From contig NZ_CP014229.1 of assembly GCF_001553605.1 (NCBI RefSeq), positions 62,001 to 126,000 on the forward strand: a stretch of 64,000 nucleotides of DNA, read 5' to 3'. Positions 1 to 64,000 of the stretch are shown here, piece by piece (position 1 is the first letter of the stretch; each line of letters begins with the position of its first letter). The DNA is from Desulfovibrio fairfieldensis. Its GTDB lineage: Bacteria > Desulfobacterota > Desulfovibrionia > Desulfovibrionales > Desulfovibrionaceae. The notes beneath the pieces were generated by a model, which worked only from the letters and a program-made list of their open reading frames with translations, did not search any database and was not told the DNA's origin. A program made the position numbers and the translations under genes.

Positions 1-3
1 CGT

Positions 4-936
4 GTGTCCCGGGTCTTCCGTGCCGCACTGGTCGCGTTGGCCGCGCTGCTCTGGGCCGCCCTCTGGCCGGTCGCCTCCGGCCCGGCTCTGGCCGCCGAAT
101 CCGCTGCGTCCACTACCATCCTGACCGGCAAGGTGGTCACCACCGTAACCCGCGCCGTGCCCATCCCCTTTAACGCGGTAGTGGACGAAGTGCTGGTCAA
201 GTCCGGCGACGCCGTGGAAAAAGGCTCGCCGCTCCTGCGCTACCATCTGCAGGAAGAAGCTGAACGGATTTTGCAGCGCGAAGTGACCATCGGCGCGGCT
301 ACCGAGAGTCTCAAGGGCCAGGTGCTGGACTTTGAGCGGCAGCTGGCCGAGACCACGGCCCAGCGCAACAAGGCCCGCCAACTGGTAGCCTCCGGCCTGG
401 GTTCCCGTCAGGCTCTGACCCGGCTGGAGGACGATGTGGACTCCCTCAAGCGCCGCATCGAGCTGTTGCGCACCACCATCCAGAAGACCGAAAGCAACTT
501 CGCCTCCCGCCTCAGGGAGCTGGAAGGTTATTACGGCGTGCCCATCAAGGAGGGCGAACAACTGCCCGTCACCCTGGTGCTAACCTCGCCCATCAAGGGC
601 TATGTGCTTTCCCTGGACTCCACGCTCAATCCCGGCACGGTGCTGGCCGCCGGCACCATGCCCATTCGCGTGGGGCAGCTCAATCCCGTGCTGATCCAGG
701 TGCCGGTCTATGAGGCCGAAGTGAGCGGCATCAAGGAAGGCGACACCGCCGAAGTGGAAATCCCGTCCCTGGGCAACCGGAAATTCACGGGCACGGTCAA
801 TGAGATTTCCTGGGTCTCCAACGACATGAGCGTGGGCAATCCTTCCTATTACACGGTGGAGCTGACCGTGCCCAATCCCGACCTTGAATTGAAGCCCGGT
901 TTCAAGGCCGTGGTGCGCTTCAGCGGCGGCAGGTAA
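4..936 (+). CDS. HlyD-like periplasmic adaptor protein
   Basis: Probable periplasmic membrane-fusion (HlyD-type) protein linking an inner-membrane machine to the outside. Residues 1-30 look like a signal peptide (basic start, Ala/Leu/Trp core, ALA before the cut). Residues about 38-80 and 195-230 look like two halves of a lipoyl-like barrel, separated by a helical coiled-coil stretch (about 85-180) rich in Leu, Gln, Arg and Glu. A beta-barrel-like region follows to the end. At 310 residues it is short for the family. The frame is open to the left edge, so the GTG used here may not be the true start. It ends 9 bp before a flippase gene, so both probably belong to an exopolysaccharide cluster that continues to the left. 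Confidence 0.7.
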   Translation: MSRVFRAALVALAALLWAALWPVASGPALAAESAASTTILTGKVVTTVTRAVPIPFNAVVDEVLVKSGDAVEKGSPLLRYHLQEEAERILQREVTIGAATESLKGQVLDFERQLAETTAQRNKARQLVASGLGSRQALTRLEDDVDSLKRRIELLRTTIQKTESNFASRLRELEGYYGVPIKEGEQLPVTLVLTSPIKGYVLSLDSTLNPGTVLAAGTMPIRVGQLNPVLIQVPVYEAEVSGIKEGDTAEVEIPSLGNRKFTGTVNEISWVSNDMSVGNPSYYTVELTVPNPDLELKPGFKAVVRFSGGR

Positions 937-945
937 GCCGCCTCC

Positions 946-2370
946 ATGAAGCTGAAAAGCATTCCCCGGCGGCTCGGCTATATTCTGGGCGCGCAATGGA
1001 CGCGCGATCTTTCCTGGACCATATTCACCATTCTGCTGGCGCGCCGCAGTCCGGACATCATGGGCCAGATCATTCTGGCCCTGACCTACGGCTATCTGGT
1101 CAAAACCGTGGCCGACGTAGGGCTCAACGATTTTCTGCTTTCCACGTTCGCCCGGCGCGAAGGGCGGCCCCGGGCCTTGCTGGGCGAGGTGAGCTGGCTC
1201 AAAATGGTCGTGCTGCTGGCCGCTTTGGGCGTCACCTGGCTGATCACCGGCTGGCAGCACTACACGCCGGAATTGCGTCTGATCGTGTTCTGCATTGCCG
1301 CCGGACTGGGGCTGGACGCGCTCAGCGATTCCTTTTTCGCGCTCTGCCAGGCCCGTGGAAGGCAGGATGTGGAAATGCGCATCCGCGTGCCGTCGGCCCT
1401 CATCGGCATCGGCTACGGCATTGCCTGCGTGTTGCTGCACGCGCCGCCCATCCTCATAGCTCTTTACAAGCCCCTGGAATCCCTGCTTTGCATCGCTCTG
1501 GCCCTGAGCGCCCTTGGCCGCAATCCCTTGGCCGGGGTGGGCACGAGCGGCATGCTGGATCTGGCCCGGCAAATGAAGAGCGGGCTGATCTTTACCTGCA
1601 TGGCGGCCTGCGCCATGTTTTACAACAAGATCAACGTGATCTTCCTCAAACAATACGGCGGCGACGCGGACGTGGGCGGCTACGGCGTGGCCTGGGAAAC
1701 CGTGGAAGGCCTTTCCGTGCTGGTTTCCAGCGCGCTGCTGGGCAAAGTGATCTTTCCGCTGCTGGCCAAGTCCTGGCAGCAGGATCGCGAGGCGTTCCGG
1801 CGTCTGGCCGGGCAGACCGCGCGCACGCTCTGGGCGGCTTCGTTGCCGGTGATTTTTCTGATCTGCGTGGAGAGCGACCGCTTCCTGCCCCTGATTTACG
1901 GTCCGAACTACGCCAGCGCGGTGACGGCCCAGCGCCTGCTCACGCCGTGCCTGGCAACGGCTTTCCTGCATAATCTGGCGGCATACGCCATGATCGGCAT
2001 GCGCCGGCACAAACTCCTGCTGGGTTTTTACCTCAGCGGCCTGGTGCTCAATATTGTCTGCTGCTTTACGATGATCCCGGCCATGCCTCTGGAGGGCGCC
2101 GCCCTTTCCCTGACCATTACCAAGGTTTGGGTGGCTATCCTGACCGTCAGTTTCTTCCAGTGGGCGGCCAAGCCCATGACTCTGGGCCAGTGGGCCCTGA
2201 TGCTGGGTGCCGCTGCCGCCAGCGTTGCGCTGTGGTGGAGCGTGGGGCTGGCTTTGCCGCGAGAGCTGGCCGAACTGGCCGGTCTTGTGCCGCTGCTGGC
2301 CCTGTTCTGGTTCTGGCGGCCGCCGCCGCCCTTTGAAAAGGACGAGGCCGCGCCGCTGACGGTTGCCTGA
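946..2370 (+). CDS. Polysaccharide flippase (Wzx/MATE-like)
   Basis: Polytopic inner-membrane protein of 474 residues with about 12 hydrophobic helices and the size and pattern of Wzx-type oligosaccharide flippases (MOP/MATE superfamily). These move lipid-linked sugar repeats to the periplasmic face. The N-terminus is short and basic, then membrane segments begin near residue 25. The C-terminal tail is charged. It follows the HlyD-like gene by 9 bp and is probably cotranscribed. The substrate cannot be read from sequence. An S-layer or teichoic-type exporter of the same superfamily is the main alternative. Confidence 0.75.
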   Translation: MKLKSIPRRLGYILGAQWTRDLSWTIFTILLARRSPDIMGQIILALTYGYLVKTVADVGLNDFLLSTFARREGRPRALLGEVSWLKMVVLLAALGVTWLITGWQHYTPELRLIVFCIAAGLGLDALSDSFFALCQARGRQDVEMRIRVPSALIGIGYGIACVLLHAPPILIALYKPLESLLCIALALSALGRNPLAGVGTSGMLDLARQMKSGLIFTCMAACAMFYNKINVIFLKQYGGDADVGGYGVAWETVEGLSVLVSSALLGKVIFPLLAKSWQQDREAFRRLAGQTARTLWAASLPVIFLICVESDRFLPLIYGPNYASAVTAQRLLTPCLATAFLHNLAAYAMIGMRRHKLLLGFYLSGLVLNIVCCFTMIPAMPLEGAALSLTITKVWVAILTVSFFQWAAKPMTLGQWALMLGAAAASVALWWSVGLALPRELAELAGLVPLLALFWFWRPPPPFEKDEAAPLTVA

Positions 2371-2371
2371 C

Positions 2372-2578
2372 CAGGGTCATTCCTTTCCGCGCTTGTAGAC
2401 AGAAGTATTCTGTATTTATAGGGTATTACCTTTCAAAGGTAATTGTTCCATGGGCTTGTCATACGGATGAGGAATTTCGAGCCCTGCCCGCGCCGGAGGC
2501 GGCCCAAACGCCGGGAGGCGTAAAGCTCCCTGCCCGCAGGGCAGAATAAAACAACGAGCGGAGAACGGAATGACCCTG
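2372..2578. repeat. 207-bp intergenic element, copy 1 (CAGGGTCATTCC ends)
   Basis: The segment begins with CAGGGTCATTCC and ends with its exact reverse complement at 2567-2578. A second copy lies at 42980-43242 and shares the same ends, the ATTCTGTATTTATA block, the TTGTCATACGGATGAGG block and the GCAGAATAAAACAACG block. It fills most of the gap between the flippase and the ferredoxin gene. It has no coding potential of its own, so it looks like a MITE-type dispersed repeat. Confidence 0.75.
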
Positions 2579-2683
2579 TGCCTGACTCCGTTCAGTTGAC
2601 GCGGTGAGCCGCTCGGGGATAAATTGCTTTTTATGTTCGAGGTTGCCGCCGAGGGTACCGCCGGGCATAAGGAATGAGGGATT

Positions 2684-3673
2684 GTGGGGAAAAATCGTTT
2701 TTTTCAGCGCCGCCGTTTTCTTCAGGGCGCAGCGGGCCTGCTGCTGGGCGGAACGTTGCCGTCCGCGCTGGTTCCCGTTGCGGCCAAAGCCGGGAATCTT
2801 ACCGGTGAGCCTCTGACCACGCTCATTGACGTGGACGCCTGCGACGGTTGCGGAGCCTGCGTGCGTGCCTGCCGGGATCGTAATCTGGAAGGCGTGCCCC
2901 TGCCGGTCCGGCAGCCGCCCCAGCCCTATCCAAGCTGGATACGCATTCAGGACTGGTCCGGCAAGCGCGACGTCACTGACCGGCTCACGCCGTACAACTG
3001 GCTTTATCTCCAATCCTGCACGGTGCAGACCGAGGCCGGGGCGCGTAAGGTTTTTCTGCCTCGGCGCTGCATGCATTGCATCAATCCGCCCTGCGCCAAT
3101 CTCTGCTCCACGGGAGCGGCCCGGCAACGCGCCAGCGGCGCGGTATATATCGACCATGGCAGTTGCATGGGCGACGGCCAGTGCGACCGCGCCTGCCCCT
3201 GGATGATCCCTCGGCGGCAATCCGGCGTGGGGCCGTATCTCAGCTTTGCGCCTCGTTATGCGGGCAACGGTCAGATGTTCAAATGCGATTACTGCCAGGA
3301 TCTGCTGGCAGAGGGAAAACCGCCCGCCTGCATCGCGGCCTGTCCGCGTCAGGCCCAGCGCATAGGGCCGCGCAAGGATATGGTGCGCGCGGCCCGGGTC
3401 ATGGCGGAGGAGCGCAAGGGCGATATTTTCGGCCTCAATGAAAACGGGGGCACCAATACTCTCTATGTTTCCTCGCTGGCCTTTCGCGACATGGAAGCGG
3501 AGCTCTTGCGCGAGGATCAGATCGGTTACGGCCGTCCCAGCCTGCGCCCGGCCGGAGCCAGCATGGACAAGGAAAACCGCCTGCTGGGCACGGTGCTGCT
3601 GGCCCCGCTGGCCGGAGCGGCCCTGGCTTGGCTGCGCATCTGGCGGGAAAAGCAGAAAAGGCGGCGGCCGTGA
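2684..3673 (+). CDS. Tat-exported four-cluster ferredoxin-type subunit
   Basis: Periplasmic electron-transfer protein of the DmsB/NrfC/HmcB type. A twin-arginine signal (RRRFLQ, residues 9-14) precedes a hydrophobic stretch. Four cysteine groups follow: CDGCGACVRAC, CMHCINPPCANLC, CMGDGQCDRAC and CDYCQDLLAEGKPPACIAAC, enough for four 4Fe-4S clusters. The C-terminus has one hydrophobic helix (about residues 300-320) and a basic tail, so the protein should be membrane anchored with its clusters in the periplasm. GTG at 2684 is preceded by GAGG. Its TGA overlaps the GTG of the next gene by four bases, so the two are probably coupled. No catalytic molybdenum or hydrogenase subunit is adjacent. 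Confidence 0.8.
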   Translation: MGKNRFFQRRRFLQGAAGLLLGGTLPSALVPVAAKAGNLTGEPLTTLIDVDACDGCGACVRACRDRNLEGVPLPVRQPPQPYPSWIRIQDWSGKRDVTDRLTPYNWLYLQSCTVQTEAGARKVFLPRRCMHCINPPCANLCSTGAARQRASGAVYIDHGSCMGDGQCDRACPWMIPRRQSGVGPYLSFAPRYAGNGQMFKCDYCQDLLAEGKPPACIAACPRQAQRIGPRKDMVRAARVMAEERKGDIFGLNENGGTNTLYVSSLAFRDMEAELLREDQIGYGRPSLRPAGASMDKENRLLGTVLLAPLAGAALAWLRIWREKQKRRRP

Positions 3674-4170
3674 AAGAAGATCCTCGTCTGTTCTCGGCCT
3701 TTTTCAAGCTGCTCTGGGCGGCCTGCATGCTGGCCGCCATTGTGAGCGGTCTGGCCCATCTGCCCTTTGCTTTCCGCTACGGGCTGATCAACACTTGGCG
3801 TGCCTCGCCCACAGTGGCGCATTACTGGTCGGCGGCAGCCCTGCTTCTGCTGGGCACGTACGCGGCGGTGGTCTGGTGCACATTGGGACGGCGGGACTAT
3901 GCGCTGACCCCCTGGGGCGGCCTGCGGGTGGCCCTGCTGCTGGTTCTGGCAGTTACCGGCCTGCTGCTGATCCTGCACAATCTGCCGGGATTCTCCGTAT
4001 ACGGCGCGACCTACGCCGTCATCAAACTCGGTCATTTGTTCTGCGCCCTGGCCCTGCCCCTGCTTCTCTTTGTCCATGGCTGCCTGCGTCTTCTGGGGCG
4101 CGGTCGCTGGGTCAGGCTGTTGCCGGCCGCGCGCAGGCGTAAATCGCGCGGGCTCCCGGCGACGGATTAA
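3670..4170 (+). CDS. Cytochrome b-like membrane subunit
   Basis: Small integral membrane protein of 166 residues with four predicted helices. His residues sit inside helices (for example in TVAHYWSA, LILHN, LGHLF and FVHGC) and could bind b-type hemes, as in formate dehydrogenase gamma or Ni-Fe hydrogenase cytochrome b subunits. The GTG start overlaps the stop of the Tat ferredoxin gene (GTGA). The likely role is quinone-linked electron exchange with that ferredoxin. Family assignment rests on topology and histidines rather than a clear signature. Confidence 0.65.
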   Translation: MKEDPRLFSAFFKLLWAACMLAAIVSGLAHLPFAFRYGLINTWRASPTVAHYWSAAALLLLGTYAAVVWCTLGRRDYALTPWGGLRVALLLVLAVTGLLLILHNLPGFSVYGATYAVIKLGHLFCALALPLLLFVHGCLRLLGRGRWVRLLPAARRRKSRGLPATD

Positions 4171-4650
4171 AACGCGCAGTAGCGTTTCTGTGTCTGCTGA
4201 AACGGATAATTACAGCTTTTGCGCTTGAAATGTTGCACATTTGCACATTTCAAACTCTACGCCGTCCCGGTCGCTTCCTTGCTCTTGGGCGCTGGCGTCC
4301 GTTTACGCGGACGCCAGGGTAATCATTTATTTCAAAAGTGAATTGCTCTGAGAGGGGCAGGGGGCGGGTAGCGGCCTCATGCCGCGCGGCGTTCAGGCGC
4401 ACTCCGGAATTGTTTCGGGTGCGCTTTTTTCGCGAGCACAATGTCGTCGTCCTGTCCCCGCGCTGCCATCAACTATGCCGGATAATAATTGACAACAATA
4501 AATTGAACTGCCGTGTCGGTTTTATTTTCATAGCTGTGGGTTGATGAAGACTCAAAACACAGCGCGTCTCCCGGTCCGTGACCGCCCGCGTGATGCCGAA
4601 AGGCGAAGAAACTGCGGGGCGGGTAATCGCCGATTTTCCCAGCAGGAGGA
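4171..4650. other. Intergenic region between convergent genes
   Basis: No convincing gene in 480 bp. It holds a strong hairpin at about 4292-4317 (CTGGCGTCCG, loop TTTACG, CGGACGCCAG), which could end transcription of the cytochrome gene. A stretch at 4217-4258 (TTTGCGCTTGAAAT and CATTTCAAACTCTA) and GAATTGCTCTGAG near 4340 resemble the AGAGCATTTCAA-type palindromes found elsewhere in the window. Confidence 0.5.
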
Positions 4651-5712
4651 TCAGATCTCGCCGGTGGACGCCGCCTTGAGCTGCCCACAGGCGGCCTTGA
4701 TGTCCTGTCCCTTGCTCTTGCGGACAATGGCCGTGATATGGCGCTTCCAGAGGCATTGCTCAAAGGCCAGCACGCGCGCCTCGTCCGGAGCCGCGTAGGG
4801 CGCGCCTTCGGCGGGATTGTAGACGATGAGATTGAGCTTGCCCTTGATGTCGGCCACCAGCCGGGCCAGTTCCTCGGCCTGTCCCGGTCCGTCGTTGATC
4901 CCGCCCAGCAACAGATACTCAAAGGTGATCCGTTCCCGCGTCTTCAGCGGATAGGACTTGAGCGCGGCCAGCAGCTGGTCCAAAGGCCAACGCGCGGCCT
5001 TGGGCATGATCCGGGCGCGCAGCTCCTGAGTGGGCGCATGCAGGGAGACGGCCAGATAGGCCAGGCCGCTGGCGCCCAGCTCGGCCAGGCCCTTCTCAAT
5101 GCCGCAGGTGGAAACCGTGATCCGGCGCGGCGAGAAATTGAGCCCCTTGTCGTTGTTCAGGCTTTGCAGGGCGCGCATAACTTCGCGCAGGTTGAGCAAA
5201 GGCTCGCCCATGCCCATGAACACCAGATTGCGCAGCACGGGCCAGTCGGGCCGGTTGTCGCCCAGGTGCTCGCGGGCCACCAGAATCTGCCCCAGAATTT
5301 CTCCCATGGTCATATTCCGTTCAAAGCCCATGTCGCCCGTGGCGCAGAAGGTACAGCCCATGGCGCAGCCCACCTGCGAGGACAGGCACTGGGTCCAGCG
5401 CCGCACGCCTTCGCGGGAATCCGAGGGAATCAGCACCGTCTCCACCAGCGCCCCGTCTTCCAGGCGGAGCAGAAACTTGGTGGTGCCGTCGCTGCTTTCC
5501 TGCACGCGGGCCACTTCAGGCCAGTCGATACGCGCCGTTTCCGCCAGGCGGGCCCGGCAGGCTTTGGAGACGTTGCTCATGGCATCGAAATCGCGGGCCA
5601 TTTTCTGCCAGATCCACTGCCAGACCTGCACGGCCCGGAACTTGGGCTCGCCCAGCTCGGTCTGCATCCAGTCCGTGAGTTCGGGAAGGGTATAATTGAG
5701 GAGATTTATCAT
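4651..5712 (-). CDS. rlmN: 23S rRNA (adenine2503-C2)-methyltransferase RlmN
   Basis: Radical-SAM enzyme that methylates C2 of A2503 in 23S rRNA and also A37 of some tRNAs. The radical-SAM triad is C116-AMG-C120-TF-C123. The C-terminal CGQL motif contains the Cys that is transiently methylated-adduct-bound in this family. It is 353 residues, typical for RlmN. I place the start at the ATG giving MINLLNYT rather than the longer in-frame extension, because the family begins there and an AGGA lies just upstream. It is 34 bp downstream of the HD-domain gene, so the two are probably cotranscribed. Confidence 0.93.
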   Translation of the reverse strand: MINLLNYTLPELTDWMQTELGEPKFRAVQVWQWIWQKMARDFDAMSNVSKACRARLAETARIDWPEVARVQESSDGTTKFLLRLEDGALVETVLIPSDSREGVRRWTQCLSSQVGCAMGCTFCATGDMGFERNMTMGEILGQILVAREHLGDNRPDWPVLRNLVFMGMGEPLLNLREVMRALQSLNNDKGLNFSPRRITVSTCGIEKGLAELGASGLAYLAVSLHAPTQELRARIMPKAARWPLDQLLAALKSYPLKTRERITFEYLLLGGINDGPGQAEELARLVADIKGKLNLIVYNPAEGAPYAAPDEARVLAFEQCLWKRHITAIVRKSKGQDIKAACGQLKAASTGEI

Positions 5713-5746
5713 TGGCTTGTCCTGCCCGGCGGCAAGGGAAAGGCCG

Positions 5747-7078
5747 TTACCCCACGGACTTCCGCGCATACTCACGCACAAAGGCCACGGCGGATTCCAG
5801 ATCCGTCACTTCGCCCGTGATCTGGGCCTGCAGCAACGCGTCGCGGATCACACCCACCATGGGGCCGGGGGCCAGACGAGTTTCGCTCATGATTTCATTG
5901 CCGTTGAGCAGGGGTTCCAGCATCTGTTCCGGGGTTTCGGCCCGGTCCAGATATTTCATATTGTGGTTGAAGGACGTATAGCTGCCTTCGCGGGCCTGAA
6001 GGTCGGCACGGGCCATGGCGATAAGGCGTGGATATTCGTCCAGGGCCTTAAAGCGGCGGATGCCCCTGTCGGTCATCATGAAGTGGAAGCGCATGTGGTG
6101 GTTCACCAGGTGGCAGAGCAGGTCGATGTCCTCCTGGGCGAAGTGCAGACGGCGCAGGATCTTGCGCGTGACCTTGGCCCCCACCCGGTGGTGCTGGTAG
6201 AAGGTCCACTGGCCGTCGAAATATTCACCGGTGAAGAGCTTGCCCACATCGTGAAAGAGCATGGCCATGGTGCCCAGCCAGTCGTAGTGGAAACCTTCTT
6301 CCGGGTAGTGTTTCATGCATTCCAGGGTGTGGTCGAAGACATTCACCTCCACGCCGTCCCTGTCGCGCTCCTGGCAGACACAGGAGAGCGCCGCCACTTC
6401 CGGGATCAGGCCTTGGAGAATATGGGCGTCGTAAAGCAGGCGCACGAAGCGGTACATGGATTCGGCGGCCACCTTGCGCCATTCGTCCATGATATCCGTG
6501 GCGGGCACGTAGTCCAGCACGCGCACCGAGGAGCGCACAATCGCCATCCAGGTGTTGGGATCAATGGGGATGTCGAAGTTGGCCGCGAAGCGCAAGGCCC
6601 GCACGGCCAGCAGGTAGTTGTGACGCAGGGTTTCGTCCGGCAGGCCGGTGAGCCGGATGGTGCCGCCCTTGAAATCGGCAAAGCCCTCATAGGCGTCGCC
6701 GGTGGGGGCCGGGCTGCCGAAACCGGTCATGCGCAGTTGCTCGCGTTCCTTGGGGTCCATCATGGCGGCCATGCTGGGCGTGATGCGCAGCAGCGAAAGC
6801 TCCGGATGCCCGGCGTCCGCCACTTCCAGCGGATAGAAACGGAAAAGCACCCCGTTTTCCTCCAGTTCGGCCAGCGCACGCTTTTCCGACTCCATGCGGG
6901 CCTTGGGGAAGAGCTTGACCAGGGTGTCCATATCCGGCTCGCAGGCAATGTCAACGGCGGGCTGCCGGACGGCGCGCAACAGTTGCTCCTGCAGGGGCGC
7001 GTTGATGACATGCGCGTCATAGCCGTTGCGCAGCAGGGTTTTGCAGATGGTGATGGCTTCTTTGAGCGCTTGATGCAT
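5747..7078 (-). CDS. HD-domain protein of tRNA nucleotidyltransferase/poly(A) polymerase type
   Basis: Protein of 443 residues. The N-terminal half resembles the poly(A) polymerase/CCA-adding head and RNA-binding regions (TLRHNYLLAVRALRFAANF matches the region after the head). The C-terminal half is an HD phosphohydrolase domain (HDVGKLF, then HHRVGAK and HLVNHHMRF). The usual GG and DxD nucleotidyl-transfer motifs of the head are not intact: the segment around residues 17-45 has only AVDIA. It may therefore be a phosphatase/phosphodiesterase with a relic head. The start at MHQALKEA is supported by AAGGAG upstream. It leads an apparent operon with rlmN. Confidence 0.75.
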   Translation of the reverse strand: MHQALKEAITICKTLLRNGYDAHVINAPLQEQLLRAVRQPAVDIACEPDMDTLVKLFPKARMESEKRALAELEENGVLFRFYPLEVADAGHPELSLLRITPSMAAMMDPKEREQLRMTGFGSPAPTGDAYEGFADFKGGTIRLTGLPDETLRHNYLLAVRALRFAANFDIPIDPNTWMAIVRSSVRVLDYVPATDIMDEWRKVAAESMYRFVRLLYDAHILQGLIPEVAALSCVCQERDRDGVEVNVFDHTLECMKHYPEEGFHYDWLGTMAMLFHDVGKLFTGEYFDGQWTFYQHHRVGAKVTRKILRRLHFAQEDIDLLCHLVNHHMRFHFMMTDRGIRRFKALDEYPRLIAMARADLQAREGSYTSFNHNMKYLDRAETPEQMLEPLLNGNEIMSETRLAPGPMVGVIRDALLQAQITGEVTDLESAVAFVREYARKSVG

Positions 7079-7508
7079 CGTGGGCTCCTTGCGAAAGATG
7101 GGCACAGCGTCGTCCTCGCGGCCGGACGGGCCGCAAAACGCGCGGAAGAGCAATGGCGGTGCAACGGACGGGAAGTCGCCCGCAGGGGCCCTTTCTGAAA
7201 ATCCGGACGGGTCGCGGCGGGAGCGGTTTCCGTTGTGTCGTTATACGCGTGGCTCAAGGGTAGAATGTGCTGGTGTCGCGTCAAGCGACACATGCCGCAA
7301 GCCCGTAAAGGGTTGCGCGCCGCCATAGACGACGTAAGCACAGCAAAAACCATGGGTTCTGCTGTGCAATCTTCACGCCGAACCGACAGGTGGGGCGTGA
7401 TATCGCATTAGTTCAATTATGCACAGGAGGCGGTCTGAAAGTCAAGCATCCCGCTCTGTTGGGTCGGGAATGCCGCGCCGCGCGCCGAAAAAGCGAAGGC
7501 GAAATGAA
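7079..7508. other. Upstream region of the HD-domain gene
   Basis: About 430 bp with no convincing gene. It should hold the promoter of the minus-strand HD/rlmN pair. I see the ribosome binding site AAGGAG next to 7078 but no clear sigma-70 hexamer pair. The short plus-strand open frames here show no family resemblance. Confidence 0.4.
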
Positions 7509-7722
7509 GACGCCCCGCGCCATAACGGCGCGGGGCGTCGAGGCTGTTGACAAAGTCGGCAGCCCCGAAAATCAGGAGCAGGTCGCGGCTTTGCCGCGCC
7601 GTTAAGCGACTGATTTTCGTGCCTTTCCACCCGGCGGCTTAGCCGCCGTTGGTGGCGCAAACCACGCAAAGCGGGGTTTGTCATCAGTCTGGACGCCCCG
7701 CGCCGTTATGGCGCGGGGCGTC
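7509..7722. repeat. 214-bp nested palindromic element with 31-bp perfect inverted ends
   Basis: A 31-bp GC-rich palindrome at 7509-7539 (GACGCCCCGCGCC, ATAAC, GGCGCGGGGCGTC) is repeated as its exact reverse complement at 7692-7722. Inside, the symmetry continues (TTGACAAAG against GTTTGTCATCAG). Further stems are CGAAAATCAG with CTGATTTTCG and CGGCGGCTTAGCCGCCG. The right palindrome lies 23 bp past the stop of dsrP and may end the dsr transcript. The left one has no T tract in either direction. Confidence 0.8.
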
Positions 7723-7744
7723 GCTTCAGTGTGAAACAGGAAGG

Positions 7745-8911
7745 TTAGTCACTAAAATGATGGGCTTCCCGCTTGACGCCCAAGGCGATCTTCCAGAGCA
7801 GGGAGAGCACCAGCGCGCCCACGGCGTACACGCCGAGGGCCACGGCAATCTCCTTGGCCGTGGGCATGTAAGGCGTGAAGGCTTCAAACATGTTGGGCGT
7901 GAAACCGCCGATGAGCAGGCCCAGGCCCTTGTCGATCCAGCTGGCGGCCACCAGCATGATCAGCGCCAGAGGCAGCAGGGGGCCGGTCCGCCACTGCGGC
8001 GGAATCAGGATGGCCAGAGAGGCGAAGGCCATGATCACGGCCGCCCACATCCAGTAGCTCACCCAGGCCAGATGGCCGCCATGCCCGGAGAAGAGGAAGA
8101 GCATGGGCTCCATGTGGCCCGGAATCTGGCTGTAAAAGGCGGTGAAGAGCTCCAGCAGATAGAAGAAGACGTTCACGCACATGGCGTAAACAATGATGGT
8201 GGACAGGGTCTTGACGGCGTCCTTGCCGGGATCGAAGCCGGTCAGCCTGCGCACCAGGAAGAGCAGGAGCAGCAGGATGGCCGGACCGGAGCAAAAGGCC
8301 GAGGACAGGAAGCGCGCGGCCATGATGGCGGTGAGCCAGTAATGGCGGCCCGGAATGCCCGCGTACAGGAAGGCCGTGACTGTATGGATGGAGAAAGCCC
8401 AGAGAATGGAAAGGTAGATCAGGGGCTTGACCCATTTGGGCGGTTCCACGTCCAGGCGTTCGGCTTCCAGGGTGACCCAGCCGATGACGATGTTCAGGCA
8501 GAGATAGCCGATCAGCACGATCATGTCATAGAACATGACCGAATTGGGCGTGGGGTGGAGCATGACGTTGAGCATGCGCTGGGGCTGCCCGAGGTCCACC
8601 ACGATGAACAGGGCGCACATGACCACGGCCGCCACGGCCATGAACTCGCCGAAGATGATCATGCGCTTGAATTTTTTGTAATGGTGGAAATAGGCGGGCA
8701 AGACCAGCATCACGGCCGAGGCCGCCACGCCGACGAAATAGGTGAACTGCGAAATATACAGTCCCCAGGAGACCTCACGGTTCATGCCCGTGATGCCGAG
8801 ACCGCTCTGGAGCTGGTCCAGATAGACAAGGCCGCAGCCCGCGATGACGCAGAGCAGAAAGAGCAGCCACACATAATAGCTCTTGGGACCGGAAAACAAT
8901 TTTTCAAGCAT
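7745..8911 (-). CDS. dsrP: DsrP, NrfD-family membrane subunit of DsrMKJOP
   Basis: Integral membrane quinone-interacting subunit of the DsrMKJOP complex. It has 388 residues and about ten transmembrane helices, with the NrfD/PsrC-type pattern (early NREVSWGLYISQFTYFVG, then VVDLGQPQRM). It sits last in the operon, 12 bp after dsrO. With DsrO and DsrJ it forms the periplasm-facing half of the complex that links the menaquinone pool to sulfite reduction in sulfate reducers. Confidence 0.94.
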   Translation of the reverse strand: MLEKLFSGPKSYYVWLLFLLCVIAGCGLVYLDQLQSGLGITGMNREVSWGLYISQFTYFVGVAASAVMLVLPAYFHHYKKFKRMIIFGEFMAVAAVVMCALFIVVDLGQPQRMLNVMLHPTPNSVMFYDMIVLIGYLCLNIVIGWVTLEAERLDVEPPKWVKPLIYLSILWAFSIHTVTAFLYAGIPGRHYWLTAIMAARFLSSAFCSGPAILLLLLFLVRRLTGFDPGKDAVKTLSTIIVYAMCVNVFFYLLELFTAFYSQIPGHMEPMLFLFSGHGGHLAWVSYWMWAAVIMAFASLAILIPPQWRTGPLLPLALIMLVAASWIDKGLGLLIGGFTPNMFEAFTPYMPTAKEIAVALGVYAVGALVLSLLWKIALGVKREAHHFSD

Positions 8912-8923
8912 GGCCTGTTCTCC

Positions 8924-9715
8924 CTAAATAAGGTAGTAGACGCCGGGCTGCGTGCCCAGATTGGGCTTGCGGCGAATACTGTAGTTGGCGGCCAGGGCCT
9001 GACGCACCGTTGAATTGGGATCTTCCAGATCGCCGAAGAGAATCTTGCCGCCCGAGGCTTCCACGCAGGCGGGCATCTGGCCCGCGGCCAGGCGCTCGGC
9101 GCAGAAGGTGCACTTTTCCACCACGCCGATCATGCGCGTGGGGAAGGTCGGGTTGGGCACGGGATCCGAAAGATACTTGCGCGGGTCCACAAAGTTGAAG
9201 GAACGCGCCCCGTACGGACACCCGGCCATGCAGAAGCGGCAGCCGATGCAGCGGTGGTAGTCCATGGCCACGATGCCGTCTTCCATTCTGTAAGTGGCCT
9301 GGGTGGGGCAGACGCGCACGCAGGGCGGATTGGTGCAGTGGTTGCACAGCAGCGGGTAGCTGGCCTGGCGCGTCTTGTCGTTGATGTGGGCGTTCATGTC
9401 GTCCGGGAAGACGTGGTCGTACTTGTCCAGCCAGAACCATTTGATGTTCTGGTTGCCGGGAATGTGCGGCACATTGTGGACCTTGTGGCAGGCTTCGATC
9501 AGCGGCTCGTAGTCTTCGGGGCTGCGGAAGAGGCGGGTGTCGATGACCATGGCCCAACGCTTGGCGGTCAGCGCATGCTCCCCTTTCTCATAACGGCCGG
9601 GCGCGATTTGGGCCCGCGCCGCGCCCGCCGTACCGGCAAGGCTTGCCATCCCGCTGCTCAGGGCAAAGGCCGAAAGCCCCGCCACTTTCAGAAAGCTTCT
9701 TCTGCTCGTGTTCAT
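8924..9715 (-). CDS. dsrO: DsrO, periplasmic iron-sulfur subunit of DsrMKJOP
   Basis: Tat-exported ferredoxin-type subunit of 263 residues. The signal begins MNTSRRSFLKVAG. Cysteine groups CNHCTNPPCVRVC, CIGCRFCMAGC and CTFCAERLAAGQMPAC bind 4Fe-4S clusters. I use the ATG at 9715 because the Tat signal starts there and its A overlaps the TAA of dsrJ (TAATG), which indicates translational coupling. It pairs with DsrP to pass electrons between periplasmic heme (DsrJ) and the quinone site. Confidence 0.94.
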   Translation of the reverse strand: MNTSRRSFLKVAGLSAFALSSGMASLAGTAGAARAQIAPGRYEKGEHALTAKRWAMVIDTRLFRSPEDYEPLIEACHKVHNVPHIPGNQNIKWFWLDKYDHVFPDDMNAHINDKTRQASYPLLCNHCTNPPCVRVCPTQATYRMEDGIVAMDYHRCIGCRFCMAGCPYGARSFNFVDPRKYLSDPVPNPTFPTRMIGVVEKCTFCAERLAAGQMPACVEASGGKILFGDLEDPNSTVRQALAANYSIRRKPNLGTQPGVYYLI

Positions 9716-10098
9716 TACTTGCCCTCCGTGGGAATAATGTGGCAAGTCCAGCAATAGGGATAGACGCTGTTGGCCACGTGGCACTTTTCGCAGAATTCCT
9801 TGTAGTTGTTGTGGCATTTCAGGCAGGTGTTCTGCAGGCTGATGACCCACTTCTTGCCGTCTTTGGCGGACACATAGATGCGGTTTTCCTTGCGCAGGGC
9901 CTCGTCGCGCCACTCGTTGAGCAGGCGCATATGCTGGGCGCGCATGAATTCCACGTCCTCGATGCAGTTCTTTTCATCCTTGGGCAGCACCACGTCGGTT
10001 TTCTTGTAGTCCTGTCCCAGATAGCTCACCCAGAAGGGAGAGCTGAACAGCACCACAAAAATGACGATGCCCGTGATCACAGCTTTGGCGTTATACAT
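9715..10098 (-). CDS. dsrJ: DsrJ, triheme cytochrome c of DsrMKJOP
   Basis: Periplasmic cytochrome of 127 residues anchored by one N-terminal helix (residues 7-28). It has three CxxCH heme sites: C92-LK-CH, C103-EK-CH and C116-WT-CH. A further cysteine, C45 in KNCIEDVEFMR, fits the conserved Cys known in DsrJ as an unusual axial heme ligand. It starts directly after dsrK, with no spacer, and its stop overlaps the dsrO start. Confidence 0.94.
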   Translation of the reverse strand: MYNAKAVITGIVIFVVLFSSPFWVSYLGQDYKKTDVVLPKDEKNCIEDVEFMRAQHMRLLNEWRDEALRKENRIYVSAKDGKKWVISLQNTCLKCHNNYKEFCEKCHVANSVYPYCWTCHIIPTEGK

Positions 10099-11760
10099 CT
10101 ATCGGCCCTCCCCCTGCGCCTCAGGCGCATCCGCCGGGCTTTCCTCCGGCTCGTCCTCCGCCACGTTGGGCAGCTCTTCCTGGCGCAGGTCCATGGTGCG
10201 CTTGATCTCGCCCTTCATGACCAGGGCGTTGCCCACCAGCTCGTGCAGGCCGCTCACGCTCACGCCGGGCGCCCAGTAGTCGGCCAGCGGCGGCAGCGTG
10301 GCGCGGTCGATGGCGCAGACGCAGGCCATGTGGTTGACGCCGTCTTTCTGCTGCACATAACGCAGGGCGTTGCCGCGCGGCATGCCGGAACGCATGCGCA
10401 GCTCCATGATTTCCTCGGTGTTCAGACCCGAACCCGCGCCGCAGCAGAAGGTCTGCTCGCGAATGGTGTTTTCGGGCATTTCCACGAAGTTGTTGCAGAC
10501 GTGCTTGAGCACGTAGCGCGGTTCGTCCAGCAGGCCCATGCCGCGCGCCGGGTTGCAGGAATCGTGGAAGGTGGTCACCAGATGGTCGTTGCGGTTCGGG
10601 TCGAGCTTGAGCTTGTTGTGGTAGATCAGGTCGGCCGTGAATTCCGCGATATGCACCATCTTGGTGGAGGTGGCGTTGCTGAACACCGTGCCGGTAATGG
10701 GCGACACCGGAATTTCCATGTTGGCCGGGGCCGGACCGTTGTAGGTGTCCATGTACTGGTTGATCACGCGCCACATATGGCCGCACTCGCCGCCCAGAAG
10801 CCATTTGACGTTCAGGCGCTCGGCCTCGGCGTACATCTTGGCGTTGAGCTTCTTGGCCATGTTGAAGGAGGTGAAGGAACCGAAGTTGCCGCCCTCCGAG
10901 GCGTAGGTGGACAGGGTGTAGTCCAGGTCCAGCTCGTGGAAGAGCAGGAGATAACCCATGAAGGTATAGATGCCGGGATCCGCGAACACGTCGCCCGAGG
11001 GGGTGATGAAGAGGATTTCGGCGTTCTTTTTGTTAAAGGGCGTCTTGGGGCGGATGCCGGTGACGGTTTCGCAGTCGTCGGCCAGCATTTCCACGATTTC
11101 CACAAAGGAATGGGGCTGGATGCCCAGGTGGTTGCCGGTGAAGCTGCAGTTTTTGACCGGGTCCATGATCCAGTGGATGCCCAGGCCCACCTCATGCAGC
11201 AGTTCGCGCACGATCATGGTGATTTCCGCCGTGTCGATGCCGTAGGGGCAGTACAGCGAGCAGCGGCGGCATTCCGTACACTGGTAGGCGTAGTAGAAGA
11301 GCTCCTTGACCACGCTCATGTCCCAGCCGCGCGCGCCCACCTTCTTGCCCAGAATCTTGCCGAGCATGGTGTAGTCGCGCCGGTAGAGGGAACGCAACAG
11401 CTCGGCGCGCAGCACGGGCATGTTTTTGGGGTCGTTGGTGCCCAGGAAGAAGTGGCACTTGTCCGCGCAGGCGCCGCAGCGCACGCAGATGTCCATGAAC
11501 AGCTTCAGCGAGCGGTGCTTCTCCAGCCGGTCGGCAAAGGCGTCACAGAGAATTTTTTCCCAATTCTCCGGCAGGTTCCAGTCCTCGGCGGCGGGGTCCC
11601 ACTCGTGAGGATTGGGCATGTGCAGGAGTTCCATGGTCTCTTTTTTGGCCGGATAGCAGAAGCTGCCCGGCATGAATTCAGGCTTGGTGTCGAGCCAGCT
11701 TTTGTCCGGAAAGGCCGGGCGGCTGGCGACGAGCATTTGCGGCGTAGGTAACTTTGCCAT
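10099..11760 (-). CDS. dsrK: DsrK, HdrD-like iron-sulfur catalytic subunit
   Basis: Cytoplasmic subunit of 553 residues, related to the heterodisulfide reductase subunit HdrD. Two 4Fe-4S motifs are visible (CVRCGACADKC near residue 90 and CTECRRCSLYC near 160). The C-terminal cysteine-rich CCG region (DSCNPARG, FCCGAGSG) should carry the special active-site cluster. In the DsrMKJOP model it reduces the DsrC trisulfide or disulfide with electrons from DsrM. It lies 12 bp after dsrM. Confidence 0.95.
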   Translation of the reverse strand: MAKLPTPQMLVASRPAFPDKSWLDTKPEFMPGSFCYPAKKETMELLHMPNPHEWDPAAEDWNLPENWEKILCDAFADRLEKHRSLKLFMDICVRCGACADKCHFFLGTNDPKNMPVLRAELLRSLYRRDYTMLGKILGKKVGARGWDMSVVKELFYYAYQCTECRRCSLYCPYGIDTAEITMIVRELLHEVGLGIHWIMDPVKNCSFTGNHLGIQPHSFVEIVEMLADDCETVTGIRPKTPFNKKNAEILFITPSGDVFADPGIYTFMGYLLLFHELDLDYTLSTYASEGGNFGSFTSFNMAKKLNAKMYAEAERLNVKWLLGGECGHMWRVINQYMDTYNGPAPANMEIPVSPITGTVFSNATSTKMVHIAEFTADLIYHNKLKLDPNRNDHLVTTFHDSCNPARGMGLLDEPRYVLKHVCNNFVEMPENTIREQTFCCGAGSGLNTEEIMELRMRSGMPRGNALRYVQQKDGVNHMACVCAIDRATLPPLADYWAPGVSVSGLHELVGNALVMKGEIKRTMDLRQEELPNVAEDEPEESPADAPEAQGEGR

Positions 11761-11772
11761 GATGACGACTCC

Positions 11773-12792
11773 TTACTCGGCGGCCTTTTCGGGTTGCTTA
11801 TCCAGCGGCAGGCCGGCTTCGGCCATGGCTTCGCGGTAGGTATCCTCGTACTCGGGGTAGGTGAAGTACTGCTTGGGCGGATTCCAGGGGTTGATGTGGC
11901 GCACCCGGCGGGAATTGTTGGCCTGGTTGCGCGTGGGGCTGAAGAACACGCCGGGCATGTGCACGAGTTTGGAGAAGGGGAAGTAGATCAGCAGCACGCT
12001 GACCAGGGTCAGGTGCACGAAGAACAGGGCGTTGATGCCTGTGGCCGCCACGGGCGCGAAGTGCGTGAGGCCCATGACGAAGATCTTGACCTCGGCGATT
12101 TCGGTTTTATCAAAATAACGCAGGCAGAGGCCCGTGCCCACGATGCCGATGAGCAGCCAGAGCGGGAAGTAGTCGTTGAGCAGGGAGAGATAGCGCAGGC
12201 GGTGATTGAAAATGCGGCGGCACAGCAGGAAAAGCAGGGCCACCAGCACCAGGCCGCCGGTCCAGTAGAAGCGCGGCGAACCGACCTGCATGATCCCGTC
12301 GATGGATTCCAGGAAGGTGATACAGGACGGCACGGGCTCGATGAAGAAGCGGAAGTGCCGGATAAAGATCAACAGGAAACAGTAGTGGAAGAGCAGGGCG
12401 AAACACCACAACCACTTGGAGGAATAGTAGACGCTGCGCGGCCCGTTGCTGATCGGGTCATTTTCGCGCACGTCCGCCAGGGAGTTGCGGAACAGGGAAC
12501 GGAAGAAAAAGACTTCCAGGAACATCCGCTTTACAACGCCCCAGGTGGTGCTGGGGCAGTCGATCTTGTTCTGCTTGATGAAATCAAGCGATTGCTCCTG
12601 CCCGCCGGTGGTGGGGATGCAGAAGGGCACGGGCGATTTGGCCCAGTACACCATGCGCCAGACCATCCCGGCGATGAAGACGACTACCGCCACATAAGGC
12701 AGCGCCACGCCGAACAGAGGGGCGAGTCCCGCGCTCGCTCCCGCCCAGGCGATGGCCCCTATGAGCAGCACCAGCAGTAATGATGAGAACAT
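11773..12792 (-). CDS. dsrM: DsrM, NarI-like cytochrome b subunit
   Basis: Membrane cytochrome b of 339 residues, the quinol-oxidising partner of DsrK, related to NarI/HdrE. Several helices carry candidate heme-ligand histidines (LLFHYCFLLIFIRHFRFF, GLTHFAPV, FFVHLTL). It is the first gene of the five-gene block, with GAGG upstream of the ATG. About 290 bp separate it from the RsbRD-type gene upstream, so it may have its own promoter or share the one at 13643-13671. Confidence 0.95.
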   Translation of the reverse strand: MFSSLLLVLLIGAIAWAGASAGLAPLFGVALPYVAVVVFIAGMVWRMVYWAKSPVPFCIPTTGGQEQSLDFIKQNKIDCPSTTWGVVKRMFLEVFFFRSLFRNSLADVRENDPISNGPRSVYYSSKWLWCFALLFHYCFLLIFIRHFRFFIEPVPSCITFLESIDGIMQVGSPRFYWTGGLVLVALLFLLCRRIFNHRLRYLSLLNDYFPLWLLIGIVGTGLCLRYFDKTEIAEVKIFVMGLTHFAPVAATGINALFFVHLTLVSVLLIYFPFSKLVHMPGVFFSPTRNQANNSRRVRHINPWNPPKQYFTYPEYEDTYREAMAEAGLPLDKQPEKAAE

Positions 12793-13081
12793 TCCCTACC
12801 TCGCTTGACTACAAGTTATCCTGAAACCGCCCGGCGGATTCCGGCCGGGGATTTCAGGAAGATCGTTGCGTCCCACACGCCTGTGGGCCTTGCCGTCCGC
12901 GTGTTTTTGCCGGGGCTTGTCCGGCGGCGTGCGCCGCCCCGGATCGGGTTTTCCCGTGCCGCGCGCGTGGCTTTTCAGGGTGCCCGGCGGGCCGTCGCCG
13001 ACCGCCGTTCCACAGTAAAAAGCCGGCCGTGGACACTGTCCGCCGCCGCGCTTCGGCATCAGGCCGCCTCCCGCCGCCGCG

Positions 13082-13606
13082 TCAACGCGCGCCGGACGGG
13101 CCTTCCTCCAATGTCTGCGCCCAGCGCGCCAGTTGGGCGTACTGGTTGCGGATTTCCTTGATGCGCGACTCCGCCAGCGTTTCGCGGGCCGCGGTATAGA
13201 TGTCGAAGGCCAGCAACGCCAAGCTGTCCAGGCGGGATTCAGCCGTGAGATAGGCGTCAAGCTCCCCCTGTTCGGCCAGCTCGGGCAAAATGCGCTCCCG
13301 CAGAAGGGGCTTCATCAGGTAAAAAACCCCCAGGCCCTGGCTCGGCGTGAAGGTCTGCACGGCGCGCAGCTTCACGAAGCGTTCCAGCGCGTTTTTGACC
13401 GTGGCCACCTCCACCTCTTCTCCGGCCACGGCGTCGTACAGCGTTCCCGCCGCCTCCTTGGTCATATTTGCCACGGGATTGCCGAAAGCGTCCTGCTTGG
13501 TGCGCAGGAATCCGGTGGTCTCAAAGGGATAGGTGGAGTACACCGCCTCTGTCCAGAGGCGGACCACATCATTTTTCCGGCTGCGAAAAATTTCTTGTGC
13601 GTTCAT
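13082..13606 (-). CDS. RsbRD N-terminal-domain protein, possible dsr regulator
   Basis: All-helical protein of 174 residues resembling the N-terminal sensory domain of RsbR/RsbRD-type stressosome proteins, but with no STAS domain attached. It has no signal peptide or membrane helix, so it should be cytoplasmic. It is the first gene after a strong sigma-70-like promoter and lies on the same strand, upstream of dsrM. That position suggests a sensor or regulator tied to sulfate respiration (inference). I prefer the ATG at 13606 because a TTG at 13627 would sit within about 10 bases of the likely transcription start. Confidence 0.65.
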   Translation of the reverse strand: MNAQEIFRSRKNDVVRLWTEAVYSTYPFETTGFLRTKQDAFGNPVANMTKEAAGTLYDAVAGEEVEVATVKNALERFVKLRAVQTFTPSQGLGVFYLMKPLLRERILPELAEQGELDAYLTAESRLDSLALLAFDIYTAARETLAESRIKEIRNQYAQLARWAQTLEEGPSGAR

Positions 13607-13642
13607 GAATTCCAGCCAAACGGCCAAGTATATAGATTCCTC

Positions 13643-13671
13643 ATATAAGGGGGAAGGGCAAAGCGCGTCAA
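13643..13671 (-). promoter_or_regulatory. Sigma-70-like promoter upstream of the RsbRD-dsrMKJOP block
   Basis: On the minus strand, TTGACG (13671-13666) and TTATAT (13648-13643) are separated by 17 bases. Transcription would start near 13636, about 30 bases before the ATG at 13606. This is the best promoter match in front of the dsr block. Confidence 0.6.
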
Positions 13672-13931
13672 GCCCTTTCGGTCATTTCACGCACTGTTCC
13701 CGGCCCCGGAGCCTCGGGCAAGCATACGTCGCTTTTGGCAAAACAAGCCGGGAGCGGACGCGTTGCATGCCGTGAAAAATTTTGCCCGTCAAGAGGCATG
13801 CCGGAAGATTTAGGATTGTGAATTTTTATACAAGATGGACACAAGCCTAAGAAGAAAGAAAACGGACGGCTAAAAAAAGAGCATGAAGCATGCCCCGTGC
13901 GAAGGCATGAAGGCTCAAGTGCAATCAGGCC

Positions 13932-14061
13932 CTAGAGCGTTTTGATATTGAAAATATCTCAACGCCCTGTGCGGATTTTTCATGAAAATCCGCACCGCGA
14001 AATTATCGCAAGGCGAATTTACTTCGCCGTTAAGCGATAATTTCAAGCGCAAAATGCTCTA
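13932..14061. repeat. 130-bp three-stem palindromic element with TA ends
   Basis: Outer arms TAGAGCGTTTTG (from 13932) and CAAAATGCTCTA (to 14061) pair. Inside are two strong stems: TGCGGATTTT with AAAATCCGCA, and AATTATCGC...GGCGAA with TTCGCC...GCGATAATT. Both ends are TA, and the right TA is shared with the next element at 14062. It lies upstream of the dsr promoter and has no coding potential. Confidence 0.75.
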
Positions 14062-14206
14062 GGGTCTGTTAACACTATAGAATTTTTGTTCGCCTGCAAG
14101 GAAGATAAACCTGCTTTGAGGGAGTGTACTCTTCTGGTACTCGACCGAAAAAGCAGGTGAAATCTGACGCGGCAGGAGGGCAAAAAGGCATAGCGTTAAC
14201 AGGCCC
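14062..14206. mobile_element. 145-bp TA-flanked MITE, copy 1 (GGGCCTGTTAAC ends)
   Basis: Left end GGGTCTGTTAACACTAT and right end (reverse strand) GGGCCTGTTAACGCTAT are imperfect terminal inverted repeats of about 26 bp that run on to TTTTTG. TA dinucleotides flank both sides (14060-14061 and 14207-14208). The right TA is part of the TAG stop of the VKOR-like gene. A longer relative lies at 40679-40987. No transposase is present, so it would be non-autonomous. Confidence 0.75.
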
Positions 14207-15249
14207 TAGGGGCAGGGGGTCGGGCCTCCGCACTGCCCCGCCACCTGCGGGTCCAGAGGCAGACCGGCGTCCTGACCGGCCTGACCTGTCGGGTCGGCTT
14301 GGTCGGACGGGGGCAGGACGGGAGACTGCGCCGCCGGAACGCCAGGTCGGCCTTCCGTCTGGTCGGAAACGGAACCGGGGGATTGGCGCTGTCTGCGCTC
14401 CTGCTGCTTGACCAGCATGCCGGGCAGGCCGTGATATTCAAAGAAGGGCACGGTCTGCGCCCCGGCGGAAAAGACATGGGCCTTGTTGCGCAGCATCTTG
14501 AAACGCAGCCAGAGCAGATCGGGGCTCAAGGACGCGAGCCCGCGCGGCACGGCCACGTTCTGGGACTGGGCCAGCGCCTCGGCCAGATTCATGCCCGCGT
14601 CCAGCAGGCGGCGCATCTGGGCCACCTTGTACACATCATTGTCGTTTTCGGCCAGGGGATAGAAAGCCACGTCCACATGGCCGGACAGGATGTTGATGCC
14701 CTCGCGGCAGCTCGGGCAGGAGGGGGAGAAGAACATGCGTACCGTGGCTTCGTCACCGGCCCCCATGATGGGCCAGACCTCGGTCTGCGAGCGGGCCACG
14801 GCCCCCACGTTGACGGTAAACAGCAACACCCAGATCCAGAGCAGCACGGAGCGGCGGCCATGGCTGTCGCGCCCGCGCGCCTGCGCCGGTTCGGCCTGCC
14901 GGAAGCCCAGATAGCTCAGGGCGAAGAACACGGCCACCACCAGGCAGCTCACGCAGGGCGCGGTCAGGGCCATGAGCAACAGCAGGCAGATATCGCCCAA
15001 AAGGGCCAGTCCGGCCAGAAGACGCCCCGCGGCGGCGGCCCCCAGCAGGGCCAGCAAGGCCAGCAGGGCGAAGGTCCCCGTGCCCAGCCACCAGAGCGAA
15101 ACGCCGCCCACGGTGAAGTCCTGATACAGGGAACAACCGGCGGTCACGCAGAAATTGACGTCATTGCCGAAGGCGCTCCAGACGCAGAAGGCCGCTGCCA
15201 GCAGCGTGACGCACAATGAGCCGGTGAGTATCTCGCGGGATCGCTTCAT
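14206..15249 (-). CDS. VKOR-like membrane thiol oxidoreductase with thioredoxin-like domain
   Basis: Protein of 347 residues. The N-terminal half has four to five hydrophobic helices with the vitamin K epoxide reductase cysteine pattern (CVTAGC in the loop, then APCVSC inside a helix). The C-terminal half is periplasmic, with a CPSC motif in FFSPSCPSCREG, thioredoxin/DsbA style. This suggests quinone-linked disulfide formation in the periplasm. The extreme C-terminus is a Gln/Pro-rich tail ending against a MITE that supplies the G of the TAG stop. The start at MKRSREIL gives a normal membrane N-terminus; the open frame extends 40 codons further upstream without family support. Confidence 0.7.
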   Translation of the reverse strand: MKRSREILTGSLCVTLLAAAFCVWSAFGNDVNFCVTAGCSLYQDFTVGGVSLWWLGTGTFALLALLALLGAAAAGRLLAGLALLGDICLLLLMALTAPCVSCLVVAVFFALSYLGFRQAEPAQARGRDSHGRRSVLLWIWVLLFTVNVGAVARSQTEVWPIMGAGDEATVRMFFSPSCPSCREGINILSGHVDVAFYPLAENDNDVYKVAQMRRLLDAGMNLAEALAQSQNVAVPRGLASLSPDLLWLRFKMLRNKAHVFSAGAQTVPFFEYHGLPGMLVKQQERRQRQSPGSVSDQTEGRPGVPAAQSPVLPPSDQADPTGQAGQDAGLPLDPQVAGQCGGPTPCP

Positions 15250-15649
15250 GAAACACCTGTGGGTATGGCTGTGCGGCGCGGACGTGTCGCGCCGATGTTG
15301 TCGGGATTGCTCCGCCGGAGTGATCTGGGACGTGCCGCTGAGAGAATCGGGGCCACAAAAGTACAACATCTATAGGCTGTTTTTTACTTTTCGTAAAGCG
15401 CGGGGGCTTTCGGCGGCGGAGCAGGCGCATCAGGGAGCACGGCCTGTGCAAACGCTCAACCCGCGGATGCGCTTGCTTCGCATTCAGCGGGGCACATGTC
15501 ACCGGGCGGCACCGGCGGCATCGGATGGCAAAGGTCGAAGGACGGCTCTTCCGGGGACTTGCCTTGGTCCGGTCCCGCGGCTTATTGAGAAAGAGCGTGC
15601 CGCGCCTTGTGCGCGGGAAACGGCTTTTCTCCTTTCGCGGAGGCCCGCC
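15250..15649. other. Divergent intergenic region
   Basis: About 400 bp between the minus-strand VKOR-like gene and the plus-strand TauE-like gene. It should hold both promoters. An AT-rich stretch near 15360-15400 (TATAGGCTGTTTTTTAC) is the most promoter-like part. I see no gene and no known riboswitch. Confidence 0.4.
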
Positions 15650-16399
15650 ATGCCCCTTACGCCCCTGGAATTGAGCTGCGCCGCCCTGGCCGTGTTCTGC
15701 GCCGGCCTGGTCCGGGGCGCCACAGGTTTCGGCTTTTCCATGATCTGCATTGTGCTGCTGACCCTGCTGCTGCCCCCGGCGCACATCGCGCCGGTGATCG
15801 TGCTCTGGGAGATCGCGGCCAGTGCCGGGCATTTGCCCTTTGTCTACAAGGAAGCGGATTGGAAAGCCCTGCGCCATCTGGCGCTGGGCGTGGCCTTGGG
15901 CACGCCGCCGGGCGCGTACTGTTTGGCCTCGGTGCCCGCCGCGCCGATGACCGCGGTCATCAATACGGTCGTGCTGGTCCTGACGGGCATGCTTTTTTTC
16001 GGCTTCAAGCTGCGGCAGCGGCCGGGCCGCTGGGGAGCCTGCGGGGTGGGCGCGCTCACCGGGCTGATCAACGGCGCGTCGGCCAACGGCGGGCCGCCGG
16101 TCATTCTCTTTTTCCTGTCCGGCCCTTCCAGCGCGGCGGTGAGCCGCGCTTCGCTCATCGCTTTTTTCCTGTTCACCGACGTGCTGGCTGCCTTGGTGTA
16201 TTGGGGCTACGGCCTGATGACCGGCCAGGTTTTCCTGCTGGCCGCCGTGATGCTGCCCTGCGTGGGCCTGGGCATCTGGCTGGGCTCGCGCTGGTTCCGG
16301 CGCGTGGACGAGGTCCGCTTCCGGCGCGTGGTGCTGGCCCTGCTCCTGCTCATAAGCCTGGCGGGCCTACTGCCGTCCCTGATCAGCATCACGGGCTGA
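15650..16399 (+). CDS. TauE/SafE-family membrane transporter
   Basis: Inner-membrane protein of 249 residues with about eight helices in the two-repeat pattern of the TauE/SafE (DUF81) family. These export sulfite, sulfoacetate or related anions. The N-terminal repeat has GLVRGATGFGFSM, and the second repeat has GLINGASANGGPPVILFFL, both typical. ATG at 15650 follows CGGAGG; the longer upstream reading frame has no family support. The substrate is unknown. In a sulfate reducer a sulfite or sulfonate role is plausible, but that is inference. Confidence 0.8.
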   Translation: MPLTPLELSCAALAVFCAGLVRGATGFGFSMICIVLLTLLLPPAHIAPVIVLWEIAASAGHLPFVYKEADWKALRHLALGVALGTPPGAYCLASVPAAPMTAVINTVVLVLTGMLFFGFKLRQRPGRWGACGVGALTGLINGASANGGPPVILFFLSGPSSAAVSRASLIAFFLFTDVLAALVYWGYGLMTGQVFLLAAVMLPCVGLGIWLGSRWFRRVDEVRFRRVVLALLLLISLAGLLPSLISITG

Positions 16400-16445
16400 G
16401 CGCTTCGGAAAGCGCTTGTCCTTTGCTGCCATGCGGGGCACACTG

Positions 16446-16854
16446 TCTGGAGTCTGTCGTCATGAGCGTCTCTTGGGTTATCTCCGTGTCGAACATCGCC
16501 TTTTATTCCGGTCGCGCCAGCCGTTCACAGCACTGCTGTGTTGATTTAGCTGCAGCCGCAAAGAGGCGTACAGATAAGGACAGCAACGATACGGATAGCG
16601 ACTGTGATTTCGATGAGAGAAGTTTTGTGTAACTCATTGCAGCCTTCATCCGTAGCCAGAGTTGTTGTCTTTATTCGTACGGCCCACAAGTTCGCCTACG
16701 GCTAAAGCTTCTTCGTCTTAACGGCTGAGGCAAGAGTATACTCCCTGCATGCTTTAGCCGTTATGCGAGGAACGCGCATTACGGATAAAGACAGCAGTGC
16801 TAAAAGGCTCGTTCTCCTTGATATAACACGAAAATCCATCTCGTGACGACAGCC
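16446..16854. repeat. Composite intergenic repeat region
   Basis: No gene. The block CTGTCGTCATGAGCGTCTCT to about 16555 matches, inverted, the element at 55493-55706 (shared CTTTTATTCCGGTCGCG, AGCCGTTCACAGC and CTGCTGTGTTG). The block 16664-16738 (GTTGTCTTTATTCGTACGG, CACAAGTTCGCCTACGGCT) matches 40813-40886 inside another element. The region therefore looks like a patchwork of dispersed repeat modules. Confidence 0.7.
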
Positions 16855-17141
16855 TCTAGGGCAAATTCAAAGTGAAATTGCTCTAACGCCGCACACGGTG
16901 CGGCGCGCCGCGAAGACCGACCCGACGGGCGGCCCGTAGGGCCGTGCCTGTAGCCCAAAGGGCGTACAGGCATCGAGAGCAACGCGGCGTGGATTCCGGC
17001 GAAGCGACCGAAGGCAGTCCGAAGGGCTGTCCACGTTGGCGACAACGGAGCCATACGGGGATCGGCAGCAACGATAACCGTGTTTTTCGCCAGAATGCGA
17101 ACTTTGAAATTTGTAACATTGCAAAGTTAATCTGCTTTAGA
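16855..17141. repeat. TA-flanked palindromic element, long copy (ACTTTGAAATT ends)
   Basis: Left end TAGGGCAAATTCAAAG and right end CAAAGTTAATCTGCTTTA form imperfect inverted repeats, with TA at both borders. Internal blocks CGCCGCACACGGTGCGGCGCG and GTACAGGCATCGAGAGCAACGC recur, inverted, at 56741-56883. The block GCGTGGATTCCGGCGAA recurs at 19974-20102. Confidence 0.7.
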
Positions 17142-17185
17142 TCAAGCGGGATCGGCCGCCTGAACTTTTGTCCGGAGAGAGTGCC

Positions 17186-17437
17186 ATGTGGAAGAACGTT
17201 ATTCTGTTGGGGGCCTTCGCTTTTCTGCTCTGCGCCTGCGGCGGCGCGCGCAATGCCAAACTGCCTGACGGCAGCGAAGGCTATTCCATCAACTGCAACG
17301 GCACGGACAACGACTGGGCCGACTGCTACAACCAGGCGGCGGACAAGTGCGACGGCCCGTACGAGATCGTCAGCACCAATACCGTGGGAGTGGGCAATAC
17401 GCCCATGCGCAATATCATTGTGAAGTGCAAGAAATAG
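17186..17437 (+). CDS. Small lipoprotein of unknown function
   Basis: Predicted lipoprotein of 83 residues. A lipobox (LLCAC, modified Cys about residue 16) ends a short signal peptide. The mature part is Cys-rich, with the pattern GYSINCNGTDNDWADCYNQAADKC and a final VKCKK. This resembles small envelope lipoproteins of unknown function in other Proteobacteria that share the W-x-x-CY-x-x-A-x-x-x-C pattern. ATG at 17186 follows GGAGAGAG. It stands alone between repeat elements. Confidence 0.65.
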   Translation: MWKNVILLGAFAFLLCACGGARNAKLPDGSEGYSINCNGTDNDWADCYNQAADKCDGPYEIVSTNTVGVGNTPMRNIIVKCKK

Positions 17438-17659
17438 AGCGCGTTTCCGGCCGTGGTTGCGTATCGCCTTAACGGTCGCTTCAGAGCCTGGAGCGGATTA
17501 ACGTTAAATGCCGCGCATTCCAAAGTTAAAGATACGCTTACTCCGCCGCTTCGCTATGCTGTCCGCGCCCGTAAAGCTCAAGGACTCGCTAACGGGAGAG
17601 GCAACAGCGCAAATAAGTTGCGCTTACGGCTTCGTAGCGAGGCGCTCTCGCAGTCTCGG

Positions 17660-17687
17660 TAGAGCATTTCAAGATTGAAATGCTCTA
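17660..17687. repeat. 28-bp perfect palindrome with TA ends
   Basis: TAGAGCATTTCAA and TTGAAATGCTCTA are perfect inverted arms around a two-base centre. This is the minimal form of the AGAGCATTTCAA motif seen at the ends of several larger elements in the window. Confidence 0.8.
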
Positions 17688-17717
17688 AAAAAAGGACGCC
17701 CCGAAGGGCGTCCTTTT
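17687..17717 (-). terminator. Rho-independent terminator of sat
   Basis: On the minus strand GGACGCCC, TTCG tetraloop, GGGCGTCC is followed by seven T residues. It lies 25 bp past the stop of sat. Confidence 0.85.
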
Positions 17718-17741
17718 GTATACTTGCGATGAGGCCCGCTG

Positions 17742-19013
17742 CTACATGGTGGAACCGGCGGCGGCGCGCTGCATCTTGATTTCCACCTTTTCGGTGAGAC
17801 CGGAATAGTACTCGCGCAGAATCACGAGCACTTCCTCACGGCCGAAGTGATCCGGCACTTCCGCGCCTTCGGAGAGCATCTTGCGCAGTTTGGTGCCCGA
17901 CAGAATCACGCGGTCTTCCTTGCTGTGCGGGCAGGTGCGCATGGAGGCCATGCCGTCGCACTTCTTGCAGTAGAAGGTCCAGTCGATGTTCAGGGGCTCG
18001 CAGAGCAGGCGTTTGCCTTCATCGGCGGGCGCGGGCATCTTGCGGAAGATTTCCTGGGCCTCGAACATGCCGTAGAAGTCGCCCACACCGGCGTGGTCGC
18101 GGCCGACCAGCAGGTTGTTGATGCCGTAGTTCTGGCGGAAGGTGGCGTGCAGCAGGGCTTCACGCGGTCCGGCATAACGCATGTCCAGAGGATAACCGGC
18201 CTGGATCACGAAGTCTTTGACAAAGTATTTGTCCACCAGGGTGTCAATGCACTTCACGCGCACTTCGGCCGGAATGTCGCCGGGCTTCAGGGAGCCCACC
18301 AGGGAGTGGATGACCACGCCATCGCAGATTTCCACGCCGATCTTGGCGAGGTATTCGTGCGAACGGTGCATGGGGTTGCGCAGCTGCAGGGCGGCAACTT
18401 TCTGCCAGCCGCGTTCGTCCATCTTTTCACGCAACTGGGCGGGGGTCATGTACACGCCGGGGAATTTTTCGGGGAATTCGCCCTGCGAGAGCACTTTCAC
18501 CGGGCCGGCGATGTTATATTCCTTCTGGGCCAGCACCATTTTGACGCCGGGGTGGTCATTGGGGGCCACTTCCCAGAACTTTTCGGAGTCCGGGCCTTCG
18601 CCCTTGAAGACCAGCTCGCATTCCCACTTTTTGTCGGCTTCGGTCATCTCGTAGATTTCTTCCACCTTCATGGTCGCCATGATTTCGCCCTTGCGGACGA
18701 GAGCCACTTCCTGGCCGACTTTGAGGCCTTTCGCGTCTTCGGCGGAGATGTCGAGGGTCACCGGCACGGGCCAGAAGGTGCCGTCGGAGAGCAGCATTTT
18801 TTCGCACACGCTCTTCCAGTCGGCTTTGTTCATGAAGCCGGTCAGGGGCGAAAAACCGCCAATGCCCATCATGATCAGGTCGCCCTTGGCACGGGAAGAA
18901 ATCTCGATCTGCTTCAGGCCGGCGGCCTTTTTCTTTTCATCTTCCAAAGCCTTGCCTTCCAACAGGCAACACACCAGGCCTTTGCCGCCATGCGGGGGTA
19001 CCAGTTTGGACAT
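17742..19013 (-). CDS. sat: ATP sulfurylase (sulfate adenylyltransferase)
   Basis: Activates sulfate with ATP to APS and pyrophosphate, the first cytoplasmic step of dissimilatory sulfate reduction. It is a 423-residue prokaryotic Sat. The substrate motifs [13 protein letters not shown] and [13 protein letters not shown] are present. A cysteine cluster CKKCDG...TCPHS fits the metal-binding site known in Desulfovibrio Sat. I use the ATG giving [12 protein letters not shown] because GGAGG precedes it; longer starts are possible but lack this support. It is monocistronic, with its own terminator. The aprBA genes are not in the window. Confidence 0.96.
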
Positions 19014-19100
19014 CGCGAAATCCTCCATGTTTTGGTTATGGACGCCTTGCCGCGCCGGACAAGAACGCGCGTCGGACGGCAAGGGGCTGTTCCGGCATCC

Positions 19101-19129
19101 ATCTTGTGAATAATCTAACAAAAAGTCAA
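19101..19129 (-). promoter_or_regulatory. Possible sat promoter
   Basis: On the minus strand TTGACT (19129-19124), then 17 bases, then CAAGAT (19106-19101). The -35 is good and the -10 is weak. It lies about 90 bp upstream of the sat start in an AT-rich stretch. Confidence 0.35.
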
Positions 19130-19173
19130 CTACCTTTCAGAATTTTTTGTGGCTTCTCCGGGCGCTTGTGGGG

Positions 19174-19212
19174 AAAAAAGTCCCCGGCGGCCGTAAGGCC
19201 CGCGCCGGGGAC
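19174..19212 (-). terminator. Rho-independent terminator after ssb
   Basis: On the minus strand GTCCCCGGC pairs with GCCGGGGAC, followed by a T tract. It lies about 100 bp past the ssb stop. A second small palindrome (AACACTGA, CGA, TCAGTGTT) lies at about 19290-19308, next to that stop. Confidence 0.75.
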
Positions 19213-19312
19213 AAAGATACACCGGCAATCCGCGTCAGCACGGATTGTCGGTGCAAGAGCAGGGTCTTTCTAACCTTGAGCTGCTCGGGAAAACACTGAC
19301 GATCAGTGTTGC

Positions 19313-19879
19313 CTAGAAGGGCACTTCATCCATGTTGGAGGCTTCCGAGGGGAAGGCCGGGCCCAGATCCTCGTCTTGGGGCTGCTGGCGCGGAGCCTGA
19401 CGCTGCTGCGCCTGACCGCCGCCCCCCTGTCCGCCCTGGGCCCGCTGGCCCCCGCCCTGGCCGCGCGGAGCCTGCCGGGGTGCGGACCCGCCACCGGCGG
19501 CGTAGTCATCCTCATAGCCGCCGGGGCCGCCCTGGCCGCCGCGCGGGGCGTCGCCCTTGCGGTCCAGAAACTGCACGCGCTGGGCCTTGATTTCCGTGGT
19601 GTAACGGTCCTGGCCCTGCTGATCCTGCCATTTGCGGGTCTGCAGACTGCCTTCCACATAGATAAGGCTGCCCTTGGCAAGGTAATTGGCGCAGTTTTCA
19701 GCCTGGCGCTGAAACACGGACACACGGTGCCATTCGGTGCGTTCCACCTTGTTGCCGTCGCGGTCGGTATAGGATTCGTCGGTGGCCACGTTCAGACTGG
19801 CTACCGGCGAGCCGCTTTGGGTGTAGCGCAGTTCGGGGTCGCGGCCCAGGCGGCCGATGATCATGACTTTATTCAACAT
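19313..19879 (-). CDS. ssb: Single-stranded DNA-binding protein
   Basis: Protects and organises single-stranded DNA during replication, recombination and repair. The N-terminal OB fold (about residues 1-110) contains LNKVMIIGRLGRDPELRYT and WHRVSVF. A Gly/Gln/Arg-rich linker follows, and the tail DEVPF is a slightly altered form of the usual acidic DDDIPF tip that recruits partner proteins. It has 188 residues, normal for SSB. The ATG at 19879 follows GGAGC; a longer open frame upstream lacks family support. Confidence 0.95.
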   Translation of the reverse strand: MLNKVMIIGRLGRDPELRYTQSGSPVASLNVATDESYTDRDGNKVERTEWHRVSVFQRQAENCANYLAKGSLIYVEGSLQTRKWQDQQGQDRYTTEIKAQRVQFLDRKGDAPRGGQGGPGGYEDDYAAGGGSAPRQAPRGQGGGQRAQGGQGGGGQAQQRQAPRQQPQDEDLGPAFPSEASNMDEVPF

Positions 19880-19973
19880 GGCTGTTGCTCCGGATGAAAG
19901 CGGGTAGAGCATTTTCACAATGAAATTGCTCTGTTATTATCAAAATGTTCGGCCTCGTAAGACGGAAGTGAAA

Positions 19974-20102
19974 CCAGAGCAGTTTTACTTTGAAATTGCT
20001 CTAACGCCGCACAGGGCGCGGCGTGGATTCCGGCGAAAACCACGTTTTTCACCGGAATCCCAACTTTGAAATTTGTAAAATTTCAAAGTTACTCTGCTCT
20101 GG
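19974..20102. repeat. 129-bp palindromic element (ACTTTGAAATT ends), short copy
   Basis: The left end CCAGAGCAGTTTTACTTTGAA and the reverse complement of the right end, CCAGAGCAGAGTAACTTTGA, match at nearly all of about 24 positions. The centre shares GCGTGGATTCCGGCGAA with 16855-17141. A related half-palindrome (TAGAGCATTTTCA...TGAAATTGCTC) lies just beyond at 19903-19931. Confidence 0.75.
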
Positions 20103-20112
20103 ATCCGCGAGA

Positions 20113-20145
20113 TTTCCGCGGTCGGGCAAAGCCCGCCCGCGGAAA
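20113..20145. terminator. Hairpin after the carboxylase operon
   Basis: TTTCCGCGGTCGGGC pairs with GCCCGCCCGCGGAAA with one mismatch across a three-base loop. It lies about 40 bp past the last minus-strand gene (stop at 20183) and may end that transcript, though no long T tract follows. Confidence 0.45.
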
Positions 20146-20182
20146 CTTCAAGCACAATATGCTGTTAGCGGATGTGCCGGGC

Positions 20183-20521
20183 TCAGGCCACGAAGGCCCG
20201 TTCCAGATTGTCCAGCACGTCTTCCAGTTGATCGCTCAGAACGTTGGCTTCGCGCGGCTGCCAGTCGGCAAGCGCCGCCTCCAGCTCCTGCTTCAGGCGC
20301 GCGGCTTCGCGGATGCCCGGTCCCAAGGCGTCCTGGCGGGCCTTGGACCATTTCATGAAGGTCAGGCCCTCGTCCAGGGCGCGTACCATTTCCAGCACGC
20401 CGCGCTTTTCGTGCTTGATGGGCACGCTGAAGGCCAGTTCAGTCAGTTGGGGCCAGAGTTGTTCCAGAAGATCTTCATTCCAGGTCACGGCGCTGACCCG
20501 TATTTGCAGTGCTTTTCCCAT
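20183..20521 (-). CDS. Conserved hypothetical protein at end of carboxylase operon
   Basis: Small soluble, mostly helical acidic protein of 112 residues with no signal peptide, membrane helix or recognised motif. Its C-terminal half (about 75-108) could form a coiled coil. It starts 74 bp after the biotinyl-like protein gene and is probably the last gene of the same transcript. I do not recognise a family and give no function. Confidence 0.6.
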   Translation of the reverse strand: MGKALQIRVSAVTWNEDLLEQLWPQLTELAFSVPIKHEKRGVLEMVRALDEGLTFMKWSKARQDALGPGIREAARLKQELEAALADWQPREANVLSDQLEDVLDNLERAFVA

Positions 20522-20595
20522 AGTAGTCTACCGTATGTGTTAGTGTTGGGGCGGCGTATCATGGGCCGCGCCGGCTGACGCGGGATTTGCCGCCG

Positions 20596-21246
20596 TTATT
20601 CTTTTTCCGTCCATTCGGTCTGAACGCGCATGATCACGTCCTGAATGGCCGGAAGCTGGTCCTGCGGGCAAACGCCGATGAGCGGCGCGCCCGTGTCCAT
20701 GTTTTCGCTGTACTTGAAGTAGACGGCGTAAATGACGCCGTCCGGGCCCGTGTAGTGCAGGGGCACTTCGCGTTTCATGCGCGACATGATCAGGAGTTCC
20801 ATGCCGTCCCGCACCGCTACGGAATGCGCGTCCGAAGCGCGGATTTTCTTGTCCACTTCGGGCGTGAAATAGTATTTGGCCCGCTCGGGCGCGCGGAACA
20901 GATGCAGGGCCTTCTGCAGAATGGCCCGCTGCACTTCCTCGCGGGTGAGCATGTGGCGCAGCACGGCCAGCGGCGTTCCGGCCTCTACGAAGCAGCCCTC
21001 CAGCTCGCTGTGCAACTCGCTGATTTCACCTTTTTCCGGCGTACAGATGGGCTTGGGATTGCGTTCGCGCTCCAGTGTGGCCAGCTGGGTGCCGGGTTTT
21101 TCCTTCCATTGGCCCTGGGGCCCCAGGACCTTGTCGCCGGTTTTGAGACCGGCAAAGGTCACTCGCCCGGTGTGGGGCGCGGTAATGACGATCTCGCGGT
21201 AGGGCGAGGCCTTGATTTCATCCAGCAAGGCGGAAATGTCGATCAT
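20596..21246 (-). CDS. Biotinyl/lipoyl-fold protein without the usual acceptor lysine
   Basis: Protein of 216 residues in an acyl-CoA-carboxylase-like operon. Residues 20-100 read as a biotinyl/lipoyl-like fold: ITAPHTGRV, then GTQLATLERERNPKPICTPEKGEI, then VEAGTPLAVL. Aligning this by eye with the usual LE-AMKM segment puts R62 where the biotin-carrying lysine should be; K65 is the nearest lysine. The C-terminal half (110-216) is of unknown type. Similar Desulfovibrio proteins may be labelled biotin attachment protein, but this one may not carry biotin. It lies 416 bp after the carboxyltransferase, across a repeat region. Confidence 0.6.
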   Translation of the reverse strand: MIDISALLDEIKASPYREIVITAPHTGRVTFAGLKTGDKVLGPQGQWKEKPGTQLATLERERNPKPICTPEKGEISELHSELEGCFVEAGTPLAVLRHMLTREEVQRAILQKALHLFRAPERAKYYFTPEVDKKIRASDAHSVAVRDGMELLIMSRMKREVPLHYTGPDGVIYAVYFKYSENMDTGAPLIGVCPQDQLPAIQDVIMRVQTEWTEKE

Positions 21247-21517
21247 TTTCTGTCCGTTATGGCTTATGTCTATGGCGCGTTCTGCGTATTTTTTGTTCGT
21301 CTTTTACGAAAAACAGCTTTTTCCCCGCGGTCGGCGTCATACTCGTTTTTTTGATGCGTACGTACCTGAGTACGTTTACGCTCAAAAAAACGAGCTTTCC
21401 TTGACCGCGAAAAAATATCTTATTTTTTGCAAAACCCGTCCAAACCGGCACCCGCCTTCTTCGCTGCGCTCAGCGCGGCGGTATAAGGAAACAGAGCCTG
21501 AACGGTTGTGTTTTTGA
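21247..21517. other. AT-rich intergenic stretch with long hairpin
   Basis: No gene. A long hairpin spans 21327-21408: GCGGTC with GACCGC, and CTCGTTTTTTTGA with TCAAAAAAACGAG (13 perfect pairs), plus weaker inner pairing around GTACGT. It separates the carboxyltransferase from the biotinyl-like gene and could attenuate or process the transcript. Confidence 0.55.
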
Positions 21518-21662
21518 GGAAGTGCTGAGTAATGAGGATGTTTGTTCTTTGCCAAGAAAGGCGAACGCCGGGCGGAACGAAGTGTATCAAAACATACACG
21601 AGTTTCGCACGGGGTGAGCCTGACGCAGACAAAGGGCAAAAAGACCATTACTCAGTACTTCC
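21518..21662. mobile_element. 145-bp MITE-like element abutting a stop codon (GGAAGTGCTGAGTAATG ends)
   Basis: GGAAGTGCTGAGTAATG at 21518-21534 and its near-exact inverse at 21646-21662 (16 of 17) bound a 145-bp non-coding segment. The right end touches the TAA stop of the carboxyltransferase (21663-21665). Related pieces lie at 47297-47437 (shared AATGAGGATTTTTGTTC core) and, as bare ends only, at 61164-61199. Confidence 0.75.
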
Positions 21663-23912
21663 TTACCGATAATACAAGTTTCTGCCGCCGATGGTAAGCA
21701 GAGCCTGCTTGAGGTTCGCGCGGATCTGCCTCCGGTCCCAGATGCCCTGAATGTGGCCGCGCGACAGCGCGCGGTAGGAGCGGTGGTATTTGGGCGGAAT
21801 GTCCATGCCCGTGGTTTCCTTGATCACGCCCGGTCCGGCGAAGCCGATGTTGGAGGAGCGCACCGCGAACTGGTAGGGCGAGCAGCCCAGGAAGCTGGCC
21901 ACCGGCCCGGCGAAGGAATTGGTATCGTACAGCACCATGTACAGGCCGCCGGATTCGATGTAGCGGCGCACGGCCACGGTGCAGCGCGGCATCTGGATCA
22001 CGCCGTGGGTGCCCTCCTGGATGCGGATGCCCGCCGTGCCGTGCACGTAGGCCAGGAAGGGGTAGCGCTTCTTGGCGGCGCGCTGCGCGGCCTCCACGAA
22101 TTTGTAGCCTTCGGCCGCGCCCACCGAGCCGCCCCGGAAGGTGCCCATGAGCATGGCAACCACCATCTTGGTGTTGTCGATGCGGGCTTCAAAGGTCATG
22201 CAGCCGCTCTTGGCCCCGGTCTTTTTCTGGGCGTCGCTGATGCGCTCGGCAAAACCGGGAAAGTCCAGGGGATTGCCCGCCTCGATTTCGCTGTTGAACT
22301 CAAAGACCGAGCCGGGATCGAAGACGTTTTTCACGTACCATTCGGGCTCCATGGGAAAATGGTAGCCGCAGTGGCTGCACACGCCCGCGAATTCCGCGAA
22401 AAGGTCCGGACCCCAGAGATCCAGACAACCGTAGGAAGCGCTGTTGGGACAGGTCAGGGTGCGGTCGACCTTGTAGCGGGGCGAGAGATAATTCCACTTG
22501 TGCCGCCGCGAATCGTCCGTCCAGGCCGAAAGGGCCGTGAGTTCCCTGGCCTTGTTGTCCGCGCGGCTGGGCAGATTGCGGGTGAGCTTGCGCCAGGGGG
22601 AGAGCAGGCGGCCCTTGAACATTTCCCACTCGTTGTCCACCTCTTCCATGAAGCCCCGGATCTGGCGTTGGTGCTTGCGATAGAAATCATACTTGAAGCT
22701 GACCCAGGGCTTGGAGAACCAGTCCCAGAAGGCGGCGGCGGTCTTGGTCAGGAAGGGACGGCGGTCGCGCGCGGCCTGGCGTGAGAGGCGCAGAAATTTC
22801 TGCTGGCGGCGTTCGCGCAGACGGTCCTTGGCTGCGGCCGACAGGCCCCAGCGGATATGCAGCTCGTCCAGGTTGACTTCCGGATTGCGGTGGCGCGAGA
22901 GGGCCAGCCCTCGGAAAACAGGCATCTTGCGGGTGGAGATGACCACTTCGTCCGTGGCCCGGATGACCTCCTGGCGCAAGGAGCGGAAAAAGTCGAAATG
23001 CCAGGGCCGCGCGCCCAGGGACGGCTCCTGCACCACTCGGTCGATATAACCGAAGCGCAGATTGTCCTGGGCCGTGATGTGCAGATTTTCGGCGCAGTGC
23101 TCGATCAGCTCGGGAGTGGCTCGCTGTCCGGCCTTGAGCCGTCCTTCGATGGCTGCGGCGCCTTCCGGCGAAATGACCGAATAATAGCCGTGCGAGAGCA
23201 TCAGGCGCTTGTCCGCCAGGCCGATGGCCTCGGCCCCGCCGGAGCCGCCCTCGGAAATCACGGCCACCACGGGCACGCGCAGGCCCGCCATGCCGTAAAT
23301 GTTGCGGGCGATCTGCTGGGCCGCGCCGGGGTAGTCCTCAATGGGAAAGGAGCCGGGCGTGAAAATATAGGCGTGGATGGGAATGCCCTCGGTTTCGGCC
23401 ACGCGCATGTACTGGAGGGCCTTGGCGTTGCCCCAGGGCTTGACCGAGCCGCCGTTGCGGAATTCCGCGCCGTGGCCTTTCTCCTGGCCGATGACCATGA
23501 CCGACTGGGTGTAAATCTTTTTGCCCCGGCGGCGGGTGATCACCGCGCGGGCGATGAGCATGCTGGGGTCCAGGCTGTGCTCGTCCTGGCCGCCCACTTC
23601 AGTGAAGTTGTCGTAGACGTTTTCCAGGATGTCGCGCAGGCAGATACGCTGCGGATGACGCACGATGCGCACCCGGTCCATGGGCGTGACGCTGCTTTCC
23701 AGACGGCGCTCCACATAGGAGAACAGATCCTCGACCGTGGCCAGTTCCGCATAGGGATCGTTGAGCGAGCCGGAGCGGGCGCGTTCGGCGAAAGCCGTGA
23801 GCCGCTCTTCCAGCAGGTCCGCGTTGTCCTTGTGCTTGCCCGCGAAAATGTCCTGCATGTAGGTCAGTCGGTCGCGCAGGCTCTGGATGCGTTTTTCGAT
23901 GTTGTTGTCCAT
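21663..23912 (-). CDS. Acetyl-CoA carboxylase-type carboxyltransferase (alpha and beta fused)
   Basis: Single 749-residue protein carrying both halves of a carboxyltransferase. It transfers CO2 from carboxybiotin to an acyl-CoA, presumably acetyl-CoA for fatty acid synthesis. Residues about 80-340 match AccA (GQEKGHG, FTPGSFPIEDYPGAAQQ, EGGSGGAEAIG). Residues about 470-749 match AccD, with a zinc-finger-like cysteine set (TCPNSASYGC, CSHCGYHF) and MVVAMLMGTFRGGSVG. The alpha-then-beta order is the reverse of the common AccD-AccA order. It sits 16 bp after a DUF1847-type gene, and its TAA touches a MITE-like element. Confidence 0.88.
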   Translation of the reverse strand: MDNNIEKRIQSLRDRLTYMQDIFAGKHKDNADLLEERLTAFAERARSGSLNDPYAELATVEDLFSYVERRLESSVTPMDRVRIVRHPQRICLRDILENVYDNFTEVGGQDEHSLDPSMLIARAVITRRRGKKIYTQSVMVIGQEKGHGAEFRNGGSVKPWGNAKALQYMRVAETEGIPIHAYIFTPGSFPIEDYPGAAQQIARNIYGMAGLRVPVVAVISEGGSGGAEAIGLADKRLMLSHGYYSVISPEGAAAIEGRLKAGQRATPELIEHCAENLHITAQDNLRFGYIDRVVQEPSLGARPWHFDFFRSLRQEVIRATDEVVISTRKMPVFRGLALSRHRNPEVNLDELHIRWGLSAAAKDRLRERRQQKFLRLSRQAARDRRPFLTKTAAAFWDWFSKPWVSFKYDFYRKHQRQIRGFMEEVDNEWEMFKGRLLSPWRKLTRNLPSRADNKARELTALSAWTDDSRRHKWNYLSPRYKVDRTLTCPNSASYGCLDLWGPDLFAEFAGVCSHCGYHFPMEPEWYVKNVFDPGSVFEFNSEIEAGNPLDFPGFAERISDAQKKTGAKSGCMTFEARIDNTKMVVAMLMGTFRGGSVGAAEGYKFVEAAQRAAKKRYPFLAYVHGTAGIRIQEGTHGVIQMPRCTVAVRRYIESGGLYMVLYDTNSFAGPVASFLGCSPYQFAVRSSNIGFAGPGVIKETTGMDIPPKYHRSYRALSRGHIQGIWDRRQIRANLKQALLTIGGRNLYYR

Positions 23913-23928
23913 AAGTTAGGTGCGCCGC

Positions 23929-24612
23929 TTACATCGGTGTCTTGAGGTAGTTGAAATAACTGCCGCTGCACTGGACAGCGGCCAGCGGATTATGTCCCAG
24001 CATGCGGTCCTTGACGGCCAGCACGGTGGCCGGGGCCTCCAGATGGCGCAGGGCCAGGGTGTCGTGGCCCACGCAGAGTCCCAGCAGCACGTTGAAGTCC
24101 ACCTGGGCCCTGTTCATCAGCTCGGCCTGGAGCACGGGATTGCACATGCTTTCCGGCTGCTCCGGGTTGAGCAGATCCTCGCCCGAGAGGCCCAGCTCGC
24201 TCTTGGACAGCCCGCCCGCCTTGCAAACGGCGGAAATTGTTTCCAGGCCCTGGGCCTCGAAGATTTCCGCCGCTCCCGCGGCCTCGCGCCGCAGGCCGAT
24301 ACAAAAGAGCAGGCCCAGGCGATGGTAGCCCATGGCCCTGGCAAAGGCCACGATTTCCAAAATCCGGGGGCGGCAGGGCATGCGCCCGCCGTCGGGCAGT
24401 TTCGCGTAGCTGTGCCGCTCCACCCGGGCGGCCTGGCGGGCGAAATGCCGGATGTCCGGCTGCGCGTAGGTCCGGCGGCTCTTCTCCACCAAGTCCGTGT
24501 GCGCCGCCGAAGGGCAGTCCGGCGGATGTTTGCCGCCCGGCACGCAACAGAGCCGCTCTTCGCGTTTGAAGGGACAGGCCGCGCAACGGGGCGGTGGGGA
24601 GGAACTGTGCAT
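23929..24612 (-). CDS. DUF1847-type cysteine-rich protein
   Basis: Soluble protein of 227 residues with a cysteine-rich N-terminus (CAACPFKREERLCC, PPDCPSA) and a conserved core with ARAMGYHRLGLLFCIGLRREA, CNPVLQAELMN and LGLCVGHDTL. This matches the uncharacterised DUF1847 family of anaerobes, which may bind metal or an Fe-S cluster. It lies between the biotin carboxylase and carboxyltransferase genes with spacings of 19 and 16 bp, so it is cotranscribed with them. No function is established. Confidence 0.75.
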   Translation of the reverse strand: MHSSSPPPRCAACPFKREERLCCVPGGKHPPDCPSAAHTDLVEKSRRTYAQPDIRHFARQAARVERHSYAKLPDGGRMPCRPRILEIVAFARAMGYHRLGLLFCIGLRREAAGAAEIFEAQGLETISAVCKAGGLSKSELGLSGEDLLNPEQPESMCNPVLQAELMNRAQVDFNVLLGLCVGHDTLALRHLEAPATVLAVKDRMLGHNPLAAVQCSGSYFNYLKTPM

Positions 24613-24631
24613 GCCGACGCCTTGGCCGTGG

Positions 24632-26122
24632 TTAAAAACGCAGAATGCGTCCGGTATTGGCCTTCAAAAAGCCCACATTGGATTTAAGGGGGTCGCCCGC
24701 GCCGTTCTGGCCTTCCAGGCGCAGGGAGTCCAGAAATTCCAGGCCGCGGGCCTTGGCCTCCTCCAGGTCCTTGCCCCAGATGATCGCCAGGGCCAGGTTG
24801 GGGTCGAATTCCGTGGGGATCTCGTAGGGCTCGTTGCGGGGCACATGGGTCAGCATGGCCAGCCAGGGCTGGTCCTTCCATTGGAAGTGCTCGATGCGGC
24901 CCACCCAGGGCGTGAAATTGTTGTCCGGGTCCTCGGCGATGAGGCGGTACTCGATGCCCACGCCCTCGGAGGCGATTTCCGCCTGGGTGTAGCCCAGGGG
25001 CTGGCCCAGGCCGATGCGGATCTGCTCGGCGATGAGATCCACGCCCTCTTTGCCGCGAACACGCGAAATGCGGGCCGAGACGCCGTTTTCCACCTGGATG
25101 CGGGTGTTGACCTCCATAAGGAAGGGGTCGCCCTTGCGGGTGACGATCCATTCCCAGGTGCCCACGTTGTCATAGCCCACCTTGCGGGCCATGGTCAGGG
25201 AATAGTCCACAATGTCCGTAAGCACGCGGCCCGCATTAAAGGTATACTCCAGTTCGTCCGGCGCGAAGCCCGGCGCGACCTCGATGCGTTTCTGCAGGCC
25301 CGTTGACTGGATGGAGCAGTTGCGCGTGCCGAAGTGCACGGGGTTCGTGCCCGAGCGGTCCGAAACGATCTGCACTTCCAGGTGGTTGAAATCCGTGATG
25401 CGCTGCTCGATGAGCACGCCTTCGTCCTTGAACTGGCGCAGGGCGTAATTGCGGATGCGCCGGTAGACCGAGCGGAACTGGTCCGGGTCGTAGACTTCCT
25501 CAATGCCCATGCCGCCGCCGCCCGCCGAGGCCTTGACCAGCACCAGCGGGCGCTGGATGCCCTGCTGTTCCTGGAATTCAAAGACCGACTTGGCGATGCG
25601 CTCGGCCTCCATCTCGTCGTAAATGGGGCGGTCCGAACCAGGCACCGTGGGCACGCCCAGGCTGCGGGCCAGGCGCTTGGTATTGATCTTGTCGCCCAGC
25701 TCGCGGATGATTTTCCAGGAGGGGCCGATGAAGGTCAGTTTGCGGTCGCGCTTGGTGACCCGGCGGGCGAAACGGAAATCCTCGGCGAAAAAGCCGTAGC
25801 CCGGATGCACGGCGGTGCAGCCCGCCTCGTCGGCAACGGCCATCAGTTCGTTGGCGTCGTGATAGGAGGACACGCGGAACAGGCTCTTTTCCCCGCCTTC
25901 CTCGCGGGCCAGGCGGACATGGCCCGAGGCCGCGTCCTCGGCGGTGTACACGGCCGTGAATGCCACACCCAGCTTGCGGCAGGCCCGCATGATGCGTATG
26001 GCGATCTCGCCCCGGTTGGCCACCAGAATTTTATGCTCGGTCAACGGAATTTCCGTGGGAACGCCTTTGGCGGCGCTGCCGGCGGCGGCCTTTTTTTTGC
26101 TGCTGTCCTGAGCTTTGTTCAA
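24632..26122 (-). CDS. accC: Biotin carboxylase subunit
   Basis: ATP-grasp enzyme of 496 residues that carboxylates biotin with bicarbonate and ATP. The N-terminal domain has KILVANRGEIAIRIMRACRKLG. The ATP-grasp region has LVKASAGGGGMGIEEV, and the C-terminal part has the MEVNTRIQVENGV metal/ATP site. No biotin-carrier domain is attached. A 25-residue Ala/Lys-rich extension precedes the domain. It starts the minus-strand operon with DUF1847, the carboxyltransferase and the biotinyl-like gene, and its promoter should lie in the 145-bp gap shared with the purine phosphorylase. Confidence 0.9.
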   Translation of the reverse strand: MNKAQDSSKKKAAAGSAAKGVPTEIPLTEHKILVANRGEIAIRIMRACRKLGVAFTAVYTAEDAASGHVRLAREEGGEKSLFRVSSYHDANELMAVADEAGCTAVHPGYGFFAEDFRFARRVTKRDRKLTFIGPSWKIIRELGDKINTKRLARSLGVPTVPGSDRPIYDEMEAERIAKSVFEFQEQQGIQRPLVLVKASAGGGGMGIEEVYDPDQFRSVYRRIRNYALRQFKDEGVLIEQRITDFNHLEVQIVSDRSGTNPVHFGTRNCSIQSTGLQKRIEVAPGFAPDELEYTFNAGRVLTDIVDYSLTMARKVGYDNVGTWEWIVTRKGDPFLMEVNTRIQVENGVSARISRVRGKEGVDLIAEQIRIGLGQPLGYTQAEIASEGVGIEYRLIAEDPDNNFTPWVGRIEHFQWKDQPWLAMLTHVPRNEPYEIPTEFDPNLALAIIWGKDLEEAKARGLEFLDSLRLEGQNGAGDPLKSNVGFLKANTGRILRF

Positions 26123-26267
26123 ACCTCTCTCCCCAGGGAACAGTGCTCTTCCCTATTATGGCATGCCCGCGCCGCGCGCCCGCCCTTGTGGGCCGGATGC
26201 GCGCGGGCTATAGTGGCCGGGCGATGTCTTTCACCCGAAAATCTACCAGAAGTCGAGAGATAATCTT

Positions 26268-27119
26268 ATGCAAAATCCACAAGAAGTCCAGCTTGCCGTC
26301 GAGGCGTTGCGCGCCGCCCTGCCCGATTCCGCCTTCGGGGCGGAAGCCCCTCTGGGTCTGATCCTGGGCACCGGCCTTTCGGGCCTGGCAGCCGCCCTGG
26401 CTGGCGACGCGGGCGGGGCCGGTCCCTGCGTGGCGCCCTTCGCGCAACTGCCCGGTTTTCCGCTGCCCGGCGTGGATTCGCATCACGGGGCCTTTGTTCT
26501 GGGCCGCCTGGGCGGGCGGCCGGTACTGGCCCAGCAGGGCCGCTGCCATCTGTATGAGGGCAGAAGCCCGGCCGAGGTCTGCATGGGCGTGCGGGTCATG
26601 GCCGGGCTGGGCGTGAAAACCCTGATCATCACCAATGCCGCCGGGGCGCTCAACCCGCTCTTTGAGGCCGGGGACCTGATGTGCATGGCCGACCAGATCA
26701 ACCATACCGGCGTTTCGCCGATCATGGGGCCCAATTGCGCGTCCTGGGGCGAGCGCTTTCCGGACATGAGCGCGGTTTTTGACCCGGAACTGCGGGCCCT
26801 GGCCCAAGAAACGGCGGAGCATCTGGGCATCCGCCTGGAGCGGGGCGTCTACATCGGAGTGCACGGGCCGGAAATGGAAACTCCGGCGGAAACCCGCATG
26901 TACCGCCAGTGGGGTGCCGACGCCGTGGGCATGAGCACCGTGCTGGAAGTGATTGCGGCGCGGCATCTGGGCATGCGCGTGCTGGGCTTTTCCTGCCTGT
27001 CCAACAAGAATTTGCCGGACTGCATGGCGCCCGCGCCCCTGGAGGAAATCATCGCCGTGGCCGGGCGCGCCGGGGCCAAACTGGACCGCCTGCTCAGGGC
27101 CTTGGTGACAAAACTTTGA
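26268..27119 (+). CDS. Purine nucleoside phosphorylase, trimeric type
   Basis: Splits purine nucleosides with phosphate to base and ribose-1-phosphate in purine salvage. It has 283 residues, normal for the trimeric PNP/MTAP family. Visible signatures are GRCHLYEG, ITNAAGALNP, HGPEMETPAETR and DAVGMSTVLE. The base-pocket segment reads SCLSNKNLPD. It is divergent from the carboxylase operon. Inosine/guanosine is the likely substrate, though methylthioadenosine cannot be excluded by eye. Confidence 0.88.
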   Translation: MQNPQEVQLAVEALRAALPDSAFGAEAPLGLILGTGLSGLAAALAGDAGGAGPCVAPFAQLPGFPLPGVDSHHGAFVLGRLGGRPVLAQQGRCHLYEGRSPAEVCMGVRVMAGLGVKTLIITNAAGALNPLFEAGDLMCMADQINHTGVSPIMGPNCASWGERFPDMSAVFDPELRALAQETAEHLGIRLERGVYIGVHGPEMETPAETRMYRQWGADAVGMSTVLEVIAARHLGMRVLGFSCLSNKNLPDCMAPAPLEEIIAVAGRAGAKLDRLLRALVTKL

Positions 27120-27278
27120 AAAATGCGTACAAAGCCTCTCCTTCAGGCTGATGACAAGCCCCGCTCCGCAGTGTTTGCGCCGCCGTCGGCGGCCTCTCTC
27201 CAGAGCGTTTGCACTGTTTTTTACGGCGGCCTTCCGGTTCGTCGCCGCCGTATCCTTTTCTAATCCAAGGCTTTTCCC

Positions 27279-29114
27279 ATGCAGCAGAATGATTCTCTCC
27301 GCAATGTTGCCATTATCGCCCACGTTGACCACGGCAAGACCACCCTGGTGGACGCCCTTTTCAAGCAGAGCGGCGTATTCCGCGCCGACCAGCGCGTGGA
27401 CGACCGCGTCATGGACAAAATGGATTTGGAGCGCGAACGCGGCATCACCATTGCCGCTAAGAACTGCGCCGTGCGCTGGAAGGGCGTGAAGATCAACATC
27501 ATCGACACGCCGGGCCACGCGGATTTCGGCGGCGAGGTGGAGCGTTCCCTGTCCATGGCCAGCGGAGCCATTCTGCTGGTGGACTCTTCCGAAGGCCCCT
27601 TGCCGCAGACTCGCTTCGTGCTGCGCAAAACCCTGGAAGCCGGTCTGCCCGTGGTGGTGGTCATCAACAAGATCGACCGCAAGGACGCCCGGCCGCAGGA
27701 AGTGCTCAATGAAATCTACGATCTGTTCATCGACCTGGGGGCCAGCGAGGAACAGCTGGAATTCCCCGTGCTCTACGCCATCGGTCGTTCGGGCGTGGCC
27801 ATGAACAATATCGACGACCCGCAGGAAGATCTTTCCCCGCTGTTCGAAGCCATTCTGACCAAAATTCCCGGCCCGGCCCACGATCCGGAGCAGCCCTTCC
27901 AGATGCTGGTGGCTGACCTGGATTACTCGGACTATCTTGGGCGGCTGGCCGTGGGCCGGATCATGCACGGCAAGGTTTTTGCCAAGGAATCCCTGGCCTG
28001 CATCGGCGAGGGCGGCGAAGCCCGGCCCCTGCGCGCCACCCGCCTTCAGGTCTATGACGGCCTTCAGCTCTCCGAGGTGGAGGAGGCCCGGCCCGGCGAC
28101 ATCGTGGTGCTGGCGGGCATTGAGGACGTGACCATCGGCGACACCATCTGCACCCGCGAGAGCCCGCGCGCCCTGCCGCGCATCCGCGTGGACGAGCCCA
28201 CCGTGGCCATGCGCTTCGGCATCAACACCTCGCCCCTGGCCGGGCGCGAAGGCAAACTTGTGCAGAGCCGGGCCATCCAGGACCGTCTGGTCAAGGAAAG
28301 CCTGCGCAACGTGGCCATCCGGGTGGAAGAGACGTCGGACCGTGACGCCTTTCTGGTCAAGGGCCGGGGCGAATTCCAGATGGCTATTCTCATTGAGACC
28401 ATGCGCCGCGAGGGTTTCGAGCTTTCCGTGGGGCGGCCGGAGGTGATCCTGAAAAAGGACGCCAACGGCAAGACCCTGGAGCCCATTGAGCATCTCTATG
28501 TGGACTGCGATGAAATCTTCATGGGCGTGGTCACGGACAAGCTGGCCCAGCGCAAGGGCCGCATGCTCAATTGCACCAACAACGGCACGGGCCGCGTGCG
28601 CCTGGAATTCTCCGTGCCCTCGCGCGGGCTCATCGGCTACCGCGACGAATTTCTCACGGACACCAAGGGCACGGGCATCATGAATTCCTATCTGGAAGGG
28701 TACGAGGAATGGCGCGGCGACTTCCCCACGCGTTTTTCCGGTTCCATCGTGGCGGACCGGCCCGGTTCAGCCGTGGCCTATGCCCTGTTCAATCTGGAAC
28801 CGCGCGGCACGCTCTTTGTGGAGCCCGGCGACCCGGTCTACGAGGGCATGATCGTGGGCGAGCACAACCGCGACAATGACATCGACGTCAACGCCACCAA
28901 GGAAAAGAAGCTCACCAACCTGCGCGCCGCGGGCAAGGATGAAAACGTCATCCTCACCCCGGTGAAGAAAATGACTCTGGAACATGCCCTGCACTTCGTG
29001 CGCGAGGACGAACTGGTGGAAGTGACGCCCCAGTCCCTTCGCCTGCGCAAGGTCGAGCTTTCGTCCCTGAAACGCTACCAGATAGCGGGCAAGGCCGCCA
29101 AGAGCAAGTCCTGA
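27279..29114 (+). CDS. typA: Translational GTPase TypA/BipA
   Basis: Ribosome-binding GTPase of the EF-G family involved in 50S assembly and stress adaptation. GTPase motifs are AHVDHGKT, the switch with ERGITIAAK, DTPGHADF and NKID. Domains II, III and V and the BipA-specific C-terminal domain follow, with 611 residues total (normal). The PNP gene ends 160 bp upstream and a terminator lies just downstream. Confidence 0.96.
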   Translation: MQQNDSLRNVAIIAHVDHGKTTLVDALFKQSGVFRADQRVDDRVMDKMDLERERGITIAAKNCAVRWKGVKINIIDTPGHADFGGEVERSLSMASGAILLVDSSEGPLPQTRFVLRKTLEAGLPVVVVINKIDRKDARPQEVLNEIYDLFIDLGASEEQLEFPVLYAIGRSGVAMNNIDDPQEDLSPLFEAILTKIPGPAHDPEQPFQMLVADLDYSDYLGRLAVGRIMHGKVFAKESLACIGEGGEARPLRATRLQVYDGLQLSEVEEARPGDIVVLAGIEDVTIGDTICTRESPRALPRIRVDEPTVAMRFGINTSPLAGREGKLVQSRAIQDRLVKESLRNVAIRVEETSDRDAFLVKGRGEFQMAILIETMRREGFELSVGRPEVILKKDANGKTLEPIEHLYVDCDEIFMGVVTDKLAQRKGRMLNCTNNGTGRVRLEFSVPSRGLIGYRDEFLTDTKGTGIMNSYLEGYEEWRGDFPTRFSGSIVADRPGSAVAYALFNLEPRGTLFVEPGDPVYEGMIVGEHNRDNDIDVNATKEKKLTNLRAAGKDENVILTPVKKMTLEHALHFVREDELVEVTPQSLRLRKVELSSLKRYQIAGKAAKSKS

Positions 29115-29165
29115 GCCGTTGGGCCCCAGGTAAGGGGAAACGGGCGGCGCGTTGGAGCATGAATC

Positions 29166-29200
29166 AGCGCCCTGTCGGCAAGTCCGGCGGGGCGCTTTTT
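29166..29200 (+). terminator. Rho-independent terminator after typA
   Basis: AGCGCCC pairs with GGGGCGCT across an internal GTCGG/CCGG region, followed by TTTTTG. It begins about 50 bp past the typA stop. Confidence 0.7.
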
Positions 29201-29234
29201 GTTTCCACGCCCCCTCCTTTGACGGAAGGGCCCT

Positions 29235-29323
29235 TGCTGAAAATATATTTTCAGTTAATACTATTTATAAATAAATAAAATAACGGCTGATGCCTCACCG
29301 TGCGCGGTGTTTGAGGAGATGCC
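29235..29323 (+). promoter_or_regulatory. AT-rich upstream region with an 18-bp palindrome
   Basis: CTGAAAATATATTTTCAG is a perfect palindrome near 29236. It is followed by TATTTATAAAT, a possible -10 region, in otherwise GC-rich surroundings. It precedes the lipoprotein gene at 29324 and could be an operator. Confidence 0.4.
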
Positions 29324-30358
29324 ATGCTGGGTCGCGAATGCCCTGGTGTGCGCCTGCGGGCGCTTCTTCCGTTTCTCGGGCTGCTTGTGTGCCTTTGTTC
29401 CGGCTGTTCCGGCGCGTGGGCGGCGCAACCGGCCCGTCCCGGCGAGCCTCTGGCGCGGGCCTTCAGCGAACTGTTTCAGGATGCCGACCGGATCACGCGC
29501 CTGGAAGCCTGTTTTCTTTCCGTGGGACTGCCCGAGCGGCCGGAGCACGTGCGGATTCTGCGGCAGAATCTGTCCACGGATGATCCTTTGGAGCGGATTG
29601 TCACGCTCTACGCCTTGGCGGCGATGACCCGCGCCCCGGAGGATGTGGACGCCTTTCTGGCTGCTTTCCCCGTGGACGCCGGACTGTTTTTGACGTTGCA
29701 AGATGCGGAATGGCGGCTTTCCTCCACGCTGGGTACAGGCATGGCGGATTTTCTGCTGCTCCTGGCGCATGAGCCGCGCACGCGCGACAGGGCACTGCCG
29801 CATCTGGCCCGGATCATCAGTAACAACGGCCCGGCGGAGACACTGGGCGAGGAGGCCCGCGACCCGCTGGTCAAGCCCTATCTCGACGCGCACGGGGACG
29901 CTCTGGTAGTGAAGGAAGGCCAGTGCGGAGAGCATGTGCCGGGAAAAATCTGCGAGGCCAAGATCAAGGCGCTCATGGGGAGCGACGACCTGGATTCCCG
30001 TATAGCGGCACTACTGATATACAGGTGCGGATCAAAGCCGGAAAAGCTGCGCCGACTGCGCGAAGAGCTTCAGCAAAAAAACATCAAGCCGGACGTGGGA
30101 CAGGCCATACTATTGCAACGGGCTGTGGACTATGAGGGTTTTCTGGAAAGTTTTCCCACGGACGGGGCCTCGGTGGAAGCCGCCCTGCGGACGGAAAAGC
30201 GTTTGTACAGACCGCCGTTTGACGGCATCGTACGCGCTTTCCTGCGTTGCCGTGAACCATTTGCCGGGGAGCCGCTCAGGGCCTTGCTGCGCTATGGCGA
30301 CGGCTGGCTTGAGACTGTCGAGCGGCACTATCTTCAGAGCCGTGTGAAGGGAGGATAG
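29324..30358 (+). CDS. Predicted periplasmic lipoprotein of unknown function
   Basis: Protein of 344 residues with a signal ending in LCSGCSG, so the Cys near residue 28 may be lipidated. The mature part is helical and carries scattered cysteines (for example GQCGEH and GKICEAK) and no recognised domain. A HEAT-like helical repeat layout is possible from its regular amphipathic helices. Its stop (TAG, 30356-30358) lies five bases before the ATG of the L,D-transpeptidase-like gene, so the two form a tight bicistron. An immunity or accessory role for that partner is inference. Confidence 0.6.
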   Translation: MLGRECPGVRLRALLPFLGLLVCLCSGCSGAWAAQPARPGEPLARAFSELFQDADRITRLEACFLSVGLPERPEHVRILRQNLSTDDPLERIVTLYALAAMTRAPEDVDAFLAAFPVDAGLFLTLQDAEWRLSSTLGTGMADFLLLLAHEPRTRDRALPHLARIISNNGPAETLGEEARDPLVKPYLDAHGDALVVKEGQCGEHVPGKICEAKIKALMGSDDLDSRIAALLIYRCGSKPEKLRRLREELQQKNIKPDVGQAILLQRAVDYEGFLESFPTDGASVEAALRTEKRLYRPPFDGIVRAFLRCREPFAGEPLRALLRYGDGWLETVERHYLQSRVKGG

Positions 30359-30363
30359 TGGTT

Positions 30364-30774
30364 ATGTGGAAATTCAACGGCAGCTTTCTGACCTCACCTG
30401 ACGGCATGAAGGTTTGGTCGGCCCGTAGTGGAGGAATTGCAGGTCATAGTCGGAACGTGACCTATGGGGCGGACGGATACGCCCAGCATTTGCCGGATGG
30501 TCCATATCATATCCTGCCGGTCAGGCATGGTGGTTGGATAAGTCAGGAGGAGATGAGAATCCCCGGACGTAATATTGGTTGGTTTGTGCCTCTTGAACCA
30601 TGCTTCCAAACCGATCGGGGCACGCCTGGAAAAGGTATGTTCGGTATCCATCCCGATGGCGGTCAGCCCGGCACTAACGGTTGCATTGGTGTTTTTTCCG
30701 GGGATTACGACGAACTGTTCAGTATGCTGACGGATCGCTCGCTGAGTAACTTATTGGAAGTGAAGTACTCCTGA
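30364..30774 (+). CDS. Tlde1/DUF2778-like L,D-transpeptidase-fold protein
   Basis: Small protein of 136 residues. It starts MWKFNGSFLTSPDG, then a YkuD-like core with GPYHI and the signature FGIHPDGGQPGTNGCIG. H96 and C107 would be the catalytic His and Cys, as in L,D-transpeptidases and in the Tlde1/DUF2778 peptidoglycan-attacking effectors. It has no signal peptide of its own. ATG at 30364 has GGGAGG nine bases upstream; a GTG at 30358 overlaps the previous stop. GC content looks lower than in its neighbours. Alternatives are a phage-type or housekeeping cell-wall enzyme. Confidence 0.6.
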   Translation: MWKFNGSFLTSPDGMKVWSARSGGIAGHSRNVTYGADGYAQHLPDGPYHILPVRHGGWISQEEMRIPGRNIGWFVPLEPCFQTDRGTPGKGMFGIHPDGGQPGTNGCIGVFSGDYDELFSMLTDRSLSNLLEVKYS

Positions 30775-30802
30775 TTGTCATGCTCATCTGCGGAGCGGTG
30801 GC

Positions 30803-32014
30803 TTACAGTTCCAGGCGCTCCACTCGTGCCCGCGCGGCCAGGGTTTCCGCATCCAGTTTGCTCATGGCGTCCAGCAGGAAGATCCGGTAAGAGCCGGTGC
30901 CCCCGTCCACGGCCCGCAGTTTTTCATAGGCCAGCTCGCCGCAGACGCCCATGGCGGCCATGGCGCAGACGCAGGCCCGCAGGGGCGCTTGCGGATTCGC
31001 GCCCAGATACGCGCCGGTCACGGCAGCGGACATGCAGCCCGTGCCCGTGATGCGCGCCATCATGGCATGGCCGTTGCGCACGGCCCAGGCCTCCCGGCTG
31101 TCCGCCACAATATCGATGGGCCCGCTGACCATGATCACCGCGCCGGTCAGCGCGGCCATTTTCCGGGCGCGCCGGGCGTTTTCCGCCAGGTTGTCCTCGG
31201 TGACCAGGCTCTCCGGACCGGCGTCCACACCCCTGGCGTCGGCCATGCCTCCGGCCAGGAAGCTGATTTCCGAATTGTTACCCTTGATGGCGGCGCAGCG
31301 GATCTCACGCAGCAGGCGCAGGGCCGTGTCGTTGCGGAAATCGGACGCGCCCGCGCCCACGGGATCAAAAACCACGGGCCTGCCCAGAAGGTTGGCCGTC
31401 TGACCGGCGTGGAGCATGGCCTGCACCGTGCGTTCGTTGAGCGTGCCCATGTTCAGCACCAGGGCCGAGCAGAGGCCCGTGATCTGCCCGGCCTCGCGGG
31501 CGTCGTCAGCCATGATCGGCGAAGCGCCCGCCGCCAGGGTGATGTTGGCGCAGTCATTGACCGTGACGTAATTTGTGATGAAATGCACAAGCGGGCTTGT
31601 TTGCCTTACGGCGCGCAGGGTTTCCGCAACGGCTTCCAGTGGCGGATTTTCCCGCTGACCGCTTGCGGATTCAAGGAGGTTTTGCCGCGGTCCGCCTTCC
31701 ACGAAGGGATTGCGCGCCTCCGGCACTTCCTGATGGATGACGATGGGGTCGGAAATCAGGCCGAAGGCGGCATCTTCCGGATAGGTGACCGCCAGTGAGG
31801 GATTGTCTCCGGCGTAGGCAAGGACGTCCTCCCGGCTTTCCCAGAATGTGCAGAGAAAGAAATGGGCGTAAGCGCCCTGGTCCACAACTGAAACAAAGGC
31901 CCCCCGGTTGCCGGGCAGGGCCAGGGCGTCTCTGACGCCGGTTTGTTCCAGATACTTCCGGAAAGCCGTCTTTGTTTCCAGCGGCGTCAAGCCGTGCCAG
32001 GTTCTGGCGATCAT
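30803..32014 (-). CDS. thiM: ABM-domain / hydroxyethylthiazole kinase fusion
   Basis: Protein of 403 residues. Residues 1-97 match a small antibiotic-biosynthesis-monooxygenase-like (ABM) domain, with MIARTWHGLTP, LPGNRGAFV, FFLCTFWES and YPEDAAF. Residues about 122-395 are ThiM, which phosphorylates hydroxyethylthiazole in thiamine salvage, with NYVTVNDCANITLAAGASP, DPVGAGAS and the ITGTGCMSA catalytic loop. ThiM alone is usually about 265 residues, so the front domain is an added fusion. I saw no TPP riboswitch upstream. It converges with the toxin-like pair. Confidence 0.85.
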   Translation of the reverse strand: MIARTWHGLTPLETKTAFRKYLEQTGVRDALALPGNRGAFVSVVDQGAYAHFFLCTFWESREDVLAYAGDNPSLAVTYPEDAAFGLISDPIVIHQEVPEARNPFVEGGPRQNLLESASGQRENPPLEAVAETLRAVRQTSPLVHFITNYVTVNDCANITLAAGASPIMADDAREAGQITGLCSALVLNMGTLNERTVQAMLHAGQTANLLGRPVVFDPVGAGASDFRNDTALRLLREIRCAAIKGNNSEISFLAGGMADARGVDAGPESLVTEDNLAENARRARKMAALTGAVIMVSGPIDIVADSREAWAVRNGHAMMARITGTGCMSAAVTGAYLGANPQAPLRACVCAMAAMGVCGELAYEKLRAVDGGTGSYRIFLLDAMSKLDAETLAARARVERLEL

Positions 32015-32051
32015 TCTTTCCGCACTCCTTTGCCCACGCCCGCGTCATGGG

Positions 32052-32087
32052 AAAGCCCCCGTCCCGCGAGCCGGAAACGGGGGCTTT
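32052..32087. terminator. Terminator-like hairpin between the DsrE-like gene and thiM
   Basis: AAAGCCCCCGT pairs with ACGGGGGCTTT across a 14-base loop. It lies just past the stop of the DsrE-like gene on the minus strand, so it would separate that transcript from thiM. Confidence 0.6.
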
Positions 32088-32109
32088 GTCTGTTGTGCAA
32101 CGTACCTTT

Positions 32110-32457
32110 TTAAGGTTTGATGTACGCAAAACCTTCGCGTTGCAGGCGCACCACTTCCACCAGACCGGCGGGCACCACCGAGCAGCCCGGCCAGAGGCGG
32201 GCATGGTCGATCTTGTTGTCCGCCAGGGCATTGGCGCAGAGCATGACGCGCACGCCCTGGGCCAGAAGCGGCGCGGCCAGTTCGCGCAGATCCGCGTGCC
32301 CGTCCGTGAACAGGATTACGGCGGGGCCGTTGGCAACCACGGCCAGTTGAAATTTTTCGCCGGGCAGGCCCTTGATGTAGTTGGCCGCGTTTTTCAGCAC
32401 CAGGCGCAGCATGGCGGGGTCGTTGCTGTCTATATGCAGGCAGAGATCATAATTCAT
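32110..32457 (-). CDS. DsrE/F-like small protein
   Basis: Soluble protein of 115 residues with the DsrE/F-like fold pattern: a strand-turn start MNYDLCLHID, FQLAVVANGPAVILF, then a central loop with VRVMLCANAL, where Cys could be the sulfur-carrying residue. Such proteins relay persulfides or act in unknown redox roles. The start is near a sensible ATG, and a hairpin follows the stop. Family membership is likely; function is not. Confidence 0.65.
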   Translation of the reverse strand: MNYDLCLHIDSNDPAMLRLVLKNAANYIKGLPGEKFQLAVVANGPAVILFTDGHADLRELAAPLLAQGVRVMLCANALADNKIDHARLWPGCSVVPAGLVEVVRLQREGFAYIKP

Positions 32458-32512
32458 AAGTATTCTCCAGATAGTTTCACGGTTCCGCGATATGGCGAAG
32501 CGGCAGTTACGC

Positions 32513-32694
32513 TAGGCTCAGCCCTCCTTAAAAGCGCCTGCTGCAAAGCCGCCTTTTTCCGTGCAGCTGCGTTGCAAAAAAGAAATTGACCTCGCGGTAT
32601 GTTCAATACAGCTTCGCCCAATTTCTCCTTTGCGCCTTACTGCCCGAAAAAATTCAGCTTTTCGCGGACGGCGTTTTAATGAGGGTTGAGCCTA
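32513..32694. mobile_element. 182-bp TA-flanked full-length palindromic element
   Basis: TAGGCTCAGCCCTCCTTAAA at the left end and TTTTAATGAGGGTTGAGCCTA at the right end are near-perfect inverted repeats of about 25 bp with TA at both borders. The complementarity continues inward (GCAAAGCCGCC... against ...GGCG, and GAAATTG against CAATTTC), so the whole segment can fold as one long imperfect hairpin. It lies between the divergent DsrE-like gene and tamA and could affect their promoters. Confidence 0.75.
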
Positions 32695-32802
32695 GCAAAG
32701 CGGCGCGGCTTTGCCAAGCGGGCGGGCGCTGCGGCGTTTTTTTCGCCCTCGTGTGAAACCCGGCTTGCGCGCGCTGACGCTCAAGCGTATATGGAATATA
32801 CT

Positions 32803-34857
32803 ATGCGTTGCGCATTCGTTACTCTTTTATGTTTTTTTCACGCCGTCGGCGGACGGCTTTTTTTTATCGACGCCCGGCCTCGCCCACGGGCCGGGCAGTC
32901 GGCGCGTGTTCTGATGCTGGCCGCCCTGCTGGTTCTGCCGGGCCTGCTCAACGGTTGCGGCCTGCTGGCCAGGAACGGCGATGCCGGGCCCGAGGCGGCG
33001 GACTCCGGACAGGGCGCTGAGCCGGACCCGGACTGGCAGGGCAAGCCCATTCCCTATGCCCTGCGCATTGAGGTGCGCGACGGGCCGTCCTCCCTGGAGG
33101 GCAAGATGAAGGCCGCCAGCCAGCTCGCCCAGCTCGCCAAGGAGCCGCCGGACAGCATGCTGGCCCTGGAACGCCGTGCCCGCGCCGATACGGAAACCGC
33201 GCTCAAGCTGCTCCATTCCCAATCCTATTATGACGGCAAGGCTTCTTTCAGCATGGACGAGGCCGCCTCCCCCGTGAAGGTGACCCTGCTGCTGGAACCG
33301 GGCCCGCGCTACACGCTGGGCCGGGCCGACGTGCGCTACGAACCCGCGCCCGTGGTGCCGGAATCCTTTAAGAACCGCAGCCGCGAAACGGGCTTCTGGG
33401 GCCTGGAGCGGGAGGTGCTGCCCCCGCCGTCCTTTCCGGCAAGCCTGCCCGGCGTGAACGTGGGGCAGCCGGTGACCGCCGACGCCATGCTGGCCGCCGT
33501 GGACGCCCTGCCGGAACGCTTCCGCCGCGAGGGCTATCCCCTGGCCAAGGTGGCCGACGCCCGCTATGCCCTGAACCGCGAGGCCCGCACGCTCAATGCC
33601 GATATCCTGGTCCGGACCGGACCGCCCGCGCTCATGGGGGCCATCCGCGTGCACGGCGCGCAGGATGTCAACGCCGAATACTTGCAACGGCTGACGCCCT
33701 GGACGCCGGGCGACGAGCCTTGGGACAGCGAATTGCTGGACGATTACGCCAATACCCTGCGCGGCCTGGGCCTGTTTCGCTCCGTGGAGGCGGCCCCGGC
33801 CGCGGCGGAACTGGAAAAAAGCGGCGAGGGAGACGGCGTGCCCGTGCTGCCCGCGGACATTACCGTGGCCGAAGCGCCCTTCCGTTCCATCAGCGGCAGC
33901 GCCCGCTATGACACGGATACGGGTCTGGGCCTGGAAGGCGTCTGGGAGCACCGCAATCTTTTCCACAACGGGGAAAAACTTACGGTCACCGCGCCTCTGG
34001 CCACGGAAATCCAGGGCATCAAGGCGGCTTTTGAAAAACCCGCCTTTCTGGTGCGCGAGCAGCGCCTGCTGGCCTCGGCCTCGGCCCTGCGCGAAGATAC
34101 CAGCGCCTACCGCAAAATGGCGGGCAACGCCTCGGCGGGCCTGGACCGGAAGCTGGCCCGCCAGTGGTGGGGCGGCGTCGGCGTGTTCATGGAAAGCGGT
34201 TCCCTCAAGGATAATGAGAACAGCGAGCACCCTTACGGCGTATTCAGCCCCCGCGTGAGCCTGCGGCGCGACAGCCGCAACAACGTGCTCAATCCCAGCA
34301 GCGGCTCGGAAATGGAAATCAAGCTCACGCCCTTCGGCGGCTTTTATCAGGAGTCGTTCAGCGCCATGGCCGGAAGCCTGGCGGCCAGCGTCTATTACGC
34401 GCCCATGCGCGACAAGACGGGCCGTCCCGACGACCGCCTGGTGCTGGCGGGCCGGGTGGAAGGCGGGGCCATGGCCGGTTCGCCGCTGCACAGCATCCCG
34501 TCAAGCATGCGCTATTACGCGGGCGGCGCGGGTTCGGTGCGCGGCTATGCCTATCAGGCCCTGGGGCCGCGCGACAGCAAGGACGACCCCCTGGGCGGGC
34601 GCTCCTACCAGATCGTCAATCTGGAGGCGCGCTTCAAAGTGACTGAAAACATCGGCCTGGTGCCTTTTCTGGACGGCGGCATGGTCTATACGGACGAGTT
34701 TCCGCGCATCATCGGCGACATGGATTGGGGCGTGGGCCTGGGTCTGCGCTATTACACGCCCATCGGGCCGGTACGCCTGGACGTGGCCACACCCCTGCGG
34801 CGCATTGACGGCGATCCGCCGGTGCAGGTCTATATCAGCATAGGGCAGTCCTTCTGA
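32803..34857 (+). CDS. tamA: TamA, outer-membrane BamA-family assembly factor
   Basis: Outer-membrane Omp85 protein that with TamB helps insert or transport envelope components. POTRA-like repeats occupy about residues 80-330, and a 16-strand barrel-type C-terminal half contains the RYYAGGAGSVRGY motif (VRGF/Y lid-lock segment) and ends in aromatic SIGQSF, a barrel signal. The start is uncertain: ATGs at 32791, 32803 and 32914 are in frame, and the last begins MLAALLVLPGLLNGC, a lipoprotein-like signal. The stop TGA overlaps the tamB ATG (TGATG). Confidence 0.82.
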   Translation: MRCAFVTLLCFFHAVGGRLFFIDARPRPRAGQSARVLMLAALLVLPGLLNGCGLLARNGDAGPEAADSGQGAEPDPDWQGKPIPYALRIEVRDGPSSLEGKMKAASQLAQLAKEPPDSMLALERRARADTETALKLLHSQSYYDGKASFSMDEAASPVKVTLLLEPGPRYTLGRADVRYEPAPVVPESFKNRSRETGFWGLEREVLPPPSFPASLPGVNVGQPVTADAMLAAVDALPERFRREGYPLAKVADARYALNREARTLNADILVRTGPPALMGAIRVHGAQDVNAEYLQRLTPWTPGDEPWDSELLDDYANTLRGLGLFRSVEAAPAAAELEKSGEGDGVPVLPADITVAEAPFRSISGSARYDTDTGLGLEGVWEHRNLFHNGEKLTVTAPLATEIQGIKAAFEKPAFLVREQRLLASASALREDTSAYRKMAGNASAGLDRKLARQWWGGVGVFMESGSLKDNENSEHPYGVFSPRVSLRRDSRNNVLNPSSGSEMEIKLTPFGGFYQESFSAMAGSLAASVYYAPMRDKTGRPDDRLVLAGRVEGGAMAGSPLHSIPSSMRYYAGGAGSVRGYAYQALGPRDSKDDPLGGRSYQIVNLEARFKVTENIGLVPFLDGGMVYTDEFPRIIGDMDWGVGLGLRYYTPIGPVRLDVATPLRRIDGDPPVQVYISIGQSF

Positions 34858-37800
34858 TGGCGCGGATAAAGGAAGGGCGGCCGGCGAGCCCCACGCCGCA
34901 ATCTTCGGCCGCCGTGCAGGACGGGCACAGCGGACGCCCCAGGCATCCCAAAAGGTGGACGCGCTGGCTGCGCCGCGCGTTGGCCGTTCTGCTGGTGCTG
35001 CTGTTGGCGGCGCTGGGGGGGTGGCCTGGGCGCTGCGCAGTGAAAGCGGCCAGGCCTGGCTGACAGAAACCGTCAATGCCGCTCTGGAAAGCTCCCTGCG
35101 GGAAAGCGGCCTGCATGTGCGCCTGACCCACCTCTCCGGCCCGCTGCCCTTTGCCTGCTCCTTCGGCCTGGAAGCCGCCGACGCCCAGGGCGTCTGGCTT
35201 ACGGCTCCGGAAAACAGCTTTGCCTGGGACTGGCATGCCCTGCCCGGCACTATGCGTATTGCGTCCATCCGCAGCGCCAATCCGGCATTGCGTCGTCTGC
35301 CCGATCTGCCGCCCGCCCCGGAGCCGCCCGCCCCAGGGCAGCCCCTGACCGTGGAGGGCCTGCGCGTGATGCTCGGCGACGCGGCGCGCGTTTTGAATGA
35401 TCTGCCCGGTTGGCTGCCCGCAGTGCGTCTGGACGCGCTGAGCGTGGAAAACGCCCTGCTGCCGTCGGAATTGCTGGGCGGCGCGGCGATGCCGCCAACG
35501 CCGGCCCCGGCAAAAGCACAGACGCCGGAGCGGAAAACTGCTGACGCGCCTGCTCCGGCTCCCGCAGCGCAAGCCTTGAGGGCCGATCTGGACGCCGGGC
35601 TCACGGCCGGAAAAGAGGGCGCGAAGCTGCACGTCCGGGCGCGCCTGAGCGGCGCGGAGGATGCGCCTGTTGCCGTGTCCGTGCTCAGTTGCATGGCGGC
35701 GGAAGTCAGCCTGGAAGCCCAGGCCGGACCATCGGCCAGGGCGAATAAGGGGACGGACAAAGGGCCGGGCAACGCAGCGGAACCGGGGCCGGGCCTGGCC
35801 GTGGACAGCCGCCTGGAAGCGGTCTTGCGGCAGCCTGTGCTCCATGTGGACGCTCTGCCGTCGGACCTGTTGGGTTCCGAAGCCCGCTTGAACCTGGCCC
35901 TTGCAGGCGGGACGACCGCAAGGGAATCCGGCCCGGCGTCCTCGGCGCGGCTGGCCTTGGCCGACCTGAATCTGACGGCGGGCCGTGTGACGGCCACAGG
36001 GCAGGGGCAGTGGCACAGCGGCCGGGAAGACTGGCCGGACGGCCCTCTGGACCTGAGTCTGAACGTCAATCTGCAAAGTCCGGCGACGGACACGGCCGCC
36101 GTTCCGGCAAAAACCGCAGATGGCACGGAAGAGGCCGGGGATGTGCTGGCCATGCTGCGCGCGCCGCTCTCCCTCACGCTGACCGCCAAGGGCGCGTTGC
36201 GGCGGCCGGACGTGGACCTGCGTCTGGCCTGCGCGAATATTCAGAGCAACGGCCATGCCCTCAAGGATACGACGCTGGCGCTCACGGGCGCGCCCCTGGC
36301 CTGGGGCGACGCGTTCGGCCTGGACGGCGCCCGTGGGGAGGCCCGGCTGGTGCTGGACCTGCGCGCCGAGCTGGATCAGCGTCCTCTCAGCCTCACGACG
36401 GAACTTTTTTACGGGCCGGACCTGAGGAGCGGCCCGGAAAACGCGACGGGCGTCGCGCCGGAGGCGGCTGTGGCCGGTCTGCGCAAGCTGCGCCTGGGGG
36501 CGGCGGGCCTGGAAGGCACGGGCGACGTGACCGCCGTGCTCACGCCGGGCAAAGCGCCCGTTCTGGACGGCGCGATCCGGCTGCGCGTGGCTGACTGGCA
36601 GGCTCTGTCCGCCTTTGTGCCGGGGCAGCGTCTGGACGGCGAAGCCGGGCTGGATCTGGAATTACGCGTGGAAGCGCCGCAAAACGGTTCCGGGCCCGGC
36701 GCGCAGCAGGTCCTGCTGCGCTGGAAGATTCCCCGTTTCAATCTCAGCTCCGCGCAAGGCGGGGATGCGGCGCTGCATGTGCGCGGCCTGGACGGCGAGG
36801 CCCGGCTCACGGATCTTTTCGGCCGGGCGGCGCTGGCGGCGCGTCTGGATCTGGAAGGGGTGAGCCGGGGCGATCTGCGCTTGAGCGCGCGGGCGCGGGC
36901 CTCGGGGCCCTTGCAGGGGCCCCTGGACCTCAATCTGGAAAGCTCGGGCGGCGTGACAAGTCGGCTCAACATCCAGTGGCGGCCCGGCCTGGTGGCATTG
37001 CAAACCTTGGAAGTGCGCCTGAACGCGGCGCTGGCCGCGGGCAACAGCGGCAAGGGAAGCAAAGGGCGGGCTCTGGGCCTGCGCGCCACGCGCGGCGCGG
37101 AGATCCGCTACGGCGACCCTGGGCTGGCGGTTTCCGGCCTGGATCTGGCCCTGTCGCCCTCGGGCCGCTTGCAGGTCCAGGGCGCGCTGGCGCCGGAGAA
37201 ACTTGATTTGCGGGTCGTTCTGGACGGCCTGGCCCTGGAACCCTGGCGCGCGCTGGTGCCCGCTCTGCCTCTGGGCACGGCCGAGGCCCGCGTGCGGCTC
37301 AGCGGCAGCCCGGCCCGGCCCGGCGGGGATTTCCGGCTGGGCGTGCGCCGTCTGCGCGTGCCGGGCAGTCCCGTGGCCCCGCTGGATCTGGCCCTGGTGG
37401 GCGGCATTGAGCGCGGCGCCTCGGGCAGTGCGCTGGCCGCGCGGCTGGAGCTGGACCCCCAGGCCGTCAAGGCCCTGGGCGGCAGCGAGGCCCGCCTCAA
37501 CCTGCGCCTGCCGTTGCTTTTCGGCCCGGACGGCCTGCCCAAACCCGCTCCCCGGGGGCAGTTGGCCGGGCAGGTGCGCTGGGAGGGGGCCGTGGGTCCC
37601 GTCTGGAGCTTGTTGCCCCTGGCGGACCGCCGTCTCAACGGCCGGATATCCCTGAATCTCGATCTGGGGGGCACGTTGGCCGCGCCGCGCGTGACCGGCG
37701 GCCTGCGCGTGGACAAGGCTCGTTATGAGGACCTGGTGCTGGGCGTGCTGCTCACGGACATCAATCTGCGCCTAGACCTGAACGGGAAAGAGGCCGGAAA

Positions 37801-38914
37801 AAAGAATGCGGCAGGCGGCACAGGCCCGCTGGCCGGAAGCATGCATCTGGAACTCAGCGCGGCCGACGGCCTGGGCGGCAGCCTGCGCCTGACGGGCGGC
37901 GGCGGGCTGGACGGCCGCAATCTGGATCTGCGGGCCGTGCTGGACCATTTGCGTCCTCTGCGCCGCCGGGATCTGCGCATCAATCTTTCCGGCCAGGCCC
38001 AGGTTACGGGCAGCGCCACGGCTCCGGACGTGCGCGGTGAAATCGTCATCAACCAGGGCGCGTTGCTGCTCAACAACCTGGCCGTGGGCGGCAGCATCAC
38101 CACCTTGCCCATTCAGGAAGCCGCTACCGTGACGGACGCCGCCCCGGCGGCACCCGCAGCGGCCGCCGAAGGACAGGGCTCCCTGAATCTGCGCATCCGC
38201 GCTCCGGGCCGCTTCATCGTTGAGGGGCATGGCCTGACCAGCGAGTGGCAGGCCAATCTGCTGGTCAGCGGCAGCCCGGCCGCGCCCATGATTACTGGCG
38301 AACTGCGCGCCGTGAAGGGCAATTTCGATTTCCTGACCAAGAATTTCGCGCTCACGCGCGGGGTCATCACCTTTGGCGGCGGTTCCCTGAGCAATCCCCT
38401 GCTGGATATTGTGATGACCAATGAAACGCCGGACCTCACGGCTCACATCACCATCAGCGGCACGGTGAGCAAGATGAAGCTCAGCCTGAGCAGCGAGCCC
38501 AGCCTGCCCAAGGATGAAATCCTCTCCCGGATTCTCTTTGGCCGCAGCGCCAATGAGTTGAGCCGCCTGGAGGCCCTGCAGCTGGCAGGGGCCGTGGCCC
38601 AGCTGGCCGGTTTCGGCTCGGGCGGGGGTGGCATGCTCGACTTCACGCGCAAGGCCCTGGGCGTGGACGTGCTGCGCCTCGGCACCTCGTCCACCGGGGC
38701 CGCCGGAGAACCCGGTGACCAGACCGCGGGGGGCACCACCCTGGAAATGGGCAAGTACATCGGCGACCTGATCTACGTAGGCGTGGAGCAGGGCATGAAG
38801 CCGGACAGCACGGCCTTTATCATCCAGCTGGAACTGACCCCGCGCATCAATCTGGAACTCCGCACCGAACAGCAGGATACCTGGGGCGGCGTGCGCTGGA
38901 AGTACAATTACTGA
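34857..38914 (+). CDS. tamB: TamB, translocation and assembly module (apparent frameshift)
   Basis: Very long periplasmic protein that bridges the inner membrane to TamA and is linked to lipid or outer-membrane-protein transport. An ATG at 34857 overlaps the tamA stop and opens a frame with a basic start and the membrane anchor WLRRALAVLLVLLLAALGG. That frame then stops, while the family sequence VAWALRSESGQAWL continues in the next frame from a run of seven G at 35015-35021; one extra G would join them. The C-terminal TamB (DUF490) domain is present (about residues 980-1350), ending WKYNY. The break may be a sequencing error, a real mutation or phase variation. Confidence 0.85.
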
Positions 38915-38955
38915 TCCGTCCGTCGCCGCCTGTGCCGTATAATGGAAGGGCCGCC

Positions 38956-39441
38956 ATGTCCGTACCGCCTCATTCCGCTTCCGCCGCTTCCGGCAACCCG
39001 TCCTGGCCCGTCCGCCGGGCAATGGCCGATGATTTCCCGGTCCTGGCTGAACTGTGGCGGCGCAGCGTGGAAGCCACGCATGACTTTCTGCTGCCCGGTG
39101 ATCTGGAGCGGATTTACGCGGAAGTGGCGGACGTCTATCTGCCGGGTGTGGATGAAGTCTGGCTGGCGGAAGAAGAAGGCTGCCCAGTGGGCTTTCTGGG
39201 CTGTGACGGAGCGCATGTGGAAATGCTTTTTGTGGAACCGGAATATTTCGGACGCGGCGTGGGCAAGGCCCTGCTGCGGCACGCCCGGGACCTGCACGGC
39301 GCGCTCAGCCTGGAAGTCAACGAGCAGAATGCGCGGGCTCTGGCCTTTTATCAGCGCCAAGGCTTTGCGGTGACAGGGCGGTCAGCCCTGGACAACGCGG
39401 GACGGCCCTATCCTCTGCTGTATCTGGCTTGGCGGGGATGA
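38956..39441 (+). CDS. GNAT-family N-acetyltransferase
   Basis: Soluble acyltransferase of 161 residues with the GNAT acetyl-CoA loop (VEPEYFGRGVGKALLRHA) and the following NARALAFYQRQGF strand, similar to YjaB-type small-molecule acetyltransferases. The ATG at 38956 follows GGAAGGG. It lies 41 bp after tamB. The substrate is unknown. Confidence 0.85.
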   Translation: MSVPPHSASAASGNPSWPVRRAMADDFPVLAELWRRSVEATHDFLLPGDLERIYAEVADVYLPGVDEVWLAEEEGCPVGFLGCDGAHVEMLFVEPEYFGRGVGKALLRHARDLHGALSLEVNEQNARALAFYQRQGFAVTGRSALDNAGRPYPLLYLAWRG

Positions 39442-39470
39442 ACCGGCCGACGCATTTTCAGGATTAGTAA

Positions 39471-39508
39471 AACATCCCGGATTCGCCATCTGAACGAATC
39501 CGGGATGT
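39471..39508. terminator. Bidirectional terminator between the GNAT gene and tRNA-Leu
   Basis: AACATCCCGGATTCG pairs perfectly with CGAATCCGGGATGTT across an eight-base loop, followed by TTT on each side. It serves the minus-strand tRNA and probably the plus-strand GNAT gene. Confidence 0.85.
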
Positions 39509-39520
39509 TTGTTGATTTCC

Positions 39521-39606
39521 TGGTACCCGGAGCCGGGCTTGAACCGGCACAGCCAAAGGCCGAGGGATTTTAAGTCCCTTGTGTCTACCAATTCCACCAT
39601 CCGGGC
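39521..39606 (-). tRNA. tRNA-Leu (anticodon TAA)
   Basis: 86-base class II tRNA on the minus strand. The acceptor begins GCCCGGA and ends with encoded CCA. The D arm is GTGGAATTGGTAGACAC, the anticodon loop CTTAAAA (anticodon TAA), the variable arm CTCGGCCTTTGGCTGTG, and the T arm contains GGTTCAAGCCC. It reads UUA and, by wobble, UUG leucine codons. Confidence 0.97.
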
Positions 39607-39649
39607 ATAGTGCGTCACATCAGGCCGCTGCCGCACGGGCGCGCCGCCG

Positions 39650-40069
39650 TCACTCTTCTCCTTCCGTTGCCGCCGGGGCGGGCGGCACGCGCCAGATTTT
39701 CAGCCCCTGGGGGGGATCCTCGGGCACGGGACGCTCCTCTTCCTGCCACTGACCGGCCTGAATCCAGTAGACATGCAGGGCGGCCAGGCTTTTGTCCAGG
39801 CAGAGCAGCCGCCCCGTGACGCCGCGCGGCAGCAGGGCCGCCGCTTCCTGGGCGATTTTGCGGTAGACGTAGAGCTTGTGCGCTTCAAAGGCGCACTGGC
39901 ACATCAGCGCGTCGCCCAGCGGCGTGAAATCCAGGTGTGTCGCTCCGGCCCGCAGCAGCAGAGCTTCCAGGTCGGCGATCAGCGTGCTTTCCACATCCAG
40001 CAGTTCTTCGTAGGTCAGGCTTTCGTCGTAGCTGAACTGCCCGAAAACCTCACTGCGATTTTTGTCCAT
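39650..40069 (-). CDS. Conserved hypothetical soluble protein
   Basis: Acidic protein of 139 residues without signal peptide or membrane helix. It starts MDKNRSEVFGQFSYDESLTYEE and continues with helical and strand-rich segments including DFTPLGDALMCQCAFEAHKLYVYRK. I recognise no domain. It is monocistronic, divergent from pgpA and just upstream of tRNA-Leu on the same strand. A longer frame starts at 40102, but the later ATG is preferred from sequence character. Confidence 0.6.
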   Translation of the reverse strand: MDKNRSEVFGQFSYDESLTYEELLDVESTLIADLEALLLRAGATHLDFTPLGDALMCQCAFEAHKLYVYRKIAQEAAALLPRGVTGRLLCLDKSLAALHVYWIQAGQWQEEERPVPEDPPQGLKIWRVPPAPAATEGEE

Positions 40070-40208
40070 GGCGGCCTCAATCTGCCGGTTTTTATATGTC
40101 AAAGCCTGGCATTAGGCAACACGCGGCTGGTCTTGGGAGTGAAAAGCCGCTATACACGAAATATACACGGAACAGGCCGCCGCGCGGCAATTCCGAACAG
40201 GAGGAACT

Positions 40209-40679
40209 ATGCGTTTCCGGGATACCTGCGTACTGGCGTTCTGTCGCCTGGGCGTGGCCGGGCTGGCTCCCAAGGCTCCGGGCACCTGGGGCACGGCCCT
40301 GGCCTGCCTGCTGGCGCCCTTTGTCTTTCTGCCGCTCGGCATGGGCTGGCGCGTGCTGGCGCTGCTGCTGCTCTTTGTGCTGGGCGCGCTGGCCGCCACG
40401 CGCGCGGAAAAGCTGCTGGGCCGCAAAGACCCCGGCGAAGTGGTCATTGACGAACTGGTGGGCGTCTGGCTGGTGCTGCTGCCGTTTGCCGCACCGGGGG
40501 TCTGGCTGGTGGTCGCGGCCTTTGTGTTCTTCCGCATTTTCGACATCGCCAAGCCCTGGCCGGTGCGCGCCTCGGAAAACTGGCTGCCCGACGGTTTCGG
40601 GGTCATGCTGGACGACGTGCTGGCCGGGCTCTGGGCCCTGCTGTGCGTGGGTGTGTTGCACTGGGTCGGGCTGGTTTAG
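40209..40679 (+). CDS. pgpA: Phosphatidylglycerophosphatase A
   Basis: Inner-membrane phosphatase of 156 residues that dephosphorylates phosphatidylglycerophosphate to make phosphatidylglycerol. Family motifs are APGTWGT, DPGEVVIDELVG, FRIFDIAKPWP and GFGVMLDDVLAG, with four hydrophobic helices. AGGAGG lies upstream of the ATG. Its TAG stop contains the TA and first G of the MITE that follows. Confidence 0.92.
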   Translation: MRFRDTCVLAFCRLGVAGLAPKAPGTWGTALACLLAPFVFLPLGMGWRVLALLLLFVLGALAATRAEKLLGRKDPGEVVIDELVGVWLVLLPFAAPGVWLVVAAFVFFRIFDIAKPWPVRASENWLPDGFGVMLDDVLAGLWALLCVGVLHWVGLV

Positions 40680-40987
40680 GGCCTTTGACACTATGCCTTT
40701 TTGCCGCTCACTATGCGCGGCAGCCGTTGTCCGAAGGACTTACGGATGGCGACAGCAATTGCATGGAACAGGCTGTGTCATTACGCATGCTGTCTTCATC
40801 CGTAGTTGGGCGTTGCTGTCTTTATCCGTACGGCTCACAAGTTCGCCTACGGCTGAAGCTCCTGCGTCGCAACGGCTGAAGCCAGATTTAGCCTGCTTTT
40901 TGGGTCGAGTACCAAAAGAGTACACTCCCTCAAAGCAGGCTTATCTTCCTTGCGGGCGAACAAAAATTCTATAGCGTCAACAGGCCC
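40679..40987. mobile_element. 309-bp MITE, long copy (GGGCCT...TTGAC ends)
   Basis: The left end GGGCCTTTGACACTATGCC and the reverse complement of the right end, GGGCCTGTTGACGCTAT, match those of the 14062-14206 element. The segment CCTGCTTTTTGGGTCGAGTACC with AGAGTACACTCCCTCAAAGC matches its interior. It carries an extra 165-bp module (near 40715-40890) that includes the block shared with 16664-16738. The left border is the TA of the pgpA stop, and the right flank reads CA rather than TA. Confidence 0.75.
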
Positions 40988-41109
40988 CAGCCGGGACTTT
41001 TCCGAAGACGCGCGGCATGACGCCGGAGCGCCGCGCAAAGCGGGCGCACCGACGGATTCCGGCGGAATATGCAGGGAAAAGCGGAAAAAAGAAATCGCCG
41101 TGCCCGGCG
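40988..41109. other. Intergenic region before infA stop
   Basis: No gene. This is the region past the convergent ends of the pgpA element and infA. I see no clear terminator hairpin for infA here. Confidence 0.35.
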
Positions 41110-41328
41110 CTACTTCATGCGATAGGTGATGCGGCCGCGCGTGAGATCATAGGGGGAGAGTTCCACCTTGACGCGGTCGCCGGGCAGAATGCGGATATAG
41201 AATTTGCGCATTTTACCGGAAATATGGGCCAGCACTTCGTGGCCGTTTTCCAGCTCCACGCGGAACATGGCGTTGGGCAGGGCTTCCTGCACCACGCCGT
41301 CAACTTCAATGGAACCTTCCTTAGCCAT
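41110..41328 (-). CDS. infA: Translation initiation factor IF-1
   Basis: Essential 72-residue S1/OB-fold factor that binds the 30S A site during initiation. The sequence [26 protein letters not shown] and later [21 protein letters not shown] is typical, written here in parts. GGAGG precedes the ATG. The gene stands alone on the minus strand. The extra 67 codons of open frame upstream have no family support. Confidence 0.97.
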
Positions 41329-41590
41329 GGGGCCTCCGTAAAAAACGTATTTGGCAATGTGCGCGTGAACGTGTTGCGTGACGGCAAAGCGGCGCTGCCG
41401 CCCTCGCGGTGGGGATTTTTTTGAAATCCCACGACGGCCCGGCTTCCCGAAATTAAGCCGCTCTGAACGGCGGACAGCTTCACAAAAAAGCCCGCACCTG
41501 TCAACCGGAGCGGCGCACGGCATCCGCAAGCCCGGCGTATCGCGCGGCGGGCCTGGCCCCGTGGCGCTTCCGGACGCGTTCAGAGCTTGT

Positions 41591-42385
41591 TCAGGTCCGC
41601 GCGGAACCGTGCGGGCTGTCGTCCTTGCGGAAGAGCAGCCACAAGCCCACCAGAATCAACGGCAGGCAGAGCGCCTGCCCCATGGTCAGCCAGCCGAAGG
41701 CCAGGTAGCCCAGCTGGGCGTCGGGCACGCGCACGAATTCCACCATAAAACGGGACAGGCCGTAACCCACGGCAAACAGCCCGGACACCGCGCCGGGCTT
41801 GCGCGGTTTGCCGGAGTATACCCAGACCACGATGAACAGCAGCAGGCCTTCCAGCAGGGCTTCATAGAGCTGGGAAGGATGGCGCGCATACGGGCCGCCG
41901 CCGGGAAAGACCATCGCCCAGGGCGCGTCGCTGACTTTGCCCCAGAGCTCGCCGTTGATGAAGTTGCCCAGGCGTCCGAAAAAGAGGCCCTGCGGCACCA
42001 ATGGGGCCACAAAGTCCGAGACTTCCAGGAAGGACTTTTTGCGGCTGCGCGCGAAGTACCAGAAGGCCCCGAGCACACCCAGCAGCCCGCCGTGGAAGGA
42101 CATGCCGCCGTTCCATATACGCAGGATTTCCACGGGATCATGGATGTAGACCGGCAGATCGTAAAAGAGCACATAGCCCAGGCGGCCGCCCAGAATGATG
42201 CCCAGCATGACGCAGGTCAGCAGGTCGTCCACATCGGCGGGACGCCAGCCCGAACCGGGGCGCGACGCCCGCCAGCGGCCCAGGCCCCAGCCCACGGCAA
42301 AACCGATGAGGTACATGAGGCCGTACCAGCGCAACTGGAGACTGCCGATGGAAATGGCTACGGGATCAATATGCGGCATGGTCAT
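41591..42385 (-). CDS. lgt: Prolipoprotein diacylglyceryl transferase
   Basis: Inner-membrane enzyme of 264 residues that adds diacylglycerol to the lipobox cysteine of prolipoproteins. It has seven predicted helices, the [15 protein letters not shown] signature and [12 protein letters not shown]. Its ATG at 42385 overlaps the moaC stop by four bases (ATGA), so the two are coupled. MPHIDP, two codons later, is an alternative start. Confidence 0.95.
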
Positions 42386-42873
42386 GCGGGCAATTCCGGA
42401 GCGTTGAATTCGCCGCTTTTGCCGCCGCTCTTGTGCAGCAGGCGCACCCGGCTGATGACGATGTCGCGCTGCACGGCCTTGCACATGTCGTAAATAACGG
42501 CCGCGGCGCTCTGGGCCGCCACAATGGCTTCCATTTCCACGCCGGTGCTGCCCACGGTGCGGGCCTCGGCCTCAATACGCACCTGGGGCGGCATGTCGCG
42601 CACTTCAAAACGGACGTCCGCGAAGGTCAGATTCAGGCTGTGGCAGAGCGGAATCAGCTGGCTGGTGCGTTTGGCCGCCATAATGCCGCCGATTTTGGCG
42701 CAGGCCAGCACGTCGCCCTTGGGCAGGGCGGATTTTTTCAGCAGTTCCAAGGTGGCCGGGGCCAGCTCCACCACGGCCTCGGCAATGGCCACACGCTTGC
42801 TGGGGGCCTTGTCGCCCACATCCACCATGGTTACGTTGCCCTGGGCGTCCAGATGTGAAAATGTATGTTCCAT
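42382..42873 (-). CDS. moaC: Cyclic pyranopterin monophosphate synthase MoaC
   Basis: Converts the MoaA product to cyclic pyranopterin monophosphate in molybdenum cofactor synthesis. It has 163 residues, with [27 protein letters not shown] and [10 protein letters not shown], all typical. The ATG giving [12 protein letters not shown] is the family start. It is coupled to lgt by an ATGA overlap. An extended upstream frame runs into the repeat at 42980 and is not used. Confidence 0.94.
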
Positions 42874-42979
42874 ACTGCGAATCCTTATCGAGAACCTATG
42901 CTTTTGTTGCAATCGACCATGCGCTGATATACGCCACATACTGCAAGTAGGGGCGCGGCGCAAGCCGCCGAGCAGTCCG

Positions 42980-43242
42980 CAGGGGCATTCTGTTCTTCGC
43001 ATATAGACAAAATTATTCTGTATTTATAATAAGTTACATCTTAAAGGCAATTGTTCTAGGGCTTGTCATACGGATGAGGCATTCCGAGTCCTGCGGGCAC
43101 GGAGGGTTTACGCCCCCCCCCGGCGTTTGAGCCACCTTACGGATGAAGACAGCAACGATAGGCGGCCCAAACGGGAACGAAGCGAGAACCCTAATGCCCG
43201 GAGGGCAGAATAAAACAACGGACGGAGAACAGAATGACCCTG
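42980..43242. repeat. 263-bp intergenic element, copy 2 (CAGGGTCATTC ends)
   Basis: Ends CAGGGGCATTCT and AGAATGACCCTG are inverted with one mismatch. The interior matches the element at 2372-2578 over the ends and several internal blocks, with an extra segment (43130-43165, TTACGGATGAAGACAGCAACG) that also resembles the 16560 and 40738 modules. It lies between the start of moaC and the stop of the YdjM-like gene. Confidence 0.75.
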
Positions 43243-43257
43243 GGCAGTCCAGGCTCC

Positions 43258-44382
43258 TCAGCGCAGGCCCACCAGCCATTCCGCCAGTGACGGCGGCCGG
43301 GGAACGCGCGGCAGCTGCCAATGCGAGTCGCGCCGACTGTCGGAAAAGCGCAGACGTTGGCGCAGCAGGAGCATATCCGCAGTTTTTGCGCCGGATTGCG
43401 CCTGGGCCGGGGCGACTTCAACCATCAACTGGAAGGGAATATCCGCGTGGGGGCGCAGGGCCATGATTTTGCGGACAAAGGCCAGACCGCTGCCGAAACG
43501 CAGATCGTAAAACAGGAGATTTTGCGCGTCCTGAACGCCGGAGGGCGCCTTTGGGGCATCCTCGGGGCGCAGCGGCGTCATGACCGGCAGAAGCGTGAAC
43601 TGAAAAAATGTCTCGCACGTCACGGACTGGCGCGAAAGTTCCGCTGTCAGCCTTGCGGGCGCGGCCTGATGCGTGGTTTCGGGCGCGCGCGGTCGGCCCA
43701 GGGCGTTGAGGCTCTGCTCATGCACCAGCATGCCGTCCGGCCCCTGTTCCTCAAACAATACCCGCCAGAAAAAGGGCGAAAAGGCGTCGGGCAGAATGGT
43801 CAGATGGCTGACCTGGCGGTTTTCGGCCCGCAGTCGGGCTTCCGCCTGGGCCGCGTGCCAGGCGTTGAGCCCCACGCCCGTCGCCGGATAGACGAAAACC
43901 CAGGCCAGGGCCAGGAGCATGAGGCCGCGTTTGCGCCGCCAGCGCCACACGGCCCAGAGCAGGGGCAGGGTGAGCAGCAGGTCAATGATGAAAACGCCGT
44001 TGAGCCGCACCCGCTCGTGCGAGAAGGGCAGAAAAATCATGGTGCCGTAGGTGGTCACCACATCCAGCCAGATGTGCAGCAATACCATGGCGCAGGTCAG
44101 CAGCCAGACCTTGCCGAAATTCCAGCGTCCCGGCGTGGTGGAACGCCAGAGCGGGTAACAGCAGAGAGCCAGCAGCAGGCCCAGTATGGGCATGGCGGCC
44201 AGGGAGTGGGTAATGCCCCGGTGCAGCAGCAGGAACTGCAGCGGCGTGGAGACAAAAACAAGGTCCAGGTCGGGCGAGGCCGCAGCCAGGGCGGCCAGGG
44301 GCACGGCCCAGCGGGTGAGGGGGCGGCGCGGCAGGGCCAGCATGGCCACGGCGCCGCTGGCGGCATGGGTGATGGGATCCAT
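43258..44382 (-). CDS. YdjM-like membrane-bound metal-dependent hydrolase family protein
   Basis: Membrane protein of 374 residues. The N-terminal half matches the YdjM/YbcI (DUF457) family: MDPITHAASGA, SPDLDLVF, HRGITHSL with conserved Asp and His that may bind metal, then four to five helices. The C-terminal half (about 175-374) is a soluble domain of unknown type. Its function in bacteria is not established. It is eight bases downstream of a small lipoprotein gene, so they may be cotranscribed. Confidence 0.75.
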   Translation of the reverse strand: MDPITHAASGAVAMLALPRRPLTRWAVPLAALAAASPDLDLVFVSTPLQFLLLHRGITHSLAAMPILGLLLALCCYPLWRSTTPGRWNFGKVWLLTCAMVLLHIWLDVVTTYGTMIFLPFSHERVRLNGVFIIDLLLTLPLLWAVWRWRRKRGLMLLALAWVFVYPATGVGLNAWHAAQAEARLRAENRQVSHLTILPDAFSPFFWRVLFEEQGPDGMLVHEQSLNALGRPRAPETTHQAAPARLTAELSRQSVTCETFFQFTLLPVMTPLRPEDAPKAPSGVQDAQNLLFYDLRFGSGLAFVRKIMALRPHADIPFQLMVEVAPAQAQSGAKTADMLLLRQRLRFSDSRRDSHWQLPRVPRPPSLAEWLVGLR

Positions 44383-44389
44383 AAGCCCT

Positions 44390-44749
44390 TTATTGCCGGA
44401 AGGGGCTGCGCTGCTTGGGCACGGCGCGATAGGCCGGGTCCTCGGGTGAGGGCTGGGCGCCGGTCAGGCGGTTGAAGCGGCTGATCTGCCAGTCCTGCAT
44501 CCGGCTCATGACGTCCGGGCGGTTGTAATAGTAGAGCATGCGCTGGGTATTGCCGGCTCCGGTCATGGGATAGCGCAGCTGTTCCGCCGTTGACGGGGCC
44601 GGAGCGCCGCGCTCGCCGTCCGAGGAGGAGCCCGCCCCGATGTCCTTGGGGCCGCAACCCGCCAGAACCGGCAAGAGCAGGGCCGCCAGAACCAGGGGAA
44701 CGAGCTTCGCCGAAAGGGCGGCGCGGATTTTTTTTACCAGGACCTTCAT
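44390..44749 (-). CDS. Small lipoprotein, hypothetical
   Basis: Predicted lipoprotein of 119 residues. A basic N-terminus (MKVLVKKIRA), a hydrophobic core and the lipobox LAGC give a clear signal; the mature part is Ser/Gly/Pro-rich. It contains RYPMTGAGNTQRMLYYYN and ends KQRSPFRQ. No domain is recognised. An earlier in-frame ATG at 44767 (MSILRTMKV) is possible. Confidence 0.6.
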   Translation of the reverse strand: MKVLVKKIRAALSAKLVPLVLAALLLPVLAGCGPKDIGAGSSSDGERGAPAPSTAEQLRYPMTGAGNTQRMLYYYNRPDVMSRMQDWQISRFNRLTGAQPSPEDPAYRAVPKQRSPFRQ

Positions 44750-44900
44750 GGTTCTCAGTATAGACATGCGCGGCCCATCCGGCAAGTGGCGGAGAAAGGC
44801 TCGTTGCATTTGAAGTCAAGAGGGCCTATATCCCTGAAATATATGCGCCGCCGGCAGTGCGGCATTGCAGATTATCTGAATTATCCGGGTGAGGATTGCC

Positions 44901-45674
44901 ATGGAAAGGGTGTGGGGAGCGCCGGATCTGCTGCGCCTTGCGGGCGTTCTTGCGCTGTCGCTGCTGTTCTTCGGCCTGTCGGCCCCGGCGTCGGCCGCCC
45001 CGTTGCGGGTGGGCCTGGACAGCAATTATCCTCCGTTTTCCCTGGTGGACAGGCGCGGTCACGCCTCGGGCTTTGACCTGGAGGTGGCCGAGGAACTGTG
45101 CCGCGCCATGGGCCGCCAATGCGAATTCGTCTTCCTGCCGCTGGACGGACTGCTGGAGAGCATGCGCAACGGCGGGCTCGACCTTTTGCTGGGGGTCAGT
45201 GAGACTGACGGGCGGCGGGAATTCATGGATTTCTCCAAGCCCTATTTCCGCGCGCGTTCCGTTTATATCGGCAGGCCCGGCGACATGGGGACCGGAAAGG
45301 ACGGCGTGGTCAGGATCGGCGCGCGCGGGGGCAGCGTGCAGGTAGGCCACCTTCGGAACCGCCGGGCTGAACGCGCGGAAGTTGTCCAGGCTGAATTCGG
45401 CCGCCTGCTGGACATGCTCTGCGCCGGGGAACTGGACCTGGTTCTGGCCAATGACCTGGCGGGCTACAGCTTTCTGCTTTCCGAGCGGGGCCGGGATTTC
45501 GAAGTGCTGGGCGATCCTCTGCCGCTGGACTCCTTTCCCAGTCTGGTGAACATCGGCGTGCGCAAGGGGGAGGAGGGGCTGCGCGAGGAACTGAACCGCG
45601 CCATCCGGAGCATCCGTTTCAGCGGCGTGTTCGGGCGGATCAATCGCAACTATTTCCCGTACACCTTGTATTGA
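44901..45674 (+). CDS. Family 3 periplasmic solute-binding protein
   Basis: Exported substrate-binding protein of 257 residues with a signal peptide (about 1-33, ending ASA) and the SBP family 3 core: LRVGLDSNYPPFSLVD, GFDLEVAEEL, then GLLESMRNGGLDLLLG. It resembles amino-acid-binding proteins but is not followed by ABC permease genes. Instead a diguanylate cyclase starts 12 bp later. ATG at 44901 follows GAGGA. Confidence 0.8.
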   Translation: MERVWGAPDLLRLAGVLALSLLFFGLSAPASAAPLRVGLDSNYPPFSLVDRRGHASGFDLEVAEELCRAMGRQCEFVFLPLDGLLESMRNGGLDLLLGVSETDGRREFMDFSKPYFRARSVYIGRPGDMGTGKDGVVRIGARGGSVQVGHLRNRRAERAEVVQAEFGRLLDMLCAGELDLVLANDLAGYSFLLSERGRDFEVLGDPLPLDSFPSLVNIGVRKGEEGLREELNRAIRSIRFSGVFGRINRNYFPYTLY

Positions 45675-45686
45675 CGGAGCCGCGGC

Positions 45687-47297
45687 ATGGATGCAGAGCA
45701 GGGGCGGCCCGAAGCCCCATCCCGGAAAATCAGGCGTATCAGCGCCTACCGCTTCCTGGCGCTGCTCATATTGCCCGCGGCGCTCCTGCTGGGCGTGGCC
45801 GGGCTGGCGGTCTTTCTCAGTCTGGACACTATCCGTCAGATCACGGATTCCCTGGAAGAAGAGCATTTGCCCGGCATTCTGGACAGCCAGCGCACGGTGG
45901 ACAATATCAATGTGCTGCGCAGCGAAGCCGCCGTGGTCTTTATGGCCGAGGACCCCGGCCAGCGCCGCGCCGCCCGGCTCAAGGTCCAGGCCCTGGTGGC
46001 CGAATCCGTGTTCGAGCAATCTCCGGAGATCACCGGCTTCGCCAAGACCGTGCAGGAACTGACGCAAAAGCTGGACAATGCCCGCAAGCGCAGCGACGAG
46101 GCCTCGGACGCGCTGCATCTGAACGAACTGCGTCTGTCCGGAGTGCTGGCGCTCCTGCGCCATGCCGCCGGCGACGTGCACACCCTTGAACCCACGCACA
46201 GCTCGCGCCACGTCACTTCGCCCGCTCGGGAGAAAGACAAAGCCCAGTATGAACGGGCCCGGAAGAGCTTTGAGCCGATGCTGGCTCTCTGCCGCCGTAT
46301 GGACCTCACCCCCGCCTTGAGCGAGGACTGCGCGGCCTTTCAGCGTGACCTGCGTGTGGTGGGGCAGGCCTGGAACCAAAAAGGTGCGTCCGACCAGGAG
46401 GCGTTGATGCTCTGGAGAAGTCTGGACGCCTCCCTCCAGGACCTGAGCAACGCCGCTTCCAGCGAGGAATTTCAGCGGGCCTATGCCGGTATGGAAGGCC
46501 TGCGGGCCGAAGCCCGCAGCATGCGGAACGGCTTTTACATTTCCATCGCCCTGCTGGCCGCCATGGTGCTCGGGACCGTGGCGGTACTGCACCGGCATAT
46601 CCTCTCGCCCATTTCCCTGGCCGCCCAGGAATTGCGCCAGATCCGCTTCGGCAGCCCGGCCAAGGCGCTGCCGCCCGTGCGCATTCGTGAGCTGCAGCAA
46701 TTGCTGGATCTTGTGCCCAGCCTGCGCGGCTATCTGAAAGATCTGGCCGCGCGTTCCGGCGCACTGGAGCAGGAGAAGAACAAATACGAGAACCTCAGTC
46801 TGGTGGACGCCCTGACCGGCGTGCCCAATCGGCGCAGCTTTGACGCGCGTCTGGCGCAAAGCGCCTGTTGCGCTTCGGTGGGCATGCTGATGATTGATGT
46901 GGATTTGTTCAAAAACTACAATGATTCTCTGGGGCATCTGGCCGGCGACAAATGTCTGGTCGCCGTGGCCAGGGCCATGCAGGCCACGCTCTACCGGCAT
47001 GACGACACCTTGTTCCGCTACGGCGGCGAGGAATTCGCCGTGATTCTGGAAGATGTCGTCGCGCAGCAGGCCCTGGCCGTGGCCGAGCGGATCATGGACA
47101 GAATCCGCTCGTTGCGCCTGCCGCATCCCGATTCGGCGGTGGCCCCGTATGTGACGGTGAGCATCGGGGTGGCGGTGGCCCGGCGGGGGGAGGGCTGCTC
47201 CGGGGCGGAACTGGTGGCCCGCGCGGACAAGGCCCTGTACCGGGCCAAGGCCGGGGGCCGCGACCGGATCTGTCTGTACGGGGACGAGGACGCGTAG
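45687..47297 (+). CDS. Membrane-anchored diguanylate cyclase
   Basis: Makes cyclic di-GMP. The N-terminal helix (about 22-46) and a second helix (about 280-302) bracket a periplasmic helical sensor region. A HAMP-like linker and coiled coil follow. The C-terminal GGDEF domain (from about 370) has the active-site motif GGEEF at 446-450, preceded by an RxxD product-inhibition site at 437-440. It is adjacent to an orphan binding protein, which suggests ligand control of c-di-GMP. Its TAG stop lies at the edge of a repeat element. Confidence 0.9.
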   Translation: MDAEQGRPEAPSRKIRRISAYRFLALLILPAALLLGVAGLAVFLSLDTIRQITDSLEEEHLPGILDSQRTVDNINVLRSEAAVVFMAEDPGQRRAARLKVQALVAESVFEQSPEITGFAKTVQELTQKLDNARKRSDEASDALHLNELRLSGVLALLRHAAGDVHTLEPTHSSRHVTSPAREKDKAQYERARKSFEPMLALCRRMDLTPALSEDCAAFQRDLRVVGQAWNQKGASDQEALMLWRSLDASLQDLSNAASSEEFQRAYAGMEGLRAEARSMRNGFYISIALLAAMVLGTVAVLHRHILSPISLAAQELRQIRFGSPAKALPPVRIRELQQLLDLVPSLRGYLKDLAARSGALEQEKNKYENLSLVDALTGVPNRRSFDARLAQSACCASVGMLMIDVDLFKNYNDSLGHLAGDKCLVAVARAMQATLYRHDDTLFRYGGEEFAVILEDVVAQQALAVAERIMDRIRSLRLPHPDSAVAPYVTVSIGVAVARRGEGCSGAELVARADKALYRAKAGGRDRICLYGDEDA

Positions 47298-47437
47298 GAA
47301 CGCGGGTTGATGGCCTTTTTGCCCTCTGCCCGCGCCCGGTTCACTCCGTGCAAAGGGCGGCTTTGAATATACTTCCTCCACCCGCAGCTCGCCGTTCTTG
47401 GCAGAGAACAAAAATCCTCATTACTCTGTGCTTCCCC
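47297..47437. repeat. MITE-like element after the diguanylate cyclase
   Basis: Starting at the TAG stop, the sequence GGAACGCGGGTTGATGGCC... is a weak inverted match to ...AATCCTCATTACTCTGTGCTTCC at the other end. The right half matches the 21518-21662 element (AATGAGGATTTTTGTTCT and TGCCAAG on the reverse strand), and the left part shares CTTTTTGCCCTCTGCC with 14062-14206. It looks like a decayed member of the same family. Confidence 0.6.
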
Positions 47438-47696
47438 AGCTTTTTTCGGGGCGGCCCTGTGTTCCCGCGACGCGGGTTCGGCAGGACAGAGCTGCTTGAA
47501 AACCGCTGCCAACGAATGCCTGATTAACGTATCTGATTTATTGCTGTTTGTACTGGCCTTTCCAGCACGTTGAGCCAATCCCCTAATACTGCCTTTTTAT
47601 TTATTATGAGTCGCTTCATCTGCAAAGAGCCATTCGTTCGCAGTCGGCGGGTAAGGCGCTTTTGATATCCCCCTATTTGAAAAGGGAAAATAAGCT
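47438..47696. other. Gene-free upstream region of the nitrilase gene
   Basis: About 260 bp of lower-GC DNA with no gene. It should hold the promoter of the nitrilase-like gene; AT-rich stretches such as TTTTTATTTATTATGAG (near 47593) are candidates, but no clear hexamer pair is seen. Confidence 0.35.
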
Positions 47697-48548
47697 ATGA
47701 GAAAATTTAAGGTCGCAATGGTACAGCACAAAGTACCTACGTCAAATGTCGGGGAGAACACGGAACTAGCGATACGATATATCACAGAAGCGAAAGCGGA
47801 TGGCGCTGATTTTGTTCTTTTTCCTGAATGCTTCCTTTCGGCTTATCAATTTCCAAAAATTTGTGAAACATTACAGTCTGTTGAAGAGGTTGAAACTAAT
47901 GATGAATTTGCCAAATGGTGTGAAGGTGCCTTAGACGATGACTGCACTTATCTTGAAAAGATAAGACGGGTCGCGAAAGAACTAAGCATCGGTGTTGAGA
48001 TCACTTGTCTCACCAAAGGAAAGAAATATCCTCAAAATACTGCATTTATAATTGACAGGGATGGTTCAATCATTTTGAAATACAGCAAAGTTCATACTTG
48101 TGATTTTGATTTGGAACGCTATCTTGAAAGCGGTAAGGAATTTAAGGTATGTCACTTTGACGGGATATGTATTGGAGTTATGATTTGCTATGACCGGGAA
48201 TACCCTGAAAGTGCAAGAGAGCTAATGATGCAGGGCGCAGAGCTGATACTGGTGCCAAATGATTGTGATTGTGTCAGGCCGTTCAGATTAAGAGAATTGT
48301 CAGTGGAGGCCATGCAGAATATGGTGGGCATTGCAATGGCAAACCCACCAGGGGAGAATTCAGGGTGTTCCTGCGCATTTCATCCTATGGTTTGGGGACA
48401 TCAAGAAAACAGCATAATCGTCGCTGACGAAGCATTTGAAGGCTTGGTGTATGCTGTATTTGATATGGAATCGATAAGAAAATACCGTGATACAGAAGAT
48501 TTGGGCAAGTTTAGAAAAGTAAACGCTTATAAACATTTGTTGTCATAA
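47697..48548 (+). CDS. Carbon-nitrogen hydrolase (nitrilase superfamily), low GC
   Basis: Soluble amidase/nitrilase-fold enzyme of 283 residues that hydrolyses a non-peptide C-N bond. The Glu-Lys-Cys triad reads E44 (FPECFLS), K131 (KYSKVHTCDF) and C164 (ICYDREYPE). Substrate class cannot be set; N-carbamoylputrescine- or omega-amidase-like are options. The coding DNA is clearly more AT-rich than its neighbours, and the gene is isolated by long non-coding flanks, both consistent with acquisition from a lower-GC donor. Confidence 0.85.
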   Translation: MRKFKVAMVQHKVPTSNVGENTELAIRYITEAKADGADFVLFPECFLSAYQFPKICETLQSVEEVETNDEFAKWCEGALDDDCTYLEKIRRVAKELSIGVEITCLTKGKKYPQNTAFIIDRDGSIILKYSKVHTCDFDLERYLESGKEFKVCHFDGICIGVMICYDREYPESARELMMQGAELILVPNDCDCVRPFRLRELSVEAMQNMVGIAMANPPGENSGCSCAFHPMVWGHQENSIIVADEAFEGLVYAVFDMESIRKYRDTEDLGKFRKVNAYKHLLS

Positions 48549-48944
48549 TCATCATTATAAATTGAACGTATTTTATTCTCCCTTTTGGCGTGTAGTTGCA
48601 ATTTTTATTTTGCGATCTTCCCGTGTTGCGCCTCCGGCCCAAACCTGCGGAACCCGCTTGTTGAGGGGTTTCTCCAATCCCCGGCAAGCTGCGCTTTGCC
48701 GCCTTATGGCCGTTACTGTTGCTATTCACGCAATAAAAAAGATTTTTCGGCGCCGGCAAGGAAAAGGATGGTTTTGACGGATAATTCGGCAAATAAGAAG
48801 CCGGCAAAAGCTGGCTGGGAGGCGTCTGCCCGCGACGCGGGTCCGCGCCGTCCTTGCCTTGCGCTCCGGCTCAGACTATAATCTCGCCTTCATATGCAAT
48901 TATACCGCCGCGCGGGACAGCGCGACGTTTCCCTTGGAGTTGCC
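48549..48944. other. Gene-free region between nitrilase and psd
   Basis: About 400 bp. The left part is AT-rich like the nitrilase gene; the right part is GC-rich. It should hold the promoter of the psd-pssA-leu cluster. No gene, hairpin terminator or known repeat is clear here. Confidence 0.4.
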
Positions 48945-49586
48945 ATGCGCCCAGCACATTGCGGCATAACGCCCGAAGGATGGCCCTGCATCGGCCTGAC
49001 CGGGCTTTCGGCTCTGGTTTTCGCGCTTCTGGACTGGTGGTTTTTGGCGCTGGCGCTGCTGGCGCTCTGCTGGTTCAGCCTGCATTTTTTCCGCGACCCG
49101 GAGCGGGTCGTGCCCCAGGGCGAAGGCCTGGCCGTCAGCCCGGCGGACGGCAGAATCATCCGTGTCGAAGACAGGGCCGATCCTTTCAGTGACGAAACCT
49201 GCTGCTGCGTCAGCATTTTTATGAATGTCTTCAGCGTGCACGTCAACCGCGCGCCCGTGGACTGCGTGGTGGAGGATGTCCGCTACTGGCCCGGCAAATT
49301 TCTCAACGCCGCCTTTGACAAGGCCTCCACGGACAATGAGCGTTGCGCCTACCGCCTGCGCGGCGACGACGGCCAGGTCTGGAGCATGGTCCAGATCGCG
49401 GGCCTGGTGGCCCGGCGCATCGTCTGCCGCACGGAGCCCGGCGATCCCCTGGCGCGCGGCCAGCGTTACGGCATGATTCGGTTCGGCTCGCGAGTTGACC
49501 TTTATCTGCCCCGGGGCTATGTTGCGGCTGTACGCATCGGCGAACAGGTTTTCGCCGGACAAAGCGTGATCGCCCGGGTCCATTGA
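48945..49586 (+). CDS. psd: Phosphatidylserine decarboxylase (short type)
   Basis: Makes phosphatidylethanolamine from phosphatidylserine. The 213-residue short form is membrane anchored by helices near the N-terminus. The self-cleavage site FGS places the pyruvoyl-forming serine at S182 ([11 protein letters not shown]). HVNRAP and NERCAY are typical. ATG at 48945 follows TGGAG. It lies 27 bp before pssA. Confidence 0.92.
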
Positions 49587-49613
49587 GCCGGATACGCCGA
49601 TCAGGCCACAGCC

Positions 49614-50378
49614 ATGGATGTTATGGAAAAGAAAAAGCCGCATAAAGGGGTCTATCTCCTGCCCAACATGATCACGACGCTGAGCATGTTTCTCGGCTTT
49701 TTGTCGATGGTCTGGGCAGTGCAGGGCCGCTTTGAAGAAGCGGGCATGGCTATCCTGGTCTCGGCCCTCATGGACGGCCTGGACGGAAAGGTGGCCCGCC
49801 TGACCAACACCGCCAGTGAATTCGGGGTGCAGTACGACTCCCTGGCCGATCTGGTGGCCTTCGGCCTTGCCCCGGCCATGTTGCTCTGGCAATGGCAGCT
49901 GCAGGCTTTCGGCCGCCTAGGCGTGGCCGCGGCGTTCATCTACGCGGCCTGCGGGGCTTTGCGCCTGGCGCGCTTCAACGTCAGCACCGCCGCCGTGGGC
50001 AAACGTTTTTTCATCGGCCTGCCCATTCCGGCGGGCGGCTGCACTGTGGTGACCTTTGTCTTTTTCGCCTCTCTGTTTCCGGATTTCCTGGCTTCCGTCA
50101 CGCCTTACTTCGCCCTGCTTCTGAGCGTGGGCGTGGGCGTGCTGATGGTCAGCCGGGTGCGCTATTTCTCCTTCAAGGAATATGATTTCCTGCGCGCCCA
50201 TCCGGTCCGCACCATGGTGACTTTTCTTTTCCTTCTCGCCTTGGTGGTTTCCCTGCCCCGCCTGTTCGGCTTTCTGCTCTGCGCTATCTATATCGCGGGC
50301 GGGCTCGCCTACACCTTTGTGATTCTTCCCCGCCGCAACCGTCAGCTACTACGCGCCCTATCGCCCCAGAGCGATTAA
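49614..50378 (+). CDS. pssA: CDP-diacylglycerol-serine O-phosphatidyltransferase
   Basis: Membrane enzyme of 254 residues that makes phosphatidylserine, the substrate of Psd. The CDP-alcohol phosphatidyltransferase motif DGx2ARx8Gx3Dx3D is present as DGLDGKVARLTNTASEFGVQYDSLAD, given here by key residues D, G, A, R, G, D and D around residues 60-90. About eight helices are visible. It is followed by leuA after 114 bp. Confidence 0.93.
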   Translation: MDVMEKKKPHKGVYLLPNMITTLSMFLGFLSMVWAVQGRFEEAGMAILVSALMDGLDGKVARLTNTASEFGVQYDSLADLVAFGLAPAMLLWQWQLQAFGRLGVAAAFIYAACGALRLARFNVSTAAVGKRFFIGLPIPAGGCTVVTFVFFASLFPDFLASVTPYFALLLSVGVGVLMVSRVRYFSFKEYDFLRAHPVRTMVTFLFLLALVVSLPRLFGFLLCAIYIAGGLAYTFVILPRRNRQLLRALSPQSD

Positions 50379-50492
50379 GGCTGCGTAACGGTTCGCCGCC
50401 CGTCGGGCGGAAGACGCGCTCCCTGGACAGCCGCCCTTTACGGCGGCCGTTATGCAAGCAGATATATCTTGTCAACCCAGAGGAGTACGAAC
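50379..50492 (+). promoter_or_regulatory. Region upstream of leuA with hairpin
   Basis: Contains a small GC-rich stem GCCGCCCTTTACGGCGGC near 50433 and a GAGGAG ribosome binding site before the leuA ATG. No leader peptide with Leu codons is obvious. Confidence 0.4.
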
Positions 50493-52040
50493 ATGCAAAA
50501 CCGCGTTTATTTCTTCGACACCACCTTGCGCGACGGCGAGCAGTCGCCCGGCGCCACCATGAATCTCCAGGAAAAACTGCGCCTTGCCCATCAATTGGAA
50601 GTGCTGGGCGTGGACATCATGGAAGCGGGCTTTCCCGCCTCCAGTCCCGGCGATTTCGAATCCGTGCGCACCATCGCCGCGCAGGCCGGAGACATTCAGG
50701 TGGCCGGGCTCGCCCGTTGCGTGGACAGCGATATCGACCGCTGCTGGGAAGCCGTGAAGTGCGCCAAAAATCCACGCATCCACACCTTCCTGTCCACCTC
50801 GCCCCTGCATATGAAGCACAAATTGCGCAAGGACCCCGAAGACGTGCTCAAGATGGCCGTGGCCGGGGTCAAACGCTGTGCCTCCTACACGGACAACGTG
50901 GAATTTTCCGCCGAGGATTTTTCACGCTCGGAAAAGGACTTCCTCTGCCGCATCGTGGAGGCCGCCATCAATGCCGGGGCCACCACCATCAACCTGCCGG
51001 ACACCGTGGGCTACGCCCAGCCGCAGGAATTCGCGGTTCTGGTGGACTATGTGATCAAAAACACGCCCAACAGCGACAAGGCTGTGTTCAGCGTGCACTG
51101 CCATGACGACCTGGGCGTCGCGGTCGCCAATACTCTGGCCGCCCTCAGGGTGGGCGTGCGTCAGGCCGAGGTGACCCTCAACGGCATCGGCGAACGCGCG
51201 GGCAACGCCTCCCTGGAGGAAGTCGCCATGGCCCTGAGCGTGCGCCGGGACTACTACGGCCTGGAGCACGGCATCAAAACCGAGCAGCTCTATCCTTCCT
51301 GTCGCCTGCTTTCCATGATCATCGGCCAGCCCATTCCCAACAACAAATCCATTGTGGGGGCCAATGCCTTTGCGCACGAGTCGGGCATCCATCAGGACGG
51401 CATGCTCAAGAACCGCGAGACGTATGAAATCATGACCCCGCAGTCCGTGGGCCGCACCGAGAGCAATCTGGTCATCGGCAAGCATTCGGGCCGCAACGCC
51501 GTGCGCAACAAGTTCGAGAGCATGGGCTACAAGCTGGACGACGAGCAGCTCAACCTGGTCTTTGAGGCCGTGAAGCAGTTGGCCGACCGCAAAAAAACTT
51601 TGCACGACGACGACCTCATGGCCCTGGTCCAGCAGGAAATCTACCGGATCCCGGACCGCCTGCGCCTGCGGCACGTCAGCGTGCAGAGCTCGGATGCCGG
51701 GGGCGTGCCGCCCACGGCCGCGGTGCTCATGGATGTGGACGGCATGGAAAAGAGCGGCGCGGGCTTCGGCGTGGGGCCGGTGGACGCTCTGTTCAACGTC
51801 ATCGCCGATATGGTGGGCCGCGAGCCGGAGCTGGAGCAGTACGCCATCAACGCCATCACCGGCGGCACCGACGCCTTGGGCGAAGTGACCGTGCGCATCA
51901 AGGAGAACGGGCATTCCGCCGTGGGACGCGGCACGCATCCGGATATTTTTGTGGCCAGCGCCAAGGCCTATGTGGATGCCCTGAATCATCTGGCCAAGAG
52001 GGAGGAAGAAGGCACACGCCTCCACTGCCAGCATGATTGA
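50493..52040 (+). CDS. leuA: 2-isopropylmalate synthase
   Basis: First committed step of leucine synthesis: condenses acetyl-CoA with 2-ketoisovalerate. It has 515 residues, with FDTTLRDGEQSPGATM, HCHDDLGVAVAN, NGIGERAGNAS and a C-terminal regulatory domain (about 390-515) for leucine feedback. The ATG giving MQNRVYFFD has AGAGGAG upstream; an earlier in-frame start adds eight residues. Confidence 0.95.
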   Translation: MQNRVYFFDTTLRDGEQSPGATMNLQEKLRLAHQLEVLGVDIMEAGFPASSPGDFESVRTIAAQAGDIQVAGLARCVDSDIDRCWEAVKCAKNPRIHTFLSTSPLHMKHKLRKDPEDVLKMAVAGVKRCASYTDNVEFSAEDFSRSEKDFLCRIVEAAINAGATTINLPDTVGYAQPQEFAVLVDYVIKNTPNSDKAVFSVHCHDDLGVAVANTLAALRVGVRQAEVTLNGIGERAGNASLEEVAMALSVRRDYYGLEHGIKTEQLYPSCRLLSMIIGQPIPNNKSIVGANAFAHESGIHQDGMLKNRETYEIMTPQSVGRTESNLVIGKHSGRNAVRNKFESMGYKLDDEQLNLVFEAVKQLADRKKTLHDDDLMALVQQEIYRIPDRLRLRHVSVQSSDAGGVPPTAAVLMDVDGMEKSGAGFGVGPVDALFNVIADMVGREPELEQYAINAITGGTDALGEVTVRIKENGHSAVGRGTHPDIFVASAKAYVDALNHLAKREEEGTRLHCQHD

Positions 52041-52217
52041 CATTTGGCGTTTTTTGCCGCTGGCGGTGTTAGGCGGCGCGGTCCGGCTTGGTCACGTAGA
52101 CGGCTACGCTCCGCGCGCCGGACCGCTTGCCTGCCTTGCCAGCGACGAAAAACGCACAAATGTCATGTAAGAAAGGTAAGAAGATTTTTTTGTCCTGGAG
52201 ATACAAGGAGTTTGAAC
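52041..52217 (+). other. leuA-leuC intercistronic region with hairpin
   Basis: GCGGTCCGG (52078-52086) pairs with CCGGACCGC (52118-52126). With no T tract it looks more like an mRNA processing or stability stem than a terminator. Confidence 0.45.
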
Positions 52218-53480
52218 ATGCCTCAGACGCTTGCGCAGAAAATTTTGCAAGCCCATACCGACGAGGCCGTGCGGTGCGACGGCCAGATCATCCAGTGCCG
52301 GGTATCCATGGTGCTTGCCAACGATATTACCGGCCCGCTGGCCATCAAGTCATTTCGCGGCATGGGCGCGGAAAAGGTTTTCGACAAGGACAGGATCGCC
52401 CTGGTCATGGACCACTTCACGCCCCAGAAGGACATTGATTCGGCCAATCAGGTGCTGATCAGCCGTAACTTCGCGGAAGAGCAGGGCATCACCCATTATT
52501 ACGAGGGCGGCGACTGCGGGGTGGAGCACACCCTCCTGCCCGAGCAGGGGCTGGTGGCCCCCGGCGACCTGGTCATCGGCGCGGACAGCCACACCTGCAC
52601 TTACGGCGGCATCGGGGCCTTTGCCACGGGCATGGGCTCCACGGACATCGCGGCGGCCATGGCCCTGGGCGAGACCTGGCTCAAGGTGCCCCCCACCATC
52701 CGGGTCGAGATCAGGGGCGAGATGCCCCGCTGGCTGCGCGCCAAAGACCTCATGCTGCTGCTCATCGGCGCCATCGGCGTGGACGGCGCCCTGTACAAGG
52801 CCCTGGAATTCGGCGGCCCTGTCATTGACGCCCTGGACGTGGAAGGCCGCCTGACCATGGCCAACATGGCTATCGAGGCCGGCGGCAAGGCCGGGCTCTT
52901 CGCCGTGGACGCCCAGACCAGGGCTTATTGCGCGGAGCACGGCCGCCCCGGTCTGAGTCTGGAACTGGCCGCCGACCCGGATGCGGTCTACGAGCGCGTG
53001 GTGGAGATCGACGTCACCGGCCGGGAGCCCGTGGTGGCCTGTCCGCATCTGCCGTCCAATGTGAAGCCCGTGTCCGAAGTTGGGGATACGCCCATCCAGC
53101 AGGTGGTCATCGGCTCCTGCACCAACGGCCGCATCAGCGATATGCGTGACGCGGCGGAAGTGCTGCGCGGCCGCAAGGTGGACAAAAAGGTGCGCTGCAT
53201 CGTGCTGCCCTCCACGCCCACGGTCTGGAAGCAGTGCCTGAAGGAAGGTCTCATGGAGGTCTTCATGGATGCGGGCTGCATTGTGGGGCCCTGCACCTGC
53301 GGCCCCTGCCTGGGCGGCCATACGGGGATTCTGGGCGACGGCGAGCGCGCGGTGGCGACCACCAACCGCAACTTCAAGGGCCGCATGGGCAGTCTCTCCT
53401 CCGAGGTCTACCTGGCGAGCCCGGTGGTGGCGGCGGCCAGCGCCGTGGCGGGTAAAATCGCTTCCCCCGGGACGTTGTAA
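52218..53480 (+). CDS. leuC: 3-isopropylmalate dehydratase large subunit
   Basis: Aconitase-family [4Fe-4S] dehydratase subunit of 420 residues. Cluster cysteines are in GSCTNGR and CGPCLGGH. Other family motifs are GADSHTCTYG and AVATTNRNFKGRMG. ATG at 52218 follows AAGGAG. With LeuD it isomerises 2-isopropylmalate to 3-isopropylmalate. About 124 bp separate it from leuD. Confidence 0.95.
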   Translation: MPQTLAQKILQAHTDEAVRCDGQIIQCRVSMVLANDITGPLAIKSFRGMGAEKVFDKDRIALVMDHFTPQKDIDSANQVLISRNFAEEQGITHYYEGGDCGVEHTLLPEQGLVAPGDLVIGADSHTCTYGGIGAFATGMGSTDIAAAMALGETWLKVPPTIRVEIRGEMPRWLRAKDLMLLLIGAIGVDGALYKALEFGGPVIDALDVEGRLTMANMAIEAGGKAGLFAVDAQTRAYCAEHGRPGLSLELAADPDAVYERVVEIDVTGREPVVACPHLPSNVKPVSEVGDTPIQQVVIGSCTNGRISDMRDAAEVLRGRKVDKKVRCIVLPSTPTVWKQCLKEGLMEVFMDAGCIVGPCTCGPCLGGHTGILGDGERAVATTNRNFKGRMGSLSSEVYLASPVVAAASAVAGKIASPGTL

Positions 53481-53604
53481 AACCGTCACGGATGGAAGCG
53501 CGCGACTGTCATAAAAGTTTTGGGAAAGACAGGGGGCCGGGGAAGGGAGAAGCCTTTTCCCAAGGGGGTTCCCTTTCCGGAGAGTCTCTCCAGAGGGTCA
53601 AAGC

Positions 53605-54102
53605 ATGAACTACAAGGGCAAGGCCCACAAAGTGGGCGAACATATTGATACGGACGCCATCATTCCGGCGCGTTTCCTGGTGACCACCGACGCGAAAAAG
53701 CTGGGCGAGAACTGCATGTCCGGCCTGGAACCGGACTGGGTCAAACGCGTGGCGCCGGGCGACATCCTGGTGGCCGGGCGCAACTTCGGCTGCGGTTCCT
53801 CGCGCGAGCACGCGCCCATCGCCATTCTGGGCGCGGGCATGCCTGTGGTCATCGGTCACAGCTTCGCGCGCATCTTTTACCGCAACGCCTTCAATATGGG
53901 TCTGCTGCTCATGGAAGTAGGCGATGAGGTGGACAAGATCAACGACGGCGACGCGCTGGAAATCGACGCCGCCACGGGCCGCATCCGCGACCTGAGCAAC
54001 GGCGCGGAAATCACCTGCCCGCCCCTGCCCCAATCCATGGCCGCCATTTTGTCCAAGGGTGGTTTGGTTGGCTATGTGAAGGAACGCTTGGCGCGAGGGT
54101 AA
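53605..54102 (+). CDS. leuD: 3-isopropylmalate dehydratase small subunit
   Basis: Small swivelling subunit of the LeuCD dehydratase, 165 residues, with the YLRG-type/flexible loop [11 protein letters not shown] and [13 protein letters not shown]. Its spacing and hairpins around it indicate one leu transcript with processing sites. The gene is typical for the short LeuD of deltaproteobacteria. Confidence 0.93.
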
Positions 54103-54108
54103 TTTTTT

Positions 54109-54202
54109 GCGGGGGAGAAATCTTTTTGAAAAAAGATTTCTCCCCCGCCCCCTCTTCCGAAAACGTTTATCCAGGGAAGCTGACCTGAATAAACGTTTTC
54201 GG
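54109..54202 (+). other. Two strong intercistronic hairpins between leuD and leuB
   Basis: The first stem is 18 pairs, GCGGGGGAGAAATCTTTT with AAAAGATTTCTCCCCCGC, at 54109-54148. The second is CCGAAAACGTTTA with TAAACGTTTTCGG at 54157-54202. The first lacks a terminal T tract. They may set relative mRNA stability or separate leuB expression. Confidence 0.6.
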
Positions 54203-54289
54203 GAGGATGGGCGTGAGGAAAGGAAGCTCTTTTTTACATGGGATTCCTTCCCCCACGGCGCAACATCGTCTTACAAAAGGATATTTTTC

Positions 54290-55363
54290 ATGAACAAAAC
54301 CATTTGCCTGCTGCCCGGCGACGGCATCGGCCCGGAAATTCTGGCCCAGGGGGCTGCGGTGCTGGCGGCCACGGCCCAGAAATTCGGCCATACCTTTGAT
54401 TCTGAAGAGGCCCTCATCGGCGGGGCCGCCGTGGACGCCACGGGTTCGCCCCTGCCCGAGGCGACCGTGGAGGCCTGCCGCAAGGCCGACGCCGTGTATC
54501 TGGCCGCTGTGGGCGGTCCCAAATGGGACAGTATGCCGCCGGAAAAGCGCCCGGAAAAAGGCCTCTTGGGCATCCGCAAGGCTCTGGGCCTGTTCGCCAA
54601 TCTGCGCCCGGCCCTGCTGCTGCCGGAATTGGCCGGGGCCTGCCTGCTGCGGCCGGATGTGGCGGCCAAGGGTCTTGATCTCATTGTGGTGCGCGAGCTC
54701 ACGGGCGATGTCTATTTCGGCGAGCCGCGCGGCGTGGAACTGCGCGGCGGTCGCCGCACGGGCTTCAATACCATGATCTATGACGAGGAAGAGATCCGCC
54801 GCATCGCCAGGGTGGCCTTTGAGACCGCCCGCCGGCGCCGTGGCAAGGTCTGCTCCGTGGAAAAGAGCAATGTGCTGGAAACCTCGCGTCTCTGGAAAGA
54901 AGTGGTGCTGGAAGTCCACAAGGACTATGCCGACGTGGAGCTCTCCCACATGTATGTGGACAATGCGGCCATGCAGCTGGTGCGCGACCCGTCCCAGTTC
55001 GACGTGATTCTCACCGGCAATATTTTCGGCGACATCCTTTCCGACGAGGCCTCGGTGATTACCGGTTCCCTGGGCATGCTGCCCTCGGCTTCCCTGGGCG
55101 CGTCCGGGCCGGGCCTGTTCGAGCCCGCCCACGGCTCAGCGCCGGACATCGCGGGCCAGGACAAGGCCAATCCCCTGGCGACCATTCTTTCCGGGGCCAT
55201 GCTTTTGCGCCTGGGACTGCACCTCGCCGCCGAAGCGGACTGCATTGAAAACGCCGTGCGCCGGACCCTGCGCGACGGCTACCGCACCGGCGACATCATG
55301 GAGCCGGGTAAAACCCTGGTGGGTTGCGAGGAGATGGGCCGCAAGGTCATCGAGCGCCTGTAG
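54290..55363 (+). CDS. leuB: 3-isopropylmalate dehydrogenase
   Basis: NAD-dependent oxidative decarboxylase of leucine synthesis, 357 residues. Family motifs: [21 protein letters not shown] (substrate Arg region), [23 protein letters not shown] and [21 protein letters not shown] at 54290 follows AAAGGA. It ends the leu cluster before a strong terminator. Confidence 0.95.
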
Positions 55364-55404
55364 TCCGCATACGCCGTGGGCGTACGGCATTGAGAACGTG
55401 AAAG

Positions 55405-55438
55405 GAGGGAGGCCGCGCGCCTTCCTCTTTTTTTTTTT
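55405..55438 (+). terminator. Rho-independent terminator of the leu cluster
   Basis: GAGGGAGGC pairs with GCCTTCCTC (one G-T pair) across a five-base loop, followed by eleven T residues. It starts about 40 bp after leuB. Confidence 0.9.
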
Positions 55439-55492
55439 GCGCCGCCCGCTGGGGAAGGGCGTTGAGGGCTCTTTTATTTTGAAAACGTTCTA

Positions 55493-55706
55493 AGGACGCG
55501 TTGAGGAATGAAGATTTTTGTTCTCCGCCAAGGGCGCCAGCCGTTGCCGCGTCAGCGTCTTGCTTGAGCCGTTCACGGCGAAGCCGTGTTGTCTTGCGGC
55601 TACAGTTAAGGCAACACAGCAGAGCTGTGAACGGCTAACGCGACCGGAATAAAAGGTGAATTTCGACGCAGAGATAACCGAAAAGACGCTCGTGACGACA
55701 GCCTCT
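55493..55706. repeat. Dispersed repeat element abutting the EamA gene stop
   Basis: Non-coding 214 bp. Its right part is an inverted copy of 16446-16560 (shared CGACAGCCTCTA border, CCGGAATAAAAGG and AGCTGTGAACGGCT blocks). The left end shares GATTTTTGTTCTCCGCCAAGG with the 21518 and 47297 elements. The right border is the TAG stop of the EamA gene (55705-55707). Confidence 0.7.
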
Positions 55707-56595
55707 AAGTCCGGGCGCGGCACAGCAAAGCCCGGATATGGCCGCCCAGCATGACCAGCAGCACCGAGGCGGCGATAAGCACCACGCCGCCCGCCAGGGC
55801 CGGGCTGAAGGGTTCCCCGAACACCAGTATGCCCACCATGACGGCGGTGAGCGGCTCCATGACGCCCAGCACGGAGGTCATGGTGGAGCCGATGCGCTGG
55901 ATGGCCAGAATCAGGGTGAGGTTGGAGAGCACGGCGGTGACCACCGCCAGCAGGGCGGCGATGCCCAGCTCCCGCCAGGAGGTCAGGATCTGGAACGTGT
56001 CGGTGCTCAGGGCGTTGATCAGGGAGAGCAGGGCGCTGAACAGCATCACGTAAAAGGTCATCACCAGGCCGCTCATATTCGGGATGCGCGCCGTCTGAAT
56101 GCCGACGATATACAGGGAATTGCACAGCGCGGACAGCAGCATCATGCCCACGCCCAGCAAGCTGATGCTCGTGCCGCCGTCGCCGGGGCCGCTGCTGAGC
56201 AGGGCCACGCCGGACACGGCCAGGATGATGGACAGGGCGATGGTCCAGGAAAAGCGTTCATGGAAAAAAACGATCATGATCAGCATGACCATGACCGGAT
56301 AGAGAAACTGGAGGGTGGCGGCCACGCCGCTGGGCAGGTAGCTGAAGGCCCAGAAAAAAAGCAGCGCGGCGAGCATATACATGACGCTCATGCCCGCCAG
56401 CTTGCAGAGGTCCACCCCGCGCATGCGGAAGCGCTCGCCGCGTGCGGCCAGCAGGCCGCCCAGGGTGAGGGTGGCGATCAGAAAGCGATAAAAAAGCGCG
56501 GTTTCCGCCGTCACGCCCGCGTGCAGCAGCGGGAGGGTGAACAGCGGGATCAGCCCGAACGTGGCGGACGAAAACAAACCCAGGAAAAAGCCCAT
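55705..56595 (-). CDS. EamA/DMT-family transporter
   Basis: Ten-helix inner-membrane transporter of 296 residues in the drug/metabolite transporter superfamily, made of two EamA repeats (about 1-140 and 150-290). Typical exporters of amino acids or small metabolites belong here. ATG at 56595 follows GGAGG; longer starts at 56616 or 56640 exist. The substrate is unknown. Confidence 0.85.
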   Translation of the reverse strand: MGFFLGLFSSATFGLIPLFTLPLLHAGVTAETALFYRFLIATLTLGGLLAARGERFRMRGVDLCKLAGMSVMYMLAALLFFWAFSYLPSGVAATLQFLYPVMVMLIMIVFFHERFSWTIALSIILAVSGVALLSSGPGDGGTSISLLGVGMMLLSALCNSLYIVGIQTARIPNMSGLVMTFYVMLFSALLSLINALSTDTFQILTSWRELGIAALLAVVTAVLSNLTLILAIQRIGSTMTSVLGVMEPLTAVMVGILVFGEPFSPALAGGVVLIAASVLLVMLGGHIRALLCRART

Positions 56596-56678
56596 CACTG
56601 CCTCCGGCCCGTCCATACCGGAGATCGGGTCGCCACGCAAGGGCGGGCCGGGACTGCGGCGTTTTGGACTCCAAATGG

Positions 56679-56713
56679 AACAGGCCTCCCGGCGTATGTC
56701 CGGGAGGCCTGTT
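56679..56713. terminator. Perfect 14-bp hairpin between rlpA and the EamA gene
   Basis: AACAGGCCTCCCGG pairs perfectly with CCGGGAGGCCTGTT across a seven-base loop. It lies past the rlpA stop on the minus strand and could end its transcript, though no T tract follows. Confidence 0.6.
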
Positions 56714-56740
56714 CGTCAGAAATATGTCGGAGGCGGACTT

Positions 56741-56883
56741 GGAACAGATTAACTTTGAAATTTTACAAAGCGTTGCTCTCGATGCCTGTACGCCCCTGGG
56801 CTACACACGGCCCTACGGGTCGCCCTTCGCGGCGCGCCGCACCGTGTGCGGGCGCAGAGCAACTTCAAAGCGAATCTGCTCTA
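56741..56883. repeat. Palindromic element (ACTTTGAAATT ends), copy next to rlpA
   Basis: An inverted relative of 16855-17141: it shares GTACGCCC...GGGCC, CGGCGCGCCGCACCGTG and GATGCCTGTACGCCC on the opposite strand. Its right edge TAGAGCAG (reverse strand) uses the TA of the rlpA TAG stop. Confidence 0.7.
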
Positions 56884-57666
56884 GTGCGAGCTGTCCAGCA
56901 CCACTTCGGCCTCGGGATGGGCTTGGCGCAATGCCTCATGCATGGCGGCCGCATCGGCGAAGGCGCGGAACGGCCCTACCTTCTCGTCGCCCTTGCCGGC
57001 GCTGTAACGCACGTAATACGCCTGATCGGCCTTGAGCGGGGTGCCGCTCTCGTCGCTGATCACTTCCAGGTCCACCTTGCCCACGCCGCGCTTGCTCAGG
57101 TCAAGCTGCTTGGCCGCGGCATAGGAGAGGTCGATGATCCGGCCGCGCACATAGGGGCCGCGGTCCGTCACACAGACCATGACGCTCTTGCCGTTGTCCT
57201 GATCCGTGACTTTGACCACCGTGCCGATGGGCAGGGTGCGGTGGGCCGCGGTAAAGGTGTACATGTCGTAATCGACACCGCTGGCCGTGGAGCCGCCGTG
57301 AAAATCGCGGCCGTACCAGGAGGCCTTGCCCGTGAGCATTTCGCTGCCCTGGGCGCGCTTGAGCCAGATTTCGCGGCTGTCCGCGCTCTTGCGGACTTCC
57401 TCGGCCTTGCGCTGCTTTTTGTTTTTGGCGCTGCTGCGGTGTTTTTTGCGCGTGCTTTTGTCCTTGCTGCTGACAGCCTGGCTTTTACGCGCTGAAGAGA
57501 CATTTTTTTTGCTTTTTCCAGCGGAGGGCGTGTGGGCTTCCGTGCCGGATTTCCGGCTTTTGGCTTGGGGAGCGCTTTGTGAAGCCGCGTCGGCGTTCAT
57601 GGGGGCGGCCAGGGCCAGGCAAAGGGCCAGGGCCGCCCCTATGGAAAGCCAGCGTGAATACTTCAT
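56881..57666 (-). CDS. rlpA: RlpA-type septal/peptidoglycan protein
   Basis: Exported protein of 261 residues with a signal peptide (about 1-27, ending ADA), a long Ser/Lys/Arg-rich linker (28-105) and a double-psi-beta-barrel RlpA domain (ASWYGRDFHGG, then DRGPYVRGRIIDLSYAAAKQL, given in parts). A C-terminal SPOR-like region follows. RlpA proteins bind or cleave denuded glycan at division sites. ATG at 57666 follows AAGGAG. The TAG stop abuts a palindromic element. Confidence 0.85.
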   Translation of the reverse strand: MKYSRWLSIGAALALCLALAAPMNADAASQSAPQAKSRKSGTEAHTPSAGKSKKNVSSARKSQAVSSKDKSTRKKHRSSAKNKKQRKAEEVRKSADSREIWLKRAQGSEMLTGKASWYGRDFHGGSTASGVDYDMYTFTAAHRTLPIGTVVKVTDQDNGKSVMVCVTDRGPYVRGRIIDLSYAAAKQLDLSKRGVGKVDLEVISDESGTPLKADQAYYVRYSAGKGDEKVGPFRAFADAAAMHEALRQAHPEAEVVLDSSH

Positions 57667-57984
57667 GGTTACTCCTTGGTTGGTGTTCGAGGCTGTCCGC
57701 CAAGACATTCAGCGTGCGGGCCTTTTGCCCGCCGACCGCGTTGAACGTCTTGAAAAAGCCGGACGGGTCGCGCCCGCGACTCTGACCCCAAGGGCTTTTC
57801 CCGGCGGCCTGGAAACGCGTCCGCGCGTCGTGTGCCGCCCGCCTGCAAGGGGAATGCCTTTTCTTATTGCACAGACTATACCGCAAAAAAAACGCCTCTG
57901 TCAAATCAGTGAAAAATTTTTATTATCAATCGGTTATAAAAAGTTTAGAAAGAAATTAGGCCGGGTGCCGACCGCTGCGGCTGC
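57667..57984. other. Upstream region of rlpA
   Basis: No gene. It contains the rlpA promoter at 57875-57904, giving a predicted 5' leader of about 200 bases, which is long for this organism type. The part from 57905 to 57960 is AT-rich. Confidence 0.5.
57875..57904 (-). promoter_or_regulatory. Near-consensus sigma-70 promoter for rlpA
   Basis: On the minus strand TTGACA (57904-57899), 18 bases, TATAGT (57880-57875). The distance to the rlpA ATG at 57666 implies a long leader. Confidence 0.65.
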
Positions 57985-58026
57985 CAAAAAAATGCCGCCC
58001 CAACATAAACAATGCTGGGGCGGCAT
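57985..58026 (-). terminator. Rho-independent terminator of purL
   Basis: On the minus strand ATGCCGCCCCAGCA pairs with TGTTGGGGCGGCAT across a seven-base loop, followed by TTTTTT. It lies about 30 bp past the purL stop. Confidence 0.9.
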
Positions 58027-58055
58027 CAACGATAAAAGAGAAATGCGGGGGGAAG

Positions 58056-61055
58056 TTACCAGTCCAGGGTCCGTTTAAATGCGCGGGCCAGATCCTCCAC
58101 GTTTTCGCGCAGCACCGTACTGTCGCCGCTTTTCAGGGTCAGGTTCCCGTCGCCGGTGACCGTGCCGATGCGGCGGCAGATCTGCCACAGGCCCAGGGCG
58201 TCCAGCAGCATGGCCAGGTCCGGCTTGACGCTGACCAGCAGGCGGCTGGCCGACTCGCTGTAGAGCAGTTCCGTGCGGCTCATTTCCTCCAGGGCGGGCA
58301 CAGCGTCCAGGTCCACTTCCGCGCCCAGGCGGCCGCCAATGCACATTTCGGCCAGGGCTACGGCCAGGCCGCCGTCCGAGCAGTCGTGGCAGGCGGCAAT
58401 GGCCCGCTGGCCCATGAGCGCGTGCAGCGCGCGGTAGCGCGCCAGGGCCGCGGCGGCGTCCACCTGCGGCACGCGGCCGCCCCTGAGGCCCAATTCGTCG
58501 GCGGCTTCGCTGCCCGCCATTTCACGCCAGGTGCCGCCCAGCAGGTAGATATGCTCGCCCTCGCGCTTGAAGTCCGAGGTCTGGGTGCAGGTCACGTTGC
58601 GGATCACGCCCAGCACCGAGAAGAGCACCGTGGGCGGAATGGAAATGCGTTCTCCGCCGCCGGTGTAGTCGTTTTTCATGGAATCCTTGCCCGAAATGCA
58701 GGGCAGGCCGAACGCCAGGGAGAATTGCCGCAGGGCCTTGCAGGCCCGCACCAGTTGGGCCAGTTTGTAGCGGCCGTCGGGATTCTTCTCGCTCCAGACC
58801 GGGTCGCACCAGCAGAAGTTGTCCACCCCGGCCAGGGCGTCGGGGTCGCCGCCCACGGCCACGGCATTGCGCACGGCCTCGTCCATGGCGTTGGCCATCA
58901 TCCAATAGGTGTCGTAATCGCTGAACTTGGGGCAAATGCCGTGGCTGATGACCAGGCCCGCGTCCGACTCCAGCAGGGGGCGCAGTACGCCCGCGTCCGC
59001 CGGGCCGTCGCGCAGCACGCCCACCAGGGGCTTGATGACGCTGCCGCCGCGTACTTCATGGTCGTATTGGCGGATGATGTATTCCTTGGAGCAGATATTC
59101 AGGCGGCCCAGCATGCGCCGCAAAAATTCGCCCTCGTCCGCCCCCTCGACGTTCACGCGGATGTCCGGCATGTCCGGGGCCTTCCATACGGCTTCCAGCG
59201 TCAGCTGGGGCACGCCGTCGTGCATGAATTCCATGGGCAGGGAGGCCACCACCTTTTCATTGTAGCGAGCCTCGAAAAAGCCGGAATCCGTGAAGTGGCC
59301 CAGGGCCGTGGCCTCCACGTCCATGCGCGCGGCGAGATTCATGAATTCCGCCAGCTTGTCCGGCGGCACAGCCAGGGTCATGCGCTCCTGGGCTTCGGAG
59401 AGCAGGATTTCCCAGGGCCGCAGGCCGTCGTATTTCAGCGGGGCCTTGGCGATGTCCAGCACGCAGCCGTCCGTATCTTCCGCCATTTCGCCCACCGAGG
59501 AGGACAGGCCGCCCGCGCCGTTGTCCGTAATGGCCGTGTACAGGCCCAGGTCGCGCGCGCGCAGGATGAAATCGTACATCTTGCGCTGGGTGATGGGGTC
59601 GCCGATCTGCACGGCCGTGGCCGGGGAACCCTCGTGCAGTTCCTCGGAGGAGAAGGTGGCCCCGTGGATGCCGTCCTTGCCGATACGGCCGCCGGTCATC
59701 ACGATGATGTCGCCCACATTGGCTTTTTTCTGCCAGCCGGGGCGGCCGTTGATTTCCGTGGGAATGATGCCCACGGTGCCGCAATAGACCAGGGGCTTGC
59801 CCAGATAGCGCTCGTCAAAGACCAGGGAGCCGTTGACCGTGGGAATGCCGGATTTGTTGCCGCCGTGCTCCACGCCTTCGCGCACGCCTTCCAGCACCCG
59901 GCGCGGGTGCAGCAGACGCGGGGGAATGGCCTTGTCGTAGAAAGGCGAAGCAAAACAGAACACGTCCGTATTGCAGACAAGTTCCGCGCCCAGGCCTGTG
60001 CCCATGGGGTCGCGGTTCACGCCCACGATGCCGGTCAGCGCGCCGCCGTAGGGGTCCAGCGCCGAAGGGCTGTTGTGCGTTTCCACCTTGATGCAGGCGT
60101 CGTAGCCGTTGATAAAGGCGATGACTCCGGCGTTGTCCTTGAACACGGACTTGCAGTAGTCGTTGTCGCCCATGCGCGCGCGCAGCAGGGCCGTGGCGTC
60201 GCGGATGCAGGTCTTGTACAGATTGTCCACATCCTCGCGACGGCCGGTCTCTTCATTGGTGTAATCAATGCGCGAGGCGAAAATCTTGTGTTTGCAGTGC
60301 TCGGACCAGGTCTGGGCCAGCACTTCCATTTCCACGTCCGTGGGGTCGGCGGGCAGATCCAGGGCCTTGCGCCGGGCCGCTTCGCCCGCTTCGGTGAAGT
60401 GGTCGCGGATGCGGTGCAGCTCGTTGAGATTCAGAGCCCAGGTATTTTCACGGCTGGCCTGTTGCAGGGCCGCGTCGTCCATGCGGGAAAGCGGCACGGT
60501 TTCCACCGTGTCGTTGGCTTCGCCGGTGACCTTGGCGGCCTGCGGCGCAAAGCCGGGTTCGGCCCGCCATTCCTCCAGGCTCTTGACCCGGAAGCGCTGA
60601 ATCAGCGTATTACAGAGCAGGTCGCGGCTGAGGGCTTCCACCTGCTCGCGGCTGAGAGGGGCCGCCGGATCATTGCGGATGCGGTACTGCACCGCCGTGT
60701 AGACGCGCAGGCTGTCGCGCGGGATGTCCAGCACCAGGGCGGCGGTGTCGCGGGCCGTGCGGGCCTCGTTGTCCGTGACGCCGGGGCGGAAGCCCACTTC
60801 CACGAACCAGTCCGGTTCGGGCGTCAGCAGGGGCAGGGGCTCCAGCGAGGCCCGTTGCAGTATGGGATCGTGCCAGACACCTTCATCCAGCAGGCGGCGG
60901 ACCTGGGCCTCGCCCAGACCGTCCACGGTGAAAACCTTGATCTGGCGCACCTGCGCCACGCTGAGGCCCAGGGCCTTGCGCAGATGCTGGGCCGTCTTGC
61001 GGCCCTGGGTATCGTCCAGCCCGGCATGCAGGCCTGTTTCCACACGATAGAGCAT
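58056..61055 (-). CDS. purL: Phosphoribosylformylglycinamidine synthase PurL, large form without glutaminase domain
   Basis: Makes formylglycinamidine ribonucleotide in purine synthesis. It has 999 residues: an N-terminal PurS-like region (about 1-160) and two AIR-synthase-type ATP domains (HCKHKIFASRIDY, then HNSPSALDPYGGALTG, then CISGKDSMKND, all typical). The C-terminal glutamine amidotransferase domain of the 1300-residue enterobacterial enzyme is absent, so a separate PurQ is needed. I use the ATG giving MLYRVETGL; a 15-residue longer start is possible. Confidence 0.94.
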   Translation of the reverse strand: MLYRVETGLHAGLDDTQGRKTAQHLRKALGLSVAQVRQIKVFTVDGLGEAQVRRLLDEGVWHDPILQRASLEPLPLLTPEPDWFVEVGFRPGVTDNEARTARDTAALVLDIPRDSLRVYTAVQYRIRNDPAAPLSREQVEALSRDLLCNTLIQRFRVKSLEEWRAEPGFAPQAAKVTGEANDTVETVPLSRMDDAALQQASRENTWALNLNELHRIRDHFTEAGEAARRKALDLPADPTDVEMEVLAQTWSEHCKHKIFASRIDYTNEETGRREDVDNLYKTCIRDATALLRARMGDNDYCKSVFKDNAGVIAFINGYDACIKVETHNSPSALDPYGGALTGIVGVNRDPMGTGLGAELVCNTDVFCFASPFYDKAIPPRLLHPRRVLEGVREGVEHGGNKSGIPTVNGSLVFDERYLGKPLVYCGTVGIIPTEINGRPGWQKKANVGDIIVMTGGRIGKDGIHGATFSSEELHEGSPATAVQIGDPITQRKMYDFILRARDLGLYTAITDNGAGGLSSSVGEMAEDTDGCVLDIAKAPLKYDGLRPWEILLSEAQERMTLAVPPDKLAEFMNLAARMDVEATALGHFTDSGFFEARYNEKVVASLPMEFMHDGVPQLTLEAVWKAPDMPDIRVNVEGADEGEFLRRMLGRLNICSKEYIIRQYDHEVRGGSVIKPLVGVLRDGPADAGVLRPLLESDAGLVISHGICPKFSDYDTYWMMANAMDEAVRNAVAVGGDPDALAGVDNFCWCDPVWSEKNPDGRYKLAQLVRACKALRQFSLAFGLPCISGKDSMKNDYTGGGERISIPPTVLFSVLGVIRNVTCTQTSDFKREGEHIYLLGGTWREMAGSEAADELGLRGGRVPQVDAAAALARYRALHALMGQRAIAACHDCSDGGLAVALAEMCIGGRLGAEVDLDAVPALEEMSRTELLYSESASRLLVSVKPDLAMLLDALGLWQICRRIGTVTGDGNLTLKSGDSTVLRENVEDLARAFKRTLDW

Positions 61056-61163
61056 AGTAGGCTTCCTCGCAGCGGCTTTTATGTATGCGGGGGGAATCAT
61101 TCTCCCCGGCGGGGTTTGGGGCGGAGCCCCGCAAAAAGAACGGACATGATCTTTAAATTTAAC

Positions 61164-61199
61164 GGAAGTGCTGATTAATGACCATTAATCAGCACTTCC
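61164..61199. repeat. 36-bp perfect palindrome made of bare MITE ends
   Basis: GGAAGTGCTGATTAATG and its perfect 17-base inverse flank an AC centre. The arms are nearly the terminal repeats of the 21518-21662 element with the middle missing. It touches the TAA stop of the polyprenyl synthase gene (61200-61202) and may act as its terminator. Confidence 0.8.
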
Positions 61200-62171
61200 T
61201 TATTTTTTCCTGTCGCGCACATAATCCGCCATCTGGCGCATGAGCTCGCGTTCCGGCCTGTCCGGCAGGGCGTCCAGAGCGGAGCGGGCCGTGGCCAGGT
61301 AAGCGTCGGCGTCCAGGCGGGTCTGCCGGTCGTGCCCGGCGTCGCGGATGCGTCCGGCAATGGCGGCGGCGTCGTTGTCGGTCATCAGGCCGCAGCCGAA
61401 GGCCGCGTCAAAGGCCGCGCGTTCGCCATCGGCCAGACCCAGGCGGTAGAGGCGCAGGGGCGGAGTGAGCTTGCCTTCGCGCACGTCGCCGCCCGTGGGT
61501 TTGCCAGTGAGGCTTTCAGGCGCGAAATCCAAGGCGTCGTCCACCATCTGGAAGGCCATGCCCAGATTCTCGCCGTAAGCGGCCGCCGCCTCCACCTGCG
61601 CGTCCGTGCCGCCCGCCCGCAACGCGCCCAGCTGGCAGGAGGCGCGGATCAGCCAGGCGGTTTTGCCGCGCACGATTTCCGCGTATTCCTCGGCGCTGGT
61701 GTCCACCCGGCGCTGGGCCGCGATTTCCAGAATCTCACCGGCCGCGGTACGGCTGGTAGCCTCGGAAAAACAAAGGGAGAGGCGCGGATCGCCGAAGCCC
61801 GCCACCAGGGCGTTGGCCTGGGCCAGCAGGGCGTCGCCCGCCAGGATGGTGGGCGTCACGTCGAAAATGGTGTGCGCGGCGGGCTTGCCCCGGCGACTCG
61901 CGGCATTGTCCAGCACGTCGTCATGCAGCAGGGTGGCCGCATGCAGCATTTCCATGGTCACGGCCAGATCGTAGATGTCCGCGCGCTCATAGCCCAGCAG
62001 GCGGGCCGTGAGCACCACCAGCAAGGGCCGCAGGCGTTTGCCGCCCGCTTCAAAAATGTGCAGGGCCACGGGCCGCACGGGTTCGGGCAGGCCGTGGGCG
62101 GCGCGTTCCAGGGCCGCGTTGACGGGCGGCAATTCCAGGGCGAGACGTGCTTTGAGAAGAATGTTTGCCAT
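61200..62171 (-). CDS. Polyprenyl diphosphate synthase
   Basis: Trans-isoprenyl chain synthase of 323 residues with the first aspartate-rich motif DDVLD at 84-88 and the second DDALD in the C-terminal half. Chain length cannot be set by eye; size and context with mqnB favour the menaquinone side chain (octaprenyl or similar). It starts three bases after the mqnB stop. Confidence 0.88.
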   Translation of the reverse strand: MANILLKARLALELPPVNAALERAAHGLPEPVRPVALHIFEAGGKRLRPLLVVLTARLLGYERADIYDLAVTMEMLHAATLLHDDVLDNAASRRGKPAAHTIFDVTPTILAGDALLAQANALVAGFGDPRLSLCFSEATSRTAAGEILEIAAQRRVDTSAEEYAEIVRGKTAWLIRASCQLGALRAGGTDAQVEAAAAYGENLGMAFQMVDDALDFAPESLTGKPTGGDVREGKLTPPLRLYRLGLADGERAAFDAAFGCGLMTDNDAAAIAGRIRDAGHDRQTRLDADAYLATARSALDALPDRPERELMRQMADYVRDRKK

Positions 62172-62174
62172 GGC

Positions 62175-62912
62175 TCACAACAGGTTGAGTGAGGGCAGCG
62201 CCGCGCCGAGGGCTTGCAGCGCGCCCGGAAAATCCTTTTCCTCTTTTCTGCGCGGACCCACCTTGTTGGATACGCAACGGATCTCCACGCAGGGAATCCC
62301 GGCTCTGACGCAGGCATAGGCCACGGCAAAGCCCTCCATGTTTTCCAACTCCGCGTGATAGCGGTTCCAGAGCTCGCGGGCCCGGTCAAAGCTGGCGCTG
62401 ACTCCGGCCACGGTCAGCGAGCGGCATTCCGTAAACGCATCCATGCCGCCGGATTTGAGAGCGACTTCCGGCAGGGCCTCCGGGCCGGGCAGGGGCAGGC
62501 GGTCATAGACCTCCGCATCCCCCGCGTCTTCCGCGCCGCGCCGCCAGAGCGGAAAGCTGAACGCCCTGGCCGTCACATGCCGCCCGTCGTGCAGGCCGTA
62601 TTCCGGCCAGATTTCCTCGCGCACCAGGCAGAGCGTGCGCAGGGGCAGCGCGTCCAGATCAAACGCGCCCGCCAGACCCGCGTTGAGCACCGCTGTGACG
62701 GGCCGGTTCTCCGCCGCCGCCCGGCCCAGGCAATGGCCCATGGCCAGCGCCGCGTTGAGCGGACCCACGCCGGTGACGCAGGCCAGCGCCTCCCGACCTT
62801 TGAGGCGCATGGGAATGAGGCGCATTTCCTCCAGAGCGTCCGCTTCGGGAAAGAGCGCCGGGGCCAGGGCGGCCAGCTCCCGGCCCGTGGCCGCGCAGAT
62901 CAGCAGGCACAC
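62175..62912 (-). CDS. mqnB: Futalosine hydrolase MqnB
   Basis: Nucleosidase-like enzyme of 245 residues of the futalosine menaquinone pathway. It hydrolyses futalosine to dehypoxanthine futalosine. Family features are VTGVGPLNAA, NAGLAGAFD, ENMEGFAVAYAC and CVSNKVGPR. It is coupled (3-bp gap) with a polyprenyl synthase. An MTA/SAH nucleosidase is the main alternative, but the ENMEGFA and SNKVGPR segments and context favour MqnB. Confidence 0.85.
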   Translation of the reverse strand: MCLLICAATGRELAALAPALFPEADALEEMRLIPMRLKGREALACVTGVGPLNAALAMGHCLGRAAAENRPVTAVLNAGLAGAFDLDALPLRTLCLVREEIWPEYGLHDGRHVTARAFSFPLWRRGAEDAGDAEVYDRLPLPGPEALPEVALKSGGMDAFTECRSLTVAGVSASFDRARELWNRYHAELENMEGFAVAYACVRAGIPCVEIRCVSNKVGPRRKEEKDFPGALQALGAALPSLNLL

Positions 62913-62917
62913 CGGCT

Positions 62918-64000
<1,083 letters not shown>

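Follow-up and report, generated by a model that had tools for sequence, protein, structure and literature searches.

Why a mobile element should begin, to the nucleotide, inside the stop codon of a host gene is the question raised by the pgpA locus of Desulfovibrio fairfieldensis. The locus lies in the window analyzed here, a stretch of 64,000 nucleotides of the chromosome (contig NZ_CP014229.1, positions 62,001 to 126,000), and coordinates below are those of the window unless the genome is named. pgpA (phosphatidylglycerophosphatase A; 40209-40679, plus strand) was assigned by a Pfam PgpA match, and the NCBIfam match of its product scores below that model's cut-off. The last codons of the gene are GTT TAG, with the stop at 40677-40679 on the plus strand. 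Since the element, of sequence GGGCC...AGGCCC, spans 40679-40987, the TAG consists of a target TA and the first G of the element, just as the first-pass annotation had described it. That annotation also held that the element has ends in common with a second element at 14062-14206. The ends do match, but the middle of the pgpA copy, at about 40741-40889 (edges approximate, no strand assigned), is a different, nested repeat. The identity to the 145-bp family represented by 14062-14206 is 90-95% for the rightmost 105 bp of the pgpA copy and 89-92% for 29-37 bp at its left end. The conserved core described below is matched on the minus strand at 40858-40970 (74.2 bits), where the nested repeat has displaced its 3' side, and the strand of the whole element is given accordingly as minus. 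Where the second TA of a target duplication would be expected, at 40988-40989, there is a CA, which is read as a decayed TA by comparison with the flanks of other copies. The pgpA element is an old copy of a 145-bp MITE with IS5-type ends, interrupted by the nested repeat. No such element follows the pgpA stop in the 14 orthologs shown, so the insertion is most simply younger than the split from those relatives; a core match was found at 1 of 44 pgpA ortholog loci, roughly 400 nt past pgpA. The nested repeat has matches at genome positions 3650232 (85%) and 634932 (92%) and at window 16661-16735. Repeats of this CTGTCTTTATCCGTA type occur at 16661-16735 as well as inside several core elements, namely those at 40741-40889, L171, L175, L179 and L181.

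The 145-bp family is a young one. A query of the genome (3.70 Mb, single contig) with the 145-bp copy returned 41 matches spread over 40 places; 33 matches have an identity of at least 97%, and the family totals 41 copies once the pgpA copy is counted. Its members are 145 bp long, multi-copy and bounded by terminal inverted repeats, GGGYCTGTTRACRCTAT, and carry no transposase gene, as is typical of MITEs. A TA flanks GGG...CCC on both sides, as a target site duplication, in 28 of the 30 copies shown, the exceptions being L014 (GA on both sides) and L030 (CA and TA), and the target site of the family is YTAR. The end motif, allowing up to 3 mismatches, occurs 108 times compared with 2 for a reversed control. 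A single insertion sequence (IS) with MITE-type ends lies at genome positions 2825669-2826495 and carries two ORFs, which match DUF4096 and DDE_Tnp_1 above the Pfam cut-offs and score 105.4 and 101.9 bits against NF033580 (IS5), just under its cut-off of 110; a search with ORF A of this IS gave one match in the genome. From these ends and ORFs we infer that an IS5-family transposase moves the 145-bp MITE. The IS and the MITE have nothing but their ends in common, which counts against the reading that we prefer below. An IS bearing the different ends of the G088 elements was also considered and dropped, there being no IS-sized pair among the matches listed. Because the element duplicates a TA at YTAR and begins with G, insertion into a TAA or TAG stop yields TAG and leaves the protein intact.

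Copies with differing ends are united by a conserved hairpin core of about 111 nt, which was recognized by comparison with other genomes of the genus. A first alignment of 19 sequences gave 31 base pairs, 23 with two-sided changes. A larger alignment comprises 134 matches (132 distinct) and was fitted to the structure. In it, standard pairs fill 93.9% of pair cells, two-sided changes occur in 29 of 31 pairs, and covariation scores 0.629, where shuffles give 0.188 and slid controls no more than 0.154. Two adjacent mismatches are retained inside the paired rod, G.A in 119 of 132 sequences and A.G in 106 of 132. Compensatory changes in the arms could arise by template switching inside a palindrome, and these retained mismatches argue against template switching as the sole cause. 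The core model matches 33 of the 79 genus genomes searched, the source genome included, and in a sample of the order it matches 53 of 199 genomes, which belong to 14 of 43 genera. An Rfam scan of the window returned only a tRNA at threshold and no family match for the core. A permissive scan of one tandem array at L203 gave 10 weak matches, all below the gathering score, that with the best E-value being Archaea_SRP at 22.6 bits (gathering score 96.5); a curated Rfam family was accordingly set aside as an identity for the core, none reaching threshold in the window or in that array. The array itself (L203 1349-2024, in genome G026) consists of five cores about 152 bp apart and in the same orientation behind one gene, whose C-terminus we take to be that of a DNA polymerase I, and tandem copies are also found in L298, L282 and L286. 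The stop of this polA-like gene bears cores in L274, L283, L285, L202, L203 and L197, some with different arms, which suggests a hot spot or long retention; the polA-like identity and the sameness of the gene across genomes were judged by eye. A rare placement was seen at L220 8400-8509, where a core copy lies just 5' of the start of a gene that presumably is mutM (MPELPEVET).

Covariance model R1 finds seven core copies within the window. The intact 145-bp MITE at 14062-14206 (plus strand) has a TA on either side (14060-14061 and 14207-14208) and contains the structured core at 14079-14189 (plus strand, 116.8 bits). It completes the TAG stop, at 14206-14208 on the minus strand, of the minus-strand ORF 14206-15369. 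This is the gene that had been called VKOR-like; the completed stop was correctly seen, but the protein has no Pfam match. The intact and pgpA copies lie in opposite chromosomal orientations, yet each is antisense to its own gene. Similar starts had also been noticed behind a carboxyltransferase and a diguanylate cyclase gene. These copies are most likely those at 21535-21645 (plus strand), where the ACCA-type carboxyltransferase gene 21663-23912 is antisense and its stop 17 nt away, and at 47313-47418 (minus strand), with the stop of an antisense GGDEF gene (45687-47297) at a distance of 15 nt. Both are distant members of the same structured family. A further copy at 52047-52156 (minus strand) is separated by 6 nt from the stop of the LeuA-like gene 50493-52040, to which it is antisense. 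The remaining two lie away from stop codons, at 21315-21421 (minus strand) and, flanked by two gene 5' ends, at 32550-32657 (minus strand; 37.8 bits, the weakest in the window).

The source genome was then tallied with gene calls from a codon-usage-based caller. For the young, 145-bp family, the stop is formed exactly by TA and the first G of the element in 15 of 41 copies; 13 of these are read from the gene into the GGGCC end and two (L007 and L013) into the other end, while L173 (-3) and L037 (4 nt off) fall outside the 15 and inside a wider limit of 22 nt. As a null, 74 of 675 non-coding-or-stop YTAR sites fall in stops (11%; 464 kb of the same genome with the MITE masked), against which 15 of 41 is a marked excess (P = 1.5e-5), and the 13 antisense copies exceed half the unmasked rate still more clearly (P = 1.5e-7). 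Sense copies at the exact junction, 2 of 41, equal the chance expectation; the sense arrangement is therefore not depleted, and simple purging of the stable strand fails to explain the pattern. The wider core family was counted at E <= 0.001, which gave 130 copies; as 150 of 1083 candidates were scored, the total may exceed 130. The core lies antisense to a gene and within 22 nt of its stop in 67 of these copies, in the mirror-image sense arrangement in 6, and elsewhere in 57, the pgpA copy being counted with this last group, since its core has been displaced by the nested repeat. The stops are 46 TAG, 14 TAA and 7 TGA for the antisense copies and TAG for all 6 sense copies, compared with 93 TAG, 109 TAA and 153 TGA among the 355 genes sampled from this genome as background. 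Three further antisense stop cases (L175, L176 and L179) and two sense ones (L182 and L185, the latter having lost most of the core) come from elements with the same ends and other interiors. Copies are thus enriched exactly at stops, and nearly always with the core antisense to that gene. At 23-150 nt the gene end is antisense for 24 copies and sense for 11 (double counting possible), so that the strong orientation bias is restricted to the stop itself, which again counts against our preferred reading. The genome-wide tally of distance and orientation that the first-pass annotation had called for is therefore far from random (67 antisense to 6 sense, n = 130).

The same bias was found in a comparison set of 78 top-scoring loci from 15 other genomes, loci that are not fully independent because orthologs of one gene count once per genome. 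At 53 of the 78 the core's 3' end lies within 20 nt of an antisense gene's stop (modal distance 16-17 nt), and the mirror case occurs at none. The stops of these 53 are 37 TAG, 15 TAA and 1 TGA, so that with the source genome included 112 of 120 antisense stop copies are at TAG or TAA, the background for stop usage being that of the source genome. The paired arm ends at the modal position in 16 of the 53 loci and within -2 to +4 nt of the stop in 37. The far flank before the arm is CA in 8 and AA in 8 of the 16 modal loci, and an intact far-flank TA is found in six other loci (L260, L262, L265, L269, L272 and L305), so that a decayed TA duplication outside the source genome is plausible. The TA away from the gene is often CA (8 of the 16 modal loci, L030, L033 and window position 40988), as though CTAG had become CCAG, with the TA of the stop retained. 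The rule is not followed everywhere: copies of G007, G073 and G074 are at stops in 0 of 9 cases and those of G066 in 0 of 3. Nine loci of the former three genomes (L242, L293-L296, L247, L303, L244 and L304) form a subfamily with long, distinct arms. Elsewhere, orthologous genes in different genomes bear stop copies with altered but still complementary arms, and these copies may have been inherited or re-inserted. In two stop-anchored copies, L238 and L240, paired arms are almost wholly missing. The original observation is thus confirmed, and is general and wider than first described.

Could stops simply be harmless places? If insertion at YTAR were random, stops would be among the few sites that tolerate it and the rest would be chance; insertion there is silent, as the element restores TAG, and a second repeat also occurs at stops, 9 of the 56 sites of the pattern TAGAGC[AG] that are non-coding or in a stop starting at a TAG stop codon (the pattern also hits non-repeat sequence). 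That second repeat is dispersed and palindromic, with TAGAGC...GCTCTA ends, and occurs in many intergenic regions, among them 13933-14061 (no strand assigned), with the intact MITE at its edge, 17660-17687 and 16875-16885. Many of the 15 exact-junction MITE copies adjoin a TAGAGC repeat, which may explain part of the stop enrichment; away from stops, the orientation of the MITE toward this repeat is about balanced by inspection. A neutral niche nevertheless predicts equal orientations, where 67:6 and 53:0 were observed, and both the stop share and the orientation exceed the YTAR null. We therefore regard it as improbable.

Relative age speaks to whether the bias arises on insertion or afterward. 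The share of copies that are antisense at a stop rises from 14 of 41 in the young family to 53 of 89 among the other, more diverged copies, and diverged copies at stops score better against the core model than those elsewhere (median 78.9 and 65.6; P = 0.006), a comparison confounded by the fact that 10 of the 13 weakest matches lie away from stops. Among the 26 copies with the top core scores, 9 are already antisense and 2 sense at stops. The trends in share and score fit retention, and the excess in the top-score copies fits biased insertion, so that both together are favored.

The two strands of the core are not equivalent. The core strand is predicted to fold better as RNA at all 78 loci (mean -70.5 vs -55.4 kcal/mol), and for the window copy folded as DNA the predicted values are -31.4 for the core strand and -27.5 for its complement. 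As the core strand is antisense at stop copies, messages carry the weaker fold. Cells with G.U and A.C number 241 and 64, and once three columns of fixed T.G pairs are removed they number 59 and 61. The antisense strand might itself be the product, as a structured antisense RNA running toward the 3' end of the neighboring gene. The better fold of the core strand at 78 of 78 loci would suit such an RNA, as would the conserved G.A and A.G mismatches and the three fixed T.G columns that this strand holds. A scan for sigma-70-like promoters found no site at either window copy, other promoter types being outside the scan. At 6 of 20 loci (genomes G179, G180 and G224) the predicted start of the next co-directional gene lies 36-52 nt past the core, leaving little room for an opposing promoter. 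An antisense RNA is a minor and improbable candidate.

The close spacing at these six loci, five of which are stop-anchored (two of the five being orthologs), bears equally on a role of the element as an intrinsic transcription terminator of the upstream gene. A weak U-rich run follows the inner hairpin on the message strand in the 145-bp family, and by inspection other family members lack it. A terminator consensus scan of the pgpA region gave 3 sites where 0.8 were expected in shuffles; one of these, at 40874-40893, where the nested repeat of the pgpA copy has its edge, is terminator-like on the message strand. Within the intact MITE at 14062-14206 the scan found none. Because of these scan results and the 36-52 nt that separate some copies from the next gene, termination is very improbable as a general rule; with no consistent signature across copies it was rejected as the general role, and that transcripts end in these elements remains a suggestion.

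A broader role in the message deserves more weight. A structure beside the stop that acts in one orientation, through message stability, an RNase E or RNase III site, or ribosome pausing, would be a selected 3' mRNA element, and selection alone would then account for the orientation. The strict polarity at the exact stop would follow, and selection would also be in keeping with copies at orthologous genes across genomes, several with arms still complementary, with the two-sided pair changes and kept mismatches, and with the copies that stand between closely spaced co-directional genes. There is also a precedent in Yersinia, where the parts of the reports available to us describe ERIC sequences at gene 3' ends that change the upstream message in an orientation-dependent manner (PMC2229807, PMC10969869). 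Yet the youngest copies already show the bias (the 9 to 2 split of the 26 above), the strand that reaches the message is the weaker-folding one, the three fixed T.G columns favor the other strand while G.U and A.C are otherwise about equal, and L238 and L240 are stop-anchored nearly without arms. Selection as the only source of orientation is hence possible but rather unlikely.

A second polarity holds best away from stops. GC skew switches near 3.24 Mb and, less sharply, near 1.45 Mb, and relative to replication one strand rule is obeyed by 91 of 130 copies (P = 5.9e-6) and by 32 of 41 young copies (P = 4e-4); when four pairs of boundaries were tried for the young copies, the count was 31 of 41 with three of them and 32 with the fourth. 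By class, the rule holds for 43 of 57 copies away from stops (P = 1.5e-4), 44 of 67 antisense-stop copies and 4 of 6 sense-stop copies. Since copies away from stops follow the direction of replication, two polarities act. Gene strand does not explain this: 20 background stretches gave 78 plus and 80 minus genes on one arm and 97 plus and 63 minus on the other. A similar partition is seen in G179, whose 95 copies are plus in 30 of 41 cases between 0.44 and 2.67 Mb and minus in 42 of 54 outside, with block limits chosen after viewing the copy list, replication arms unmapped and gene strand uncontrolled. In D. fairfieldensis both the coding strand and the lagging-strand template carry the weaker-folding strand, so that the two signs agree. 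Targeting of the lagging-strand template is known in other mobile elements, according to the portions consulted of two reports (PMC6006769, PMC8914252).

Polarized insertion followed by selective retention best fits the pattern of stop-anchored hairpin MITEs, and we put its probability at roughly one half. On this reading the elements are an old family of miniature transposons with the conserved hairpin core at their center, and an IS5-family transposase would move them, a single same-ended IS being present in this genome. Insertion would be polarized such that the weaker-folding strand lands on whichever strand transcription and lagging-strand synthesis leave exposed. Antisense stop copies would then be kept longest, as the message would gain only a 3' hairpin of moderate strength, either harmless or slightly beneficial to message stability or to translation termination. 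To our knowledge, no transposase is known to behave in this polarized, stop-directed way. The alternatives of the first-pass annotation, an insertion preference or a selected role, are partly supported. An insertion preference keeps its support from the TA target, the predominance of TAG and TAA stops and the excess in the 26 top-score copies. A selected role gains from the rise in stop share with divergence and from the better scores of stop copies, although the latter are confounded. More tentatively, and with doubts that outweigh our confidence, we propose that a mobile element docks on the TA of stops, transcription setting its polarity there and replication elsewhere, that many copies now stand as 3'-end parts of host genes, and that the family is order-wide, its core making insertion or retention depend on strand exposure.

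Bacterial MITEs are usually viewed as leftovers of insertion sequences strewn between genes. Here, in contrast, one core occurs in 14 sampled genera with varied arms and pairing kept, and is tied to stops at 67:6 and 53:0, which suggests directed insertion, a role at the message end, or both. It raises the questions of whether a transposon can sense the polarity of transcription or replication during insertion, and whether hairpins of this kind at the ends of messages are put to use by the host. The elements matter for annotation as well, as they occupy many gene 3' ends and, judging from the junction, would convert a TAA stop to TAG.

Several known systems resemble the present elements in part. 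REP sequences and BIMEs with RAYT transposases are likewise imperfect palindromes downstream of genes, present in high copy number and occasionally in tandem arrays. The source genome has 13 PF01797 (Y1/RAYT) matches, and none was found at E <= 0.001 in the core-rich genomes G061, G062, G072, G026, G017, G073 and G007. REP elements are therefore unlikely relatives, since several core-rich genomes are without the Y1 transposase, and a REP/RAYT identity was dropped. The sequence tag of REPs is GTAG or CGTC, in the part of the source available (PMC3733652). IS5-family MITEs are closer in having ends in common with an IS that carries IS5 ORFs, a TA/YTAR target, many near-identical copies and no gene of their own. 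Unlike them, the present elements have as their interior a structured core found across genera, not a deleted IS, and such cores also occur with other or locus-specific ends. Integron attC sites are imperfect palindromes just past a stop codon, with the folded strand antisense to the gene; the likeness is one of geometry alone, and the present elements are dispersed over the chromosome behind ordinary genes. QMITE2 of Coxiella is a MITE found mainly in 3' untranslated regions, and a structured core, a stop-codon junction and a polarity rule are not described for it in the portion of the report consulted (PMC10969869). ERIC/RU-1 sequences are also small, palindromic and mostly intergenic with TA at their ends, and as far as the sections seen of these sources go they are enterobacterial, with no description of a fixed stop-codon polarity that is biased genome-wide (PMC2229807, PMC10969869). 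The terminal TA and stable folded transcript by which they are recognized are found here too, the fold being a predicted one. Their core and ends presumably differ from those of the present element. Our literature search, of partial coverage, found no published description of this family, whether under Desulfovibrio MITEs or under palindromic repeats. The element, apparently undescribed in the literature so covered, is best filed as a structured, stop-anchored MITE of an ERIC-like kind.
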